A stretch of 64,000 nt of DNA from Amycolatopsis sp. NBC_01480 (GTDB taxonomy: Bacteria > Actinomycetota > Actinomycetes > Mycobacteriales > Pseudonocardiaceae). Made by a program: the position numbers and the translations under genes. Under the pieces are notes generated by a model. That model saw nothing but the letters and a program-made list of their open reading frames with translations, was not told where the DNA came from and did not search any database. The DNA is taken from assembly GCF_036227205.1 (NCBI RefSeq), contig NZ_CP109442.1, positions 8,618,001 to 8,682,000 of the forward strand, given 5' to 3'. This document shows positions 1-64,000 of the stretch, piece by piece. Numbering within the stretch: the stretch's first letter is position 1; each line of letters opens with the position of its first letter.

Positions 1-492
1 CACGGACTTCGTGCTGGTGGTGACGCCGTTGTACTGGTCCATCACCCGCACGTTGGTCTCGTTCGCGGTGTTGTACCGGTTGAGACTGTCCTGATAGGAC
101 TTCTCGTCGCCGGCCGCCATGAACGGCCCGGCGATCGGGATGGCCGCCTTGAGCCCGGTGGTCCAGGGGTTCGGCTTGTCCGGCTTGGGCGGCACCTCGA
201 CCACCGAGTGGCTGGAGTCCTCGAAGCTGCTGGCCTGCATGTCCACCGACGCGGTGGTCATGTCGAGTGGGTCGGCGGTGTCGTGGAACGCCAGCTCCAG
301 CGGCCCCGCGCCCGCCTTCGCGGCGTCCGCGGCAGCGCCGGTCCAGGATTTCGCCATCCGGTCCTGCAGGTCGCGGATCCCCTGCGCGCGTTCCAGGTAG
401 GCGGCCGAGAGCTGCTGCACCTGGGTGGCCGCGCTGCGCAGGCCCGCGGTGTTGCCGTTTCTGAAGTTTTCGTAGATCTGCTTGCCGTCCAC
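1..492 (-). CDS. WXG100/PPE-like protein, type VII secretion-associated (3' end off window)
   Basis: The reading frame opens with GTG at 492 and runs off the left edge, so only the first 164 residues are visible. The N-terminus is helical and polar (starts MDGKQIYENFRNGN), with a Ser-Trp-Thr-Gly turn near residue 50 that resembles the WXG hairpin of ESX/type VII substrates. A Pro/Lys-rich linker and an Ala/Gly patch follow. It starts directly after the stop of the DUF3558 lipoprotein, so the two are probably co-transcribed with the gene at 1107-1502. Pseudonocardiaceae often carry such three-gene sets (helical protein, DUF3558 lipoprotein, WXG-like protein); they are thought to be exported or cell-envelope associated. 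Substrate or partner is unknown. The family assignment rests on pattern recognition only. Confidence 0.6.
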   Translation of the reverse strand, partial: MDGKQIYENFRNGNTAGLRSAATQVQQLSAAYLERAQGIRDLQDRMAKSWTGAAADAAKAGAGPLELAFHDTADPLDMTTASVDMQASSFEDSSHSVVEVPPKPDKPNPWTTGLKAAIPIAGPFMAAGDEKSYQDSLNRYNTANETNVRVMDQYNGVTTSTKSV

Positions 493-1110
493 CTAAGCCC
501 CCTTGAGCGTGCTGACCACCGCGGCCGCGACCTTCCCCGCGGCCTGGCAGGAATCCTGTTGCCCCTGGTACCCCTGCGCGGACACGGAGAACACGAGATC
601 GTCGGCGACGCCCACGTCCAGGCTGCAGTCGCCGCTCGCGCGCCGGTCCCGCAGGTCCGTGTAGACGGCGGGGTAGCCCGCCACGTCCGGCGCCGGCTCC
701 AGGAACCCGACCTGGCCCGAGGCCTTGCCCGCGTACAGCCCGGCGAGCCCGCCGATGCCCCGGTCGCGGTTGCCGGTGAGCAGTCCCACTTGGACACTCA
801 GTCCCTCCGCGCCGGCGATCCAGGCGCAGTACGGCCCGGCCGCGGTGTCCCCGGCGGACCCGGTGTGCGGCTGGCCGGGCGCGGTGTAGTCCAAAGAGGA
901 CATCACCGCGGACGGAACCGTGTCGCAGGGTTTTGCCGTGTAGGCGGAGACATCCAGCGGCGCGGCGACCTTGGGCACATTCGGGTCGGCGGACGAGGAC
1001 GGTGCGGGCGCGGGTGCCGCCGTACCGCCCGTCGTGCCGGAGCAGGCGGACACGCAGAGGGTGGCCAGGACCACGGCGGCCGCACCGCAATACCGCGGCA
1101 CCACAGTCAC
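493..1110 (-). CDS. DUF3558 family lipoprotein
   Basis: 205 residues. The GTG start at 1110 overlaps the stop of the upstream gene (GTGA), which fixes the start. A short signal peptide ends in a lipobox VSAC (Cys23), followed by a Ser/Pro/Ala-rich linker to about residue 50. The globular part has paired cysteines (PCDTVP, PYCAWI, GDCSLD, QDSCQA), the usual layout of DUF3558 lipoproteins in Pseudonocardiaceae. It should be an outer-leaflet-anchored extracytoplasmic protein. Function is unknown; the neighbours suggest a link to type VII-like secreted proteins. The family call is from memory of the sequence pattern. Confidence 0.75.
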   Translation of the reverse strand: MTVVPRYCGAAAVVLATLCVSACSGTTGGTAAPAPAPSSSADPNVPKVAAPLDVSAYTAKPCDTVPSAVMSSLDYTAPGQPHTGSAGDTAAGPYCAWIAGAEGLSVQVGLLTGNRDRGIGGLAGLYAGKASGQVGFLEPAPDVAGYPAVYTDLRDRRASGDCSLDVGVADDLVFSVSAQGYQGQQDSCQAAGKVAAAVVSTLKGA

Positions 1111-1502
1111 TGGGCCCGGCCGAACGACTCGCCGCCGGCCTGGTCGGCCGCGACCGTCTTGTCCCTGGCCGCCTGGAGCTTCTTGATGTACCCCTGCACG
1201 TACACCTTCATCGAGTCGTTCTGCTGCTGGAGCGCGGCCAGCGAATCGAGGCCGGTGGTGGTGTAGCCGCCGCTCGCCGGGTCCTGGCCCGGCGGCTTCA
1301 GCGCGTCCGAGATGGCCTTGATCGTGACCCCGTCGGCGGTGATCTTCTCCAGCTGGTCCTGCCACAGCCCGATCACCGACGCCAGTTCGGCGGCGTCCAT
1401 CTCGAACCGGCCGCCGCCCCCGGTCGACCCGCCATACACCGGGCCGCCGGGCCGGACGTCGCCGAAGACCGCCCGTGCCGCCCAGCCCGCTTCGCCGATC
1501 AT
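1107..1502 (-). CDS. Small helical protein, ESX-associated-like, unknown function
   Basis: 131 residues from the ATG at 1502, preceded by GGGAAAGGAA about 9-10 bases upstream. An in-frame start at 1529 would sit over that ribosome site, so I prefer 1502. It has a Gly-rich N-terminus (residues 1-32), then a mostly helical body with a stretch like FEMDAAELASVIG and a Lys/Gln-rich amphipathic C-terminal half. There is no signal peptide or membrane segment. Its stop overlaps the start of the DUF3558 lipoprotein by four bases, so it is the first gene of a three-gene operon. The size and helical character resemble WXG100/ESX-type partner proteins, but no WXG motif is present. Function not recognised. 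Confidence 0.65.
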   Translation of the reverse strand: MIGEAGWAARAVFGDVRPGGPVYGGSTGGGGRFEMDAAELASVIGLWQDQLEKITADGVTIKAISDALKPPGQDPASGGYTTTGLDSLAALQQQNDSMKVYVQGYIKKLQAARDKTVAADQAGGESFGRAQ

Positions 1503-1646
1503 CAAGGCCGTTCCTTTCCCCAGTCTCACTCACCGTGATGGTGCACAGAGTAGTCACGGGTTTCGCCCCTGTCAGCAGTACACGCGCACTGCGCAGCGGG
1601 CATGGGACGGCGAAAAGCGCCGATCGGTTCCGGCGACTCCACGTCA

Positions 1647-1662
1647 CAGTACGTACGTACGG
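1647..1662 (+). promoter_or_regulatory. Candidate AcnR operator
   Basis: The 16-mer CAGTACGTACGTACGG lies 38 bases before the acnR start. It matches the published AcnR site as I remember it (CAGNAC-nnnc-GTACTG) except for one base in the right half. It fits autoregulation of the gene at 1700. Confidence 0.6.
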
Positions 1663-1699
1663 ATTGCGAGAACCCTGTCGCGGATGTCAGGATTTCAGG

Positions 1700-2287
1700 A
1701 TGCCACGGGTCAGCCAGGATCACCTCGACGCACGCCGGCGCCAGATCCTTGACGGCTCGCGCGTCTGCTTCGCCCGCTACGGGTACGAGGGTGCCACAGT
1801 ACGCCGCCTCGAAGAAGCGACGGGCCTGTCCCGCGGCGCCATCTTCCACCACTTCCGCGACAAGGAGTCGCTCTTCCTCGCCCTCGCGGAGGACGACGCC
1901 GTGCGGATGGCCGACGTCGTCGCGGAACAGGGCCTGGTGCAGGTGATGCGCGAGCTGCTGGCCGGCGACAGCGAGCACCCCGCGGACTGGCTCGGCACCC
2001 GGCTGGAGGTTTCGCGCCGGCTGCGCACCGACCCCGAGTTCCGCGCGCGCTGGGCCGAGCGCTCCGAACAGCTGACCGTCGCGACCCGCGAGCGGCTCAA
2101 GCGCCAGCGCGACGCCGGCAACCTGCGTGACGACGTCGACGTGGACGTGCTCACCGCGTTCCTCGAGCTGGTACTGGAGGGCCTGGTCTCGCACCTGGCC
2201 ATGGGCCTGCCCGGCGACGACCTCGGCCCGGTCCTCGACCTGGTCGAGGAGACCGTCCGGCGGCACCGGCCCGGCGCCACCCGATAG
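1700..2287 (+). CDS. acnR: TetR-family repressor, AcnR-like
   Basis: 195 residues; the ATG at 1700 follows TCAGGATTTCAGG. The N-terminal helix-turn-helix is very close to corynebacterial/mycobacterial AcnR (YEGATVRRLEEATG, SRGAIFHHF, LFLALAEDDA), the repressor of aconitase that responds to citrate and metal. The C-terminal two thirds are the helical ligand and dimer domain. A candidate AcnR site lies just upstream, so autoregulation is likely. In corynebacteria and mycobacteria acnR sits immediately after acn; here no aconitase gene is adjacent, and the left neighbours are minus-strand secretion-like genes. Assignment to the AcnR branch is strong by motif; target genes are inferred. Confidence 0.82.
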   Translation: MPRVSQDHLDARRRQILDGSRVCFARYGYEGATVRRLEEATGLSRGAIFHHFRDKESLFLALAEDDAVRMADVVAEQGLVQVMRELLAGDSEHPADWLGTRLEVSRRLRTDPEFRARWAERSEQLTVATRERLKRQRDAGNLRDDVDVDVLTAFLELVLEGLVSHLAMGLPGDDLGPVLDLVEETVRRHRPGATR

Positions 2288-2316
2288 GTTCCCCGCGCTG
2301 CGCCGCCCGCGCGTTC

Positions 2317-2898
2317 GTGTTGAATGTGCCCGTGGACCTCCTCGACGCGCACGGCCGGGCCCTCGACGTGTTCGACCGGACCGTGCACGAGACCGGCCCG
2401 GGCGACTGGCGCCGCGGCACCCCCTGCACCGAATGGTCCGTCCGGGACCTGGTCAACCACCTCGTCGCCGAGCAGCTGTGGGTCCCGCACCTGCTCGCGG
2501 GCGCGACGCTGGACGACGTCGGCGACCGGTACGACGGCGACGTGCTCGGCGACGACCCGGTGGCCGTCTGGGAGCAGGCTTCGGCGGCCGCCCGCGAGGC
2601 GTGGCTCTCCCCCGGCGCCGTCCAGCGCACGGTGCACGTCTCGTTCGGCCTGATCCCGGCCGAGGAGTACGGCTGGCAGATGGCGCTCGACCTCGCCGTG
2701 CACGGCTGGGACCTGGCCACCGCGCTGGGCGCGCCCAACCCCGTGCCGGGCGAGCTGGCCGCGCGGCTGCTGGACATGCTGCGCCCGATGGTCGAGGAGT
2801 GGCAGGGACTCGGCGTGTTCGACCCGCCGGTGGCGGTCAGCCGGACCGCGAGCGCGCCCACCCGCCTCGTCGCGCTCCTCGGGCGCCACCCGCGCTGA
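2317..2898 (+). CDS. TIGR03086-type metal-binding protein (DinB/mycothiol-dependent superfamily)
   Basis: About 193 residues; candidate starts are GTG 2317, TTG 2320 and GTG 2326, none with a strong ribosome site. The pattern is that of the TIGR03086/maleylpyruvate-isomerase N-terminal family: CTEWSVRDLVNHL near residue 35, containing the first metal-ligand His, and DLAVHGWDLATALG near residue 130 with the second conserved His. These are four-helix DinB-like proteins, often mycothiol-dependent transferases or of unknown role. It lies 29 bases after acnR on the same strand and may be co-transcribed. Substrate is not known. Confidence 0.75.
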   Translation: MLNVPVDLLDAHGRALDVFDRTVHETGPGDWRRGTPCTEWSVRDLVNHLVAEQLWVPHLLAGATLDDVGDRYDGDVLGDDPVAVWEQASAAAREAWLSPGAVQRTVHVSFGLIPAEEYGWQMALDLAVHGWDLATALGAPNPVPGELAARLLDMLRPMVEEWQGLGVFDPPVAVSRTASAPTRLVALLGRHPR

Positions 2899-2988
2899 GC
2901 CGCCCGACACACCCCGGTGGCCCCCGCCCGGTGTGCGGAACACGTTAAGATTGTCGGCATCGTCGCAGTACAAGCCGATTTCCTACGA

Positions 2989-3057
2989 GGAGTGACTCCA
3001 TACGTGCGCGCTGCGCAGTCGCCCGGTGACAGTACCGGGCCGGGTGAGCAACCCGGC
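2989..3057 (+). promoter_or_regulatory. Hairpin-rich 5' leader of the CNNM/CorC operon
   Basis: Four consecutive short perfect stems precede the start at 3099: GGAG-TGA-CTCC (2989-2999), TGCGC-GCT-GCGCA (3005-3017), GCCCGGT/ACCGGGC (3021-3040, loop of six) and GCCGGGT/ACCCGGC (3039-3057, loop of five). The last two share bases 3039-3040 and so may be mutually exclusive. This density suggests a structured RNA leader. I could not match it to a known riboswitch class. Confidence 0.4.
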
Positions 3058-3098
3058 TTCCCGATAGCCGTTCCCCCCGCCACGAAGGGCGGCGCGGC

Positions 3099-4463
3099 AT
3101 GACCCACGCCCTGCTTTCCGTCCTCGGCGTGCTCCTGTTCCTCCTGCTGACCGTCGGCACCGGCCTGGCCGTGGCCGCGGAGTTCTCGCTCACCGCGCTG
3201 GAGCGCAGCACGGTCGACGCCGACGTCCGCCAGACCGGCGACCGCCGCTCGCTGGCGGTGCAGAAGGCCCACCGCACGCTCAGCTTCCAGCTCTCCGGCG
3301 CCCAGGTGGCGATCACCCTGACCACGCTGATCACCGGTTACCTGGCCGAGCCGCTGATCGGCGACCTGGTCCGCCCGCTGTTCGACGGGCTGTCCGAGGC
3401 GGTCGCCGAGGGCGTGTCCATCGCCGTCGCGCTGGTGGTGGCGACCTTCCTGTCGATGATCCTCGGCGAGATGGTGCCGAAGAACCTCGCGATCGCGCGC
3501 CCGCTGGCCACCGCCCGCGCGGTGACCGGCTACCACTCGCGGTTCTCCGCGCTGTTCCGCTGGCTGATCACGCTGATGAACAACAGCGCCAACTTCCTGG
3601 TGCGCAAGTTCGGCGTCGAGCCGCAGGAAGAGCTGCGCTCGGCGCGTTCGCCGCAGGAGCTGGGCTCGATCGTCCGCTCCAGCGCCGAAAGCGGCACGCT
3701 CGACACGTCCACTGCGGAACTGCTCGACCGGTCGCTGCGTTTCGGCGAGCGCACCGCGGAGGAGCTGATGACCCCGCGCGTGCAGGTCGAATCGCTGACC
3801 GTGGACGACACCGTGGACGACCTCATCGAGCTCTCGCGCCGCACCGGTTTCTCGCGCTTCCCCGTGTACACCGAGGATCTCGACGACGTCCAGGGCGCGG
3901 TGCACATCAAGCAGGCCTTCGCGATCACCGCCGAGGAGCGGGCGACGATGCGGATCGGCTCGGCCATGCGGCCGGTGCCGACCGTGCCCGAGTCCCTCTC
4001 CGGCGACGCGCTGCTCAACCGCCTGCGCGACTCGCGCTACCAGCTCGCCATCGTCGTCGACGAGTACGGCGGCACGGCCGGGCTGGTCACGCTCGAGGAC
4101 GTGGTCGAGGAGATCATCGGCGACGTCCGCGACGAGCACGACGAGGGCGAGGCCCCCGCGTCCCAGCAGCTCGGCACCGACAGCTGGCTGGTCTCCGGCC
4201 AGCTGCGCGCCGACGAGGTCACCGACGTCACCGGCTTCCGGATGCCCGACGGCGACTACGAAACCATCGCCGGACTGGTGCTGGAACGGCTCGGCCGCAT
4301 CCCCGCCGAGGGTGACGCCGCCGAGGTCGACGGCTGGCTGCTGACCGTCACCAGCATGGACCGGCACCGGATCGCCGAGGTCCAGGTGCGGCCGGTGGAC
4401 CGCGCCGCCGAGGCGCAGGCCGACGGGCAGCCGGCCGCCGCGGGACGGGAGGTGCCGGCGTGA
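3099..4463 (+). CDS. CNNM/CorC (HlyC) family membrane protein with CBS pair, full length
   Basis: 454 residues; the ATG at 3099 follows AAGGGCGG. Domains in order: N-terminal DUF21/CNNM transmembrane domain (about 1-190, with the signature GEMVPKNLAIA near residue 125), a CBS pair (about 215-335; VVDEYGGTAGLVTLEDVVEEI) and the C-terminal CorC_HlyC domain (about 350-435). The family is linked to Mg2+/Co2+ export and tolerance; the name hemolysin is historical. It overlaps the next gene by GTGA. In M. tuberculosis the paired homologues Rv1842c/Rv1841c lie near the garA-gcvB region, which matches the gene content around here. Confidence 0.88.
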   Translation: MTHALLSVLGVLLFLLLTVGTGLAVAAEFSLTALERSTVDADVRQTGDRRSLAVQKAHRTLSFQLSGAQVAITLTTLITGYLAEPLIGDLVRPLFDGLSEAVAEGVSIAVALVVATFLSMILGEMVPKNLAIARPLATARAVTGYHSRFSALFRWLITLMNNSANFLVRKFGVEPQEELRSARSPQELGSIVRSSAESGTLDTSTAELLDRSLRFGERTAEELMTPRVQVESLTVDDTVDDLIELSRRTGFSRFPVYTEDLDDVQGAVHIKQAFAITAEERATMRIGSAMRPVPTVPESLSGDALLNRLRDSRYQLAIVVDEYGGTAGLVTLEDVVEEIIGDVRDEHDEGEAPASQQLGTDSWLVSGQLRADEVTDVTGFRMPDGDYETIAGLVLERLGRIPAEGDAAEVDGWLLTVTSMDRHRIAEVQVRPVDRAAEAQADGQPAAAGREVPA

Positions 4464-5503
4464 ACGACTGGCTGAACATCGCGCTCGTCGCGGTCCTGCT
4501 GCTCACCAACGCGTTTTTCGTCGGCGCCGAGTTCACCCTGATCTCCTCGCGGCGGGACCGGCTGGAAGCGTTGCTGGAACAGGGAAAGACCCGCGCGCAG
4601 ATCGTCATCAACGCCAGCCGGCACGTCTCGCGGATGCTCGCGGGCGCGCAGCTGGGCATCACCATCTGCTCGCTGCTGCTGGGCCGCCTCGGCGAGCCCG
4701 CGGTCGCGCACCAGCTGTCCGGGCTGTTCGACCTGCTGGGCCTGCCCGAGCAGCTGCTGCACCCGATCTCGTTCGCCATCGCGCTGGCCTTCATCACCAT
4801 GCTGCACGTGCTGATCGGCGAGATGGTGCCGAAGAACCTCGCCATCGCCGAGCCCGAGCGGCTCGCGCTGTGGCTGGTGCCGGTGCACGTGGGCTGGGTG
4901 AAGCTGGCGAACCCGATCATCTGGTTCCTGAACTTCGTCTCGAACTCGCTGCTGCGCGCGGTCAAGGTGGAGCCGAAGGACGAGCTGGAAACCGCGTACA
5001 CCTCCGACGAGCTGGCGGAGCTGCTGAGCGAGTCCCGCCGCGAGGGGCTGCTCGACCAATCGGAGCACCAGCGGCTTTCGCAGACGCTGTCGTCGGTCGA
5101 GAAGACCGTCGCCGACGTGCTGGTGCCCACCGCCGAGCTGACCACCCTCCCTTGTGGACCGACGCTCGGCGACGTCGAGCGCGCGGTGTCCTCCACCGGG
5201 TTCTCGCGGTTCCCGGTGTGCACCGACGACGGCACGCTCACCGGCTACATCCACGTGAAGGACGTGCTCGACCTGGTCGGCCAGAACCCGTCGACCTCCG
5301 TGCCGGACTCGAAGACGCGCCCGCTCACCGAGCTGTCCTCGGACGCCCGGCTGGACGTCGCGCTTTCGGCCATGCGCAAGGAAGGCAGCCACCTGGCCCG
5401 GGCGCTGGACGCCGCGGGCAAGGCGGTCGGCGTGGTCGCGCTGGAGGACCTGGTCGAGGAGTACGTGGGGACCGTGCGCGACGGCACCCACGTGACGGCA
5501 TGA
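4460..5503 (+). CDS. CNNM/CorC family membrane protein, short form
   Basis: 347 residues; GTG start overlaps the preceding stop, so translation is coupled. It has the DUF21 transmembrane domain (about 1-195, again with GEMVPKNLAIAEPERL) and a CBS pair (about 205-340), but ends without the CorC_HlyC domain carried by its partner. The two proteins probably act together, perhaps as a heteromer, in divalent-cation transport. The next gene starts inside its stop codon (ATGA), making a three-gene coupled operon. Confidence 0.87.
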   Translation: MNDWLNIALVAVLLLTNAFFVGAEFTLISSRRDRLEALLEQGKTRAQIVINASRHVSRMLAGAQLGITICSLLLGRLGEPAVAHQLSGLFDLLGLPEQLLHPISFAIALAFITMLHVLIGEMVPKNLAIAEPERLALWLVPVHVGWVKLANPIIWFLNFVSNSLLRAVKVEPKDELETAYTSDELAELLSESRREGLLDQSEHQRLSQTLSSVEKTVADVLVPTAELTTLPCGPTLGDVERAVSSTGFSRFPVCTDDGTLTGYIHVKDVLDLVGQNPSTSVPDSKTRPLTELSSDARLDVALSAMRKEGSHLARALDAAGKAVGVVALEDLVEEYVGTVRDGTHVTA

Positions 5504-6381
5504 CCGGCCCGGTCGTGTTCGCCGAGCCCGAGTGGCTGGCCCGCGAAAGCGCGCACGCCGAGCGGATGCGGGCCTGGACCGGGCCGCACCAGGAGCGCCG
5601 CGCCCGCGGCGAGAAGCACCCCGTGCTGGACTTCCTGTTCACGTACTACTCGCACCGGCCCGGGCACGTGGAGCGCTGGCAGCCGGGCCCGGGGGTTGTG
5701 CTCGCCGGCCCGGCCGCGCGGCGGTTCCTCGATCGGCCGGCCTTCACCGAGACCGAAGGCGGTGTGACGCTCGACGCGGCCGCGTTCACCGGACGGCGGG
5801 CCCGGACCGCGGAGTTCGTACTGGACCTGCTCTCCGCGACGGCCTCGCGCGCGCCGCGGCTGAGCTGCTTCGGGCTGCACGAGTGGGCCATGGTCTACCG
5901 CGAGCCCGCGGATTCGGTGCGGCACGCGCAGGTGCCGCTGCGGCTGGGCTCGGCGGGCACCGACACCGTCGTCGAATCGATGGACATCCGGTGCGGGCAC
6001 TACGACGCGTTCCGCTTCTTCACCGATCCCGCGCGCCCGCGCAACGGCCTCGCGCCCAGCCGCGAGAACCAGGTCGAGCTGGAGCAGCCGGGCTGCCTGC
6101 ACGCGAACATGGACCTGTTCAAGTGGGCGTACAAGCTGGACCCGTTCGTGCCCGCCGAACTGGTCGGCGACTGCTTCGAACTGGCCGCCGACGTCCGGGC
6201 GCTGGACATGCGCGCGAGCCCGTACGACCTGGCCGCGTATGGTTACCCCGCGGTCCGCATCGAGACGGCCGAGGGACGGGCGGAGTACGTCCGGTCCCAG
6301 GCCGCCTTCGCCCGCCGGGCCGAGCCGCTGCGCGCACGGCTGATCTCCCTGTGCCGGGACCTGCTGGGCCGGAATAGCTGA
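5500..6381 (+). CDS. Conserved actinobacterial protein (legacy name 3-methyladenine DNA glycosylase)
   Basis: 293 residues, ATG overlapping the stop of the CorC-like gene. I recognise the family by the conserved HPVLDFLFTYYSHRPG near residue 45, the LGLHEWAMVY-like block (FGLHEWAMVYR near 125), and MDIRCGHYDAFRFF followed by HANMDLFKWAYKLDPF. Databases usually call it 3-methyladenine DNA glycosylase, but I see no helix-hairpin-helix or known glycosylase motif, so the enzymatic name is not supported by sequence. The many conserved His, Asp, Tyr and Trp residues suggest an enzyme or metal site. Coupling to the CorC pair is the only functional hint. Confidence 0.7.
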   Translation: MTGPVVFAEPEWLARESAHAERMRAWTGPHQERRARGEKHPVLDFLFTYYSHRPGHVERWQPGPGVVLAGPAARRFLDRPAFTETEGGVTLDAAAFTGRRARTAEFVLDLLSATASRAPRLSCFGLHEWAMVYREPADSVRHAQVPLRLGSAGTDTVVESMDIRCGHYDAFRFFTDPARPRNGLAPSRENQVELEQPGCLHANMDLFKWAYKLDPFVPAELVGDCFELAADVRALDMRASPYDLAAYGYPAVRIETAEGRAEYVRSQAAFARRAEPLRARLISLCRDLLGRNS

Positions 6382-6497
6382 GCTGTACCGCGAAAGCCAC
6401 GCTCGGTAACGATATTCACGCAGGGTCGCTGGCCTGTTAGAGTGATAACGATGTGATTGCGTAGCTGTGCGTGTGCGCACATACCGAAAGGACAACG

Positions 6498-7184
6498 ATG
6501 GGGCGACACAGCCTGGCCGAGGAGCCGGTGCCGCACCCTCTCGACCCCCCGAAACCCCAGCAGGGGCGCAGTGAGACGACCGGCTCGCACCGGATCGTCG
6601 CCAAGAAGGCCCCCCGCCGCCGGATCGCCGGCTGGCCGATCGCCGTGGCCGGCCTCGTGGTCCTCATCGTGCTCGGCGTGTTCGGCTGGAACTGGGCCGA
6701 CAGCGTGCTGAACAACCGCGCGGAGGCCCAGGCGGCGAGCTGCACGGGCGGCCGGGAGCAGATCCGGGTCGTGGTGACCCCGCAGATCGCCAAGCCGGTG
6801 CAGACCGCCGCGGCGCGCTGGAACTCCGACCTCACCGTCGTGCACGGCAGCTGCGTCCAGGTCGACGTCGAGACCAAGGACTCGTCCGACGTGCTGAGCG
6901 CGCTCACCGGCAAGACCGCGCTGGACAGCATCGGCGGGCTCCCCGACGGCTGGATCCCCGAGTCCTCGTCCTGGTCCCAGCAGCTCTCGGCGGCCAAGCC
7001 GGACCTGATCGGCTCGCCGTCGATGAGCGTCGCCTCCTTCGCGCAGTCCGACTACCCGTTCATCGGGCTCGCGGGCGCGTCGATCGACGACACCCAGCAG
7101 CGCGGCACGCAGAGCTTCCGCGCCTATCTGAAGGAACCGGCCCAGCAGGCCGACTTCACGGCCGCGGGCATCCGGCCGTACTGA
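6498..7184 (+). CDS. Membrane-anchored substrate-binding-like protein, truncated form
   Basis: 228 residues; the ATG at 6498 follows GAAAGGACAACG. A cytoplasmic N-terminal tail (1-50, basic RIVAKKAPRRRR-like segment) precedes one transmembrane helix (about 52-72), then an extracytoplasmic domain. It resembles the first lobe of type 2 periplasmic-binding/VWA proteins of actinomycetes (IRVVVTPQIAKPVQTAAARWN; CVQVDVETKD) and ends with the typical FRAYLKEPAQQADFTAAGIR. The VWA part and much of the binding fold are missing, so it is shorter than full family members. A palindrome TGTGCGCACA at 6472-6481 and AT-richer bases upstream mark the promoter region. Ligand unknown. Confidence 0.65.
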   Translation: MGRHSLAEEPVPHPLDPPKPQQGRSETTGSHRIVAKKAPRRRIAGWPIAVAGLVVLIVLGVFGWNWADSVLNNRAEAQAASCTGGREQIRVVVTPQIAKPVQTAAARWNSDLTVVHGSCVQVDVETKDSSDVLSALTGKTALDSIGGLPDGWIPESSSWSQQLSAAKPDLIGSPSMSVASFAQSDYPFIGLAGASIDDTQQRGTQSFRAYLKEPAQQADFTAAGIRPY

Positions 7185-7200
7185 GCCGCTGCGGTCTTGG

Positions 7201-7233
7201 AAGCGCCGGTTCCCTTCACGGGAGCCGGCGCTT
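7201..7233. terminator. Bidirectional hairpin terminator
   Basis: A 14-bp stem (AAGCGCCGGTTCCC with GGGAGCCGGCGCTT, one G-U pair, loop of five) lies between two convergent genes. It is followed by CTCTTGT on the plus strand. Confidence 0.75.
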
Positions 7234-7252
7234 CTCTTGTGCCGAGGGCGAT

Positions 7253-8077
7253 TCAGGCCACCGTGTCCGGGTCCGGCCCGGTGCGCGTGCCATTGTCCAG
7301 TTCGGACAGTGCGGCCAGGTCGTCGTCCGCCAGCTCGAAGTCGAACACGTCGAAGTTCTCCCGGATGCGCGAGGGCGTGGCGGACTTCGGGATCGCGATC
7401 GTGCCCAGCTGGAGGTGCCAGCGCAGCACCAGCTGGGCGGGGGTCTTGCCGTACTTCGCCGCCAGCGCGGTGATCACGCCCTCGCCGAGCAGCCGTCCGC
7501 GGGCCAGCGGAGCCCAGGCCTCCGTGGCGATGCCGTGCTCAGCGTGGAACGCGCGCAGCTCCGTCTGCTGGAGCCAGGGATGCAGCTCCACCTGGTTCAC
7601 CGCCGGGACGACGCCGGTCTCGTCGAGCAGCCGGCGCAGGTGCGTCACGCCGAAGTTGGACACGCCGATCGCGCGCACCCGCCCCTCGCGCTGCAACTCC
7701 CCCAGCGCCCGCCAGGTCTCGACGTAGCGGTCGAGCCGCGGCTGCGGCCAGTGGATCAGGTACAGGTCGAGCTGCCCGAGCCCGAGCGCGTCGGCACTGC
7801 GGTCGAACGCGCGCAACGCCCGATCGCGGCCGTGGTCGGTGTTCCACAGCTTGGTGGTGACGAAGAACTCCTCGCGCGGCACGCCGGACGCCCTGATCGC
7901 GGCGCCGACCTCCGCCTCGTTGCCGTAAAGCGTCGCGGTGTCGATGCTGCGGTACCCGACCTCGATGGCCGTGGCGATCACCTTCTCGGCCTGGGCGGAG
8001 TCCACCTTGTAGACACCGAAGCCGAGTTGCGGGACGGTCACTGCGTTGTTCAGGGTGAGCAGGGGCGGCATGGCCAT
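7253..8077 (-). CDS. Aldo/keto reductase (2,5-diketo-D-gluconate reductase-like)
   Basis: 274 residues, the usual AKR length. The catalytic tetrad is visible: Asp and Tyr in RSIDTATLYGNE (near residues 45-52), Lys in VTTKLW (near 76) and His in YLIHWP (near 109). The NADPH-site signature IPKSATPSRIRENF is near residue 230. It should be a cytosolic NADPH-dependent reductase of small carbonyls; the substrate cannot be deduced. It is encoded singly, with the XRE regulator gene upstream in the same direction (93-base gap). Confidence 0.9.
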   Translation of the reverse strand: MAMPPLLTLNNAVTVPQLGFGVYKVDSAQAEKVIATAIEVGYRSIDTATLYGNEAEVGAAIRASGVPREEFFVTTKLWNTDHGRDRALRAFDRSADALGLGQLDLYLIHWPQPRLDRYVETWRALGELQREGRVRAIGVSNFGVTHLRRLLDETGVVPAVNQVELHPWLQQTELRAFHAEHGIATEAWAPLARGRLLGEGVITALAAKYGKTPAQLVLRWHLQLGTIAIPKSATPSRIRENFDVFDFELADDDLAALSELDNGTRTGPDPDTVA

Positions 8078-8170
8078 GGAGGCGGATCCTCACTGCGGTT
8101 TCCCGGACGGTCACCGTCGATCCTGCCACCGCCGGCCCGGGCCCACCATCTCGTGGTCCCGGATCGCGTC

Positions 8171-8980
8171 TCAGCCGACCGCGCGCTCGCGCAGGTACGC
8201 CGCCGTCTCCGGGTCCGCCGGGTAGAACGACTCGATCACCAGCTCGGCGACGGTGACGTCGAGCGGGGTGCCGAAGGTCGCCACCGTGCTGAAGAACGTC
8301 AGCTCCGTGCCCTGGTGGAGGTAGCGCAGCGGGACGAAGATGTCGCCAGGGCCGGGCAGTTCGACCTCGGGCACCGGCTGGTCGCAGGGATAGCCGCGCA
8401 GTTCGGCCAGCAGTTCGGCGAGGCCGGCGTCCGCGGTCGCCTCGACCTGGCGGCGCAGGCGGCCGAGCAGGTGGGCACGCCACTCCCCCAGGTTCAGCAC
8501 GTTCGGCGCCATGCCGTCCGGGTGCAGGGTGACCCGCAGGACGTTCACCGGCGGCGTGAGCAGTTCCGGCGCGATGCCGTCGACGAGCACCTGCAGGCTC
8601 GCATTGGCGTCGACCAGGTTCCAGGCCCGGTCGACGACCGCGGCCGGATACGGTTCGTGCCCGGTGAGCAGCTGGCGCACCGCCTCCCGCACGGCCTTCA
8701 GCTCCGGCGCGGCCAGCTCGCTTTCGCCGTACGCGGGCGCGTATCCGGCCGCGAGCAGGAGCTGGTTGCGCTCCCGCAGCGGCACGTCGAGGTGCTCGCC
8801 CAGGCGCAGCACCATCTCGCGGCTCGGCCGGGACCGGCCGGTCTCCACGAAGCTCAGGTGCCGGGTCGAGATGTCGGCGGAGATGGCCAGGTCGAGCTGG
8901 CTGATCCGCCGCCGGTCGCGCCATTCGCGCAGTAGAACGCCGACCGCGCTGCGCGCCGGGGCCTTCACCGAAGTCGTCAC
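8171..8980 (-). CDS. XRE-family regulator with MmyB-like ligand-binding domain
   Basis: 269 residues. The N-terminal helix-turn-helix (about 13-70: LREWRDRRRISQLDLAI, STRHLSFVETGRSRPS) is joined to the MmyB-like PAS-type domain (about 95-265: AAVVDRAWNLVDANASL, FFSTVATFGTPLDVTVAELVIESFYPAD). Actinomycetes have many such regulators; several control the divergently transcribed neighbour. Here that neighbour is the SnoaL-like gene at 9164, with two related inverted repeats in between. The ligand is unknown. Confidence 0.88.
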   Translation of the reverse strand: MTTSVKAPARSAVGVLLREWRDRRRISQLDLAISADISTRHLSFVETGRSRPSREMVLRLGEHLDVPLRERNQLLLAAGYAPAYGESELAAPELKAVREAVRQLLTGHEPYPAAVVDRAWNLVDANASLQVLVDGIAPELLTPPVNVLRVTLHPDGMAPNVLNLGEWRAHLLGRLRRQVEATADAGLAELLAELRGYPCDQPVPEVELPGPGDIFVPLRYLHQGTELTFFSTVATFGTPLDVTVAELVIESFYPADPETAAYLRERAVG

Positions 8981-9014
8981 CCCCAGGACGCTACGGCCAA
9001 CGCGGAACCGGGGC

Positions 9015-9081
9015 CATTACCTTTCGGGTAATGACCCGCGGGCCGGATCCGGAGCCGCGGGCGTTACCTCCGGCGTAATCG
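9015..9081. promoter_or_regulatory. Candidate operators of the XRE regulator
   Basis: CATTACC-tttcg-GGTAATG is a perfect 7-bp inverted repeat at 9015-9033. A degenerate second copy (CGTTACCtccgGCGTAATCG) lies at 9062-9081. Both sit between the divergent regulator and SnoaL-like genes. Confidence 0.5.
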
Positions 9082-9163
9082 ACCCGGTGCCGCGCTCCCG
9101 GCAGTCTTGGCGGCAACGAGGACAGCGAACCCGTTGTCCCCCAGGAGGAACAGGAGCAGCACA

Positions 9164-9526
9164 GTGTCCGATGTGCACAACACGGTCGAGCAGTACATCG
9201 CCGTCTGGAACGAGACCGACGCCGAGCGCCGCAAGGCCCTGATCGCGGAGCTGTTCACCCCGGAGGCGACCTACACCGACCCGCTGGGCGCGGTCCGCGG
9301 CCACGACGGGATCGACGGTTTCATCGCCGGCGCGCAGGAGCAGTTCGCGGGCCTGTCCTTCCGGCTGCCCGCCGCGCCGGACGCCCACCACGACCTGGCG
9401 CGGTTCCAGTGGTACCTCAGCGCCCCGGGGGTGACCGAGCCGATCGCGATCGGCTTCGACGTGGTCGAGCTGGACGGCGGCCGGATCGCCAAGGTGCACG
9501 GGTTCCTGGACCGGGTCCCCGGCTGA
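9164..9526 (+). CDS. SnoaL-like/NTF2-fold protein
   Basis: 120 residues from the GTG at 9164, preceded by AGGAGCAGCACA. It has the compact alpha+beta cone pattern: YIAVWNETDAERR, LFTPEATYTDPLG, VRGHDGIDGFIAG, then strands ending VVELDGGRIAKVHGFLD. Family members are small isomerases, hydrolases or unknown ligand binders. It is divergent from the MmyB-type regulator, which commonly represses such a partner. The reaction is unknown. Confidence 0.82.
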   Translation: MSDVHNTVEQYIAVWNETDAERRKALIAELFTPEATYTDPLGAVRGHDGIDGFIAGAQEQFAGLSFRLPAAPDAHHDLARFQWYLSAPGVTEPIAIGFDVVELDGGRIAKVHGFLDRVPG

Positions 9527-9540
9527 GCGGCGCCGTTTTC

Positions 9541-9573
9541 CGGCGGCAGGCCCGAATCCCGGGCCTGCCGCCG
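9541..9573 (+). terminator. Hairpin terminator after the SnoaL-like gene
   Basis: A perfect 14-bp GC stem CGGCGGCAGGCCCG/CGGGCCTGCCGCCG with a five-base loop lies 14 bases after the stop. There is no T tract, as is common in actinomycetes. Confidence 0.6.
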
Positions 9574-9583
9574 GGAAAGTTAC

Positions 9584-9670
9584 GAGGTCTGGACCAGTCA
9601 GCTTTACGCCATCTGGTCCAGACCTCGAGCGGCTACATGGTCCAGACCTCGATACAGGAGGTCCGGACCA
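9584..9670. repeat. Array of four GGTCYRGACC-type elements forming two long hairpins
   Basis: Elements lie at 9584-9597, 9613-9626, 9638-9650 and 9658-9670. The first pair (GAGGTCTGGACCAG and its exact reverse complement) can form a 14-bp stem; the second pair a 13-bp stem with one mismatch. Each element holds a GGTC-N2-GACC core like operators of GntR/HutC-type regulators. No gene starts in this stretch. It lies on the minus strand directly after the glycine-riboswitch terminator. Confidence 0.6.
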
Positions 9671-9714
9671 CCTCGCGGCATCAGGAAAGAACGACCCGAA
9701 AATCCGCCTGAGAC

Positions 9715-9750
9715 AAGAAAACCCGGCGAGCCGAACGGCTCGAGCCGGGC
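9715..9750 (-). terminator. Rho-independent terminator of the glycine riboswitch
   Basis: Read on the minus strand, CCCGGCTCGAGCCG-TT-CGGCTCGCCGGG forms a strong stem with one bulge. It is followed directly by TTTTCTT, a rare real T tract for such GC-rich DNA. It lies about 20 bases beyond the second glycine aptamer. Confidence 0.8.
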
Positions 9751-9767
9751 CCTCCCCGCTCTGTCCG

Positions 9768-9965
9768 TACCCCGAGGGGCGCCTGAGAGTTTCACCCGCG
9801 TGGTGAGCCGGGTTTGCACCGTCGGCGGGATCGGCGGGTGGTCACCTGCCGATCCGCTTTCCAGAGGCGTCTGGTCCGCGCGGTCCGGGGTGCCTGAGAG
9901 GTTCCGGGGAGGAGTTGCTCCTTCGGCGCCGAGCTCGTGGATGCCGGCTCGGTCTCTCCCGCGCG
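9768..9965 (-). promoter_or_regulatory. Tandem glycine riboswitch (no gene behind it)
   Basis: Read on the minus strand, two glycine aptamers are recognisable. The conserved CTCTCAGGC occurs twice (complement of 9892-9900 and 9781-9789). GCGGGAGAG opens the first aptamer (about 9960), and GGTGCAAACC with GTGAAACTCTCAGGC marks the second. A terminator with T tract follows. Such riboswitches normally turn on gcvT/gcvP genes. Here the next 190 bases hold only the hairpin array, and beyond that the RNA would run antisense to the SnoaL-like gene. In mycobacteria gcvB (gcvP) follows the Rv1830 homologue, which is exactly the slot seen here. Confidence 0.85.
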
Positions 9966-10013
9966 GGTTCGTCGACCGCACTTCGTACTCTACCCCCGGC
10001 CCGCGGCCGATGA

Positions 10014-10595
10014 TCAGCCGGTGCGGCGGGCGTTGCGGCGCTGGGTGAGCTCGTCCGGCTCGACCGACTCGACGACCCCGCCGTCGGCGCGCTCGGCCTG
10101 GAACTCGTGGATCGTGCCGCTGATCTCCTGCATGGCGCCGCTGACCGCGATGCCGAACACACCCTGCCCGCCCTGGAGCAGGTCGACGATCTCCTCCGGC
10201 GAGGTGCACTCGTACACCGTGGTGCCGTCGGAGAAGAGGGTCACGCGCGCGAGGTCCCGCACGCCGCGCACCCGCAGGTGCTCGACCGCGACGCGGATGT
10301 TCTGCAGCGAGACCCCGGTGTCGAGCAGCCGCTTGACCACCTTGAGCACCAGGATGTCCTTGAACGAGTACAGCCGCTGCGAGCCCGAGCCGTGCGCGGT
10401 CCGGATGCTCGGGGCCACCAGTTTCGTCCGGGCCCAGTAGTCGAGCTGCCGGTAGGTGATCCCGGCGATCTGGCACGCGGCGGGGCCGCGGTAGCCGACC
10501 AGCTCGTCCGGCAACGAGGCGTCGGGGAACAGCTCGCCCTGCTCGCCGTCGGCGGCACGAACAGGCGGCCTCTCCGGACTACCAGCCTCGACCAC
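10014..10595 (-). CDS. MerR-family regulator, Rv1830 (ResR/McdR) homologue
   Basis: 193 residues from the GTG at 10595, which has GGGGAGG five bases upstream; frames extending to 10679 lack a ribosome site. After a short acidic N-terminus (GEQGELFPD), the winged MerR helix-turn-helix is clear (YRGPAACQIAGITYRQLDYWART, GSGSQRLYSFKDILVLKVVKRLL), followed by a regulatory region (VTLFSDGTTVYECTSPEEIVDLL). This matches mycobacterial Rv1830, a regulator of growth and post-antibiotic recovery. Gene order to the right (DUF151, FtsR, GarA, GcvH) is the mycobacterial order. The tandem glycine riboswitch lies immediately downstream. Confidence 0.88.
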   Translation of the reverse strand: MVEAGSPERPPVRAADGEQGELFPDASLPDELVGYRGPAACQIAGITYRQLDYWARTKLVAPSIRTAHGSGSQRLYSFKDILVLKVVKRLLDTGVSLQNIRVAVEHLRVRGVRDLARVTLFSDGTTVYECTSPEEIVDLLQGGQGVFGIAVSGAMQEISGTIHEFQAERADGGVVESVEPDELTQRRNARRTG

Positions 10596-10843
10596 GCAAG
10601 CCTCCCCTCGCCCGACCTGGCGGCCGGCGAATGACAGCCGGTCGAGCCCAGAGCGGGATCGGCCGGGGAGAACCGCCACGATCGCGCCCCAGTCAGCGAA
10701 TCACATCGTGGCGATTTACCGCCTTTGACGGTAAGCCCGAGCCGCGGGGCGGTCAACGCGACGCGCGGCGCACCTCAAGCCCGTCTTGAGCCTTTGGTCC
10801 GTTCGCCGTACGGATTGCCAGGATTTACTCAGCCGTGTTACTT

Positions 10844-10861
10844 TTTACTCATGCGAGTAAA
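10844..10861. promoter_or_regulatory. Palindromic operator overlapping a TetR start codon
   Basis: TTTACTC-ATGC-GAGTAAA is a perfect 7-bp inverted repeat whose spacer contains the ATG at 10851. A related half site (TTTACTC) lies about 20 bases upstream. There is no ribosome site before the ATG, so the transcript may be leaderless and self-repressed. Confidence 0.55.
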
Positions 10862-11492
10862 CTTCGACACGCAGGCCGAACTGGGGCTGAGCGTCACGGA
10901 GGCGACGACCCGCGCGCAGATCATCAGCGCCACCATCGCGACGATCGCCGACCACGGGTACCGCCGGACCACCTTCTCGAAGATCAAGGAGCGCGCGGGC
11001 CTGAGCAGCACGCGGATGATCTCCTACCACTTCACCAGCAAGGCCGGCCTCATGCAGGCCGTGCTGAGCACGGTGTCCGAGACCAAGACGATGTTCCTGC
11101 AGCACCGCAGCGCCGGGGTCGATCCCGGCGACCGGCCGGCCAACCTGCGCGCGCACATCGAGACCTCGGTGGCGTTCCTGCGCGACTATCCCGAGTGCGT
11201 GCGGGTGCTGGTGGAGTTCGGCGCGAACGCCGACGACGCGGACGGCTGGGCGATGACCTCGGTGCTGGTCAGCGAGCTGCGCGTCGGCGCCGTGCACCGG
11301 CAGCTCAAGCAGGGCCAGGCGGAGGGGGCGTTCGGCGAGTTCGCGCCGGAGGTGATGGCGATGTCGATCGCCCAGGCCATCGACGGCGTGGCGGCGGCGT
11401 ACGCGGCGGACCCGTCGATCGACCTCGACCGCTACGGCCGCGAACTGGCGGACCTGTTCGAGCGGGCGACCGCGCCGACCGGAAAGAGCTGA
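10851..11492 (+). CDS. TetR-family regulator
   Basis: 213 residues; the ATG at 10851 lies inside a perfect inverted repeat. The helix-turn-helix is at about residues 20-65 (TRAQIISATIATIADHGYRRTTFSKIKERAG, here broken by no gap; ISYHFTSKAGLMQAV), and the rest is the usual helical ligand domain. It is a single gene divergent from the Rv1830 homologue (171 bases apart) and ends at a 21-bp palindrome shared with the converging DUF151 gene. Ligand and targets are unknown; autoregulation through the start-codon operator is likely. Confidence 0.87.
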   Translation: MRVNFDTQAELGLSVTEATTRAQIISATIATIADHGYRRTTFSKIKERAGLSSTRMISYHFTSKAGLMQAVLSTVSETKTMFLQHRSAGVDPGDRPANLRAHIETSVAFLRDYPECVRVLVEFGANADDADGWAMTSVLVSELRVGAVHRQLKQGQAEGAFGEFAPEVMAMSIAQAIDGVAAAYAADPSIDLDRYGRELADLFERATAPTGKS

Positions 11493-11504
11493 TCCCGGCG
11501 AAGT

Positions 11505-11555
11505 CCCTGAAGGCCACCATGAGGGCATTTCCGACCCTCATGGTGGCCTTCAGGG
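11505..11555. repeat. Perfect 21-bp palindrome (intergenic repeat/bidirectional terminator)
   Basis: Two exact 21-base arms (11505-11525 and 11535-11555; outer bases CCCTGAAGG, inner CATGAGGG) flank a nine-base loop. It separates convergent genes. Similar long palindromes occur at 19604, 28889 and 37790. Confidence 0.8.
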
Positions 11556-11625
11556 CCCTGGGGATCGGGGCCGCCGGCACGGCGGCGGCTCGAAGTGGCG
11601 AACGTGTCCGGTCCGGCCGCCTGGC

Positions 11626-12099
11626 TCAGGTGTCGGCGCCGCGGAAGTCTTCGGGGGACACGGAGTCGAGGAACTCGCGGAACTTCTCGACCTCGTCCTC
11701 CTGCTCGTCCGGGATGATCAGGCCGGCCTCTTCCAGCACCGCGTCCACGGCGTGGATGGGCACGCCGATCCGCAGCGCCAGCGCGACGGAGTCGCTCGGG
11801 CGGGCGGACACCCGGATGTCGCCGTCGAAGACGAGCTCGGCGAAGAAGGTGCCTTCTTTCAGGTCGGTGATCACGACCTGCTCCAGCTCGCGGCCGAGCG
11901 CCCCGATGACCTCTTTGAGCAGGTCGTGGGTCAGCGGCCGGGCGGGACGGACTCCCTGTTGCTCCAAGGCGATCGCGGTGGCTTCGACCGAGCCGATCCA
12001 GATCGGCAGGTACCGCTCGCCGTCGGTCTCCCGCAGCAACAAGATCGGCTGATTCGCGGGCAGCTCCACCCGCACGCCCACGACGCGCATCTCGCTCAT
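11626..12099 (-). CDS. DUF151 bifunctional nuclease-family protein (Rv1829 homologue)
   Basis: 157 residues from the ATG at 12099, with GGGAGG upstream. DUF151 motifs: ILLLRETDGERYLPIWIG (near 20), HDLLKEVIGALG (near 58), VSARPSDSVALALRIGVPI (near 98). The acidic C-terminal tail (EQEDEVEKFREFLDSVSPEDF) is typical of the actinobacterial members. Plant and Thermotoga relatives have nuclease activity; for the actinobacterial protein the role is not settled. It sits between ftsR and the Rv1830 homologue, as in mycobacteria. Confidence 0.9.
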   Translation of the reverse strand: MSEMRVVGVRVELPANQPILLLRETDGERYLPIWIGSVEATAIALEQQGVRPARPLTHDLLKEVIGALGRELEQVVITDLKEGTFFAELVFDGDIRVSARPSDSVALALRIGVPIHAVDAVLEEAGLIIPDEQEDEVEKFREFLDSVSPEDFRGADT

Positions 12100-12319
12100 C
12101 GGGCTTCGCCTCCCTCTCGTGCGCACGGGCCGCAGCGCTTCACGACGTACTCGCGCCGATGGTTCCGACGCTACCCGTCCTGCGGGCGCTGTGCTCGCTA
12201 GTGGCGGACTTTCTCGGTTCGCGGCGCCGCAAACCGTTCCCTCACGGTACGGCATACGGACGCGAACATTCAGTCATTGACATTCGAAGTAAAAGGGGAT
12301 CGTGGGCGGGACAACCGGT

Positions 12320-13081
12320 TCAGCCCCCGGTGACGCCCCGGATCCCGGCTTTGACGAGCAGCGTGTGCAGCGTCACGGTCAGCGCCGCCAGCTCCCGCAC
12401 CACTTCGTCGGCCCGGGCTTTCGCGCCGGTGTCACGGTGGCGATACACGGGCGTCACAATCTGCTCGAGCAAACCGACTTCGCGATCGGCGGCGGCGCGG
12501 AAGGCCCGCAGATGCCGCGGCTCGATACCGAATTCGGTCATCGCCTTCACGGTGCGCGCGACGTGCACCGCGTCCGGGTCGAAGAAGCCGGCCGCGCCGG
12601 GCCGCACGAGCCCGTACTGCTGCAGCTCGGCCAGCGTCGCGGCGTCGATGCCGGCTTGCGCCAGCAGCTCCTCCTGGGTCAGCCGGACCTCGCGGTCGGT
12701 CTCGAAGTCCGACGGCCCCGGGAGGCCGCCGTTCTCCGCCGGCGCGTCGAGCGGCACCAGTTTCCGCGGCAGCCGCGGAGTGATCGCGGCGGGCTCCGCC
12801 CCGGAGTCCGCCGCGTCCAGTTGTTCCTTGATCACCTTGAGCGGGAGGTAGTGGTCCCGCTGCGCGGACAGCACGAAGCGGAGCCGCTCCACGTCCGCCG
12901 CGGCGAACTGCCGGTACCCCGAGGCGGTCCGGCCCGGCAGGACCAGGCCTTCCGCCTCGAGGAACCGGATCTTGGAGATGGTGACATCGGGGAAGTCGCC
13001 GCGCAGCTGCGCCAGCACCGCCCCGATGCTCAACCCGTCGCGCCGGGCCTCCGAACGACCGGGCTGCCCGGCCGCCGTCAC
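12320..13081 (-). CDS. ftsR: MerR-family regulator FtsR (Rv1828 homologue)
   Basis: 253 residues; the GTG start overlaps the garA stop by GTGA. The N-terminal MerR helix-turn-helix is LSIGAVLAQLRGDFPDVTIS with IRFLEAEGLVLPGRTASGYRQF. A linker leads to a second helical region (VRLTQEELLAQAGI, then KAMTEFGIEPRHLRAF). The corynebacterial orthologue activates ftsZ, and the mycobacterial one (Rv1828) lies in the same position after garA. It is probably a cytosolic activator coordinating division, translated together with GarA. Confidence 0.9.
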   Translation of the reverse strand: MTAAGQPGRSEARRDGLSIGAVLAQLRGDFPDVTISKIRFLEAEGLVLPGRTASGYRQFAAADVERLRFVLSAQRDHYLPLKVIKEQLDAADSGAEPAAITPRLPRKLVPLDAPAENGGLPGPSDFETDREVRLTQEELLAQAGIDAATLAELQQYGLVRPGAAGFFDPDAVHVARTVKAMTEFGIEPRHLRAFRAAADREVGLLEQIVTPVYRHRDTGAKARADEVVRELAALTVTLHTLLVKAGIRGVTGG

Positions 13082-13545
13082 TGCGCCCCCTGGCCCCCGT
13101 GACCCGGGCCGGTCAGGAAGACCAGGCGGAACTTCCCGATCTGCACCTCGTCACCGCCGGCCAGCACGGCCTGGTCGACCGGCTCCCGGTTGACGTAGGT
13201 GCCGTTCAGGCTGCCGACGTCGATCACCACGAACTCGCCGCCCTCACGCCGGAATTCGGCGTGCCGGCGGGAGACAGTGACGTCGTCGAGGAAGATGTCG
13301 CTGTCCGGGTGCCGCCCGGCGCTGGTGGTGTCCCGGTCGAGCAGGAAGCGCGAACCCGCGTTGGGGCCGCGCTTCACCACCAGAAGCGCGGAACCCGGCG
13401 GCAGGGCGTCGACGCCCTGGACCGGTGCCTCGGCAGCCGGGGCGGACTCGTGGCCTTCGACGTCGGCCAGGAAGTCGGCCCGGAAGACAGAGGTCCGCTC
13501 CGGAGACTGCTCCGGGGGAACGCCGGGCCCGTCGTTCGTGCTCAC
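13078..13545 (-). CDS. garA: FHA-domain protein GarA/OdhI
   Basis: 155 residues; GTG at 13545 after AGAGGAGAGCTCAG. The C-terminal FHA domain (about 55-145) is nearly invariant: LLVVKRGPNAGSRFLLD, SAGRHPDSDIFLDDVTVSRR, GSLNGTYVNREPVD, GDEVQIGKFRLVFLTGP. GarA binds and inhibits 2-oxoglutarate dehydrogenase and activates glutamate dehydrogenase when unphosphorylated. The N-terminal kinase motif of mycobacteria is ETTSVFRADFL; here it reads ERTSVFRADFL, so the first Thr (PknG site) is Arg while the PknB-type Thr remains. It is co-translated with ftsR. Confidence 0.93.
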   Translation of the reverse strand: MSTNDGPGVPPEQSPERTSVFRADFLADVEGHESAPAAEAPVQGVDALPPGSALLVVKRGPNAGSRFLLDRDTTSAGRHPDSDIFLDDVTVSRRHAEFRREGGEFVVIDVGSLNGTYVNREPVDQAVLAGGDEVQIGKFRLVFLTGPGHGGQGAQ

Positions 13546-13679
13546 CTGAGCTCTCCTCTACACAAGATAAAACCATTGACCAAGAACGTGTAGCTGCCAA
13601 CGTACCGTGCCTGATCGGTTCCGGACCCCGGGGCTCCCCCTTCCGCGAGCGGACGCCCCGGGCCAGGTGCGAACCGGGC

Positions 13680-14063
13680 TCAGCCGGCGATGAGCGCCTG
13701 GTAGGCCTCGGCTTCGAGCAGGGCCTCGAGGCCCGCGCTGTCGTCGAGCCGGATCTCCACGAGCCAGCCCTCGCCGTACGGGTCGGAGTTGATCAGCTCG
13801 GGCGACTCGGCGACCGCGTCGTTCACCGCGACGATCTCGCCGTCCACGGGCGCGAACAGCTCGGAGACGCTCTTGGTCGACTCCACCTCGCCGAACACGT
13901 CGCCGGTGCCGACCTGCTTGCCCACCTCGGGCAGGTCCACGAACACGACGTCGCCGAGCTGGTCCTGCGCGTACTCGGTGATGCCCACCCGGACCACGGA
14001 GCCCGCGCGCGTGGCGACCCACTCGTGTTCCTCGGTGTAGCGGAGTTCTTCCGGAGTGGACAA
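13680..14063 (-). CDS. gcvH: Glycine cleavage system H protein
   Basis: 127 residues. The lipoyl-lysine motif GEVESTKSVSELFAPV places the modified Lys at residue 64. The start (LRYTEEHEWV) and the SDPYGEGWLVEI block are typical. GcvH carries the aminomethyl group between the P, T and L proteins of the glycine cleavage system. No P, T or L gene is in the window, although a glycine riboswitch is present 3.7 kb downstream in the same orientation. Confidence 0.95.
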   Translation of the reverse strand: MSTPEELRYTEEHEWVATRAGSVVRVGITEYAQDQLGDVVFVDLPEVGKQVGTGDVFGEVESTKSVSELFAPVDGEIVAVNDAVAESPELINSDPYGEGWLVEIRLDDSAGLEALLEAEAYQALIAG

Positions 14064-14107
14064 GGCCGCTCCCCTTCCTCGTGCCGTCTGCTACGGGCAG
14101 TCTTCCA

Positions 14108-14701
14108 TCACCGGGGGCGCAGCGCGCGCACGACCTGCACGACGTACAGCACCCCGGACCAGAGGTAGAGCACCCCGCCCCAGATGGTGAACGCGTACGC
14201 GATCGGCCGGGCGACCGCGGCCAGGTCCGAGCCGCCCTGGGTGAGCAGCAGGAACGGGAAGGCGTACATCAGCACGAAGGTCGCGCCCTTGCCGATGTAG
14301 GTGACCTCGGGCGGCGCGAAGCCGCGGCGGCGCAGCACCAGCACGCAGACCGCGAGCACCAGCTCGCGCAGCACCAGCGGCACCACCACCCACCACGGGA
14401 TGATGCCGCGCAGCAGGAACGCCACCAGCGTGGCCAGGATGTACAGCCGGTCCGCGGCCGGGTCGAGCAGCTGCCCGAGCCGCGACATCTGGTCCAGCCA
14501 GCGGGCGAGCTTGCCGTCGAGCCAGTCGGTCAGCGCGGAGAAGACGAGCACCGCCAGCGCCCAGCCGTCCTCCTTCGGGCCGAGCAGCAGCCACAGGAAG
14601 ACGGGCACGCCGGCCAGCCGCAGCAGGGACAGCATGTTGGGGACGTTGAACGCCTGCCGCAGCAGGGAAGGCTCCGTCTTGGGCTCGGGGACCGTGGTCA
14701 C
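14108..14701 (-). CDS. CDP-alcohol phosphatidyltransferase (Rv1822/PgsA2-like)
   Basis: 197 residues. The full catalytic motif D-x2-DG-x2-AR-x8-G-x3-D-x3-D is present (Asp59, Asp62, Gly63, Ala66, Arg67, Gly76, Asp80, Asp84). About six transmembrane helices follow the pattern of PgsA-type enzymes. The reaction joins CDP-diacylglycerol to an alcohol to make a phospholipid at the inner membrane. The mycobacterial homologue upstream of gcvH is annotated PgsA2; the exact alcohol acceptor (glycerol-3-phosphate or other) cannot be told from sequence. Confidence 0.87.
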   Translation of the reverse strand: MTTVPEPKTEPSLLRQAFNVPNMLSLLRLAGVPVFLWLLLGPKEDGWALAVLVFSALTDWLDGKLARWLDQMSRLGQLLDPAADRLYILATLVAFLLRGIIPWWVVVPLVLRELVLAVCVLVLRRRGFAPPEVTYIGKGATFVLMYAFPFLLLTQGGSDLAAVARPIAYAFTIWGGVLYLWSGVLYVVQVVRALRPR

Positions 14702-14953
14702 CCGCCCAGCCTAGAGGGGCGGGCAGGCGGGGGAACCGATGGTCACGCGGCCGGGCGCGTCGGCTGGGTGGGGTGCCCGAGGCGCGCGCGGCTGGGCCGC
14801 ACTGGTCGAGGCGGCGGGGTGCGGTGGGCACGCGCGGGCCGGGATAGCGGCGACGGGGGCCGGTCGCGCCGAGAGGCGTCAGGCGGAGGGATGGTCACGC
14901 GGCCGGGGCGCGGGCTCTGCGGCGCCGCGACCCGGCCGCGGGGTTCTGGGGCG
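14702..14953. other. Very GC-rich intergenic stretch without a supported gene
   Basis: I see no gene with a ribosome site here. A short direct repeat, GATGGTCACGCGGCCGGG, occurs at about 14737 and 14889 (150 bases apart). It lies between minus-strand genes and probably holds the promoter of the phosphatidyltransferase. Confidence 0.5.
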
Positions 14954-15184
14954 TCAGCAGGCGCGGCGGCGGCTGTGGGTCCAGCCGCGGCGCTGGACCT
15001 CGGCGCTGCTCAGCGCCTCGGGACGGCCGCGGTAATCGGTGCCGACCCAGCGGGCGCGGCCGGGGCGGCCCTCCAGGACGTAAGGGCGTCCGTCGCACCA
15101 CACGACGCTGCAGGGGACGGTCGGCGGGGTGGTCGGGGTGGCTGACGGCGGGGCGCTGGGCTCGCTGGCTGCTGAGGTAGTCAT
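14954..15184 (-). CDS. Small protein of unknown function
   Basis: 76 residues from the ATG at 15184 (an upstream start at 15223 is possible). The first 25 residues are Ser/Pro/Thr/Ala-rich. The rest is a compact domain with VVWCDGRPYVLEGRPGRARWVG, then DYRGRPEALSSAEVQRRGW and a basic tail ending in Cys. The Trp/Arg/Gly-rich pattern recurs in small Pseudonocardiaceae proteins, but I cannot name a family. Codon use (GC-rich third positions) fits a real gene; the ribosome site is weak (AGAGAG). Confidence 0.5.
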   Translation of the reverse strand: MTTSAASEPSAPPSATPTTPPTVPCSVVWCDGRPYVLEGRPGRARWVGTDYRGRPEALSSAEVQRRGWTHSRRRAC

Positions 15185-15502
15185 CGCTCTCTGGGTTCGG
15201 GACGGCGGGACATCGGGGACCACGAACGCTTCAGGCGCTCACCTTGTTCTTCGGCAACCGGGGCGCCCGCGTTAACCGCCCCGGCCCTGATTCGTCCGAT
15301 CGATTCGGGATGACCGCCCAGTGTTTCCCTGTGTAAACGCGAGATTAATCGTCCACAGTGGACAGTGCGTCAGCGGGACCGGCGCGGCGGGACCACCCGG
15401 GCGGCGGTATCTTCGCCCGCCCGCGCCGGGTGTCGGTGCGCCTCGTGTCCGCTCGCGCGGGTCAGAATGACCCGGACGAACCCTTGGCGGAAAGGACTGA
15501 CG
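15185..15502. other. Divergent promoter region, no gene seen
   Basis: 318 bases between a minus-strand small gene and a plus-strand lipoprotein. It holds an inverted repeat GTCCAC-A-GTGGAC near 15352-15364 and AT-richer bases (GAGATTAATC) near 15340 that could be promoter elements. No ORF with a ribosome site is visible. Confidence 0.4.
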
Positions 15503-16012
15503 GTGCCCCAGTCGCAGCCTGTGTGGCGGCCGCTGCTCGCGGCGTGGCTCCTGCTGCCGGCGCTGGCCGCCTGTTCGGGTGACCCCGCGCCGCAGTCCTC
15601 GCCACCGCCTGTTCCCGCGCCGGTGACGACCTCGTCCGCGGCCCCGTCCACGACCGCCGCTCCCCCGCCGCTGCCGGACACCGCGAAGCCGTCCTCGAGC
15701 GCGCCGAAGAAGCCGTCCGCCCCGGCCCCGGCCAAGGCCCCTGGCGCCTGCGGCACGGTCACCGCCGCCAGCGGGCTGACCCTCAACGTGTTCGACAGCC
15801 AGGCCGGCGGCGTGCCGTGCGCCGAGGCGATGCGGCTGGTGAAGGAGTTCCACGCGAAGATCGCCGGCCGTCAGGGCTCGGGGTCGAACGACGCGGTGAA
15901 CGACACCGTCGAGGGCTGGCTGTGCACCTCCGGCCCGCCCGCCGCGCAGGGCGGCACCACCTGCGGCAAGGGCGAGCAGACGGTTTTCGCCGCCGTCGTC
16001 CCGTCCGAATAA
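15503..16012 (+). CDS. Secreted lipoprotein of unknown function
   Basis: 169 residues; GTG at 15503 follows GGAAAGGACTGAC. The signal peptide ends with LAAC (lipobox Cys24). A long Pro/Ser/Thr/Ala linker (25-80) precedes a small C-terminal domain with four Cys (GACGTV, GVPCAE, WLCTS, TTCGKG), likely two disulfides. The domain (GLTLNVFDSQAGGVPCAEAMRLVKEF) resembles small actinobacterial envelope lipoproteins whose function is unknown. It converges on the acyl-CoA synthetase gene with a 27-base gap. Confidence 0.8.
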   Translation: MPQSQPVWRPLLAAWLLLPALAACSGDPAPQSSPPPVPAPVTTSSAAPSTTAAPPPLPDTAKPSSSAPKKPSAPAPAKAPGACGTVTAASGLTLNVFDSQAGGVPCAEAMRLVKEFHAKIAGRQGSGSNDAVNDTVEGWLCTSGPPAAQGGTTCGKGEQTVFAAVVPSE

Positions 16013-16039
16013 GCCCCGTCCGAATAACGGCCGGACAGA

Positions 16040-17746
16040 TCAAGCCTTCAGGTCGGGGAAGTCCTCCTCGCGGAACTCGCCCTTCGGCCGGGCGTCGGGG
16101 TGCTCGCGACCGCGCAGTTCGACGCGGCGGATCTTGCCCGAGATCGTCTTCGGCAGCTCCGCGAACTCCAGCCGGCGAATCCGCTTGTACGGCGCCAGGT
16201 GCTCGCGCGCGTAAGCCAGCACGGCCTTCGCGGTCTCCGCCGACGGCTCGTGGCCGGCGGCGAGCACGACGTACGCCTTCGGCACGTTGAGGCGGATCGC
16301 GTCCGGGGCCGGCACGACGGCGGCCTCGGCGACGGCCTCGTGCTCCAGCAGCACGCTCTCCAGCTCGAACGGCGAGATCCGGTAGTCCGAGGCCTTGAAC
16401 ACGTCGTCGGTGCGGCCGACGTAGGTGATGTAGCCGCGTTCGTCGACCGAGCCGACGTCGCCGGTGTGGTAATAACCGCCGGCGAAGGCTTCCGCGGTCC
16501 GCTCGTCGTCGCCGGTGTAGCCGGTCATCAGCCCGACCGGGCGGTGCGCCAGGTCCAGGCAGATCTCGCCCTCGGCCGCGCGCTCGCCGGTCACCGGGTC
16601 GACCAGGGCGACGGCGAACCCGGGCAGCGGGCGGCCCATCGAGCCCGGCACCACGTCCTGGCCCGGGGTGTTGGCGATCTGGACGCTGCTCTCGGTCTGG
16701 CCGAAGCCGTCGCGGATCGTGACGCCCCAGGCCTGCTCGACCTGCTCGATCACCTCGGGGTTCAGCGGCTCCCCCGCGCCGACGACCTTCTTCGGCGGGG
16801 TCCGCAATGCGCTCAGGTCGGCCTGGATCAGCATCCGCCAGACCGTGGGCGGCGCGCAGAAGCTGGTCACGCCGCAGCGGTCCATCTGCGCCATCAGGGC
16901 CGGCGCGTCGAACCGGTTGTAGTTGTACAGGAACACCGTGGCCTCGGCGTTCCACGGCGCGAACACGTTGCTCCAGGCGTGTTTCGCCCAGCCCGGCGAG
17001 GAGATGTTGAGGTGGACGTCGCCCGGCTCCAGGCCGATCCAGTACATTGTGGACAGATGCCCGACCGGGTACGACACGTGCGTGTGCTGCACCAGCTTCG
17101 GCTTCGCCGTGGTGCCGGAGGTGAAGTACAGCAGCAGCGGGTCGCCCGCCGGGGTGACGCCGTCCGGGGTGAATTCCGCGGGCTCGGCGTAGGCGGTGGA
17201 GTACGAGTGCCAGCCCTCGACCGGCTCCCCGACCGCAATGCGCGTGTAGTCGCCCTCGACGCCTTCGAACTTCGCGGTGTCGGCGGCGCGGATCACCACG
17301 TGCTTGGCCTGGCCGCGCTCGACGCGGTCGGTCAGGTCGGCCGGGCCGAGCAGGGTGGACGCCGGGATGATCACCGCGCCCAGCTTGACCGCCGCGAGGA
17401 TGGTCTCCCACAGCTCGCCCTGGTTGCCCAGCATCAGGATCAGCCGGTCGCCGCGCCGCACGCCGAGGCGGCGCAGCCAGTTCGCGACCCGGTTCGAGCG
17501 GGCGGCCATCTCCGGGTACGTCCACCGGTTCTCGGTGCCGTCCTCCTCGACGATCCACAGCGCGTACCGCTCGGCGTTCGCCGGGTCGCGGGCCACCACG
17601 TCGAACCAGTCGAGCGCCCAGTTGAACTCGGTCAGCTCGGGCCAGGCGAACTCGCGGACCGCGGTGTCGTAGTCCTCCCGGTGCGCCTGCAGGTAGTCCC
17701 GCGCCGCGCGGAACGCCTGATAGCTCTCCGAAGCGCCATTGCTCAC
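16040..17746 (-). CDS. AMP-binding acyl-CoA synthetase (acetyl/medium-chain acyl-CoA synthetase type)
   Basis: 568 residues, full length for the ANL superfamily. Motifs: P-loop YFTSGTTAKPKLVQHTH (near 210), GFGQTE (near 350), the hinge/ATP motif YYHTGDVG...GRTDDVFKASDYRISPFE (near 430), and the catalytic Lys in LPKTISGKIRRVEL (near 545). The DYRISP form is typical of medium-chain acyl-CoA synthetases (ACSM-like). It should make acyl-CoA from a fatty or aryl acid with ATP. The dienoyl-CoA isomerase-like gene 36 bases upstream in the same direction suggests a shared fatty-acid catabolic role. Confidence 0.9.
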   Translation of the reverse strand: MSNGASESYQAFRAARDYLQAHREDYDTAVREFAWPELTEFNWALDWFDVVARDPANAERYALWIVEEDGTENRWTYPEMAARSNRVANWLRRLGVRRGDRLILMLGNQGELWETILAAVKLGAVIIPASTLLGPADLTDRVERGQAKHVVIRAADTAKFEGVEGDYTRIAVGEPVEGWHSYSTAYAEPAEFTPDGVTPAGDPLLLYFTSGTTAKPKLVQHTHVSYPVGHLSTMYWIGLEPGDVHLNISSPGWAKHAWSNVFAPWNAEATVFLYNYNRFDAPALMAQMDRCGVTSFCAPPTVWRMLIQADLSALRTPPKKVVGAGEPLNPEVIEQVEQAWGVTIRDGFGQTESSVQIANTPGQDVVPGSMGRPLPGFAVALVDPVTGERAAEGEICLDLAHRPVGLMTGYTGDDERTAEAFAGGYYHTGDVGSVDERGYITYVGRTDDVFKASDYRISPFELESVLLEHEAVAEAAVVPAPDAIRLNVPKAYVVLAAGHEPSAETAKAVLAYAREHLAPYKRIRRLEFAELPKTISGKIRRVELRGREHPDARPKGEFREEDFPDLKA

Positions 17747-17782
17747 GTCGTACTCCCTCGTCCTCGCGGGTCGCCCCCGTTT

Positions 17783-18634
17783 CTACTCGCCCTTGAACTC
17801 CGGCGCCCGCCGCTCCATGAACGCCTGCACGGCTTCGGCGAGATCCTTGCTGGGCAAGAAGGCGGCGTTCCAGGCCGCGACGTACCGCAGCCCCTCGGCG
17901 ACCTGGCGCTCGGTGTTCGCCGACACCACCTGCTTGGTGCCCTGGACGACCAGCGGCGGGTTCGCGGCGATCTCGGCGGCCAGCTTGCGCGCCTCGGTCA
18001 GCAGCGTCTCCTGGTCCTCGTAGACGTCGTTGACCAGGCCGATTTTCTCGGCGCGGGCGGCGTCGATGTCCTTGCCGGTCAGCGCCAGCTCGCGCAGGTG
18101 GCCCTCGCCGATGATCGGGGCGAGGCGCTGCAGGCTGCCGATGTCGGCGACGATCGCGACCTTCACCTCGCGCACGCTGAACTTCGCGTCGGCGCTGGCC
18201 AGCCGGATGTCGGCGGCGGTGACCACGTCGACGCCGCCGCCGATGCACCAGCCCGAGATCGCGGCGACCACCGGCTTGCGGCACTCGGCGATCGAGCTGA
18301 CCGCCTGCTGCAGCCGCTGGACCTCGGTGTGGAACTCGGTGCGCGGCCCGGCCAGCGCGTCACCGGCCAGCAGCGGCGCCCAGCCGCCCATCATCGCGGG
18401 CAGGTCGAGGCCGTACGAGAAGTGCTTGCCGCTGCCGGTCAGCACGACCGCGCGGACCCGCGGGTCGGCGTCGAGGGCGGCGAAGACCTGGGGCAGCTCG
18501 CGCCAGAAATCGGGCCCCATGGCGTTGCCCTTGGACGGGCCGAGCAGGGTGACCTCGGCGACGGGGCCGTCGAGGGCGACCTTCAGGGACACGAGATCGG
18601 GCAGGACATCAACGGGTGCGCTCATGGTGGTCAT
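17783..18634 (-). CDS. Crotonase-family enzyme, delta3,5-delta2,4-dienoyl-CoA isomerase-like
   Basis: 283 residues from ATG 18634 (a second Met three codons on is also possible). Crotonase features: oxyanion-hole GSGKHFSYGLDL, then ISGWCIGGGVDVVTAADIRLAS. The acidic pair expected of ECH1-type dienoyl-CoA isomerases is present in REVKVAIVADIGSLQRL (Glu near 156, Asp near 165), distinguishing it from simple hydratases. The predicted role is shifting double bonds during beta-oxidation of odd-position unsaturated acyl-CoAs. It is probably co-transcribed with the acyl-CoA synthetase. Confidence 0.85.
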   Translation of the reverse strand: MTTMSAPVDVLPDLVSLKVALDGPVAEVTLLGPSKGNAMGPDFWRELPQVFAALDADPRVRAVVLTGSGKHFSYGLDLPAMMGGWAPLLAGDALAGPRTEFHTEVQRLQQAVSSIAECRKPVVAAISGWCIGGGVDVVTAADIRLASADAKFSVREVKVAIVADIGSLQRLAPIIGEGHLRELALTGKDIDAARAEKIGLVNDVYEDQETLLTEARKLAAEIAANPPLVVQGTKQVVSANTERQVAEGLRYVAAWNAAFLPSKDLAEAVQAFMERRAPEFKGE

Positions 18635-18731
18635 CTTGACTCATCCGGTTGACGCTGTGCCAACGCGGCCGGGAGATGCTTTCCTGGACCAGGAAGCACC
18701 GGCCCGACCGCAGCGGAAGAAGGTGGCCCTC

Positions 18732-19610
18732 ATGGCTCCGGCCCAAGCACCGGCGGTGGACGAACCGGCCCCCGAGCCCCGGCCGGTCCGGCGCACCCGC
18801 CCGATCGAGCTGTCCGGCTCGTTCCAGCACGAGGGGCAGCGGCTCTGCTACACCGAGTTCGGCGCCGGCGACCGGGTCGTGGTGCTGATGCACGGGATCA
18901 TGCTGACCCGCCGCATGCACGCGCCGCTGGCCCGCCGGCTGACCCGGTCCGGCTTCCGCGTGGTCACGCTCGACCTGCTCGGGCACGGCGACTCCGACCG
19001 GCCCGCCGAATCGTGGCGGTACTCGATGCCGGCGTTCGGGCAGCAGGCGGTGGCGCTGCTGGACCACCTGGGCATCGAGCGCGCGGTGATCGGCGGGACC
19101 TCGCTGGGCGCGAACGTGGCGCTGGAGGTCGCCGTCTCGCAGCCCGAGCGCGCGCTGGGGCTGGTGGTGGAGATGCCGGTGCTGGACAACGCGATCGTCG
19201 CCGGGCTGCTGACCTTCGCCCCGCTGCTGTTCGCGGCGCGCTTCCTGCCGGTTTCGGTGCGCGGCGTCGCGCTGGCGGCCAACCTGGTGCCGCACGGCAG
19301 CCAGTGGGTGGACGTCGTGACGGACACGCTTTCGCAGGAGCCCGCGTCGATGGCCGCGCTGCTGCACGGGGTGCTGTTCGGCCGCATCGCGCCGCCGAAG
19401 TCGGTCCGGCGGCAGATCGCCGTGCCCGCGCTGGTGATCGGGCACGAGGGCGACCCGATCCACCCGTTCGGCGACGCGGACACCCTGGCGCTGGACATGC
19501 CGCACGCGCAGTTCGTCCAGGCCCGCAGCCCGGTGGAGCTGCGCTTCGACCCGAAGCGCCTGACCACCGCGATCAGCGAGTTCGCCGAGGACTGCTACTC
19601 GGACTCGTGA
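18732..19610 (+). CDS. Alpha/beta hydrolase
   Basis: 292 residues from the ATG at 18732, preceded by GAAGAAGGTGG. After a Pro-rich N-terminus (1-30), the fold shows the oxyanion region VVLMHGIMLTRRMH, DLLGHGDSDRP, the nucleophile elbow GGTSLGANVA (Ser near 122) and the acid in VIGHEGDPIHPFG. A clear catalytic His is in the C-terminal part (MPHAQF or nearby). Substrate is unknown. The stop codon lies inside the palindrome shared with cobA. Confidence 0.82.
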   Translation: MAPAQAPAVDEPAPEPRPVRRTRPIELSGSFQHEGQRLCYTEFGAGDRVVVLMHGIMLTRRMHAPLARRLTRSGFRVVTLDLLGHGDSDRPAESWRYSMPAFGQQAVALLDHLGIERAVIGGTSLGANVALEVAVSQPERALGLVVEMPVLDNAIVAGLLTFAPLLFAARFLPVSVRGVALAANLVPHGSQWVDVVTDTLSQEPASMAALLHGVLFGRIAPPKSVRRQIAVPALVIGHEGDPIHPFGDADTLALDMPHAQFVQARSPVELRFDPKRLTTAISEFAEDCYSDS

Positions 19611-19649
19611 GTGTTCATGACGGTTCTAACCGTCATGAACACTCACGAG
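19604..19649. repeat. Perfect 22-bp palindrome holding both stop codons of convergent genes
   Basis: Arms 19604-19625 and 19628-19649 (outer CTCGTGAGTG, inner GACGGTT) are exact complements with a two-base spacer. The hydrolase stop (19608-19610) and the cobA stop (19643-19645) both lie in it. The same repeat family flanks the IS481 element at 37790 and 39134. Confidence 0.85.
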
Positions 19650-20860
19650 CCCAGCCCGGCGACCGGGCCGAACACGATCACCGCAGGCGGACGCACTCCG
19701 GCAGCCGCCGCGTCGTCGGCCACCGTGGCCAGCGTCGAGCGCAGCACGCGCTGGGTGCGCATCGTGCCGTCCACGACGACGGCGACCGGGGTTTCGGCCG
19801 GGCGGCCGCCTTCCAGCAGTGCCTTGGCGAACTGCGGCAGCCGCTCGACGCCCATCATCAGCACGATCGTGCCGCGCATCCGGGCCAGCAGGGACCAGTC
19901 GACGAGCGAGCGGTCGTCCCCCGGGGCGACGTGGCCCGAGACCACCACGACCTCGTGCGCGACGCCGCGGTGGGTGACCGGGACGTCGGCCACCGCGGGC
20001 ACCGCGAAGGCGCTGGTGATGCCCGGGACCATGGTCACCGGCACGCCCGCTTCGACGCAGGCGAGCACCTCCTCGAAGCCGCGCCCGAACACGTACGGGT
20101 CGCCGCCCTTGAGCCGGACGACGAACTTGCCCGCCTTGGCCTTCTCGATCAACGTCCGGTTGATCACGTCCTGGCTCGCCGCGCGGCCGTACGGGATCTT
20201 CGCCGCGTCGACGATCTCGACCTCCGGCGCCAGCTCGTCCAGCAGCTCCCGCGGCGCGAGGCGGTCGACGACCACCACGTCGGCGCGCGAGAGCAGCCGC
20301 CGTCCGCGGACGGTGATCAGGTCCGGGTCGCCCGGCCCGCCGCCGACCAGCGCGACGCCCGGCAGCTCGGCCTCCTCGCGGCGCGGGGCGCGGCCATCGG
20401 CGACCGTGCCCGCGTGCAGGGCGTCCAGCACGCTGTCGCGCACCGCCGCGGACCGCAGCGGCTCGCCGCCGGACAGCACGCCGAACAGCAGCCCGCCGTG
20501 GCGGCCGGACGCGGGAGTCACGGCGCTGCCGGACTCGCCCTCGTCGGCGCGGACGCAGAACACCCGCGAGCGCTCGGCTTCGGCGCAGACCGCGGCGTTG
20601 ACCTCCGGGTCGTCGGTGCAGGCCAGCGCGTACCAGGCGTCGGCGAGATCGCCCTCGGCGTACCGGCGCTGGTGCCAGACGATCTCGCCCGCGTCCGCCA
20701 TGCCGCTCACCGACGGGCTCGTGTGCGGGGACACCAGTTCCACTCGCGCGCCCGCGCGCACGAGGCGCGGCAGCCGGCGTTGGGCGACGGTGCCGCCGCC
20801 GACCATCACGACGCGGCGGCCGGTGAGCTGGAGTCCGGAGAGGTAGTGCGGGTCGTCCAT
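19643..20860 (-). CDS. cobA: Siroheme synthase-type fusion: precorrin-2 dehydrogenase + uroporphyrinogen-III methyltransferase
   Basis: 405 residues. The N-terminal Rossmann domain (VVMVGGGTVAQRRLPRLV, residues 17-34) and linker correspond to the precorrin-2 dehydrogenase part of CysG (about 1-150). The C-terminal SUMT domain (about 165-400) has VGGGPGDPDLITVRG, AKIPYGRAASQ, VRLKGGDPYVFGRG and VPGITSAFA. The product would be precorrin-2 and sirohydrochlorin precursors for siroheme and cobalamin. It converges on the hydrolase gene, sharing a palindromic terminator. Confidence 0.92.
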   Translation of the reverse strand: MDDPHYLSGLQLTGRRVVMVGGGTVAQRRLPRLVRAGARVELVSPHTSPSVSGMADAGEIVWHQRRYAEGDLADAWYALACTDDPEVNAAVCAEAERSRVFCVRADEGESGSAVTPASGRHGGLLFGVLSGGEPLRSAAVRDSVLDALHAGTVADGRAPRREEAELPGVALVGGGPGDPDLITVRGRRLLSRADVVVVDRLAPRELLDELAPEVEIVDAAKIPYGRAASQDVINRTLIEKAKAGKFVVRLKGGDPYVFGRGFEEVLACVEAGVPVTMVPGITSAFAVPAVADVPVTHRGVAHEVVVVSGHVAPGDDRSLVDWSLLARMRGTIVLMMGVERLPQFAKALLEGGRPAETPVAVVVDGTMRTQRVLRSTLATVADDAAAAGVRPPAVIVFGPVAGLGS

Positions 20861-20887
20861 GCCGGGAAGTCTGCCTGGCCGCGCTCG

Positions 20888-21286
20888 TCAGCGCTCGAGC
20901 AGGGCCAGCAGCTCGGTGTTGCCGAACATCGTCGCCGCCTCGATCGCCGACGGCGTGCCCGCTTTCGGGTCCGCACCCCCGTCGAGCAGGGCTTTCACCA
21001 CGTCCGGCTCGTTCTTGAACACCGCGCCGGCCAGCGGGCTCTGGCCGCGGTCGTTCACCCGGCCCGGGTCCGCGCCGCGCTCGATCAGGGCGGCGACGGC
21101 CTCGGCGTGCCCGTGATATGCGGCCAGCATCACCAGGGTGTCGCCGCGATCGTTGGTCAGGTTCGCCGAAATCCCGGCCTCGACGTAGGCGATCAGGCTC
21201 TTCGTGTCGCCCGAGCGCGCCATGCCGAACACGCGGGCCCAGAGGTCGAGCAGCTGCGGGTCGATTTCGTCGTCCGGCGTGGTCAT
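20888..21286 (-). CDS. Small ankyrin-repeat protein
   Basis: 132 residues from ATG 21286 (a GTG two codons earlier is possible). It holds three ankyrin repeats, e.g. NDRGDTLVMLAAYHGHAEAV, then NDRGQSPLAGAVFKNEPDVV, and a terminal SAIEAATMFGNTELLALL. A cytosolic protein-binding module is expected; partner unknown. It lies 27 bases before cobA in the same direction and may share its transcript. Confidence 0.88.
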   Translation of the reverse strand: MTTPDDEIDPQLLDLWARVFGMARSGDTKSLIAYVEAGISANLTNDRGDTLVMLAAYHGHAEAVAALIERGADPGRVNDRGQSPLAGAVFKNEPDVVKALLDGGADPKAGTPSAIEAATMFGNTELLALLER

Positions 21287-21311
21287 GGGCACCAGTTTTC
21301 CACAACCGCGG

Positions 21312-21341
21312 CCGGCCCTCCCGGCGTTCCGGGAGGGCCGG
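21312..21341 (-). terminator. Hairpin terminator after rpsR
   Basis: A 13-bp GC stem, CCGGCCCTCCCGG/CCGGGAGGGCCGG with a four-base loop, lies five bases beyond the rpsR stop. It would end the Cys-poor ribosomal operon. Confidence 0.7.
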
Positions 21342-21345
21342 TCCG

Positions 21346-21579
21346 TCAGCCCCGCGATGACGACGGGTACGGCAGCAGCGCCATCTCGCGCGCGTTCTTG
21401 ATCGCCGTGGCCACCTGCTTCTGCTGCTTCGGCGTCAGCCCGGTGACGCGGCGGGCGCGGATCTTGCCGCGGTCGGAGATGAACTTCCGCAGCAGATCGG
21501 CGTCCTTCCAGTCCACGTGCGTGATCTTGTTGGCGTGCAACGGGTTCGCCTTGCGCCGGAAGACGCGCTCGCGGCTCAC
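21346..21579 (-). CDS. rpsR: 30S ribosomal protein S18, Cys-free paralogue
   Basis: 77 residues; GTG start overlaps the rpsN stop by GTGA. The core [20 protein letters not shown] and [19 protein letters not shown] is diagnostic of S18. It has no cysteine, so it is the zinc-independent paralogue used when zinc is scarce. Last gene of the rpmB-rpmG-rpsN-rpsR operon behind a Zur-box-like site. Confidence 0.95.
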
Positions 21580-21881
21580 CAGCTGGACTTCGAAACGCCG
21601 GGCAGCTCGCCGTTGTGCGCCATCTGCCGCATGCGCACCCGGGACAGGCCGAACTTGCGGAGGTAGCCGCGCGGGCGCCCGTCGGCGGTGTCGCGGTTGC
21701 GGACGCGGGTGGCGCTCGCGTCGCGCGGCATCTTCTGCAACGCCACCACCGCGTCCGCCTTCTCCTGCGGCGAGGACGCGGGCGAGGCGATGACCGCCTT
21801 GAGCGCCCGGCGGCGTTCGACGTAGCGCGCGGCGACGACCTTGCGCTGCTCGTTCTTCGCGATCTTCGACTTCTTCGCCAT
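21576..21881 (-). CDS. rpsN: 30S ribosomal protein S14, Cys-free paralogue
   Basis: 101 residues, the long S14 form. It starts [14 protein letters not shown] and carries [23 protein letters not shown] and [24 protein letters not shown] C-terminal motifs. The zinc-binding CxxC pairs of zinc-dependent S14 are absent. Its ATG overlaps the rpmG stop (TGATG). It replaces zinc-containing S14 under zinc starvation in related bacteria. Confidence 0.95.
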
Positions 21882-22048
21882 CAGCGCTCTTCCTTGAACT
21901 CGACGTGCTTGCGCGCCACGGGGTCGTACTTGCGCAGGACCATCCGGTCCGGGTCGTTGCGGCGGTTCTTCTTCGTGACGTACGTGTATCCGGTGCCGGC
22001 GGTGGACCGCAGCTTGATGATCGGCCGGATGTCGGTGCTCTTCGCCAT
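21881..22048 (-). CDS. rpmG: 50S ribosomal protein L33, Cys-free paralogue
   Basis: 55 residues: begins [13 protein letters not shown], contains [18 protein letters not shown], ends KHVEFKEER. No cysteines, unlike zinc-binding L33. The ATG follows immediately on the rpmB stop; its own stop overlaps rpsN. Part of the zinc-starvation ribosomal operon. Confidence 0.95.
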
Positions 22049-22285
22049 CTAGAGCTTCACCCCCTTCGCCTTCAGCTCGGCCACGACGGACTCGATGCCG
22101 CGCTTGTCGATCGTCTTCATGCCCTTGGCCGAAACCTTGAGCCGCACCGTGCGGCCGAGGCTGGGCACGAAGTAGCGGCGGGTCTGCAGATTCGGCTCCC
22201 AGCGCCGCGACGTCCGGCGGTGCGAGTGCGAGACCTGCTTGCCGTAGCCCGGCTTGCGGCCGGTGACCTGGCACACGGCTGACAC
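22049..22285 (-). CDS. rpmB: 50S ribosomal protein L28, alternative paralogue
   Basis: 78 residues from GTG 22285 ([15 protein letters not shown]), with family motifs [16 protein letters not shown] and [18 protein letters not shown]. One Cys remains (residue 5) but the second Cys of the zinc pair is missing, so it should not bind zinc. It is the first gene of the operon, 21 bases downstream of the Zur-box-like palindrome. Confidence 0.94.
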
Positions 22286-22305
22286 GGACCCTCCCGAGTT
22301 GGTAG

Positions 22306-22320
22306 TGACATTCGTTTTCA
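22306..22320. promoter_or_regulatory. Zur-box-like operator in the divergent promoter
   Basis: TGACATTCGTTTTCA at 22306-22320 resembles the actinobacterial Zur consensus (TGAAAAtcgTTTTCA type, from memory), with two or three mismatches in the left arm. It lies between rpmB (minus) and the degenerate COG0523 gene (plus), fitting common zinc repression of both arms. Confidence 0.7.
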
Positions 22321-22362
22321 ATTACGCTGCCACCGTACCCCGCCCCGTCAACTGGAGCTTCA

Positions 22363-23613
22363 GTGACCCAACACCCGCGTGTCCCGCTCGTCCTCGTCAG
22401 CGGGCTCGCCCCGGAACCGAACGACGAGCTGTCCGAACTGCTGCGCCGGGCCGGCCCCGGGATCGCCGTGGTCCACCACGATTTGCGTCAAATCGGCGAC
22501 GGCGTCGTGCGGCGGCGAATCCGGCTCGGCCCTCGCGACGAGCTGACCGCCCTCGAACTCGCGCACGGCTGCGTCAACTGCACGCTGCGCGAGGACCTGC
22601 TGCCGCTGCTGCGCCGGCTCGCCCGGATGCCGCAGGTGAGCGGGATCGTCGTGCGGCTCGACGAGGCCATGGAGCCCGAGCCGGTGAGCTGGGCGATCCA
22701 GCACGTGCTGGTCGGCGACCGGCCGGTGAGCGAGGACGTCGAGATCGAGGCGGTGTTCACCGTCCTGGACTGCGCCACCTGGCTCGACGACGCCACCGGT
22801 GACGAGCTGCTCGTCGAGCGCGCTCTGCAAGGCAGCCCCGAAGACGAGCGCACCGTCGCGCAAGTCGCGCTCGCACAAGCCGAATTCGCCGACGTGCTGG
22901 TGCTCGCCGGCGCGGCGACGGACGCCTGGAACGCGGCGAAGTCGGCCGCGGTGCTCGATCGCGTCGCCCCGTCGGTGCCGCGCGTCGAGCTGAGCCGGAC
23001 CGATGTCGCCGGGCTGTACGCCGCTGTTCCTGCCGACGCGCGCCGCGGCGAAGTCGGCGACATGCACGGCGCCCTGCTGCGCGGCCAGCCACCGCTGCAC
23101 CCGGACTGCGGCATCGAGCTGCTCGTGTTCACCGCGCAGCGGCCGTTCCACCCCGAGCGCCTGCACGACGCGATCGACCTGCTGCTCGACGGCGTCGTGC
23201 GGACTCGCGGCCGCGCCTGGGTGGCGAGTCAACCGGACGTGGCGTTCTGGATCGAGTCGGCGGGCGGCGGCCTCGGCATCGGGCACGCGGGGCCGTGGCT
23301 CGCCTCCCCCGGCGGCCCCGATTGGGTCGAGGTCTCCCCCGAGCGCCGCACGCTGGCGTCGCTGCGCTGGGACCCGGTGCACGGCGACCGCGCGCAGGAA
23401 CTCGTGGTGGTCACCGACCAGGCGGCGCCCGAGGAGATCGAGCAGGCGCTGCTCGGCGCCTTGCTGACCGACGAGGAGCTGGCCGAGGGCGAGACAGCCT
23501 GGCGCGACTACCCCGATCCGTTCGGGGAATGGCACGAAGACCCGTGCGAGGACACCGAAACCGAGGCGGACCGGCACGCGACGGCCGCCCAGCGAAAGGA
23601 CGAAACGCAGTGA
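22363..23613 (+). CDS. Degenerate COG0523 protein (Mrf-like pseudo-GTPase)
   Basis: 416 residues. Sequence order follows COG0523/CobW proteins, but the GTPase motifs are lost. The Walker A site reads [13 protein letters not shown] instead of [10 protein letters not shown], NKxD is absent ([13 protein letters not shown]), and the metal motif CxCC is CVNC (Cys70, Cys73). The C-terminal CobW-like domain is intact and ends in an acidic/His tail. The mycobacterial C-minus ribosomal operon includes Mrf, a CxCC protein needed for ribosome hibernation under zinc starvation; by position this is the best candidate counterpart. It overlaps rpmE by GTGA. Confidence 0.75.
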
Positions 23614-23873
23614 AACCCGGCATCCACCCCGACTACCACCCCGTGGTCTTCAAGGACACCTCCACCGGCGACGCCTTCCTGACCCGCTCCACCGCCACCT
23701 CGGACAAGACCATCGAGTGGACCGACGGGCACACGTACCCGCTCGTGACGGTCGACATCAGCTCGTGGTCGCACCCGTTCTGGACCGGCAACCAGCGGAT
23801 CATGGACTCCGCGGGCCAGGTCGAGAAGTTCCACCGCCGCTACGGCCGCCGCACGCCGGGCGGTGCCCGCTGA
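23610..23873 (+). CDS. rpmE: 50S ribosomal protein L31 type B, Cys-free
   Basis: 87 residues: [27 protein letters not shown] and [16 protein letters not shown] are diagnostic of type B L31. No cysteines, so zinc-independent. GTG start overlaps the upstream COG0523 stop, and its stop overlaps the rpmF start (TGATG), so the four plus-strand genes are coupled. It replaces zinc-binding L31 when zinc is low. Confidence 0.95.
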
Positions 23874-24031
23874 TGGCCGTCCCGAAGCGCAAGAAGTCGC
23901 GCAGCAACACCCGGTCCCGGCGCGCGCAGTGGAAGGCGGCCGTGCCGGACCTGGTGCCGATCACTGTGGACGGTGAGCGGAAACTGGTGCCACGCAAGCT
24001 GATCAAGCACTTCCAGCGGCTGGACCGGTGA
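23873..24031 (+). CDS. rpmF: 50S ribosomal protein L32, Cys-free
   Basis: 52 residues: [20 protein letters not shown], then [20 protein letters not shown]. The usual C-terminal zinc-binding cysteines are absent. Overlaps both neighbours (TGATG and GTGA), so expression is tied to the COG0523 proteins under the same Zur-type control. Confidence 0.94.
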
Positions 24032-25131
24032 CGGTCACCGTCCTTTCCGGATTCCTCGGCGCCGGGAAGACGACGCTGCTCAACCACATCCTCGCCAACC
24101 GCGCGGGGCTGCGGGTGGCCGTGATCGTCAACGACATGAGCGAGGTGAACATCGACGCCGCCCTGCTGCGCGACAGCGTGTCGCGCACCGAGGAGCGGCT
24201 CGTCGAGCTGACCAACGGGTGCATCTGCTGCACCCTGCGCGAGGACCTGCTCGACGAGGTGGCCCGCCTCGGCGCCGAGGGCCGGTTCGAGCACCTGCTC
24301 ATCGAGTCGAGCGGGATCTCCGAGCCGATGCCGGTGGCGGCCACGTTCGCCTTCACCGGGGACGACGGCGGGCCGGTGCTGCGCGACGCCCGGCTGGACA
24401 CCATGGTCACCGTCGTCGACGCGGTGAATTTCGGCCGCGAGCTGGCGGGCGGCGACTCGCTCGTCGAGCGGCACCTGGACCAGTACGAGGGTGACGAGCG
24501 CACGGTCAGCGACCTGCTGATGGACCAGGTCGAGTTCGCGGATGTGCTGCTGCTGAACAAAACCGACCTGGTGCCGGCCGCCGAGCGGGACCGGCTGGTG
24601 GCCGCGCTGCGGCGGCTGAACCCGGCGGCCGACGTGGTCACGTCCAGCTTCGGCCGGGTGCCGCTGGACCGGGTGTTCGGCACCGGGCGTTACGACGCCG
24701 AGCGCGCGCAGGAGGCGCCGGGCTGGGTCGCCGAGCTGAACGGCGACCACGTGCCGGAGACCGAGGAGTACGGCATCTCCAGCGTGGTGTTCCGCGCCGG
24801 GCGGGCGTTCGACCCGTGGCGGCTGTGGGACTTCGTGACCTCACGGCTCGGTCCCGGTGAGTCGGGCCCGGGTGAATTCGGGACTGTGCTGCGGTCGAAG
24901 GGGTTCTTCACGCTCGCCTCCCGGCCGGGCACGCTCGGGCTGTGGTCGCAGGCGGGCAGCGTGGCGCGGTTCGAACCACAGGGGGTCGCCGACGGGCACC
25001 GGCAGGAGCTGGTGTTCATCGGCGTCGGCCTGGACGGCGACGCTCTGCTGGCCGCGCTCGGCGGGTGTCTCACCGACGAGCCGGTGAGCGGCGACCCGTT
25101 CCCGGAGTGGGCACCGGTCCACGTCCACTGA
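24028..25131 (+). CDS. COG0523 GTPase, zinc metallochaperone type
   Basis: 367 residues; GTG overlaps the rpmF stop. Intact G3E GTPase: Walker [11 protein letters not shown] (7-16), metal motif [11 protein letters not shown] (Cys65, Cys67, Cys68), NKTD in [10 protein letters not shown] (near 175), and a C-terminal CobW domain ending with a His (HVH). Such proteins, often Zur-controlled, hand zinc to essential enzymes in shortage. It is the functional counterpart of the degenerate copy 1.7 kb upstream. Confidence 0.9.
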
Positions 25132-25212
25132 GTTCCGGGCAAACCGGACCCGGTGTCACATTTCGCGGGGCTGTCCCGTCCCCGGGTGGACAGCCCCGCG
25201 GAAAGGACGTCC

Positions 25213-25566
25213 ATGTACGCCGCCTATCTCACCGTCACCCTGCTCACCTCGGTGTTCACCGGCACCGCCGCCACGTTCTACCTGATCCGGCACGACTACC
25301 CCTTGGCGCAGGCCGATATGAAGGGCGTTCCGCGGTCGTGGGTGCCGCTGCTCGGCGCGGCGCTGGCGGCGGGTTCGCTGGGGTTGCTGGCCGGGCTCGC
25401 GGTGCCGCTGCTGGGCGTCCTCGCCGCCGGCGGACTGGTGCTGTACTTCCTCGGCGCGCTCGCCGCCCACCTGCGGGTCGGCTCCCGTCAGCTCGTCGGC
25501 GGGGTCGTGTTCCTCGCCTTGGCAGCGGCTTCCCTGGTGCTGAACCTCGGCTCCCCCACCGTCTGA
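25213..25566 (+). CDS. DoxX-like small membrane protein
   Basis: 117 residues from ATG 25213 after GAAAGGACGTCC. Four hydrophobic helices (about 3-25, 43-62, 65-85, 95-113) and a polar segment with HDYPLAQADMKGVPRSW, as in the DoxX-like/DUF4267-type small membrane proteins. Family function is unclear; some are linked to thiol or redox homeostasis. It precedes the MarR-MFS operon by 70 bases. Confidence 0.72.
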   Translation: MYAAYLTVTLLTSVFTGTAATFYLIRHDYPLAQADMKGVPRSWVPLLGAALAAGSLGLLAGLAVPLLGVLAAGGLVLYFLGALAAHLRVGSRQLVGGVVFLALAAASLVLNLGSPTV

Positions 25567-25606
25567 CCGAACTGCGCTTTTCGGTGCGGTCAGGGCGTTT
25601 CGTGAA

Positions 25607-25618
25607 GGTTGATCAACC
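25607..25618. promoter_or_regulatory. Palindromic MarR operator candidate
   Basis: GGTTGATCAACC is a perfect 12-bp palindrome 18 bases before the likely start of the MarR gene. A related half site (AGGTTGA) overlaps the start. There is no ribosome site, so the transcript may be leaderless. Confidence 0.5.
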
Positions 25619-25636
25619 CAGGTTTATCAGTCTAGG

Positions 25637-26089
25637 TTGACGATCGTGACGGAGCGGATCGGCAAGGAGCTGCTCCAGGCCGGCACCGACCTGCGGGTGG
25701 TGCTCGGGCGGCTGGTGCGGCGGATGCGGCAGGGGTACGTCGTCGGCGAGGCGACGCTGACGGAAAGCTCGGTGCTCTCGCGGCTCGACCGCGACGGCCC
25801 GGCCACGCCCGGCTGCCTGGCCGAGCTCGAACGGGTCAAGCCGCAGGCCATGGGCGTGACGCTGGCCGGGCTGGTCGAGCGCGGCCTGGTCTCCCGCAGC
25901 CCGGACGCCGCCGACGGGCGGCGCGTGGTCATGTCCGTCACCGGCTCCGGGCGCAAGCTCCTGACCGACCGGCGCTCGCACAACACCCGGCGGCTCACCG
26001 AGGCGCTGGCCGGCAAGTTCAGCGCCGACGAGCGCCGCAGGCTCATCGAGGTGATCCCGTTGCTCGAACGGCTGGCGGACGAGCTGTGA
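25637..26089 (+). CDS. MarR-family regulator
   Basis: 150 residues from TTG 25637 (GTG 25646 is an alternative). The winged helix-turn-helix covers about residues 45-110: TESSVLSRLDRDGPATPGCLAE, VKPQAMGVTLAGLVERGLVSR, then DGRRVVMSVTGSGR of the wing. It overlaps the DHA2 efflux gene by GTGA; such pairs usually let the pump substrate relieve repression by the MarR protein. The palindrome at 25607 is its likely site. Confidence 0.88.
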   Translation: MTIVTERIGKELLQAGTDLRVVLGRLVRRMRQGYVVGEATLTESSVLSRLDRDGPATPGCLAELERVKPQAMGVTLAGLVERGLVSRSPDAADGRRVVMSVTGSGRKLLTDRRSHNTRRLTEALAGKFSADERRRLIEVIPLLERLADEL

Positions 26090-27801
26090 CCACCACGGCC
26101 ACGGCGCCGGGCGGCCGCTACAAGTGGGTCGCGCTGTCCAACACCACCCTCGGCGTGCTGATGTCGGCCCTCGACGGGTCGATCGTGATCATCTCGCTGC
26201 CCGCCATCTTCCGCGGCATCGGGCTGGACCCGCTGGCGCCGGGCAACATCGGCTACCTGCTCTGGATGATCCTGGGCTACCTGCTGGTCTCGGCCGTGCT
26301 GGTGGTGACGCTCGGCCGGCTCGGCGACATGTTCGGCCGGGTCAAGATGTACAACGTCGGGTTCGTCATCTTCAGCGTCGCCTCGGTGGCGCTGTCGTTC
26401 GACCCGTTCCACGCCGGCAGCGGCGCGATGTGGCTGATCGGCTGGCGGATCGTGCAGGCCGTGGGCGGGTCGATGCTGACCGCCAACTCGGCCGCGATCC
26501 TCACCGACGCGTTCCCGCGCGAGCAGCGCGGCATGGCGCTGGGCATCAACCAGATCACCGCGCTGGCCGGGCAGTTCCTCGGCCTGGTCGTGGGCGGGCT
26601 GCTGGCCGAGATCGACTGGCGCGCGGTGTTCTGGGTGAGCGTGCCGTTCGGCATCCTCGGCACGGTGTGGTCGATCCGCAGCCTGCGCGAGATCGGCGAG
26701 CCGCGCCGGGCCCGGATCGACTGGGGCGGCAACATCACCTTCGCCGTGGGCACCGCGCTGCTGCTGGCCGCGATCACCTACGGCATCCAGCCGTACGGCG
26801 GCGCGGCCACCGGCTGGGGCAGCCCGTGGGTGCTCGGCGGGATCGGCGCCGGGATCCTGCTGCTGATCGCCTTCTGCGTGATCGAGACGCGGGTGAAGGC
26901 GCCGATGTTCCAGCTGTCGCTGTTCCGGATCCGGGCGTTCAGCGCGGGCAACCTGGCCGCGCTGCTCACCGCGATCGCGCGCGGCGGGCTGCAGTTCATG
27001 CTGATCATCTGGCTGCAGGGGATCTGGCTGCCGCTGCACGGGTACGACTACGAGAAGACCCCGCTGTGGGCGGGCATCTACCTGCTGCCGCTGACGATCG
27101 GGTTCCTGATCGCCGGGCCGGTTTCGGGTTACCTGTCGGACCGGTTCGGCGCGCGGCTGTTCTCCACCGGCGGGCTGGTGCTCGTCGCCGGTTCGTTCCT
27201 CGGGCTGCTCGCGCTGCCGGTGGACTTCAGCTATCCGGCGTTCGCCGCGCTGCTGGTGATCAGCGGGCTCGGGCAGGGCATGTTCTCCGCGCCCAACACC
27301 TCGGCGATCATGAGCAGCGTGCCGGACCACCAGCGCGGGGTCGCCTCGGGCATGCGGGCGACCTTCCAGAACTCCGGCACCGCGCTGTCGATCGGCGTGT
27401 TCTTCTCGCTGATGATCGCCGGGCTGGCCGGCTCGCTGCCGCAGACGCTGACCGGCGGCCTGCTGGCCCACGGCGTGCCGGCCGGCGTGGCCACGAACGT
27501 CGCGCAGCTGCCGCCGGTGAGCACCCTGTTCGCCGCGTTCCTGGGCAGCAACCCGATGGCGCACCTGCTCGGCCCGGGTGTCCTTTCCGGACTGCCGCCG
27601 GCCGACGCGGCCGCGCTGACCGGCAAGGAGTTCTTCCCCGGCCTCATCTCCGGCCCGTTCCACCACGGGCTGGTCACGGTCTTCACGGCGGCCGCCGTGA
27701 TGGCGCTGGTCGCCGGGCTCGCCTCGGTGTCCCGCGGCAAGCGCTACTTCCACGCCGAACCCGTCCAGGACAGTTCCGCCCAGCAGAAGGAGAACGGATG
27801 A
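26086..27801 (+). CDS. DHA2-type MFS multidrug efflux transporter
   Basis: 571 residues, 14 transmembrane segments expected for the DHA2 subfamily. Visible motifs: LGRLGDMFGRVKMYNVGF (motif A between TM2 and TM3, near residue 80), MLTANSAAILTDAFPREQRG (near 140) and GMFSAPNTSAIMSSVPDHQRG (near 400). It exports drugs by proton antiport. GTG start overlaps marR and its stop overlaps the next gene by ATGA, so it is part of a four-gene operon. Confidence 0.9.
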   Translation: MTTTATAPGGRYKWVALSNTTLGVLMSALDGSIVIISLPAIFRGIGLDPLAPGNIGYLLWMILGYLLVSAVLVVTLGRLGDMFGRVKMYNVGFVIFSVASVALSFDPFHAGSGAMWLIGWRIVQAVGGSMLTANSAAILTDAFPREQRGMALGINQITALAGQFLGLVVGGLLAEIDWRAVFWVSVPFGILGTVWSIRSLREIGEPRRARIDWGGNITFAVGTALLLAAITYGIQPYGGAATGWGSPWVLGGIGAGILLLIAFCVIETRVKAPMFQLSLFRIRAFSAGNLAALLTAIARGGLQFMLIIWLQGIWLPLHGYDYEKTPLWAGIYLLPLTIGFLIAGPVSGYLSDRFGARLFSTGGLVLVAGSFLGLLALPVDFSYPAFAALLVISGLGQGMFSAPNTSAIMSSVPDHQRGVASGMRATFQNSGTALSIGVFFSLMIAGLAGSLPQTLTGGLLAHGVPAGVATNVAQLPPVSTLFAAFLGSNPMAHLLGPGVLSGLPPADAAALTGKEFFPGLISGPFHHGLVTVFTAAAVMALVAGLASVSRGKRYFHAEPVQDSSAQQKENG

Positions 27802-28541
27802 ACGACACGCTCACCGCGGGCACCGTCACGATCACCGGGCACGGCGGTGACGAGATCGAGGCGTACCTGGCCCGCCCGCTGGACCCCGCGCCGCGCGGTG
27901 GCGTCGTGGTGATCCACCACATGCCCGGCTACGACGCCTCGACCAAGGAGATGGTGCGCCGCTTCGCCGCCGAGGGCTTCGCCGCGCTGTGCCCGAACCT
28001 CTACTCGCGCGAGGCGCCGGGCGCGAGCCCGGACGACGCCGCCGCGGCCGTCCGCGCCGCCGGCGGGGTGCCGGACGAGCGGCTGGTCGGTGACGTCGAG
28101 GGCGCGGCCGCGTACCTCAAGGCGCTGGACAACGCGAACGGCAAGATCGGCGTGATCGGGCACTGCTCCGGTGGCCGCCAGACCTTCCTGACCGCCTGCT
28201 CGCTGCCGGTGGACGCGGCCGTGGACTGCTACGGCGCGTTTGTGGTCAACGAGCCGCCACCCGGCATGCCGGCCACGATGAAGCCACTGCTCGGCCTCGC
28301 GCCGCGGCTGTCCGCCCCGCTGCTGGGCATCTTCGGCGCCGAGGACAAGTTCCCCGCGCCCGAGGAGACCGCGGTGCTCGCCGCCGAACTCGACCGGCTC
28401 GGCAAGGAGCACGAGTTCCACACCTACGACGGCGCCGGGCACGCGTTCTTCGCCGTCGACAGGCCGAGCTACCGCCCCGAGGCGGCCAAGGACGGCTGGG
28501 CCAAGATCCTCGAGTTCTACGGCCGCCACCTGGCCGCCTGA
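27798..28541 (+). CDS. Dienelactone hydrolase-family protein
   Basis: 247 residues; ATG overlaps the transporter stop and follows AAGGAGAACGG. Catalytic residues: nucleophile Cys in GVIGHCSGGR (near 121), Asp in GAEDKFPAPE (near 180) and His in GAGHAFFAVDRPSYR (near 215). Dienelactone hydrolases open lactone rings or hydrolyse esters. Its coupling to an efflux pump suggests it modifies the exported compound; that is inference. Confidence 0.88.
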   Translation: MNDTLTAGTVTITGHGGDEIEAYLARPLDPAPRGGVVVIHHMPGYDASTKEMVRRFAAEGFAALCPNLYSREAPGASPDDAAAAVRAAGGVPDERLVGDVEGAAAYLKALDNANGKIGVIGHCSGGRQTFLTACSLPVDAAVDCYGAFVVNEPPPGMPATMKPLLGLAPRLSAPLLGIFGAEDKFPAPEETAVLAAELDRLGKEHEFHTYDGAGHAFFAVDRPSYRPEAAKDGWAKILEFYGRHLAA

Positions 28542-28581
28542 CCATCCGACCGTCTCACCGTCCGGAAAGGACACTCCGAGC

Positions 28582-28854
28582 ATGTGCACTTACCTGACCG
28601 AGAAGATCGCCGTCGAGGGCAGCGGCAAGGGCGCCCAGGGCTGGTTCGGCCTCAGCGAGGCCACGGTGTACGTCGACCACCCCACGCACGCCGGCTACGC
28701 GCACACGGTGAACATCGACTTCCTCAACCCGTCGATGGGCCCGTCCGCGCGCGTCGCGCTGGAACTGACCGAAGAGGACGCACTGGCCCTGGCCGACGCG
28801 ATCCACACCGCGCTGAACGCCGCACCGGCGGGGCTCGCCTCACGCAACCAGTAA
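28582..28854 (+). CDS. DUF6295-like small protein
   Basis: 90 residues; ATG 28582 is preceded by GGAAAGGACACTCCGAGC. The sequence (MCTYLTEKIAVEGSGKG, AQGWFGLSEATVYVDHP, HTVNIDFLNPSMGPSARVALEL) matches what I recall as DUF6295, common next to dienelactone hydrolase or oxidoreductase genes. Function is unknown. Last gene of the operon before a palindromic terminator. Confidence 0.75.
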   Translation: MCTYLTEKIAVEGSGKGAQGWFGLSEATVYVDHPTHAGYAHTVNIDFLNPSMGPSARVALELTEEDALALADAIHTALNAAPAGLASRNQ

Positions 28855-28888
28855 CCGCCCCGCGCCGGGGTGGGCGCGGGGGACGGGG

Positions 28889-28937
28889 CGTCAAGGACTC
28901 CTTGCCTGCCTTGAGCGCGGGCAAGGAGTCCTTGACG
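28889..28937. terminator. 18-bp palindrome, bidirectional terminator/intergenic repeat
   Basis: Arms CGTCAAGGACTCCTTGCC (28889-28906) and its exact complement (28920-28937) flank a 13-base loop. It lies between convergent genes and is likely a dispersed repeat of the genome. Confidence 0.8.
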
Positions 28938-28952
28938 GCCACGGGAAAAGAT

Positions 28953-29735
28953 CTACAGGCCCATGCTCGAGCCGAGGGTGTCCAGCGCCTTGGAGACCAG
29001 GGCCTGGGCGTTGGCGTTCAGGTTGCTGTTGCTGCCGTTCACGACCCAGTCCGAGCCGGAGAAGATCACCACGGTCACGCCGTTGTCGACGCCGCCGTCG
29101 GTGCCGCTGCTGTTGATGCCGAGCAGCGAGGCCGCCTTCACCGACGCCTCGCCCAGCTCGCGGGAGTCGTTGTCCGAGGTGGTCTGGTCGTTGCCGGTCT
29201 GGGTGTCGCCGAAGATCGAGCCGATCACCTTGCCGTTGTAGAACATCAGGGCGAACTGGCGGCCCTTGATGTTGTGTTCCTTGTAGAAGAAGTGCGGGCA
29301 GGGGCTGGTGTTCTCGTAGCAGTCGTCGCCCAGCACGTAGAACGGCACGTGGTGCGCGCCAAGGGCTTTGCCGTTGCTGTCGTTGAAAGTCGTCGAGCCC
29401 TGGTGGTCGGGATCGGGGTCCGGGTCGCTGCCGTCGGTGTCCACGGCCAGGCTGGAGCTGTAGGCGTAGACGCCCTTGGCCACCTGGTACGCGTTCACGT
29501 TCTTGGCCCGGGTCATGGTGTTGATGTGGGGCTTGGAGTTGACCTGGTTCGCCTTCGTGCTGTTCTTCTTGACGCCGGCCAGCACCTGCGCGGCCGTGTA
29601 AGACGGGGCGGCGGCGTTGGTGGCTGCCGCTTCCGACGTGACCGCCGTGGCGGCGTCGGCGGACCTGACAGCGAGCGGTGTGGCGAGTGCCAAAGCAGCG
29701 CCTACCACCGCGAAACGCCTTCGGGGAGATGACAT
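28953..29735 (-). CDS. Secreted GH75 chitosanase
   Basis: 260 residues from ATG 29735, with GGAGG ten bases upstream. The N-terminus is a signal peptide (MSSPRRRFAVVGAALALATP, cleavage near AASA/DAA around 30). The catalytic region has the GH75 features YSSSLAVDTDGSDPDPDPDHQG and LGAHHVPFYVLGDD, and a C-terminal ELGEASVKAASLLG/VTVVIFSGSDW block. It should hydrolyse chitosan outside the cell. A perfect 7-bp inverted repeat lies 24 bases upstream. Confidence 0.85.
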   Translation of the reverse strand: MSSPRRRFAVVGAALALATPLAVRSADAATAVTSEAAATNAAAPSYTAAQVLAGVKKNSTKANQVNSKPHINTMTRAKNVNAYQVAKGVYAYSSSLAVDTDGSDPDPDPDHQGSTTFNDSNGKALGAHHVPFYVLGDDCYENTSPCPHFFYKEHNIKGRQFALMFYNGKVIGSIFGDTQTGNDQTTSDNDSRELGEASVKAASLLGINSSGTDGGVDNGVTVVIFSGSDWVVNGSNSNLNANAQALVSKALDTLGSSMGL

Positions 29736-29758
29736 GACCGGGCGACCTCCAGGGTTCA

Positions 29759-29775
29759 TTAGGAAACCTTCCTAA
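29759..29775. promoter_or_regulatory. Palindromic operator before the chitosanase
   Basis: TTAGGAA-ACC-TTCCTAA is a perfect inverted repeat. It resembles the palindromes upstream of actinomycete chitosanase genes bound by the ROK repressor CsnR, as I recall them. The responsible regulator is not in the window. Confidence 0.6.
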
Positions 29776-29944
29776 CATAGTGAACCACTTGAGACCCCGG
29801 TCACGTAAGAACCTCACGGAGATTTCAAGGAGATGTCCCGCTCTCCGGAGCACGCACGACAGCTTCACCTGGTCGGAGGGAAGGCCGGGGATGACGCCCG
29901 CACCGGCGCCATCCCCGCCCGCCGCACCCGCGCCGGATCCGGGC

Positions 29945-31792
29945 TCAGCCCAGCTGGATTTCCGGGTGGTAGAGGTCGACCCACGTCGCGATGTCGATCG
30001 TGCGGTCGAGGGCTTCCCGGGTGCTGTCCGAGATTTCCTTCGGGTCCATCCGCACGACCTCGGCCAGCCAGGCGCGGTTCGTGAACTGGAAGACGGGGTG
30101 ATCGGCCTCATGGGCCAAGTCCCCGGCCATCTGCTGAAGCTCGGCGGCGTACCGTTCGTCCTGGGTCGAGGGAAACGGGCTCTTCACCCGGTCCCGGACC
30201 GAGGCCGGCAGCAGATCGCCCGCCGCCGCGCGCAGCAGGCTCTTTTCGCGACCGTCGAAATTCTTCATCGCCCAGGGTGTGTTGTAGACGTATTCCACCA
30301 GGCGGTGGTCGCAATACGGCACCCGCACCTCCAGGCCGACCGCCATGCTGATCCGGTCCTTGCGGTCGAGCAGCATGGGCAGGAACCGGGTGAGGTGCAG
30401 GTGGCACATGACCCGCATCCGGCGCTCCTGCTCGCTTTCGGCAGGAAGCGACTCGACCGCGGCTGCCGCGTCGCGATAGGAATCCTTGAAGTAGGTCTCC
30501 AGGTCGAGCGCGGCCATCAGATCCGGATTCATCATGTCCATGGCGTTCGAATCGTCCCATTCGGCGAGAACAGGGACCATCCACGGGTAGATGTCGGCGT
30601 TCGCGAGCTCGGGAACGTGGAACCACGGATATCCGGCGAATACCTCGTCCGCCCCCTCCCCGGACAGGGCGACCGTGGAGTGCTCGCGGATGGCCTTGAA
30701 CAACATGTACAGCGGTACGTCGACGTCCGCCATGCCGATCGGGAGATCGCGAGCCGAGATGACCGCCTTGCGATTGTCCCAATCGGCCATGGCGGTATAC
30801 GGCAGCACGATGTCCCGATGGACCGCGCCGATGTGGTCGGCCACGGCGTGCACATACGGTGAGTCAGGGGTGGCTCGCATCAGGTCGGGCCGGAAGGCTT
30901 CGTTGCGGCCGACGAAGTCGACGGAGTAGGTGTGCACGCGTTCGCCTTGAGCGGCCAGCTGCTGGGCCGCCACGACAGTGAGCGAGCTGGAATCCAGCCC
31001 GCCGGACAGCAGGATGCACTGCTGCACGTCCGCGACCAGCTGGTGCCCGACAATGTCGTCGAGCAGCTCGCGAGTGGTCGCGATGGTCGCGTCGAGATCG
31101 TCGGTGTGCTCGCGAGGCCCGAGCGTCCAGTAAGTGTGCTCGCGCAGACCGGAGCGGTCGACCACCACCAGGCTGCCCGGACGGACCTCCCGCATTCCGG
31201 ACCAGATCGAGGCCCCGGGGGTATTCCAGCCGTTCAGCAGCTCGCGCAGACCGTCGGTCCCGATCACCCGTTTCGACAGCGGGTGGGCCAGGATGGCCTT
31301 CGGCTCCGAGCCGAAGAGCACGCCGTCGGCGGTGGGGTAGAAGAAAAACGGCTTGATGCCCAGCCGGTCGCGGACCATGACCAGTTTGTCGTCACGAGAG
31401 TCCCAGATCGCGAACGCGTACATGCCGTCGAGCCGGTCGGCAAGAGCCTCGCCCCACTCGAGATAGGCGTGCAGCACGACCTCCGTGTCGCTCGAGGTCC
31501 GGAACCGATGGCCCCGCCCGTGCAGTTCGGCACGCAATTCGGCGAAGTTGTAGGCCTCACCGCTGTAGGTCATCGCCACGGGCCCGTCCGGGGTGTCCAC
31601 GGTCATCGGCTGCGCGCCGCCGTCGAGATCGATCACCGCCAGCCTGCGGTGACCGAGCGCGACGTGCTGGTCCACCCAAGTGCCCTCGGCATCGGGGCCG
31701 CGGCACGCCATCGTCCCGGTCATGGCGCCCACTGCCGTCCGGTCAGTTCTCAGGTCCCGCTGAAAGGACAGCCACCCGGTGATACCGCACAT
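29945..31792 (-). CDS. asnB: Asparagine synthetase (glutamine-hydrolysing)-type amidotransferase
   Basis: 615 residues from ATG 31792 (GAGAGGAGCGGGCAGA upstream). The mature N-terminus is Cys2 (MCGITGW), the class II amidotransferase nucleophile, followed by the glutaminase domain (about 2-210; MTYSGEAYNFAELR). The C-terminal synthetase domain has the PP-loop LLSGGLDSSSL (near 262) and ALSGEGADEVFAGYPW (near 390). It would make an amide from a carboxylate with ATP and Gln. In a PKS/NRPS cluster such AsnB homologues often amidate the starter or product rather than making free asparagine. It follows the NRPS gene by 91 bases. Confidence 0.9.
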   Translation of the reverse strand: MCGITGWLSFQRDLRTDRTAVGAMTGTMACRGPDAEGTWVDQHVALGHRRLAVIDLDGGAQPMTVDTPDGPVAMTYSGEAYNFAELRAELHGRGHRFRTSSDTEVVLHAYLEWGEALADRLDGMYAFAIWDSRDDKLVMVRDRLGIKPFFFYPTADGVLFGSEPKAILAHPLSKRVIGTDGLRELLNGWNTPGASIWSGMREVRPGSLVVVDRSGLREHTYWTLGPREHTDDLDATIATTRELLDDIVGHQLVADVQQCILLSGGLDSSSLTVVAAQQLAAQGERVHTYSVDFVGRNEAFRPDLMRATPDSPYVHAVADHIGAVHRDIVLPYTAMADWDNRKAVISARDLPIGMADVDVPLYMLFKAIREHSTVALSGEGADEVFAGYPWFHVPELANADIYPWMVPVLAEWDDSNAMDMMNPDLMAALDLETYFKDSYRDAAAAVESLPAESEQERRMRVMCHLHLTRFLPMLLDRKDRISMAVGLEVRVPYCDHRLVEYVYNTPWAMKNFDGREKSLLRAAAGDLLPASVRDRVKSPFPSTQDERYAAELQQMAGDLAHEADHPVFQFTNRAWLAEVVRMDPKEISDSTREALDRTIDIATWVDLYHPEIQLG

Positions 31793-31883
31793 TCTGCCCG
31801 CTCCTCTCGAGTGCGGGCGCGAAGTACGCCCGCCACGGACCATTCCACGACGGGAACGGTGAAACTCCCAGTATTCGGCCGGG

Positions 31884-34800
31884 TCAGGCCGTTCTGGCTT
31901 GTCTGGCCAGTTCGGCGATCCGGCGGACCGTGGCGTCGCGAATGATTTCCGGCATCCGCCCGGTGAAGACCCGCTCCCCCGCCGGTCCGACGACCTGGCG
32001 GGCCACCATGGCCACCATCGTGATCAGCGAAACCGAGTCGCCGCCCAGGCGGTGGAAGTCGCTCGCACTCTCGATCGCGCCGGTCTCGACGCCGAGCACC
32101 TGCGACCAGACCTTGGCGACCTCGCTCTCCACGTCGTCCAGCGGCCCGGTGCCGGTGGCGGCCGGGGTTCCGGCGGTGGCAAACGGATCCGGCAGCGAGC
32201 CGACCGCCACCTTGCCGTTGACCGAGCGCGGGATCTCGTCGACTTCGAGCAGCACCGCCGGGACCATGTAGTGCGGCAGCCGCTCTTCGAGGTACGCCAT
32301 CAGGTCCGGGATCCCGACGTCCGCGACGGTCAGGAAGTACCCGCACAGCGCCTTGTCCTTGCTGCCCGGCCGCGGGCGGGCGACGACCACCGCGCTCGCG
32401 ACGGCCTCGTGGGTCTCCAGGGTCTGCGCGATTTCCGCCGGCTCGATCCGGTGGCCGTGGATCTTGAGCTGGTCGTCGATCCGCCCGCAGAACTCGACGG
32501 CCCCAGACTCCAGGCGCCGCGCGATGTCGCCGGTGCGGTAGACCCGGCTGCCGTCGGCCATCCGCACGAACCGCTGCCGCGTGAGGTCCGGCCGGCCGCG
32601 GTAGCCCCGGGCCAGCTGGACCCCGCCGATGTACAGCTCGCCGGTCTCCCCCGGCGCGACGAACTGCCGGTCCGGCGACAGCAGGTGGAACGTGACGCCG
32701 TCGAGCGGCTCGCCGATCGGCACGGCCGCGCCGGTGTCGCGTTCGGCGTCGAAGAAGTGGTGGCTGACGCCGATGGTCGCCTCCGCCGGCCCGTACAGGT
32801 TGATGATCCGGCAGTCCGGGCCGAACAGTTCCCGCGCCCGCACCGCGACCGAGCGGGTGAACTGCTCGCCGATCACGATCAGCGTCCGGACGTCACGGGG
32901 TTCGAGGTCGAGCCGGGTGATCAAGTCCAAATGAGACGGGGTGAGCGACAGCATCGTGGCCCCGTTGTCCAGCACCTCCTGGATCGCGACGTGGCTGAGC
33001 TCGTCCTTCATCAGCAGCAGCGTGCCGCCGACCAGGAACGGCAGGATCAGCGAGATCTCCGCGACGTCGAACGACAGCGAGCACAGCAGCGGCAGCCGCG
33101 TCGAAGCGTCGATGCCGTGGTCCCGGACGGCCCAGCTCGCGTAGTTGCTCAGGCTCCGATGCTCGATCTCGACGCCCTTGGGCTTGCCGGTGGACCCCGA
33201 GGTGTAGACGACGTAGGCGAGGTCGCCGCCCGACGGCGTCCCGTCGATCTCCGGCGGCTCGGACGAGAACGGCAGGTCGTCCAGGACCAGCCGATCGCAG
33301 GCCTCCGGCAGGCAATCCCTGCTGTCGTGGGGTTTCTGGACCAGGCAGACCGGGGACTTGGCGTCCTCGAGGAGCGTGCGGACGCGGCCGTCCGGGTGTT
33401 TGGTGTCCATCGGCAGGTACGCCGCGCCGGCGAGCAGGACACCCCAGGCGCCGGCGACGGCCGCGACCGTGCGGTCCGCCAGCAGGCCGACCACGGTGTC
33501 CCGTCCGATCCCGCGGTCCCGCAGCGCGGCGGCGACCACGCGCGCCCGCCGTTCCAGCTCGGCGTAGCTGATATCGCCTTCGGGGCCGCTGATCGCGACG
33601 GCGTCCGGGGTGGCCTTGGCCTGGGCCCGGAACTGGTCGACGACTCCCCGGCCGGCGGGCATCGCCGGGGTTCGAGGCGGTACCGGCGAAAGGATCTCGC
33701 TGTAGTCACGGTTTTCCGCCGGTGACAACATTTCACAGAGGTCGTCGAGCAGGGCATCGGCGCGCTTACCCTGTTCGGCGCCCGCCCACCACGCCAGCGT
33801 GAGCTCGGTACGGCTGTCCGTCTCGGTCACGGCGAGGCTCAGCGGGCTGGCCGGTTCCTGGCTTTCGAGCAGGTACATCCCCGTGGCTTCGAACTCCCCG
33901 GTGCTGAACGCGAGCGGGTCGAGCCTGCCGAGATTGTTGACGTTGACGAGCAGGGAGAACCGGTCGCGGCGGCGCGCGCGGCGGTCGAGTCCCCTGATCA
34001 CGACCCTCAACGCCGCCAGCGGCGTGCCGAGGATCTCCGGACCGGGCGCGTGGACCTCGCCGGAGCGCTCCGACAGCATGGTGAGCACCTGCGCGTAAGT
34101 GGCCTCCCAGCCCTGGCCGGCCGGGATGTCCAGCGCGACGGTCAGGGAGAGGTTCGACGTCGACCGGACCGACTGCACCTGCGGGTGGAACGGCCGCAGG
34201 TCGACCGGGAAGCTGATCGAGGCCCGCGGCCGGCCGCTGTTCGCGGCGATCCGGCTGGCGATTTTCGCGGCCAGGGCCGGAAAGGTGCCGTCGATCGTCC
34301 GGCGGCGCCACTGCAGCCCGGCCTGCCCGGCGTCGGCCGGTATGCCCAGCAGCGACGGGGTGGTGTGCTCCTCCTTCGAGACGTCGGCCTTGCGGTAGAG
34401 CGGGTCTTCCAGGTCCAGAATGGTCACAGTGGACGGTGCGCCGGCCGTCGCTTCGCCGCGCAGCGCCCGGAAGACGTCGGCTATCCACAGCAGCATCCCC
34501 CGCGCGTCCATCACGATGTGCGACACGCGGAAGACGAGCGCCGACGACGGGCCATCGAACAGCAGCACCTCGCAGTTGGCCCCCGTGCCGTCCGGCAACG
34601 GGGACCGCAGCTCCGGGATTTCGTGCAGCGCCGAGGGATCCAGGTCACGGCCCTCGACGACGCGCACCGGCGGGGTCTCGCCGCTGTCGATCCAGTTCCG
34701 TCCACGCAGGCGGAGCCGGGCACCGGGACACGCTTCCGACGCCACGGCCACCGCGTCGCGCAACTGCGCCAAGCCGACCTGCCCGACCCCTTCCACGCAG

Positions 34801-34916
34801 AAGGTCATCACCGGAGCCATCGACTCGGGAAACGCCAGGTACCAGCGTTCGAACGGCGCCACCGGCCGGGTGAACGGGGCGGGTGCGCTCGCGGGTTCGT
34901 TCCTGTCACCGCTCAT
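31884..34916 (-). CDS. NRPS protein, condensation-adenylation-peptidyl carrier module
   Basis: 1010 residues. Domains: condensation-like (about 15-430; active-site variant SHIVMDARG, His near 133); adenylation (about 440-900), with A3 YTSGSTGKPKGVE (near 568), A5 NLYGPAEATIG, A7-A8 YRTGDIARR and GRIDDQLKIHGHRIE, and catalytic Lys in SVNGKVAV (near 901); carrier protein with the phosphopantetheine Ser in LGGDSVSLI (near 959). No thioesterase, epimerase or second module. Specificity residues (D235 V236 I239, then S, I, I, L, I, G) do not match a code I know, so the amino acid is unassigned. Divergent from the type II thioesterase gene. Confidence 0.9.
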   Translation of the reverse strand: MSGDRNEPASAPAPFTRPVAPFERWYLAFPESMAPVMTFCVEGVGQVGLAQLRDAVAVASEACPGARLRLRGRNWIDSGETPPVRVVEGRDLDPSALHEIPELRSPLPDGTGANCEVLLFDGPSSALVFRVSHIVMDARGMLLWIADVFRALRGEATAGAPSTVTILDLEDPLYRKADVSKEEHTTPSLLGIPADAGQAGLQWRRRTIDGTFPALAAKIASRIAANSGRPRASISFPVDLRPFHPQVQSVRSTSNLSLTVALDIPAGQGWEATYAQVLTMLSERSGEVHAPGPEILGTPLAALRVVIRGLDRRARRRDRFSLLVNVNNLGRLDPLAFSTGEFEATGMYLLESQEPASPLSLAVTETDSRTELTLAWWAGAEQGKRADALLDDLCEMLSPAENRDYSEILSPVPPRTPAMPAGRGVVDQFRAQAKATPDAVAISGPEGDISYAELERRARVVAAALRDRGIGRDTVVGLLADRTVAAVAGAWGVLLAGAAYLPMDTKHPDGRVRTLLEDAKSPVCLVQKPHDSRDCLPEACDRLVLDDLPFSSEPPEIDGTPSGGDLAYVVYTSGSTGKPKGVEIEHRSLSNYASWAVRDHGIDASTRLPLLCSLSFDVAEISLILPFLVGGTLLLMKDELSHVAIQEVLDNGATMLSLTPSHLDLITRLDLEPRDVRTLIVIGEQFTRSVAVRARELFGPDCRIINLYGPAEATIGVSHHFFDAERDTGAAVPIGEPLDGVTFHLLSPDRQFVAPGETGELYIGGVQLARGYRGRPDLTRQRFVRMADGSRVYRTGDIARRLESGAVEFCGRIDDQLKIHGHRIEPAEIAQTLETHEAVASAVVVARPRPGSKDKALCGYFLTVADVGIPDLMAYLEERLPHYMVPAVLLEVDEIPRSVNGKVAVGSLPDPFATAGTPAATGTGPLDDVESEVAKVWSQVLGVETGAIESASDFHRLGGDSVSLITMVAMVARQVVGPAGERVFTGRMPEIIRDATVRRIAELARQARTA

Positions 34917-35179
34917 CCGGGTTCAGCTCCTCAGTCCTCCGACGTGGGGCGCGGCCGGACTGCCCCGAAAGGACTCGACGCTCCGCTCGCCCGAGCGACT
35001 ATGCCCGGCTGCGACTGCGGTTCTCACTAAACCTCGAAGCCCGACACTAGAAGTAACCCGAGAACTTCGGTGTTACGGCGGCTGGCCGTAAAGCACAGCC
35101 GCCTCGCATGATGCCGGTCAAGCGGTCTCAACAGCTCCCCGGACGGCCGCGCTCCCGCCCCCGTTGTCGGAAGGTGACC
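34917..35179. other. Divergent promoter region between NRPS and thioesterase genes
   Basis: 263 bases without a gene. It must hold promoters for the minus-strand NRPS-asnB pair and the plus-strand thioesterase-ABC operon. AT-richer bases (CACTAAACC near 35027; CACTAGAAGTAACC near 35045) could be promoter elements. I see no clear operator. Confidence 0.4.
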
Positions 35180-35935
35180 GTGACGAACACCGAACTCGAC
35201 CGTGATCTCTGGGTGCGGCACCCGGCGGTGGCTCGTCCCGGTGCGGTGCGGTTGATCTGCCTGCCGCACGCCGGGGGCTCCGCGAGCTTCTACGTGCCGA
35301 TGGCCAAGCCGCTGGCGCCCGGGATCGACGTGGGCCTGGTGCAGTACCCGGGGCGGCAGGACCGCCGGCGGGAACCGTGTATCGAGGATCTGGGCCAGCT
35401 CGCCGACGCCGCATTCGAGGCGCTGCGCCCGGAACTCGACGGCCCGGTGGCGTTTTTCGGCCACAGCATGGGCGCCACGCTCGCGTTCGAGATCGCCCTG
35501 CGGATGGACCAGGCCGGTCTGCCCGCCCCGGTCCGGCTGTTCGTCTCGGCCCGGCGCGCGCCTTCCGCGCATCGGGACGAACGCGTCCACCTCAAGGACG
35601 ACGACGGGATGATCGCCGAGATCCGCGCGCTCAGCGGGACGGACTCCCGCGCGCTGGGCGACGAGGAGATCATGCGGATGGCGATGCCGTCCATCCGCGC
35701 CGACTACAAGGCCGCGGAGACCTACCGGTACCTGCCGGGCCCGAAGCTGCGGTGCCCGATCTCGGCGCTCACCGGCGACAGCGACCCCAAAGCCACCGTC
35801 GACGAGGTCGAGCGGTGGCGCGAGCACACCACCGCCGAGTTCGACCTGAACGTCTACCGGGGCGGCCACTTCTACCTGACCCAGCACCAGCAAGCGGTCC
35901 TGCAGGTGGTCCGCGACCGGCTGGGGACCACCTGA
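35180..35935 (+). CDS. Type II thioesterase
   Basis: 251 residues from GTG 35180 (GGAAGG six bases upstream; a GTG at 35174 is too close to it). Alpha/beta hydrolase of the GrsT/TEII class: LICLPHAGGSASFY, VQYPGRQDRR, nucleophile FFGHSMGATLAFE (Ser near 93), LTGDSDPKA (Asp) and GGHFYL (His). These free enzymes hydrolyse aberrant acyl groups from carrier proteins of PKS/NRPS lines. First gene of an operon with the DrrAB exporter. Confidence 0.92.
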   Translation: MTNTELDRDLWVRHPAVARPGAVRLICLPHAGGSASFYVPMAKPLAPGIDVGLVQYPGRQDRRREPCIEDLGQLADAAFEALRPELDGPVAFFGHSMGATLAFEIALRMDQAGLPAPVRLFVSARRAPSAHRDERVHLKDDDGMIAEIRALSGTDSRALGDEEIMRMAMPSIRADYKAAETYRYLPGPKLRCPISALTGDSDPKATVDEVERWREHTTAEFDLNVYRGGHFYLTQHQQAVLQVVRDRLGTT

Positions 35936-35969
35936 CCACCTCGACCACACAGTTGCGGGGAGTTCACCC

Positions 35970-36956
35970 ATGACCGCGATCGGTTCACACCGGCGGCCGA
36001 TGATCGAAGCCGTCGGCGTCAGCAAGAAGTACGGTTCGGTGCGCGCCTTGGACTCGGTGACGCTCTCCGCTCCGGAGGGCTCGGTCCTCGGCCTGCTCGG
36101 GCACAACGGCGCGGGCAAGACCACGCTCGTCAACATCCTCACCGCGATGACCCCGCTGACCTCGGGCACAGTCCGGGTGGCCGGCTTCGACGTCAGCGCC
36201 GAGCCGAAGAAGATGCGTGAGGTCATCGGGCTCACCGGCCAGTTCGCCTCGGTGGACGAGAGGCTGACCGGGCGCGACAACCTGGTGCTGATCGCCCGGC
36301 TGCTCGGCGCCGACCGCAAGGCCGCCAAGCGCCGGGCCGACGACCTGCTCGAAGCGTTCGGCCTCACCGCGGCCGCGACCCGGCTGAGCCAGACCTACTC
36401 CGGGGGCATGCGCCGGCGGCTCGACCTGGCCGCCTGCCTGGTCGGCAGCCCGGAGGTGATCTTCCTCGACGAGCCCACCTCCGGGCTCGACCCGTCGAGC
36501 CGGATCAACCTGTGGGAGATCGTCGAAGGCCTCGTCCGCGAAGGCACGACGGTCCTGCTCACCACCCAGTACCTCGACGAGGCCGACCGGCTCGCGGACT
36601 CGATCGTGATGCTCTCGGCCGGCAAGGTCGTCGCTTCGGGCACCGCCGCCGAGCTGAAAGAGCAGGTGGGCCGCCGTTCGGTCACCGTGGTGCTCGAACC
36701 CGGCCACGAGCCGGGCACCGCCTGCGCCGCGCTGGAGCACGCCGGGATGACGCCCTCGATCGGGCCGGACGGCAGCACGATCATCACCCCGGTCGGCGCC
36801 TCGAAAGATCTCGCCGCGGTGATCCGGGCGCTGGACGACGGCGGGATCGAGGCCGCCGAACTGGCCTTCGGCGAACCCACCCTGGACGACGTCTACCTGG
36901 CGCTCGCCAACAAGTCCGCGCCCCATCCGGCCCAAGCCTCATGGAGTCCCGTATGA
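35970..36956 (+). CDS. ABC transporter ATPase, DrrA type
   Basis: 328 residues. Walker A LGHNGAGKTTLVNI (near 50), signature YSGGMRRRLDLA (near 145), Walker B VIFLDEPTSGLDPSSR (near 168) and the DrrA-type C-terminal domain (about 230-310, FGEPTLDDVYLAL). The DrrAB family exports polyketide antibiotics such as daunorubicin and gives self-resistance. Its stop overlaps the permease start (ATGA). It follows the thioesterase by 34 bases. Confidence 0.92.
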   Translation: MTAIGSHRRPMIEAVGVSKKYGSVRALDSVTLSAPEGSVLGLLGHNGAGKTTLVNILTAMTPLTSGTVRVAGFDVSAEPKKMREVIGLTGQFASVDERLTGRDNLVLIARLLGADRKAAKRRADDLLEAFGLTAAATRLSQTYSGGMRRRLDLAACLVGSPEVIFLDEPTSGLDPSSRINLWEIVEGLVREGTTVLLTTQYLDEADRLADSIVMLSAGKVVASGTAAELKEQVGRRSVTVVLEPGHEPGTACAALEHAGMTPSIGPDGSTIITPVGASKDLAAVIRALDDGGIEAAELAFGEPTLDDVYLALANKSAPHPAQASWSPV

Positions 36957-37786
36957 CCTCGACCGTCGCCCCCGCCCCAGGAAGCGCGACCCGGGCGCGC
37001 TGGCCGGGAAGCTCGGTGGGGGCCCAGATCCTGATTCTCACCGACCGTTCGCTGCGCGCGCTGATCCGGGAGCCGCAGCTCGTGGTTTTCGGCCTCATGC
37101 AGCCGGTGATCCTGCTGTTCCTGTTCACCCAGGTGTTCGCCAACCTGCTGATGACCCCGCACTTCCCGCAGGGCATCTCCTACGTCGACTACCTGGTGCC
37201 GGCCGTGCTGATCGACAACGCCGTGCAGTCTTCCCTGCAGAGCGGGGTCGGGCTGGTGGAGGACCTGAAGAACGGGGTCGTGTCCCGGCTCCGGTCGCTG
37301 CCGATCCAGCCGGCCTCACTGCTGATCGCGCGCAGCCTGTCCGATCTGTGCCGCAGCGCGGTGCAGATCGTCCTCATCCTGGTGCTGGCCATCGCCTTGC
37401 TCGGCTACACGCCGAAGGGCGGGATCACGGGCATCCTGATCTCGATCGGCCTCACGCTCGTGGTCAGCTGGGCACTGGGCTGGGTCTTCCTGGCGGTCGG
37501 GACCTGGATCCGCAAGGCCGAGCCGATGCAGACCATCAACGGCATCGCGCTCTTCCCGCTGATGTTCGCCTCGAGCGCCTACGTGCCGGTGGCCGATCTC
37601 CCGACCTGGCTGCAGATCGTCGCGCGGGCCAACCCGCTGACGTACGCGGTGGACGCGACCCGTGCGGTCGCGTTGGGCATCCCGGGGTCGACCGCCCTGG
37701 CGCCCGCGGTGGTGATCAGCTTGGTGATCGTGATCGTGTCGTTCGGCTTCGCAGTGCTGGGTTTCCGCCGTCCGCTCACCGCCTAG
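36953..37786 (+). CDS. ABC-2 permease, DrrB type
   Basis: 277 residues from ATG 36953 (an ATG four codons earlier is possible but does not use the overlap). Six transmembrane segments with the ABC-2 landmarks REPQLVVFGLMQPVILL, VGLVEDLKNGVVSRLRSLP and SSAYVPVADLPTWLQ/ANPLTYAVDATRA. It forms the channel for the DrrA-type ATPase at 35970. The stop is followed by a palindrome (37790) and then the IS element. Confidence 0.92.
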   Translation: MTSTVAPAPGSATRARWPGSSVGAQILILTDRSLRALIREPQLVVFGLMQPVILLFLFTQVFANLLMTPHFPQGISYVDYLVPAVLIDNAVQSSLQSGVGLVEDLKNGVVSRLRSLPIQPASLLIARSLSDLCRSAVQIVLILVLAIALLGYTPKGGITGILISIGLTLVVSWALGWVFLAVGTWIRKAEPMQTINGIALFPLMFASSAYVPVADLPTWLQIVARANPLTYAVDATRAVALGIPGSTALAPAVVISLVIVIVSFGFAVLGFRRPLTA

Positions 37787-37789
37787 ATG

Positions 37790-37820
37790 CTCGTGAGTGT
37801 TTATGACGGTTAGAACCGTC
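37790..37820. repeat. Left flank of IS481: half of the 19604-type palindrome
   Basis: CTCGTGAGTGTTTATGACGG begins the same palindrome family as at 19604. The centre (GACGGTTAGAACCGTC) is complete, but the outer right arm is replaced by the IS left end at 37821. Confidence 0.8.
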
Positions 37821-39125
37821 TGTTGCAGTTCAGGACTTCGTGGACAGTTGATGTTTCAGGACATCGTGGACACTGACCGGCCTGTCGGCGTGGTGACCAG
37901 GGCGTGTGTGGTGATCATGCGGCGATGGGCAGAGCAGGGTTTTCGATGGATCCTGAGTTCGTTGCCGCGGTCGCGCAGGTCGCGGCGGGCGAGAAGGTCA
38001 ACATTGCGCGGTTCTGCCGCGAGCACGGCGTGTCCCGGGGGTGTTCCACAAGTACCTGGCCCGGTTCCGGGCCGAGGGCGTGGACGGGTTCACCCGCCGC
38101 AGCACCGCCCCGCACCACCATCCGAGGGCTCTGGGCGCCGGGGTGGCCGAGGCGGTGCTGCGAGCGCGCAAAGAACTAGCCGGTGAGGGCCTGGACAACG
38201 GGCCGATCTCCATCCGCTGGCGGCTCGAGGACACCGGGGTCACCCCGCTGCCGTCGCAGTCCGCGGTCTACCGAATCCTGTGCGAGCACGGCCAGATCGT
38301 CCCGGAACCCCGCAAGAAGCCCCGGACCCGGCGCCGGTTCGAATACGCCGACCCCAACGGCTGCTGGCAGATCGACGGCATGGAGCACTACCTCGCCGAT
38401 GGCACCAAGGTCTGCATCATCCAGATCCTCGACGACCACTCCCGCCTCGACGTCGGCTCCTACGCCGCGGCCAGCGAGAACGGCGCCGACACCTGGACCG
38501 CGCTGCAACACGCCTTCGCCGGCTACGGCCTGCCCGTGAAAGTGCTGTCCGACAACGGACTGGCCTTCTCCGGCAAACACCGCGGGAGGACGGCCGAGCT
38601 GGAACGCCACCTCGCCGAACGAGGCGTGGCCGCCATCGCCTCCTCGGTCTATCACCCGCAGACCTGCGGGAAAAACGAACGCTCCCACCAAACCCTGCAA
38701 AAATGGCTCCGCGCCCGGCCCACGCCCACCACGGTGCCCGAGCTGCAACAACTTCTCGACGAGTACCGGACGATCTACAACCACCGCCGCCACCAAAGCC
38801 TGGACGGCGAAACCCCGCAGCAACGCTACGACGCCACCCCCAAAACCGCCCCCAGCACCGCCGCCCACCGGCCCAGCGGCGTCACCACCCGCCCCGTCTC
38901 CACCACCGGCGTGATCGCCTTCTCCGGCTGCTCCATCGTCCTGGGCCGCGCCCGGGCCGGCCACACCGCGACCGTTTACTGGCAAGGCGACCGCGTCACC
39001 GTCATGATCAACAACACCGTCGCCCGCCACCTCACCCTCGACCGATCAGTACGCTACCAACCACTGACCAGCCACAAACCGTCCACGAAGTCCTGAAACA
39101 CATCTGTTCACGAAGTCCTGAAACA
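37821..39125 (+). mobile_element. IS481-family insertion sequence
   Basis: About 1,305 bp. Each end has two copies of a transposase-site-like repeat (TTCAGGACTTCGTGGACA type) spaced 26 bases: 37829 and 37855 on the left, 39083 and 39109 on the right in inverted orientation. The outermost ends are TGTTGCAG (left) and TGTTTCAG (right, complement). It carries one DDE transposase gene with a frameshift. No simple target duplication is visible; both flanks carry the 19604-type palindrome centre. Confidence 0.85.
37946..39096 (+). pseudogene. IS481 transposase, frameshifted
   Basis: The N-terminal helix-turn-helix part (MDPEFVAAVAQVAAGEK, ARFCREHGVSRG) reads in one frame from ATG 37946 to about 38040. 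The remainder (VFHKYLARFRAEGVDGF onward) is in the next frame to 39096. The shift falls in a run of five G (CCCGGGGGTG, 38034-38043); six G would restore one frame. The catalytic domain has the DDE residues: Asp in CWQIDGMEHYL, Asp in VLSDNGLAFSG and Glu in GKNERSHQTLQKWL. It is either a dead copy or a frameshift-expressed one; a one-base loss is the simpler reading. Confidence 0.85.
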
Positions 39126-40323
39126 TGACACCCGGTTCTAACCGTCCTAGCCACTCACGAGCTTTTGCGGACAGCACGGCCGCCAGCCCCTCCTGCAGGT
39201 CCTTCACGAAATACCCGGGCACCTCCAGCGACGGGAAATGTCCCCCGGCTTCAGGCTGGCGCCAGCGGACGATCTGCCGGTACCGCTCCTGTGCCCAGGG
39301 GCGCGGATACCGTTCGATGTCGCGGGGATACATGGTGATCGCGGACGGGACGTCGACCCGGAGTTCCGGATCCAGCGAGTTGTGGCTTTCGTAGTAAATG
39401 CGGGCCGCCGAGGCGCCGCTTCGGGTCAGCCAGTACAGGGTGACGTCGTCGAGAATGCGGTCGATCGAAATCGTCTCGAACGGGCTGTCCTCGGTGTCCG
39501 ACCATTCGGCGAACTTGTCGAGGATCCAGGCCAGCAGCCCGACCGGTGAGTCGACGAGCGAGTAGCCGATGGTCTGCGGCCGGGTCGCCTGCTGCTTCGC
39601 GTACGCCGCGCGGTGACGCCAGAAATGGCGGGTTTCCTCGGCCCACTGGCGTTCGAGCTCAGTCAGCCCGTCCGTGCTCGCCCCGGGCAGGCCCTCCGCG
39701 AACGTGGTGTGGATGCCGAGCACGTGCTCCGGGAACCGGCCGGCGAGCACCGTGGTGATATTGCCGCCCCAGTCGCCGCCGTGGGCGAGGAACTTGCCGT
39801 AGCCGAGCCGGCCCATCAATTCCACCCAGGCGGCCGCGATCTTTTCGGTCCCCCACCCGGTGGTGGCCGGCTTGCCGCTGTAACCGAAGCCCGGCAGCGA
39901 CGGGACCACGACGTGGAACGCCGGCCCGTCTTTCGGCTCGGCCAGCTCGTCCACTACATCGATGAATTCGGCGATGCTGCCCGGCCAGCCGTGCGTCAGG
40001 ATCAGCGGGGTGGCATCCGCGCGCGGGGATCGGCGGTGCAGGAAGTGGATGGCCAGGCCGTCGATGGCGGTGCGGAATTGGCCGATTTCATTAAGGCGCT
40101 TTTCGAACGACCGCCAGTCGTATCCGGTGCGCCAGTAGTGCACGACGTCGACGAGATCGGCAAGGGGAACGCCCTGGTCCCATCGGTGTGGATCGGGCGC
40201 GGGGCGATGGACCGTCTCGGCCTCCGGGAGGCGCGCGGCGGCCAATCGGGCGCGCAGATCGTCGAGGTCGGTGTCGGGTGCGTGGGCTCCGAATGGCTGG
40301 ACGTCGCTGGTCGGGCTGGGCAT
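39046..40323 (-). CDS. EHN-family epoxide hydrolase with IS-derived C-terminus
   Basis: 425 residues as read; family members are usually about 380-390. N-terminal EHN domain (about 10-115: FEKRLNEIGQFRTAIDGLAIHFLH), then alpha/beta hydrolase core: oxyanion HGWPGS (near 120), nucleophile Asp in HGGDWGG (near 190), ring-opening Tyr region IYYESHNS, and His in AGGHFPSLEVP near 370. The natural protein probably ends near SAKARE; the last 28 or so residues are translated from the palindrome and the IS right end (stop at 39046-39048). Whether it is active with this tail is unknown. Divergent from the CGNR regulator gene. Confidence 0.88.
   Translation of the reverse strand: MPSPTSDVQPFGAHAPDTDLDDLRARLAAARLPEAETVHRPAPDPHRWDQGVPLADLVDVVHYWRTGYDWRSFEKRLNEIGQFRTAIDGLAIHFLHRRSPRADATPLILTHGWPGSIAEFIDVVDELAEPKDGPAFHVVVPSLPGFGYSGKPATTGWGTEKIAAAWVELMGRLGYGKFLAHGGDWGGNITTVLAGRFPEHVLGIHTTFAEGLPGASTDGLTELERQWAEETRHFWRHRAAYAKQQATRPQTIGYSLVDSPVGLLAWILDKFAEWSDTEDSPFETISIDRILDDVTLYWLTRSGASAARIYYESHNSLDPELRVDVPSAITMYPRDIERYPRPWAQERYRQIVRWRQPEAGGHFPSLEVPGYFVKDLQEGLAAVLSAKAREWLGRLEPGVMFQDFVNRCVSGLRGRFVAGQWLVAY
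39126..39160. repeat. Right flank of IS481: partial 19604-type palindrome
   Basis: TGACACCCGGTTCTAACCGT, then CCTAGCCACTCACGAG. It carries the palindrome centre and one outer arm (complement of CTCGTGAGTG). The left arm is lost at the IS boundary. Confidence 0.75.
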
Positions 40324-40342
40324 GGGGCCTCCTGGTCGTCGT

Positions 40343-40405
40343 GGAACCGGCTTAGACGGTTCTAACAGACGGCGGCGTTTCGACGCAACCTGCTAAGCTG
40401 GTTCC
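40343..40405. promoter_or_regulatory. 13-bp inverted repeat in the epoxide hydrolase/CGNR promoter
   Basis: GGAACCGGCTTAG (40343-40355) and CTAAGCTGGTTCC (40393-40405) are inverted with one mismatch, 37 bases apart. The right copy abuts the CGNR start codon (40406). It is a likely operator for autoregulation and control of the divergent epoxide hydrolase. Confidence 0.6.
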
Positions 40406-40981
40406 ATGCGTGTGGAGTTCCCGGAATTTCGGCTCGGTACCGTGCTGGCGACCAGCTTCACCGGGACTTTGTCGGAGCGTCAGGGCGACGAGGTGGAGCG
40501 CATTCCCACGCCGGGCCGGCTCGCCGATTGGCTGGCCTTGAGCGGCCTCTCCGTGGACTCCTGCACCGAGGCTCAACTAGAGCGCGCGCGGGAATTGCGG
40601 GAATCGATCCACGCCGCGGCGACGGCGGCCGCGATCCAGGAACCCCTCCCCCCGGCGGCCGTGCAGGTCATCAACGACTACAGCGTTCAGGGCCGGGCCG
40701 CGGCGATCCTGACGCCCGACGGCAAACGACGCTGGCAGCTCAGCTCGACGTCGTCGGTGGAAGACGCCCTCAGCGTGATCGCCGCCGACGCGATCAGCAT
40801 CATTTCCGGTGAGCGCGACGGAAAACTGGCCTTGTGCGCGTCACCGACCTGCCAGGCCGCCTTTTTCGACACCAGCCAGAGCCGCACCCGCAAATGGTGC
40901 GAGATGAACACGTGCGGGAATCGTCAGAAGAAGGCACGGTTCATGGCCAACCAGCGTAAAAACCGCAGTTCGGCGGAGTGA
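40406..40981 (+). CDS. CGNR zinc-finger (ABATE-domain) regulator
   Basis: 191 residues. N-terminal ABATE domain (about 1-130; LADWLALSGLSVDSCTEAQL). The C-terminal zinc finger is complete: CASPTCQAAFFDTSQSRTRKWC, then NTCGNRQKKARF; four cysteines plus the CGNR signature. The family is a putative stress-responsive transcription factor in actinomycetes. Its promoter faces the epoxide hydrolase with a 13-bp inverted repeat against its start. It converges tail to tail on the large PKS gene (18-base gap). Confidence 0.9.
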   Translation: MRVEFPEFRLGTVLATSFTGTLSERQGDEVERIPTPGRLADWLALSGLSVDSCTEAQLERARELRESIHAAATAAAIQEPLPPAAVQVINDYSVQGRAAAILTPDGKRRWQLSSTSSVEDALSVIAADAISIISGERDGKLALCASPTCQAAFFDTSQSRTRKWCEMNTCGNRQKKARFMANQRKNRSSAE

Positions 40982-40999
40982 TCGTCCGACGGCCGGGAG

Positions 41000-61618
<20,619 letters not shown>

Positions 61619-61664
61619 GCGGGTACTGCCTCCCAGGTGAGGGGAACGACGGACGCGGGCCGGC

Positions 61665-64000
61665 TCAGCCGCGTCCGAGTTCTTGGTCGATGAACGCGAA
61701 CATTTCGTCGTCGCTCACCTCGGTGAGTTCCTCGGCACCACCGGCCTCCGCGGTGCCCGGCGCCTCGGCGGCCTCCAGCCGCCACTGCAGTGCGGACAGC
61801 CGTTTGACCAGCTGCGCCCGGACGGCGGCGTCCGGTTCGGCCGCCGACACCGCCGTTTCGAGCTTCTCGAGTTCGCTCAGGAGCGGGACCGGGCCGGCGT
61901 CGGCGCCGAGTTCCGCACCGAGTTCTGCACAGGCGTGGCGGACCAGCGCCAGCGGGGTCGGGTGGTCGAAGATCAGCGTGACCGGCAGGCGGACGCCGAG
62001 GTCGGCGGCGAGCCGGTTGCGCAGTTCGACCGCGGTCAGCGAGGTCATGCCGAGTTCGATGAACCCGCGTTCGGACTCGACGTCGTCCGGCGAACCGTGG
62101 CCGAGCACCGCGGCGACGTGGCGATTCACCAGTCCCAGCGCCAAGTTCTCCTGCTCGGCCGCGCTCAGCCCGGCCAGCCGGTCGAGCAGACTGGGCCTTT
62201 CCGTGCGGCCGGCTTCGCCGCTCGCCCGGCGCACGGAGGCCCGCACGAGCCCCCGGAACAGCGACGGGACGGCGTCGCGGGCGATCGACCGCAGCTCCAG
62301 CGGCGCCGTGACCACCAGCGCGTCGTCCACAGTGGACGCCAGGTCGAACAGCCCGAGGCCCTGCTCGGCCGTCATGGCGAGCACGCCCTCACGGCGGAAC
62401 CGGGCGAGGTCGGTTTCGTCGAGCTGTCCGGTGAGTTCGCTGCGCTGGGCCCAGAAACCCCAGGCCAGCGAGGTGGCGGGCAGCCCGCTGACCCGGCGTT
62501 GCTGGGCCAGCGCGTCGAGGAAGGTGTTCGCCGCCGCGTAGTTGGCCTGGCCGACCGCGCCGGAAACGCCGGAGAACGAGGAGAACAGCACAAACGCCGA
62601 CAGGTTCAGCTCGCGGGTCAGCTCGTGGAGGTTGAGCGCCGCGTCCACCTTGGGTTCGAGCACCTTGTCGACGCGTTCGCCGGTCAGCGCGTCGAGCACC
62701 CCGTCGTCGAGCACACCGGCCAGGTGGACGACGCTGCTCAGCGGGTGCTCGGCGGGAATCCCGGCCAGCACTCCGGCCAGCTCGTCACGGTTCGCGGTGT
62801 CGCACGAGACGATCTCGACCGCGGCGCCGAGCCCGGTCAGCTCGTCCCGAAGCTCGCTGGCGCCGGTGGCGTCCAGGCCGCGCCGGCTGGTCACCAGCAG
62901 GCGGCGGACCCCGCGCTTGCCGACGAGATGACGGCAGAGCAGCGCGCCCAAGGTGCCGGTGCCTCCCGTGACGAGCACGGTGCCGGAGCCGGTGGGGTCG
63001 AGCTGCCAGCCCGTGGACTCTTCCGCCGCCTCCGCCCGGACGAGCCGCGGGACGATCGCGGCGCCGCACCGGACGGCGAGCTGCGGTTCATCGGCGGCGA
63101 CGGCATCGGCGACCGCGGCGACAAGTGCCTTCGCGGAGCTGTCTTCCTCGTCGGTGTCGACCAGGGTGATCCGGCCGGGGTTCTCGGACTGGGCCGAGCG
63201 CACCAGGCCCCAGACGCCCGCGTCGGCCAGCCCGGCGACGCTCTCGTCCGATGCGGCGGCCACCGCCTGGCGGGTCAGCACCACCAGGCGGGAGCCGTCG
63301 AACCGGGGCTCGCGCAGGAAGGTCTGCACCGCAGCCAGGATGTCGCGGACCGAACTGTGGGCGGCTGCGGCGATATCGCCGGACGGCTCCGAAGCGACGG
63401 GCAGCAGGACCAGATCCGGCACCGGCTCCCCCGCCGTACCGAGTTCGTCGAGGCTCGGCACCGCCGCCACCGGGACCCCGGCACGTTCCACAGTGGACAC
63501 AGTGGACATCGCGCGGCCGGTGCCGACGACCGCCCAGTGGCCCTCCGGCTCGGCGGCTCCGACGGGGGCCGGGACCCACTGGACCTGGAACAGGGCATCG
63601 CGGTGGGCCGGTCCGGCGGGCGCGAGCTGATCCGCGGAGATCGTTCCCCGGCGGACCGAGGCCACGGTGAGCACTCGGGCACCGGTCAGGTCTTCGGCCG
63701 CGACGGACAGGCCGCCTTGGCCGTCCGGCGAGAGGCGCAGGCGCAGCGCGGTCGCGCCCGTGGCATGCACCTCGGCCCCGTGCCAGCTCGACGGCAGGCC
63801 CAGGTCGCCCGCCGTCGCCAGACCGGCGGCCAGCGCGGTCTGCAGGAGCGCCGGGTGCACGGCGAACCGGGCCGCTGCCGGATGAAGGTCCGAGGGGAGT
63901 TCGGTTTGCACGAACAGGTCTTCCTCTCGCCGCCACACCTCGACGACGTTCCGGAACGCGGGCCCGGGCTGGTGCCCGGCCGTCTCCGCTGCCGCAAGGA
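61665..64000 (-). CDS. Modular type I PKS, C-terminal part (DH-KR-ACP-docking; N-terminus off window)
   Basis: About 778 residues visible, running off the right edge. Order: end of a DH ([11 protein letters not shown]...), a KR (about 320-560; [17 protein letters not shown] in HLAGVLDDG, Tyr in [12 protein letters not shown]-type, intact), an ACP ([12 protein letters not shown], Ser present) and a C-terminal docking tail ([18 protein letters not shown]). The DH second catalytic motif reads [12 protein letters not shown]: the usual Asp is Gln, so this DH is probably inactive and a hydroxyl would remain. It ends 46 bases before the four-module PKS and its tail should dock onto that protein's N-terminal coiled coil. 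Confidence 0.93.

Follow-up and report, generated by a model that had tools for sequence, protein, structure and literature searches.

A tandem glycine riboswitch separated from gcvP in Amycolatopsis and its possible retention as a free-standing RNA

Riboswitches are generally regarded as parts of the genes that stand behind them. Tandem glycine riboswitches that are linked to genes have been described, as far as the available portions of three reports go (PMC9481103, PMC12452182, PMC8079986), and singleton glycine riboswitches have been proposed, in the accessible part of another, to arise by the decay of one aptamer (PMC6944388). From Listeria, excerpts of a further article present AspocR and Rli55 as non-coding RNAs controlled by B12 riboswitches, and SreA as a SAM riboswitch RNA that acts in trans (PMC8079631). 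A survey of the open-licence PMC literature, represented mostly by listings, turned up no description of a glycine riboswitch that persists once its gene is lost, or of any glycine riboswitch in Amycolatopsis.

Here we describe a riboswitch from Amycolatopsis sp. NBC_01480 (the source genome) that lies in a window of 64,000 nucleotides, the whole stretch of DNA that was analyzed. Its nearest counterpart is the tandem glycine riboswitch located before gcvP in Mycobacteriales/Pseudonocardiales, with which it shares the same RNA, the same genomic slot, two aptamers and, when compared with Amycolatopsis species that carry the gene, the same -10 box. It differs from this counterpart in being an orphan that lacks gcvP, and in that the predicted pairing that would compete with the P1 stem does not appear to be maintained across the orphans.

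The riboswitch locus in the source genome

A covariance search of the minus strand with the Rfam model RF00504 yielded two matches that both exceed its gathering score of 32, and by sequence and predicted structure the orphan is a member of this family (Table 1). The two CTCTCAGGC cores begin 113 and 224 nt past the stop codon of the MerR-family gene at 10014, with aptamer 1 itself beginning 43 nt past this stop, and GGTGCAAACC is likewise found at the locus. The hairpin behind aptamer 2, which ends in a TTTTCTTGT tract, is the single terminator-like site in a scan of positions 9100-10800, although the scan alone is weak evidence given that shuffled sequences are expected to produce 0.5 such sites (s.d. 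0.7). Predicted folding of the region 10010-9527 lies 7.2 s.d. below that of 100 dinucleotide shuffles. In the source genome, the 250 nt behind the riboswitch contain no start of an open reading frame of at least 35 codons on the same strand, and no glycine-metabolism or transport gene follows in cis, the next gene being the convergent SnoaL gene. A preliminary description of this DNA had named two glycine aptamers on the minus strand, a terminator with a T tract, a hairpin array and the lack of an open reading frame behind the aptamers, and each of these elements proved to be real.

Table 1. Features of the orphan riboswitch locus (positions in the window)
Feature	Position	Strand	Evidence or remarks
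XRE/MmyB-like regulator (MLTR_LBD)	8171..8980	-	PF17765, PF13560; divergent from SnoaL
SnoaL-like protein gene	9164..9526	+	PF12680; convergent with the riboswitch; also behind gcvP-A in 23 carriers having SnoaL in view
Four GGTY..RACC palindromes (hairpin array)	9583..9673	.	Candidate bidirectional terminator or operator sites
Predicted intrinsic terminator (hairpin + TTTTCTTGT tract)	9712..9750 (about)	-	Terminator scan; stem can partly pair with the 3' strand of aptamer 2 P1
Glycine aptamer 2	9751..9870	-	RF00504 39.6 bits, E 1.5e-4; same covariation test as aptamer 1
Glycine aptamer 1	9871..9971	-	RF00504 58.1 bits, E 2.1e-9; helices covary across 26 orphans
TAGAGT, probable -10 promoter box for the riboswitch RNA	9987..9992	-	TANNNT conserved at this spacing; putative start near 9980
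MerR-family regulator, Rv1830 (McdR/ResR) homologue by synteny	10014..10679	-	PF13411; upstream of and co-directional with the riboswitch
gcvH	13680..14063	-	Start of the upstream cluster, with gcvP-A once at the far end; cluster profiles TIGR00527, NF041660 and NF050798 over cut-off, PF02577

The cluster upstream of the riboswitch has the order gcvH, an odhI/garA-like gene, ftsR, a bifunctional nuclease gene, a TetR gene on the other strand, and the MerR gene. The TetR-family gene (10725-11492, plus strand) thereby sits between the MerR (McdR-like) gene and the upstream gcvH cluster. Rv1830 is named McdR in mycobacteria (PMC9040748) and appears elsewhere as ResR/McdR (PMC10336103), as given in the portions of the two sources at hand. 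The assignment of the MerR gene as the homologue of Rv1830, a name that comes from the preliminary description, rests on synteny and is supported by it. On the other side of the riboswitch, the divergent SnoaL-like and XRE/MmyB-like genes (8171-9526) stay together in many orphans and several carriers, and are perhaps a regulator-target pair. Farther along in the window are four matches (45317-45385, 50390-50458, 55394-55462 and 60497-60565, plus strand), spaced approximately 5 kb apart, to ASpks, the Rfam family for an antisense RNA to a mycobacterial pks gene. Our guess is that these reflect repeated polyketide synthase modules and not four RNAs.

Loss of gcvP-A from its ancestral slot

Among 80 named loci, which were found with the MerR protein and include at least four from genomes that are also in our genus set, gcvP lies downstream of the MerR gene on the same strand in 75, and within 600 nt in 61 of these. 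This arrangement, which the preliminary description had cited for mycobacteria, is therefore ancestral. Before gcvP in the 75 loci, there are two CTCTCAGGC cores in 69, one in five and none in one. The loci without gcvP in view are those of Prauserella endophytica, A. antarctica, A. deserti, A. thermalba and Pseudonocardia sp. N23.

Within Amycolatopsis, the riboswitch is immediately followed by a gcvP gene, which we call gcvP-A, in 52 of 80 genomes, including G026, where this gene is split over contigs. We count G044 as a 53rd carrier, since its contig ends at this point and a gcvP that scores as A-like is present on another contig. The remaining 27 genomes lack gcvP-A; 24 of them keep both cores, as judged by motif, at the slot, whereas G022 keeps one, and G005 and G073 keep none. 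There is no Rfam match at the slot in these last three genomes, and in one orphan (G006) only aptamer 1 reaches the RF00504 cut-off. A gcvP gene right behind the riboswitch in relatives had been named in the preliminary description as grounds for doubting an orphan. Such a gene is indeed common in the genus, but there is none here, and its presence in relatives together with its absence at this locus indicates loss rather than error.

Where enough DNA is in view, carriers have the order MerR - riboswitch - gcvP-A - SnoaL - XRE - AKR, and most orphans have the same order minus gcvP-A. Because the two orders are otherwise alike, the orphan state is best explained by the removal of gcvP-A alone. 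When mapped on a tree of gcvP-B and MerR sequences (supports of 84-100 around the loss nodes, apart from a single value of 64; the tree does not include A. deserti or A. thermalba), the presence and absence of gcvP-A require at least five changes by unordered parsimony, or six if loss is irreversible. The six irreversible losses fall on a clade of 17 genomes (the focal clade), on G059, on the group G072/G027/G003/G058/G054, on G037 plus G028, on G005 and on G006. By this comparison, gcvP-A has been lost from the slot five or six times in the genus.

The sole gcvP gene of the source genome lies 3.3 Mb away, is intact, and belongs to a separate old lineage, gcvP-B, that is approximately 70% identical to gcvP-A. 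This lineage is present in all 80 genus genomes, and a midpoint-rooted tree of 204 gcvP sequences groups its members in a single clade (node support 0.69). The preliminary description, which had called for a gcvP search of the whole genome, had suggested that the gene was lost or moved. The search bears out the loss from the slot, but rules out a move, since the only remaining copy is of the B lineage. Rfam matches first suggested that gcvP-B has a single aptamer. This is ruled out, since every one of the 80 genomes has two CTCTCAGG cores within 420 nt upstream of gcvP-B (region L195:478-660, for example); the second aptamer falls below the Rfam cut-off in G000 and G022, the two genomes inspected for it. 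We also observed gcvP-A in two pieces in G070 (L071) and G031 (L076), gcvP-B in two pieces in G007 (L202), and two extra partial gcvP-like matches on contig C30 of G063. Unless they are assembly errors, the split genes may mean that the redundancy of gcvP-A and gcvP-B is being lost in several species.

The palindrome array between the riboswitch and the SnoaL gene bears on the age of the loss in the focal clade. The palindromes at 9586, 9615, 9639 and 9660 make up four of the ten GGTY..RACC palindromes in the window, and the interval holds two to four such palindromes at each of the 16 focal-clade loci where both of its ends are visible (15 intact loci plus G022), although one of the two in G009 falls within the terminator hairpin. 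They occur in none of six other orphans tested, and in one of the 23 gcvP-A carriers with SnoaL in view, where the corresponding interval is mostly 11-41 nt. That the palindromes are a new feature common to the focal clade and absent from the six other orphans fits one old, ancestral loss better than many recent ones. We rejected the possibility that the array is a genome-wide repeat, as GAGGTCTGGACC has only seven copies in the genome, three at this array and four at sites without a common context, one of them apparently inside a gene. A match of the array to mir-434 (22.8 bits against a cut-off of 100) was dismissed as chance. Most of a ten-genome subclade also carries TGTGGTCAAGACCACA, whose loop is too small for an RNA hairpin and which looks more like an operator site.

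Conservation of the orphan RNAs

In the 15 intact focal orphans, the conserved stretch starts close to the -10 box and breaks off abruptly where the P1 stem of aptamer 2 ends. Over the full set of 91 focal pairs, divergence is 6.0% in the riboswitch and 34.6% in its 3' flank; among the 25 pairs with a riboswitch divergence below 3%, a selection that favors a large ratio, the values are 1.7% and 15.5% (G009 is excluded from these comparisons because of a long insert). The bases behind the riboswitch in the focal clade accordingly change six to nine times faster than the riboswitch itself. Divergence at fourfold sites within this clade reaches 0.367.

We expressed the rate of riboswitch change as its divergence divided by the fourfold-site divergence of gcvP-B. 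This ratio is 0.276 [0.203-0.363] for the focal orphans, 0.144 for four members of the G003 clade and 0.124 for the pair G037/G028, compared with 0.303 [0.210-0.399] for 27 sister carriers; a second carrier clade gives 0.274 with 19 genomes or 0.371 with 21. First-pass ratios in which gaps counted as changes were 0.287, 0.187 and 0.173 for the orphans in the same order, and 0.375 and 0.433 (21 genomes) for the carriers. G072 was excluded from both sets of ratios because its sequence did not fit the pattern used in the first pass. G059 and G006 are lone lineages, and both enter the covariation analysis described below, as does G072.

For covariation and the -10 box, we used 26 orphans, selected for the presence of both cores, of which 24 belong to the genus set and the other two are A. 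deserti and A. thermalba. Their sequences are related, so that the counts are not independent. The structure was taken from the source genome and consists of the Rfam helices, lengthened by hand, and one hairpin. Pairing is preserved in 94.5% of helix cells, and two-sided changes occur in ten pairs (58 cells). For four of the five measures used, not one of 500 shuffles attains the observed value; for the fifth, a count of further pair types, 131 of them do. Structures slid along the alignment pair at only 25-47%. An assumed U-U pair of aptamer 2 forms in none of the orphans, and pairing amounts to 63.5% in one short helix. A sigma-70 consensus promoter was not found at the locus, and we examined instead the actinobacterial TANNNT box, a motif that has been reported as the -10 element of Streptomyces lividans in the accessible part of one source (PMC8079986). 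This box is present at the same spacing, plus or minus one base, in 26 of 26 orphans and 53 of 53 gcvP-A carriers, although mononucleotide shuffling predicts it in about 5% of loci.

A member of the same clade, G022, illustrates what decay looks like. It has no Rfam match and a changed -10 box, and the P1 partner and aptamer 2 are gone, at a silent-site divergence (0.31-0.37 from six focal genomes) similar to that between intact clade members (0.31 for G000 and G033). A sequence profile trained on 26 other carriers assigns mean scores of 218.6 bits to the 27 sister carriers, 191.1 to the 15 focal orphans, 176.3 to the 11 other orphans, and 78.0 to G022. By a three-point estimate, the orphan branch accumulated 0.098 riboswitch change per 0.201 silent change, and the carrier branch 0.056 per 0.150. 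The lower profile scores and the faster stem branch indicate some easing of constraint, which perhaps dates to the time shortly after the gene loss. We read the data as a moderate relaxation along the stem, after which constraint was at an ordinary level. Furthermore, the riboswitch is missing in two of the 27 genomes without gcvP-A and decayed in one, and so it is evidently dispensable.

Candidate functions and relation to known systems

The part of the RNA that would carry out switching presents a different picture from the sensor. Pairing of the P1 3' strand with downstream sequence is higher than the average over 30 shuffles for 42 of the 53 gcvP-A carriers and for 10 of the 26 orphans, with the reservation that both counts come from related, and hence not independent, sequences. 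Mean pairing in carriers is 0.70 versus 0.61 in shuffles over 13 nt, and 0.57 versus 0.38 over the first six, whereas the corresponding values in orphans are 0.50 versus 0.59, and 0.35 versus 0.42. The hairpin region nevertheless is more stable than its shuffles in 23 of 26 orphans and 51 of 53 carriers. Despite its U-tract hairpin, the source genome has a P1-strand pairing of 0.54 versus 0.50 in shuffles, which is not above chance, and the corresponding values in G047 are 0.93 versus 0.53. As modeled, the sensor is conserved across the orphans and the switching part is not, perhaps with the exception of G047, although the U-tract hairpin of the source genome could still be gated. The claim in the preliminary description that a functional riboswitch was left behind is therefore supported with respect to the sensor and the promoter, but not with respect to the switching part.

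Because the sensor and its likely start signal are well preserved, the orphan riboswitch probably has a job of its own. On the comparative evidence, we lean somewhat towards the view that it is a free-standing glycine-binding RNA with its own promoter, retained by selection after gene loss. Its history begins with the tandem glycine riboswitch of the ancestral Rv1830-gcvP locus, which controlled gcvP-A. This gene was then removed in the ancestor of the 17-genome clade, with four or five further losses elsewhere in the genus, presumably because the second gcvP, which has its own riboswitch, covered the function, and selection would thereafter have kept the sensor. Transcription is expected to start about 7 nt past the conserved -10 box, to pass through both aptamers, and to end at the hairpin (which has its U tract in the source genome) or at the palindrome array ahead of the convergent SnoaL gene. 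The predicted product is an RNA of approximately 260-400 nt whose fold would depend on glycine and which, with no gene following, would act through the RNA itself, by trans pairing, by binding a protein or ligand, or by altered stability. A tentative extension, which we hold with less assurance, is that the ligand-bound RNA is itself the product, a glycine-binding RNA without a switch (a trans-acting small RNA, a decoy or a glycine-stabilized scaffold), in which the expression platform was dropped and only the aptamers and promoter remained under selection.

Several other explanations must be weighed against a free-standing RNA. If the switch still operates, transcripts might stop at the terminator without glycine, whereas with glycine P1 would hold, the terminator would fail, and readthrough antisense to SnoaL would lower its expression, by analogy with the B12 riboswitch and AspocR in Listeria, the precedent offered by the accessible part of one source (PMC8079631). 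Such readthrough would cross the array and run towards the XRE gene. The SnoaL gene is convergent behind the riboswitch in 23 of the 26 orphan loci examined, and both the source genome and G047, the latter with its strong pairing, have a U-tract hairpin directly behind aptamer 2 whose stem can reach the P1 strand. We nonetheless consider gated antisense transcription unlikely, as competing pairing rises above shuffles in so few orphans and is at chance in the source genome, the riboswitch is kept without SnoaL in view in three orphans (G037, G028 and G006), Prauserella endophytica and G022 have SnoaL but no intact riboswitch, and the palindrome array would have to be read through as well. The RNA might instead be a 3'-end element of the McdR-like mRNA, such that MerR transcripts enter the aptamers and hairpin as their 3' UTR and glycine tunes the 3' end or lifetime of the message. 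In the source genome, the scan shows nothing terminator-like from the MerR stop up to the aptamers, and the distance from this stop to the first core is 87-149 nt in all of the 24 intact genus orphans except G009, where it is 212 nt. A -10 box of its own in all 26 orphans would be superfluous under such an arrangement, however, G009 keeps the box and aptamers despite approximately 100 extra bases between MerR and the box, and G005 and G073 retain MerR without the riboswitch, which together make the proposal rather improbable.

It is also conceivable that the RNA has no function and is a slowly decaying relic, whose conservation is left over from recent losses. The reduced profile scores, the faster stem branch, the unmaintained switching pairing and the three genomes of 27 in which the riboswitch is decayed or absent are all compatible with decay. 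We find this account very improbable, because the riboswitch of the focal crown has a rate, relative to silent change, no higher than that of linked copies and far below that of the bases behind it, the fourfold divergence within the clade is substantial, compensatory changes and the -10 box are retained, G022 has decayed at a similar silent divergence, and the palindromes shared across the clade speak against many recent losses. Finally, the riboswitch could be the leader of an unrecognized small gene, and in G037 and G028 the XRE gene does start 88-90 nt behind the GACAGAG of aptamer 2. However, open reading frames that start within 250 nt vary among the 26 orphans in start, length and ribosome-binding site (the near relatives L120 and L121 agree, as an exception), such a site is found only in G071, G028, G059 and G027, the source genome offers no frame of 35 codons, the end of SnoaL is only 40-78 nt from the start of GACAGAG in eight orphans, and the flank is not conserved. 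With no conserved small open reading frame seen across the 26 orphans, we rejected this candidate, for which we would reserve only the faintest chance.

A free-standing RNA that is retained for its sensor would carry implications beyond this locus. Within a single genus, the sensor has parted from its gene on five or six occasions and mostly survives under selection, with 53 gene-bearing relatives available as controls. The resulting comparative set of 24 two-core orphans, one decaying copy, two genomes without the riboswitch and the 53 carriers makes it a testable question whether, and how, a metabolite sensor can become a regulatory RNA in its own right.

Several known systems share some of these characteristics, and the comparisons that follow are confined to what the accessible parts of their sources contain. 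In singleton glycine riboswitches, a conserved aptamer is tied to the kind of gene regulated (PMC6944388), whereas in the orphans both aptamers are conserved despite the missing gene. SreA offers the parallel that a terminated leader may itself be an active small RNA, but SreA retains its operon, and the gene once controlled by the orphan has been deleted (PMC8079631). AspocR and Rli55 are likewise preceded by metabolite riboswitches with a non-coding output, which for AspocR is antisense to a gene; these systems respond to another ligand, and their outputs are known, through antisense action on pocR and binding of EutV, respectively (PMC8079631). For the orphan glycine riboswitch, a non-coding output is a prediction, and its origin by gene loss is visible, which sets it apart from AspocR and Rli55.
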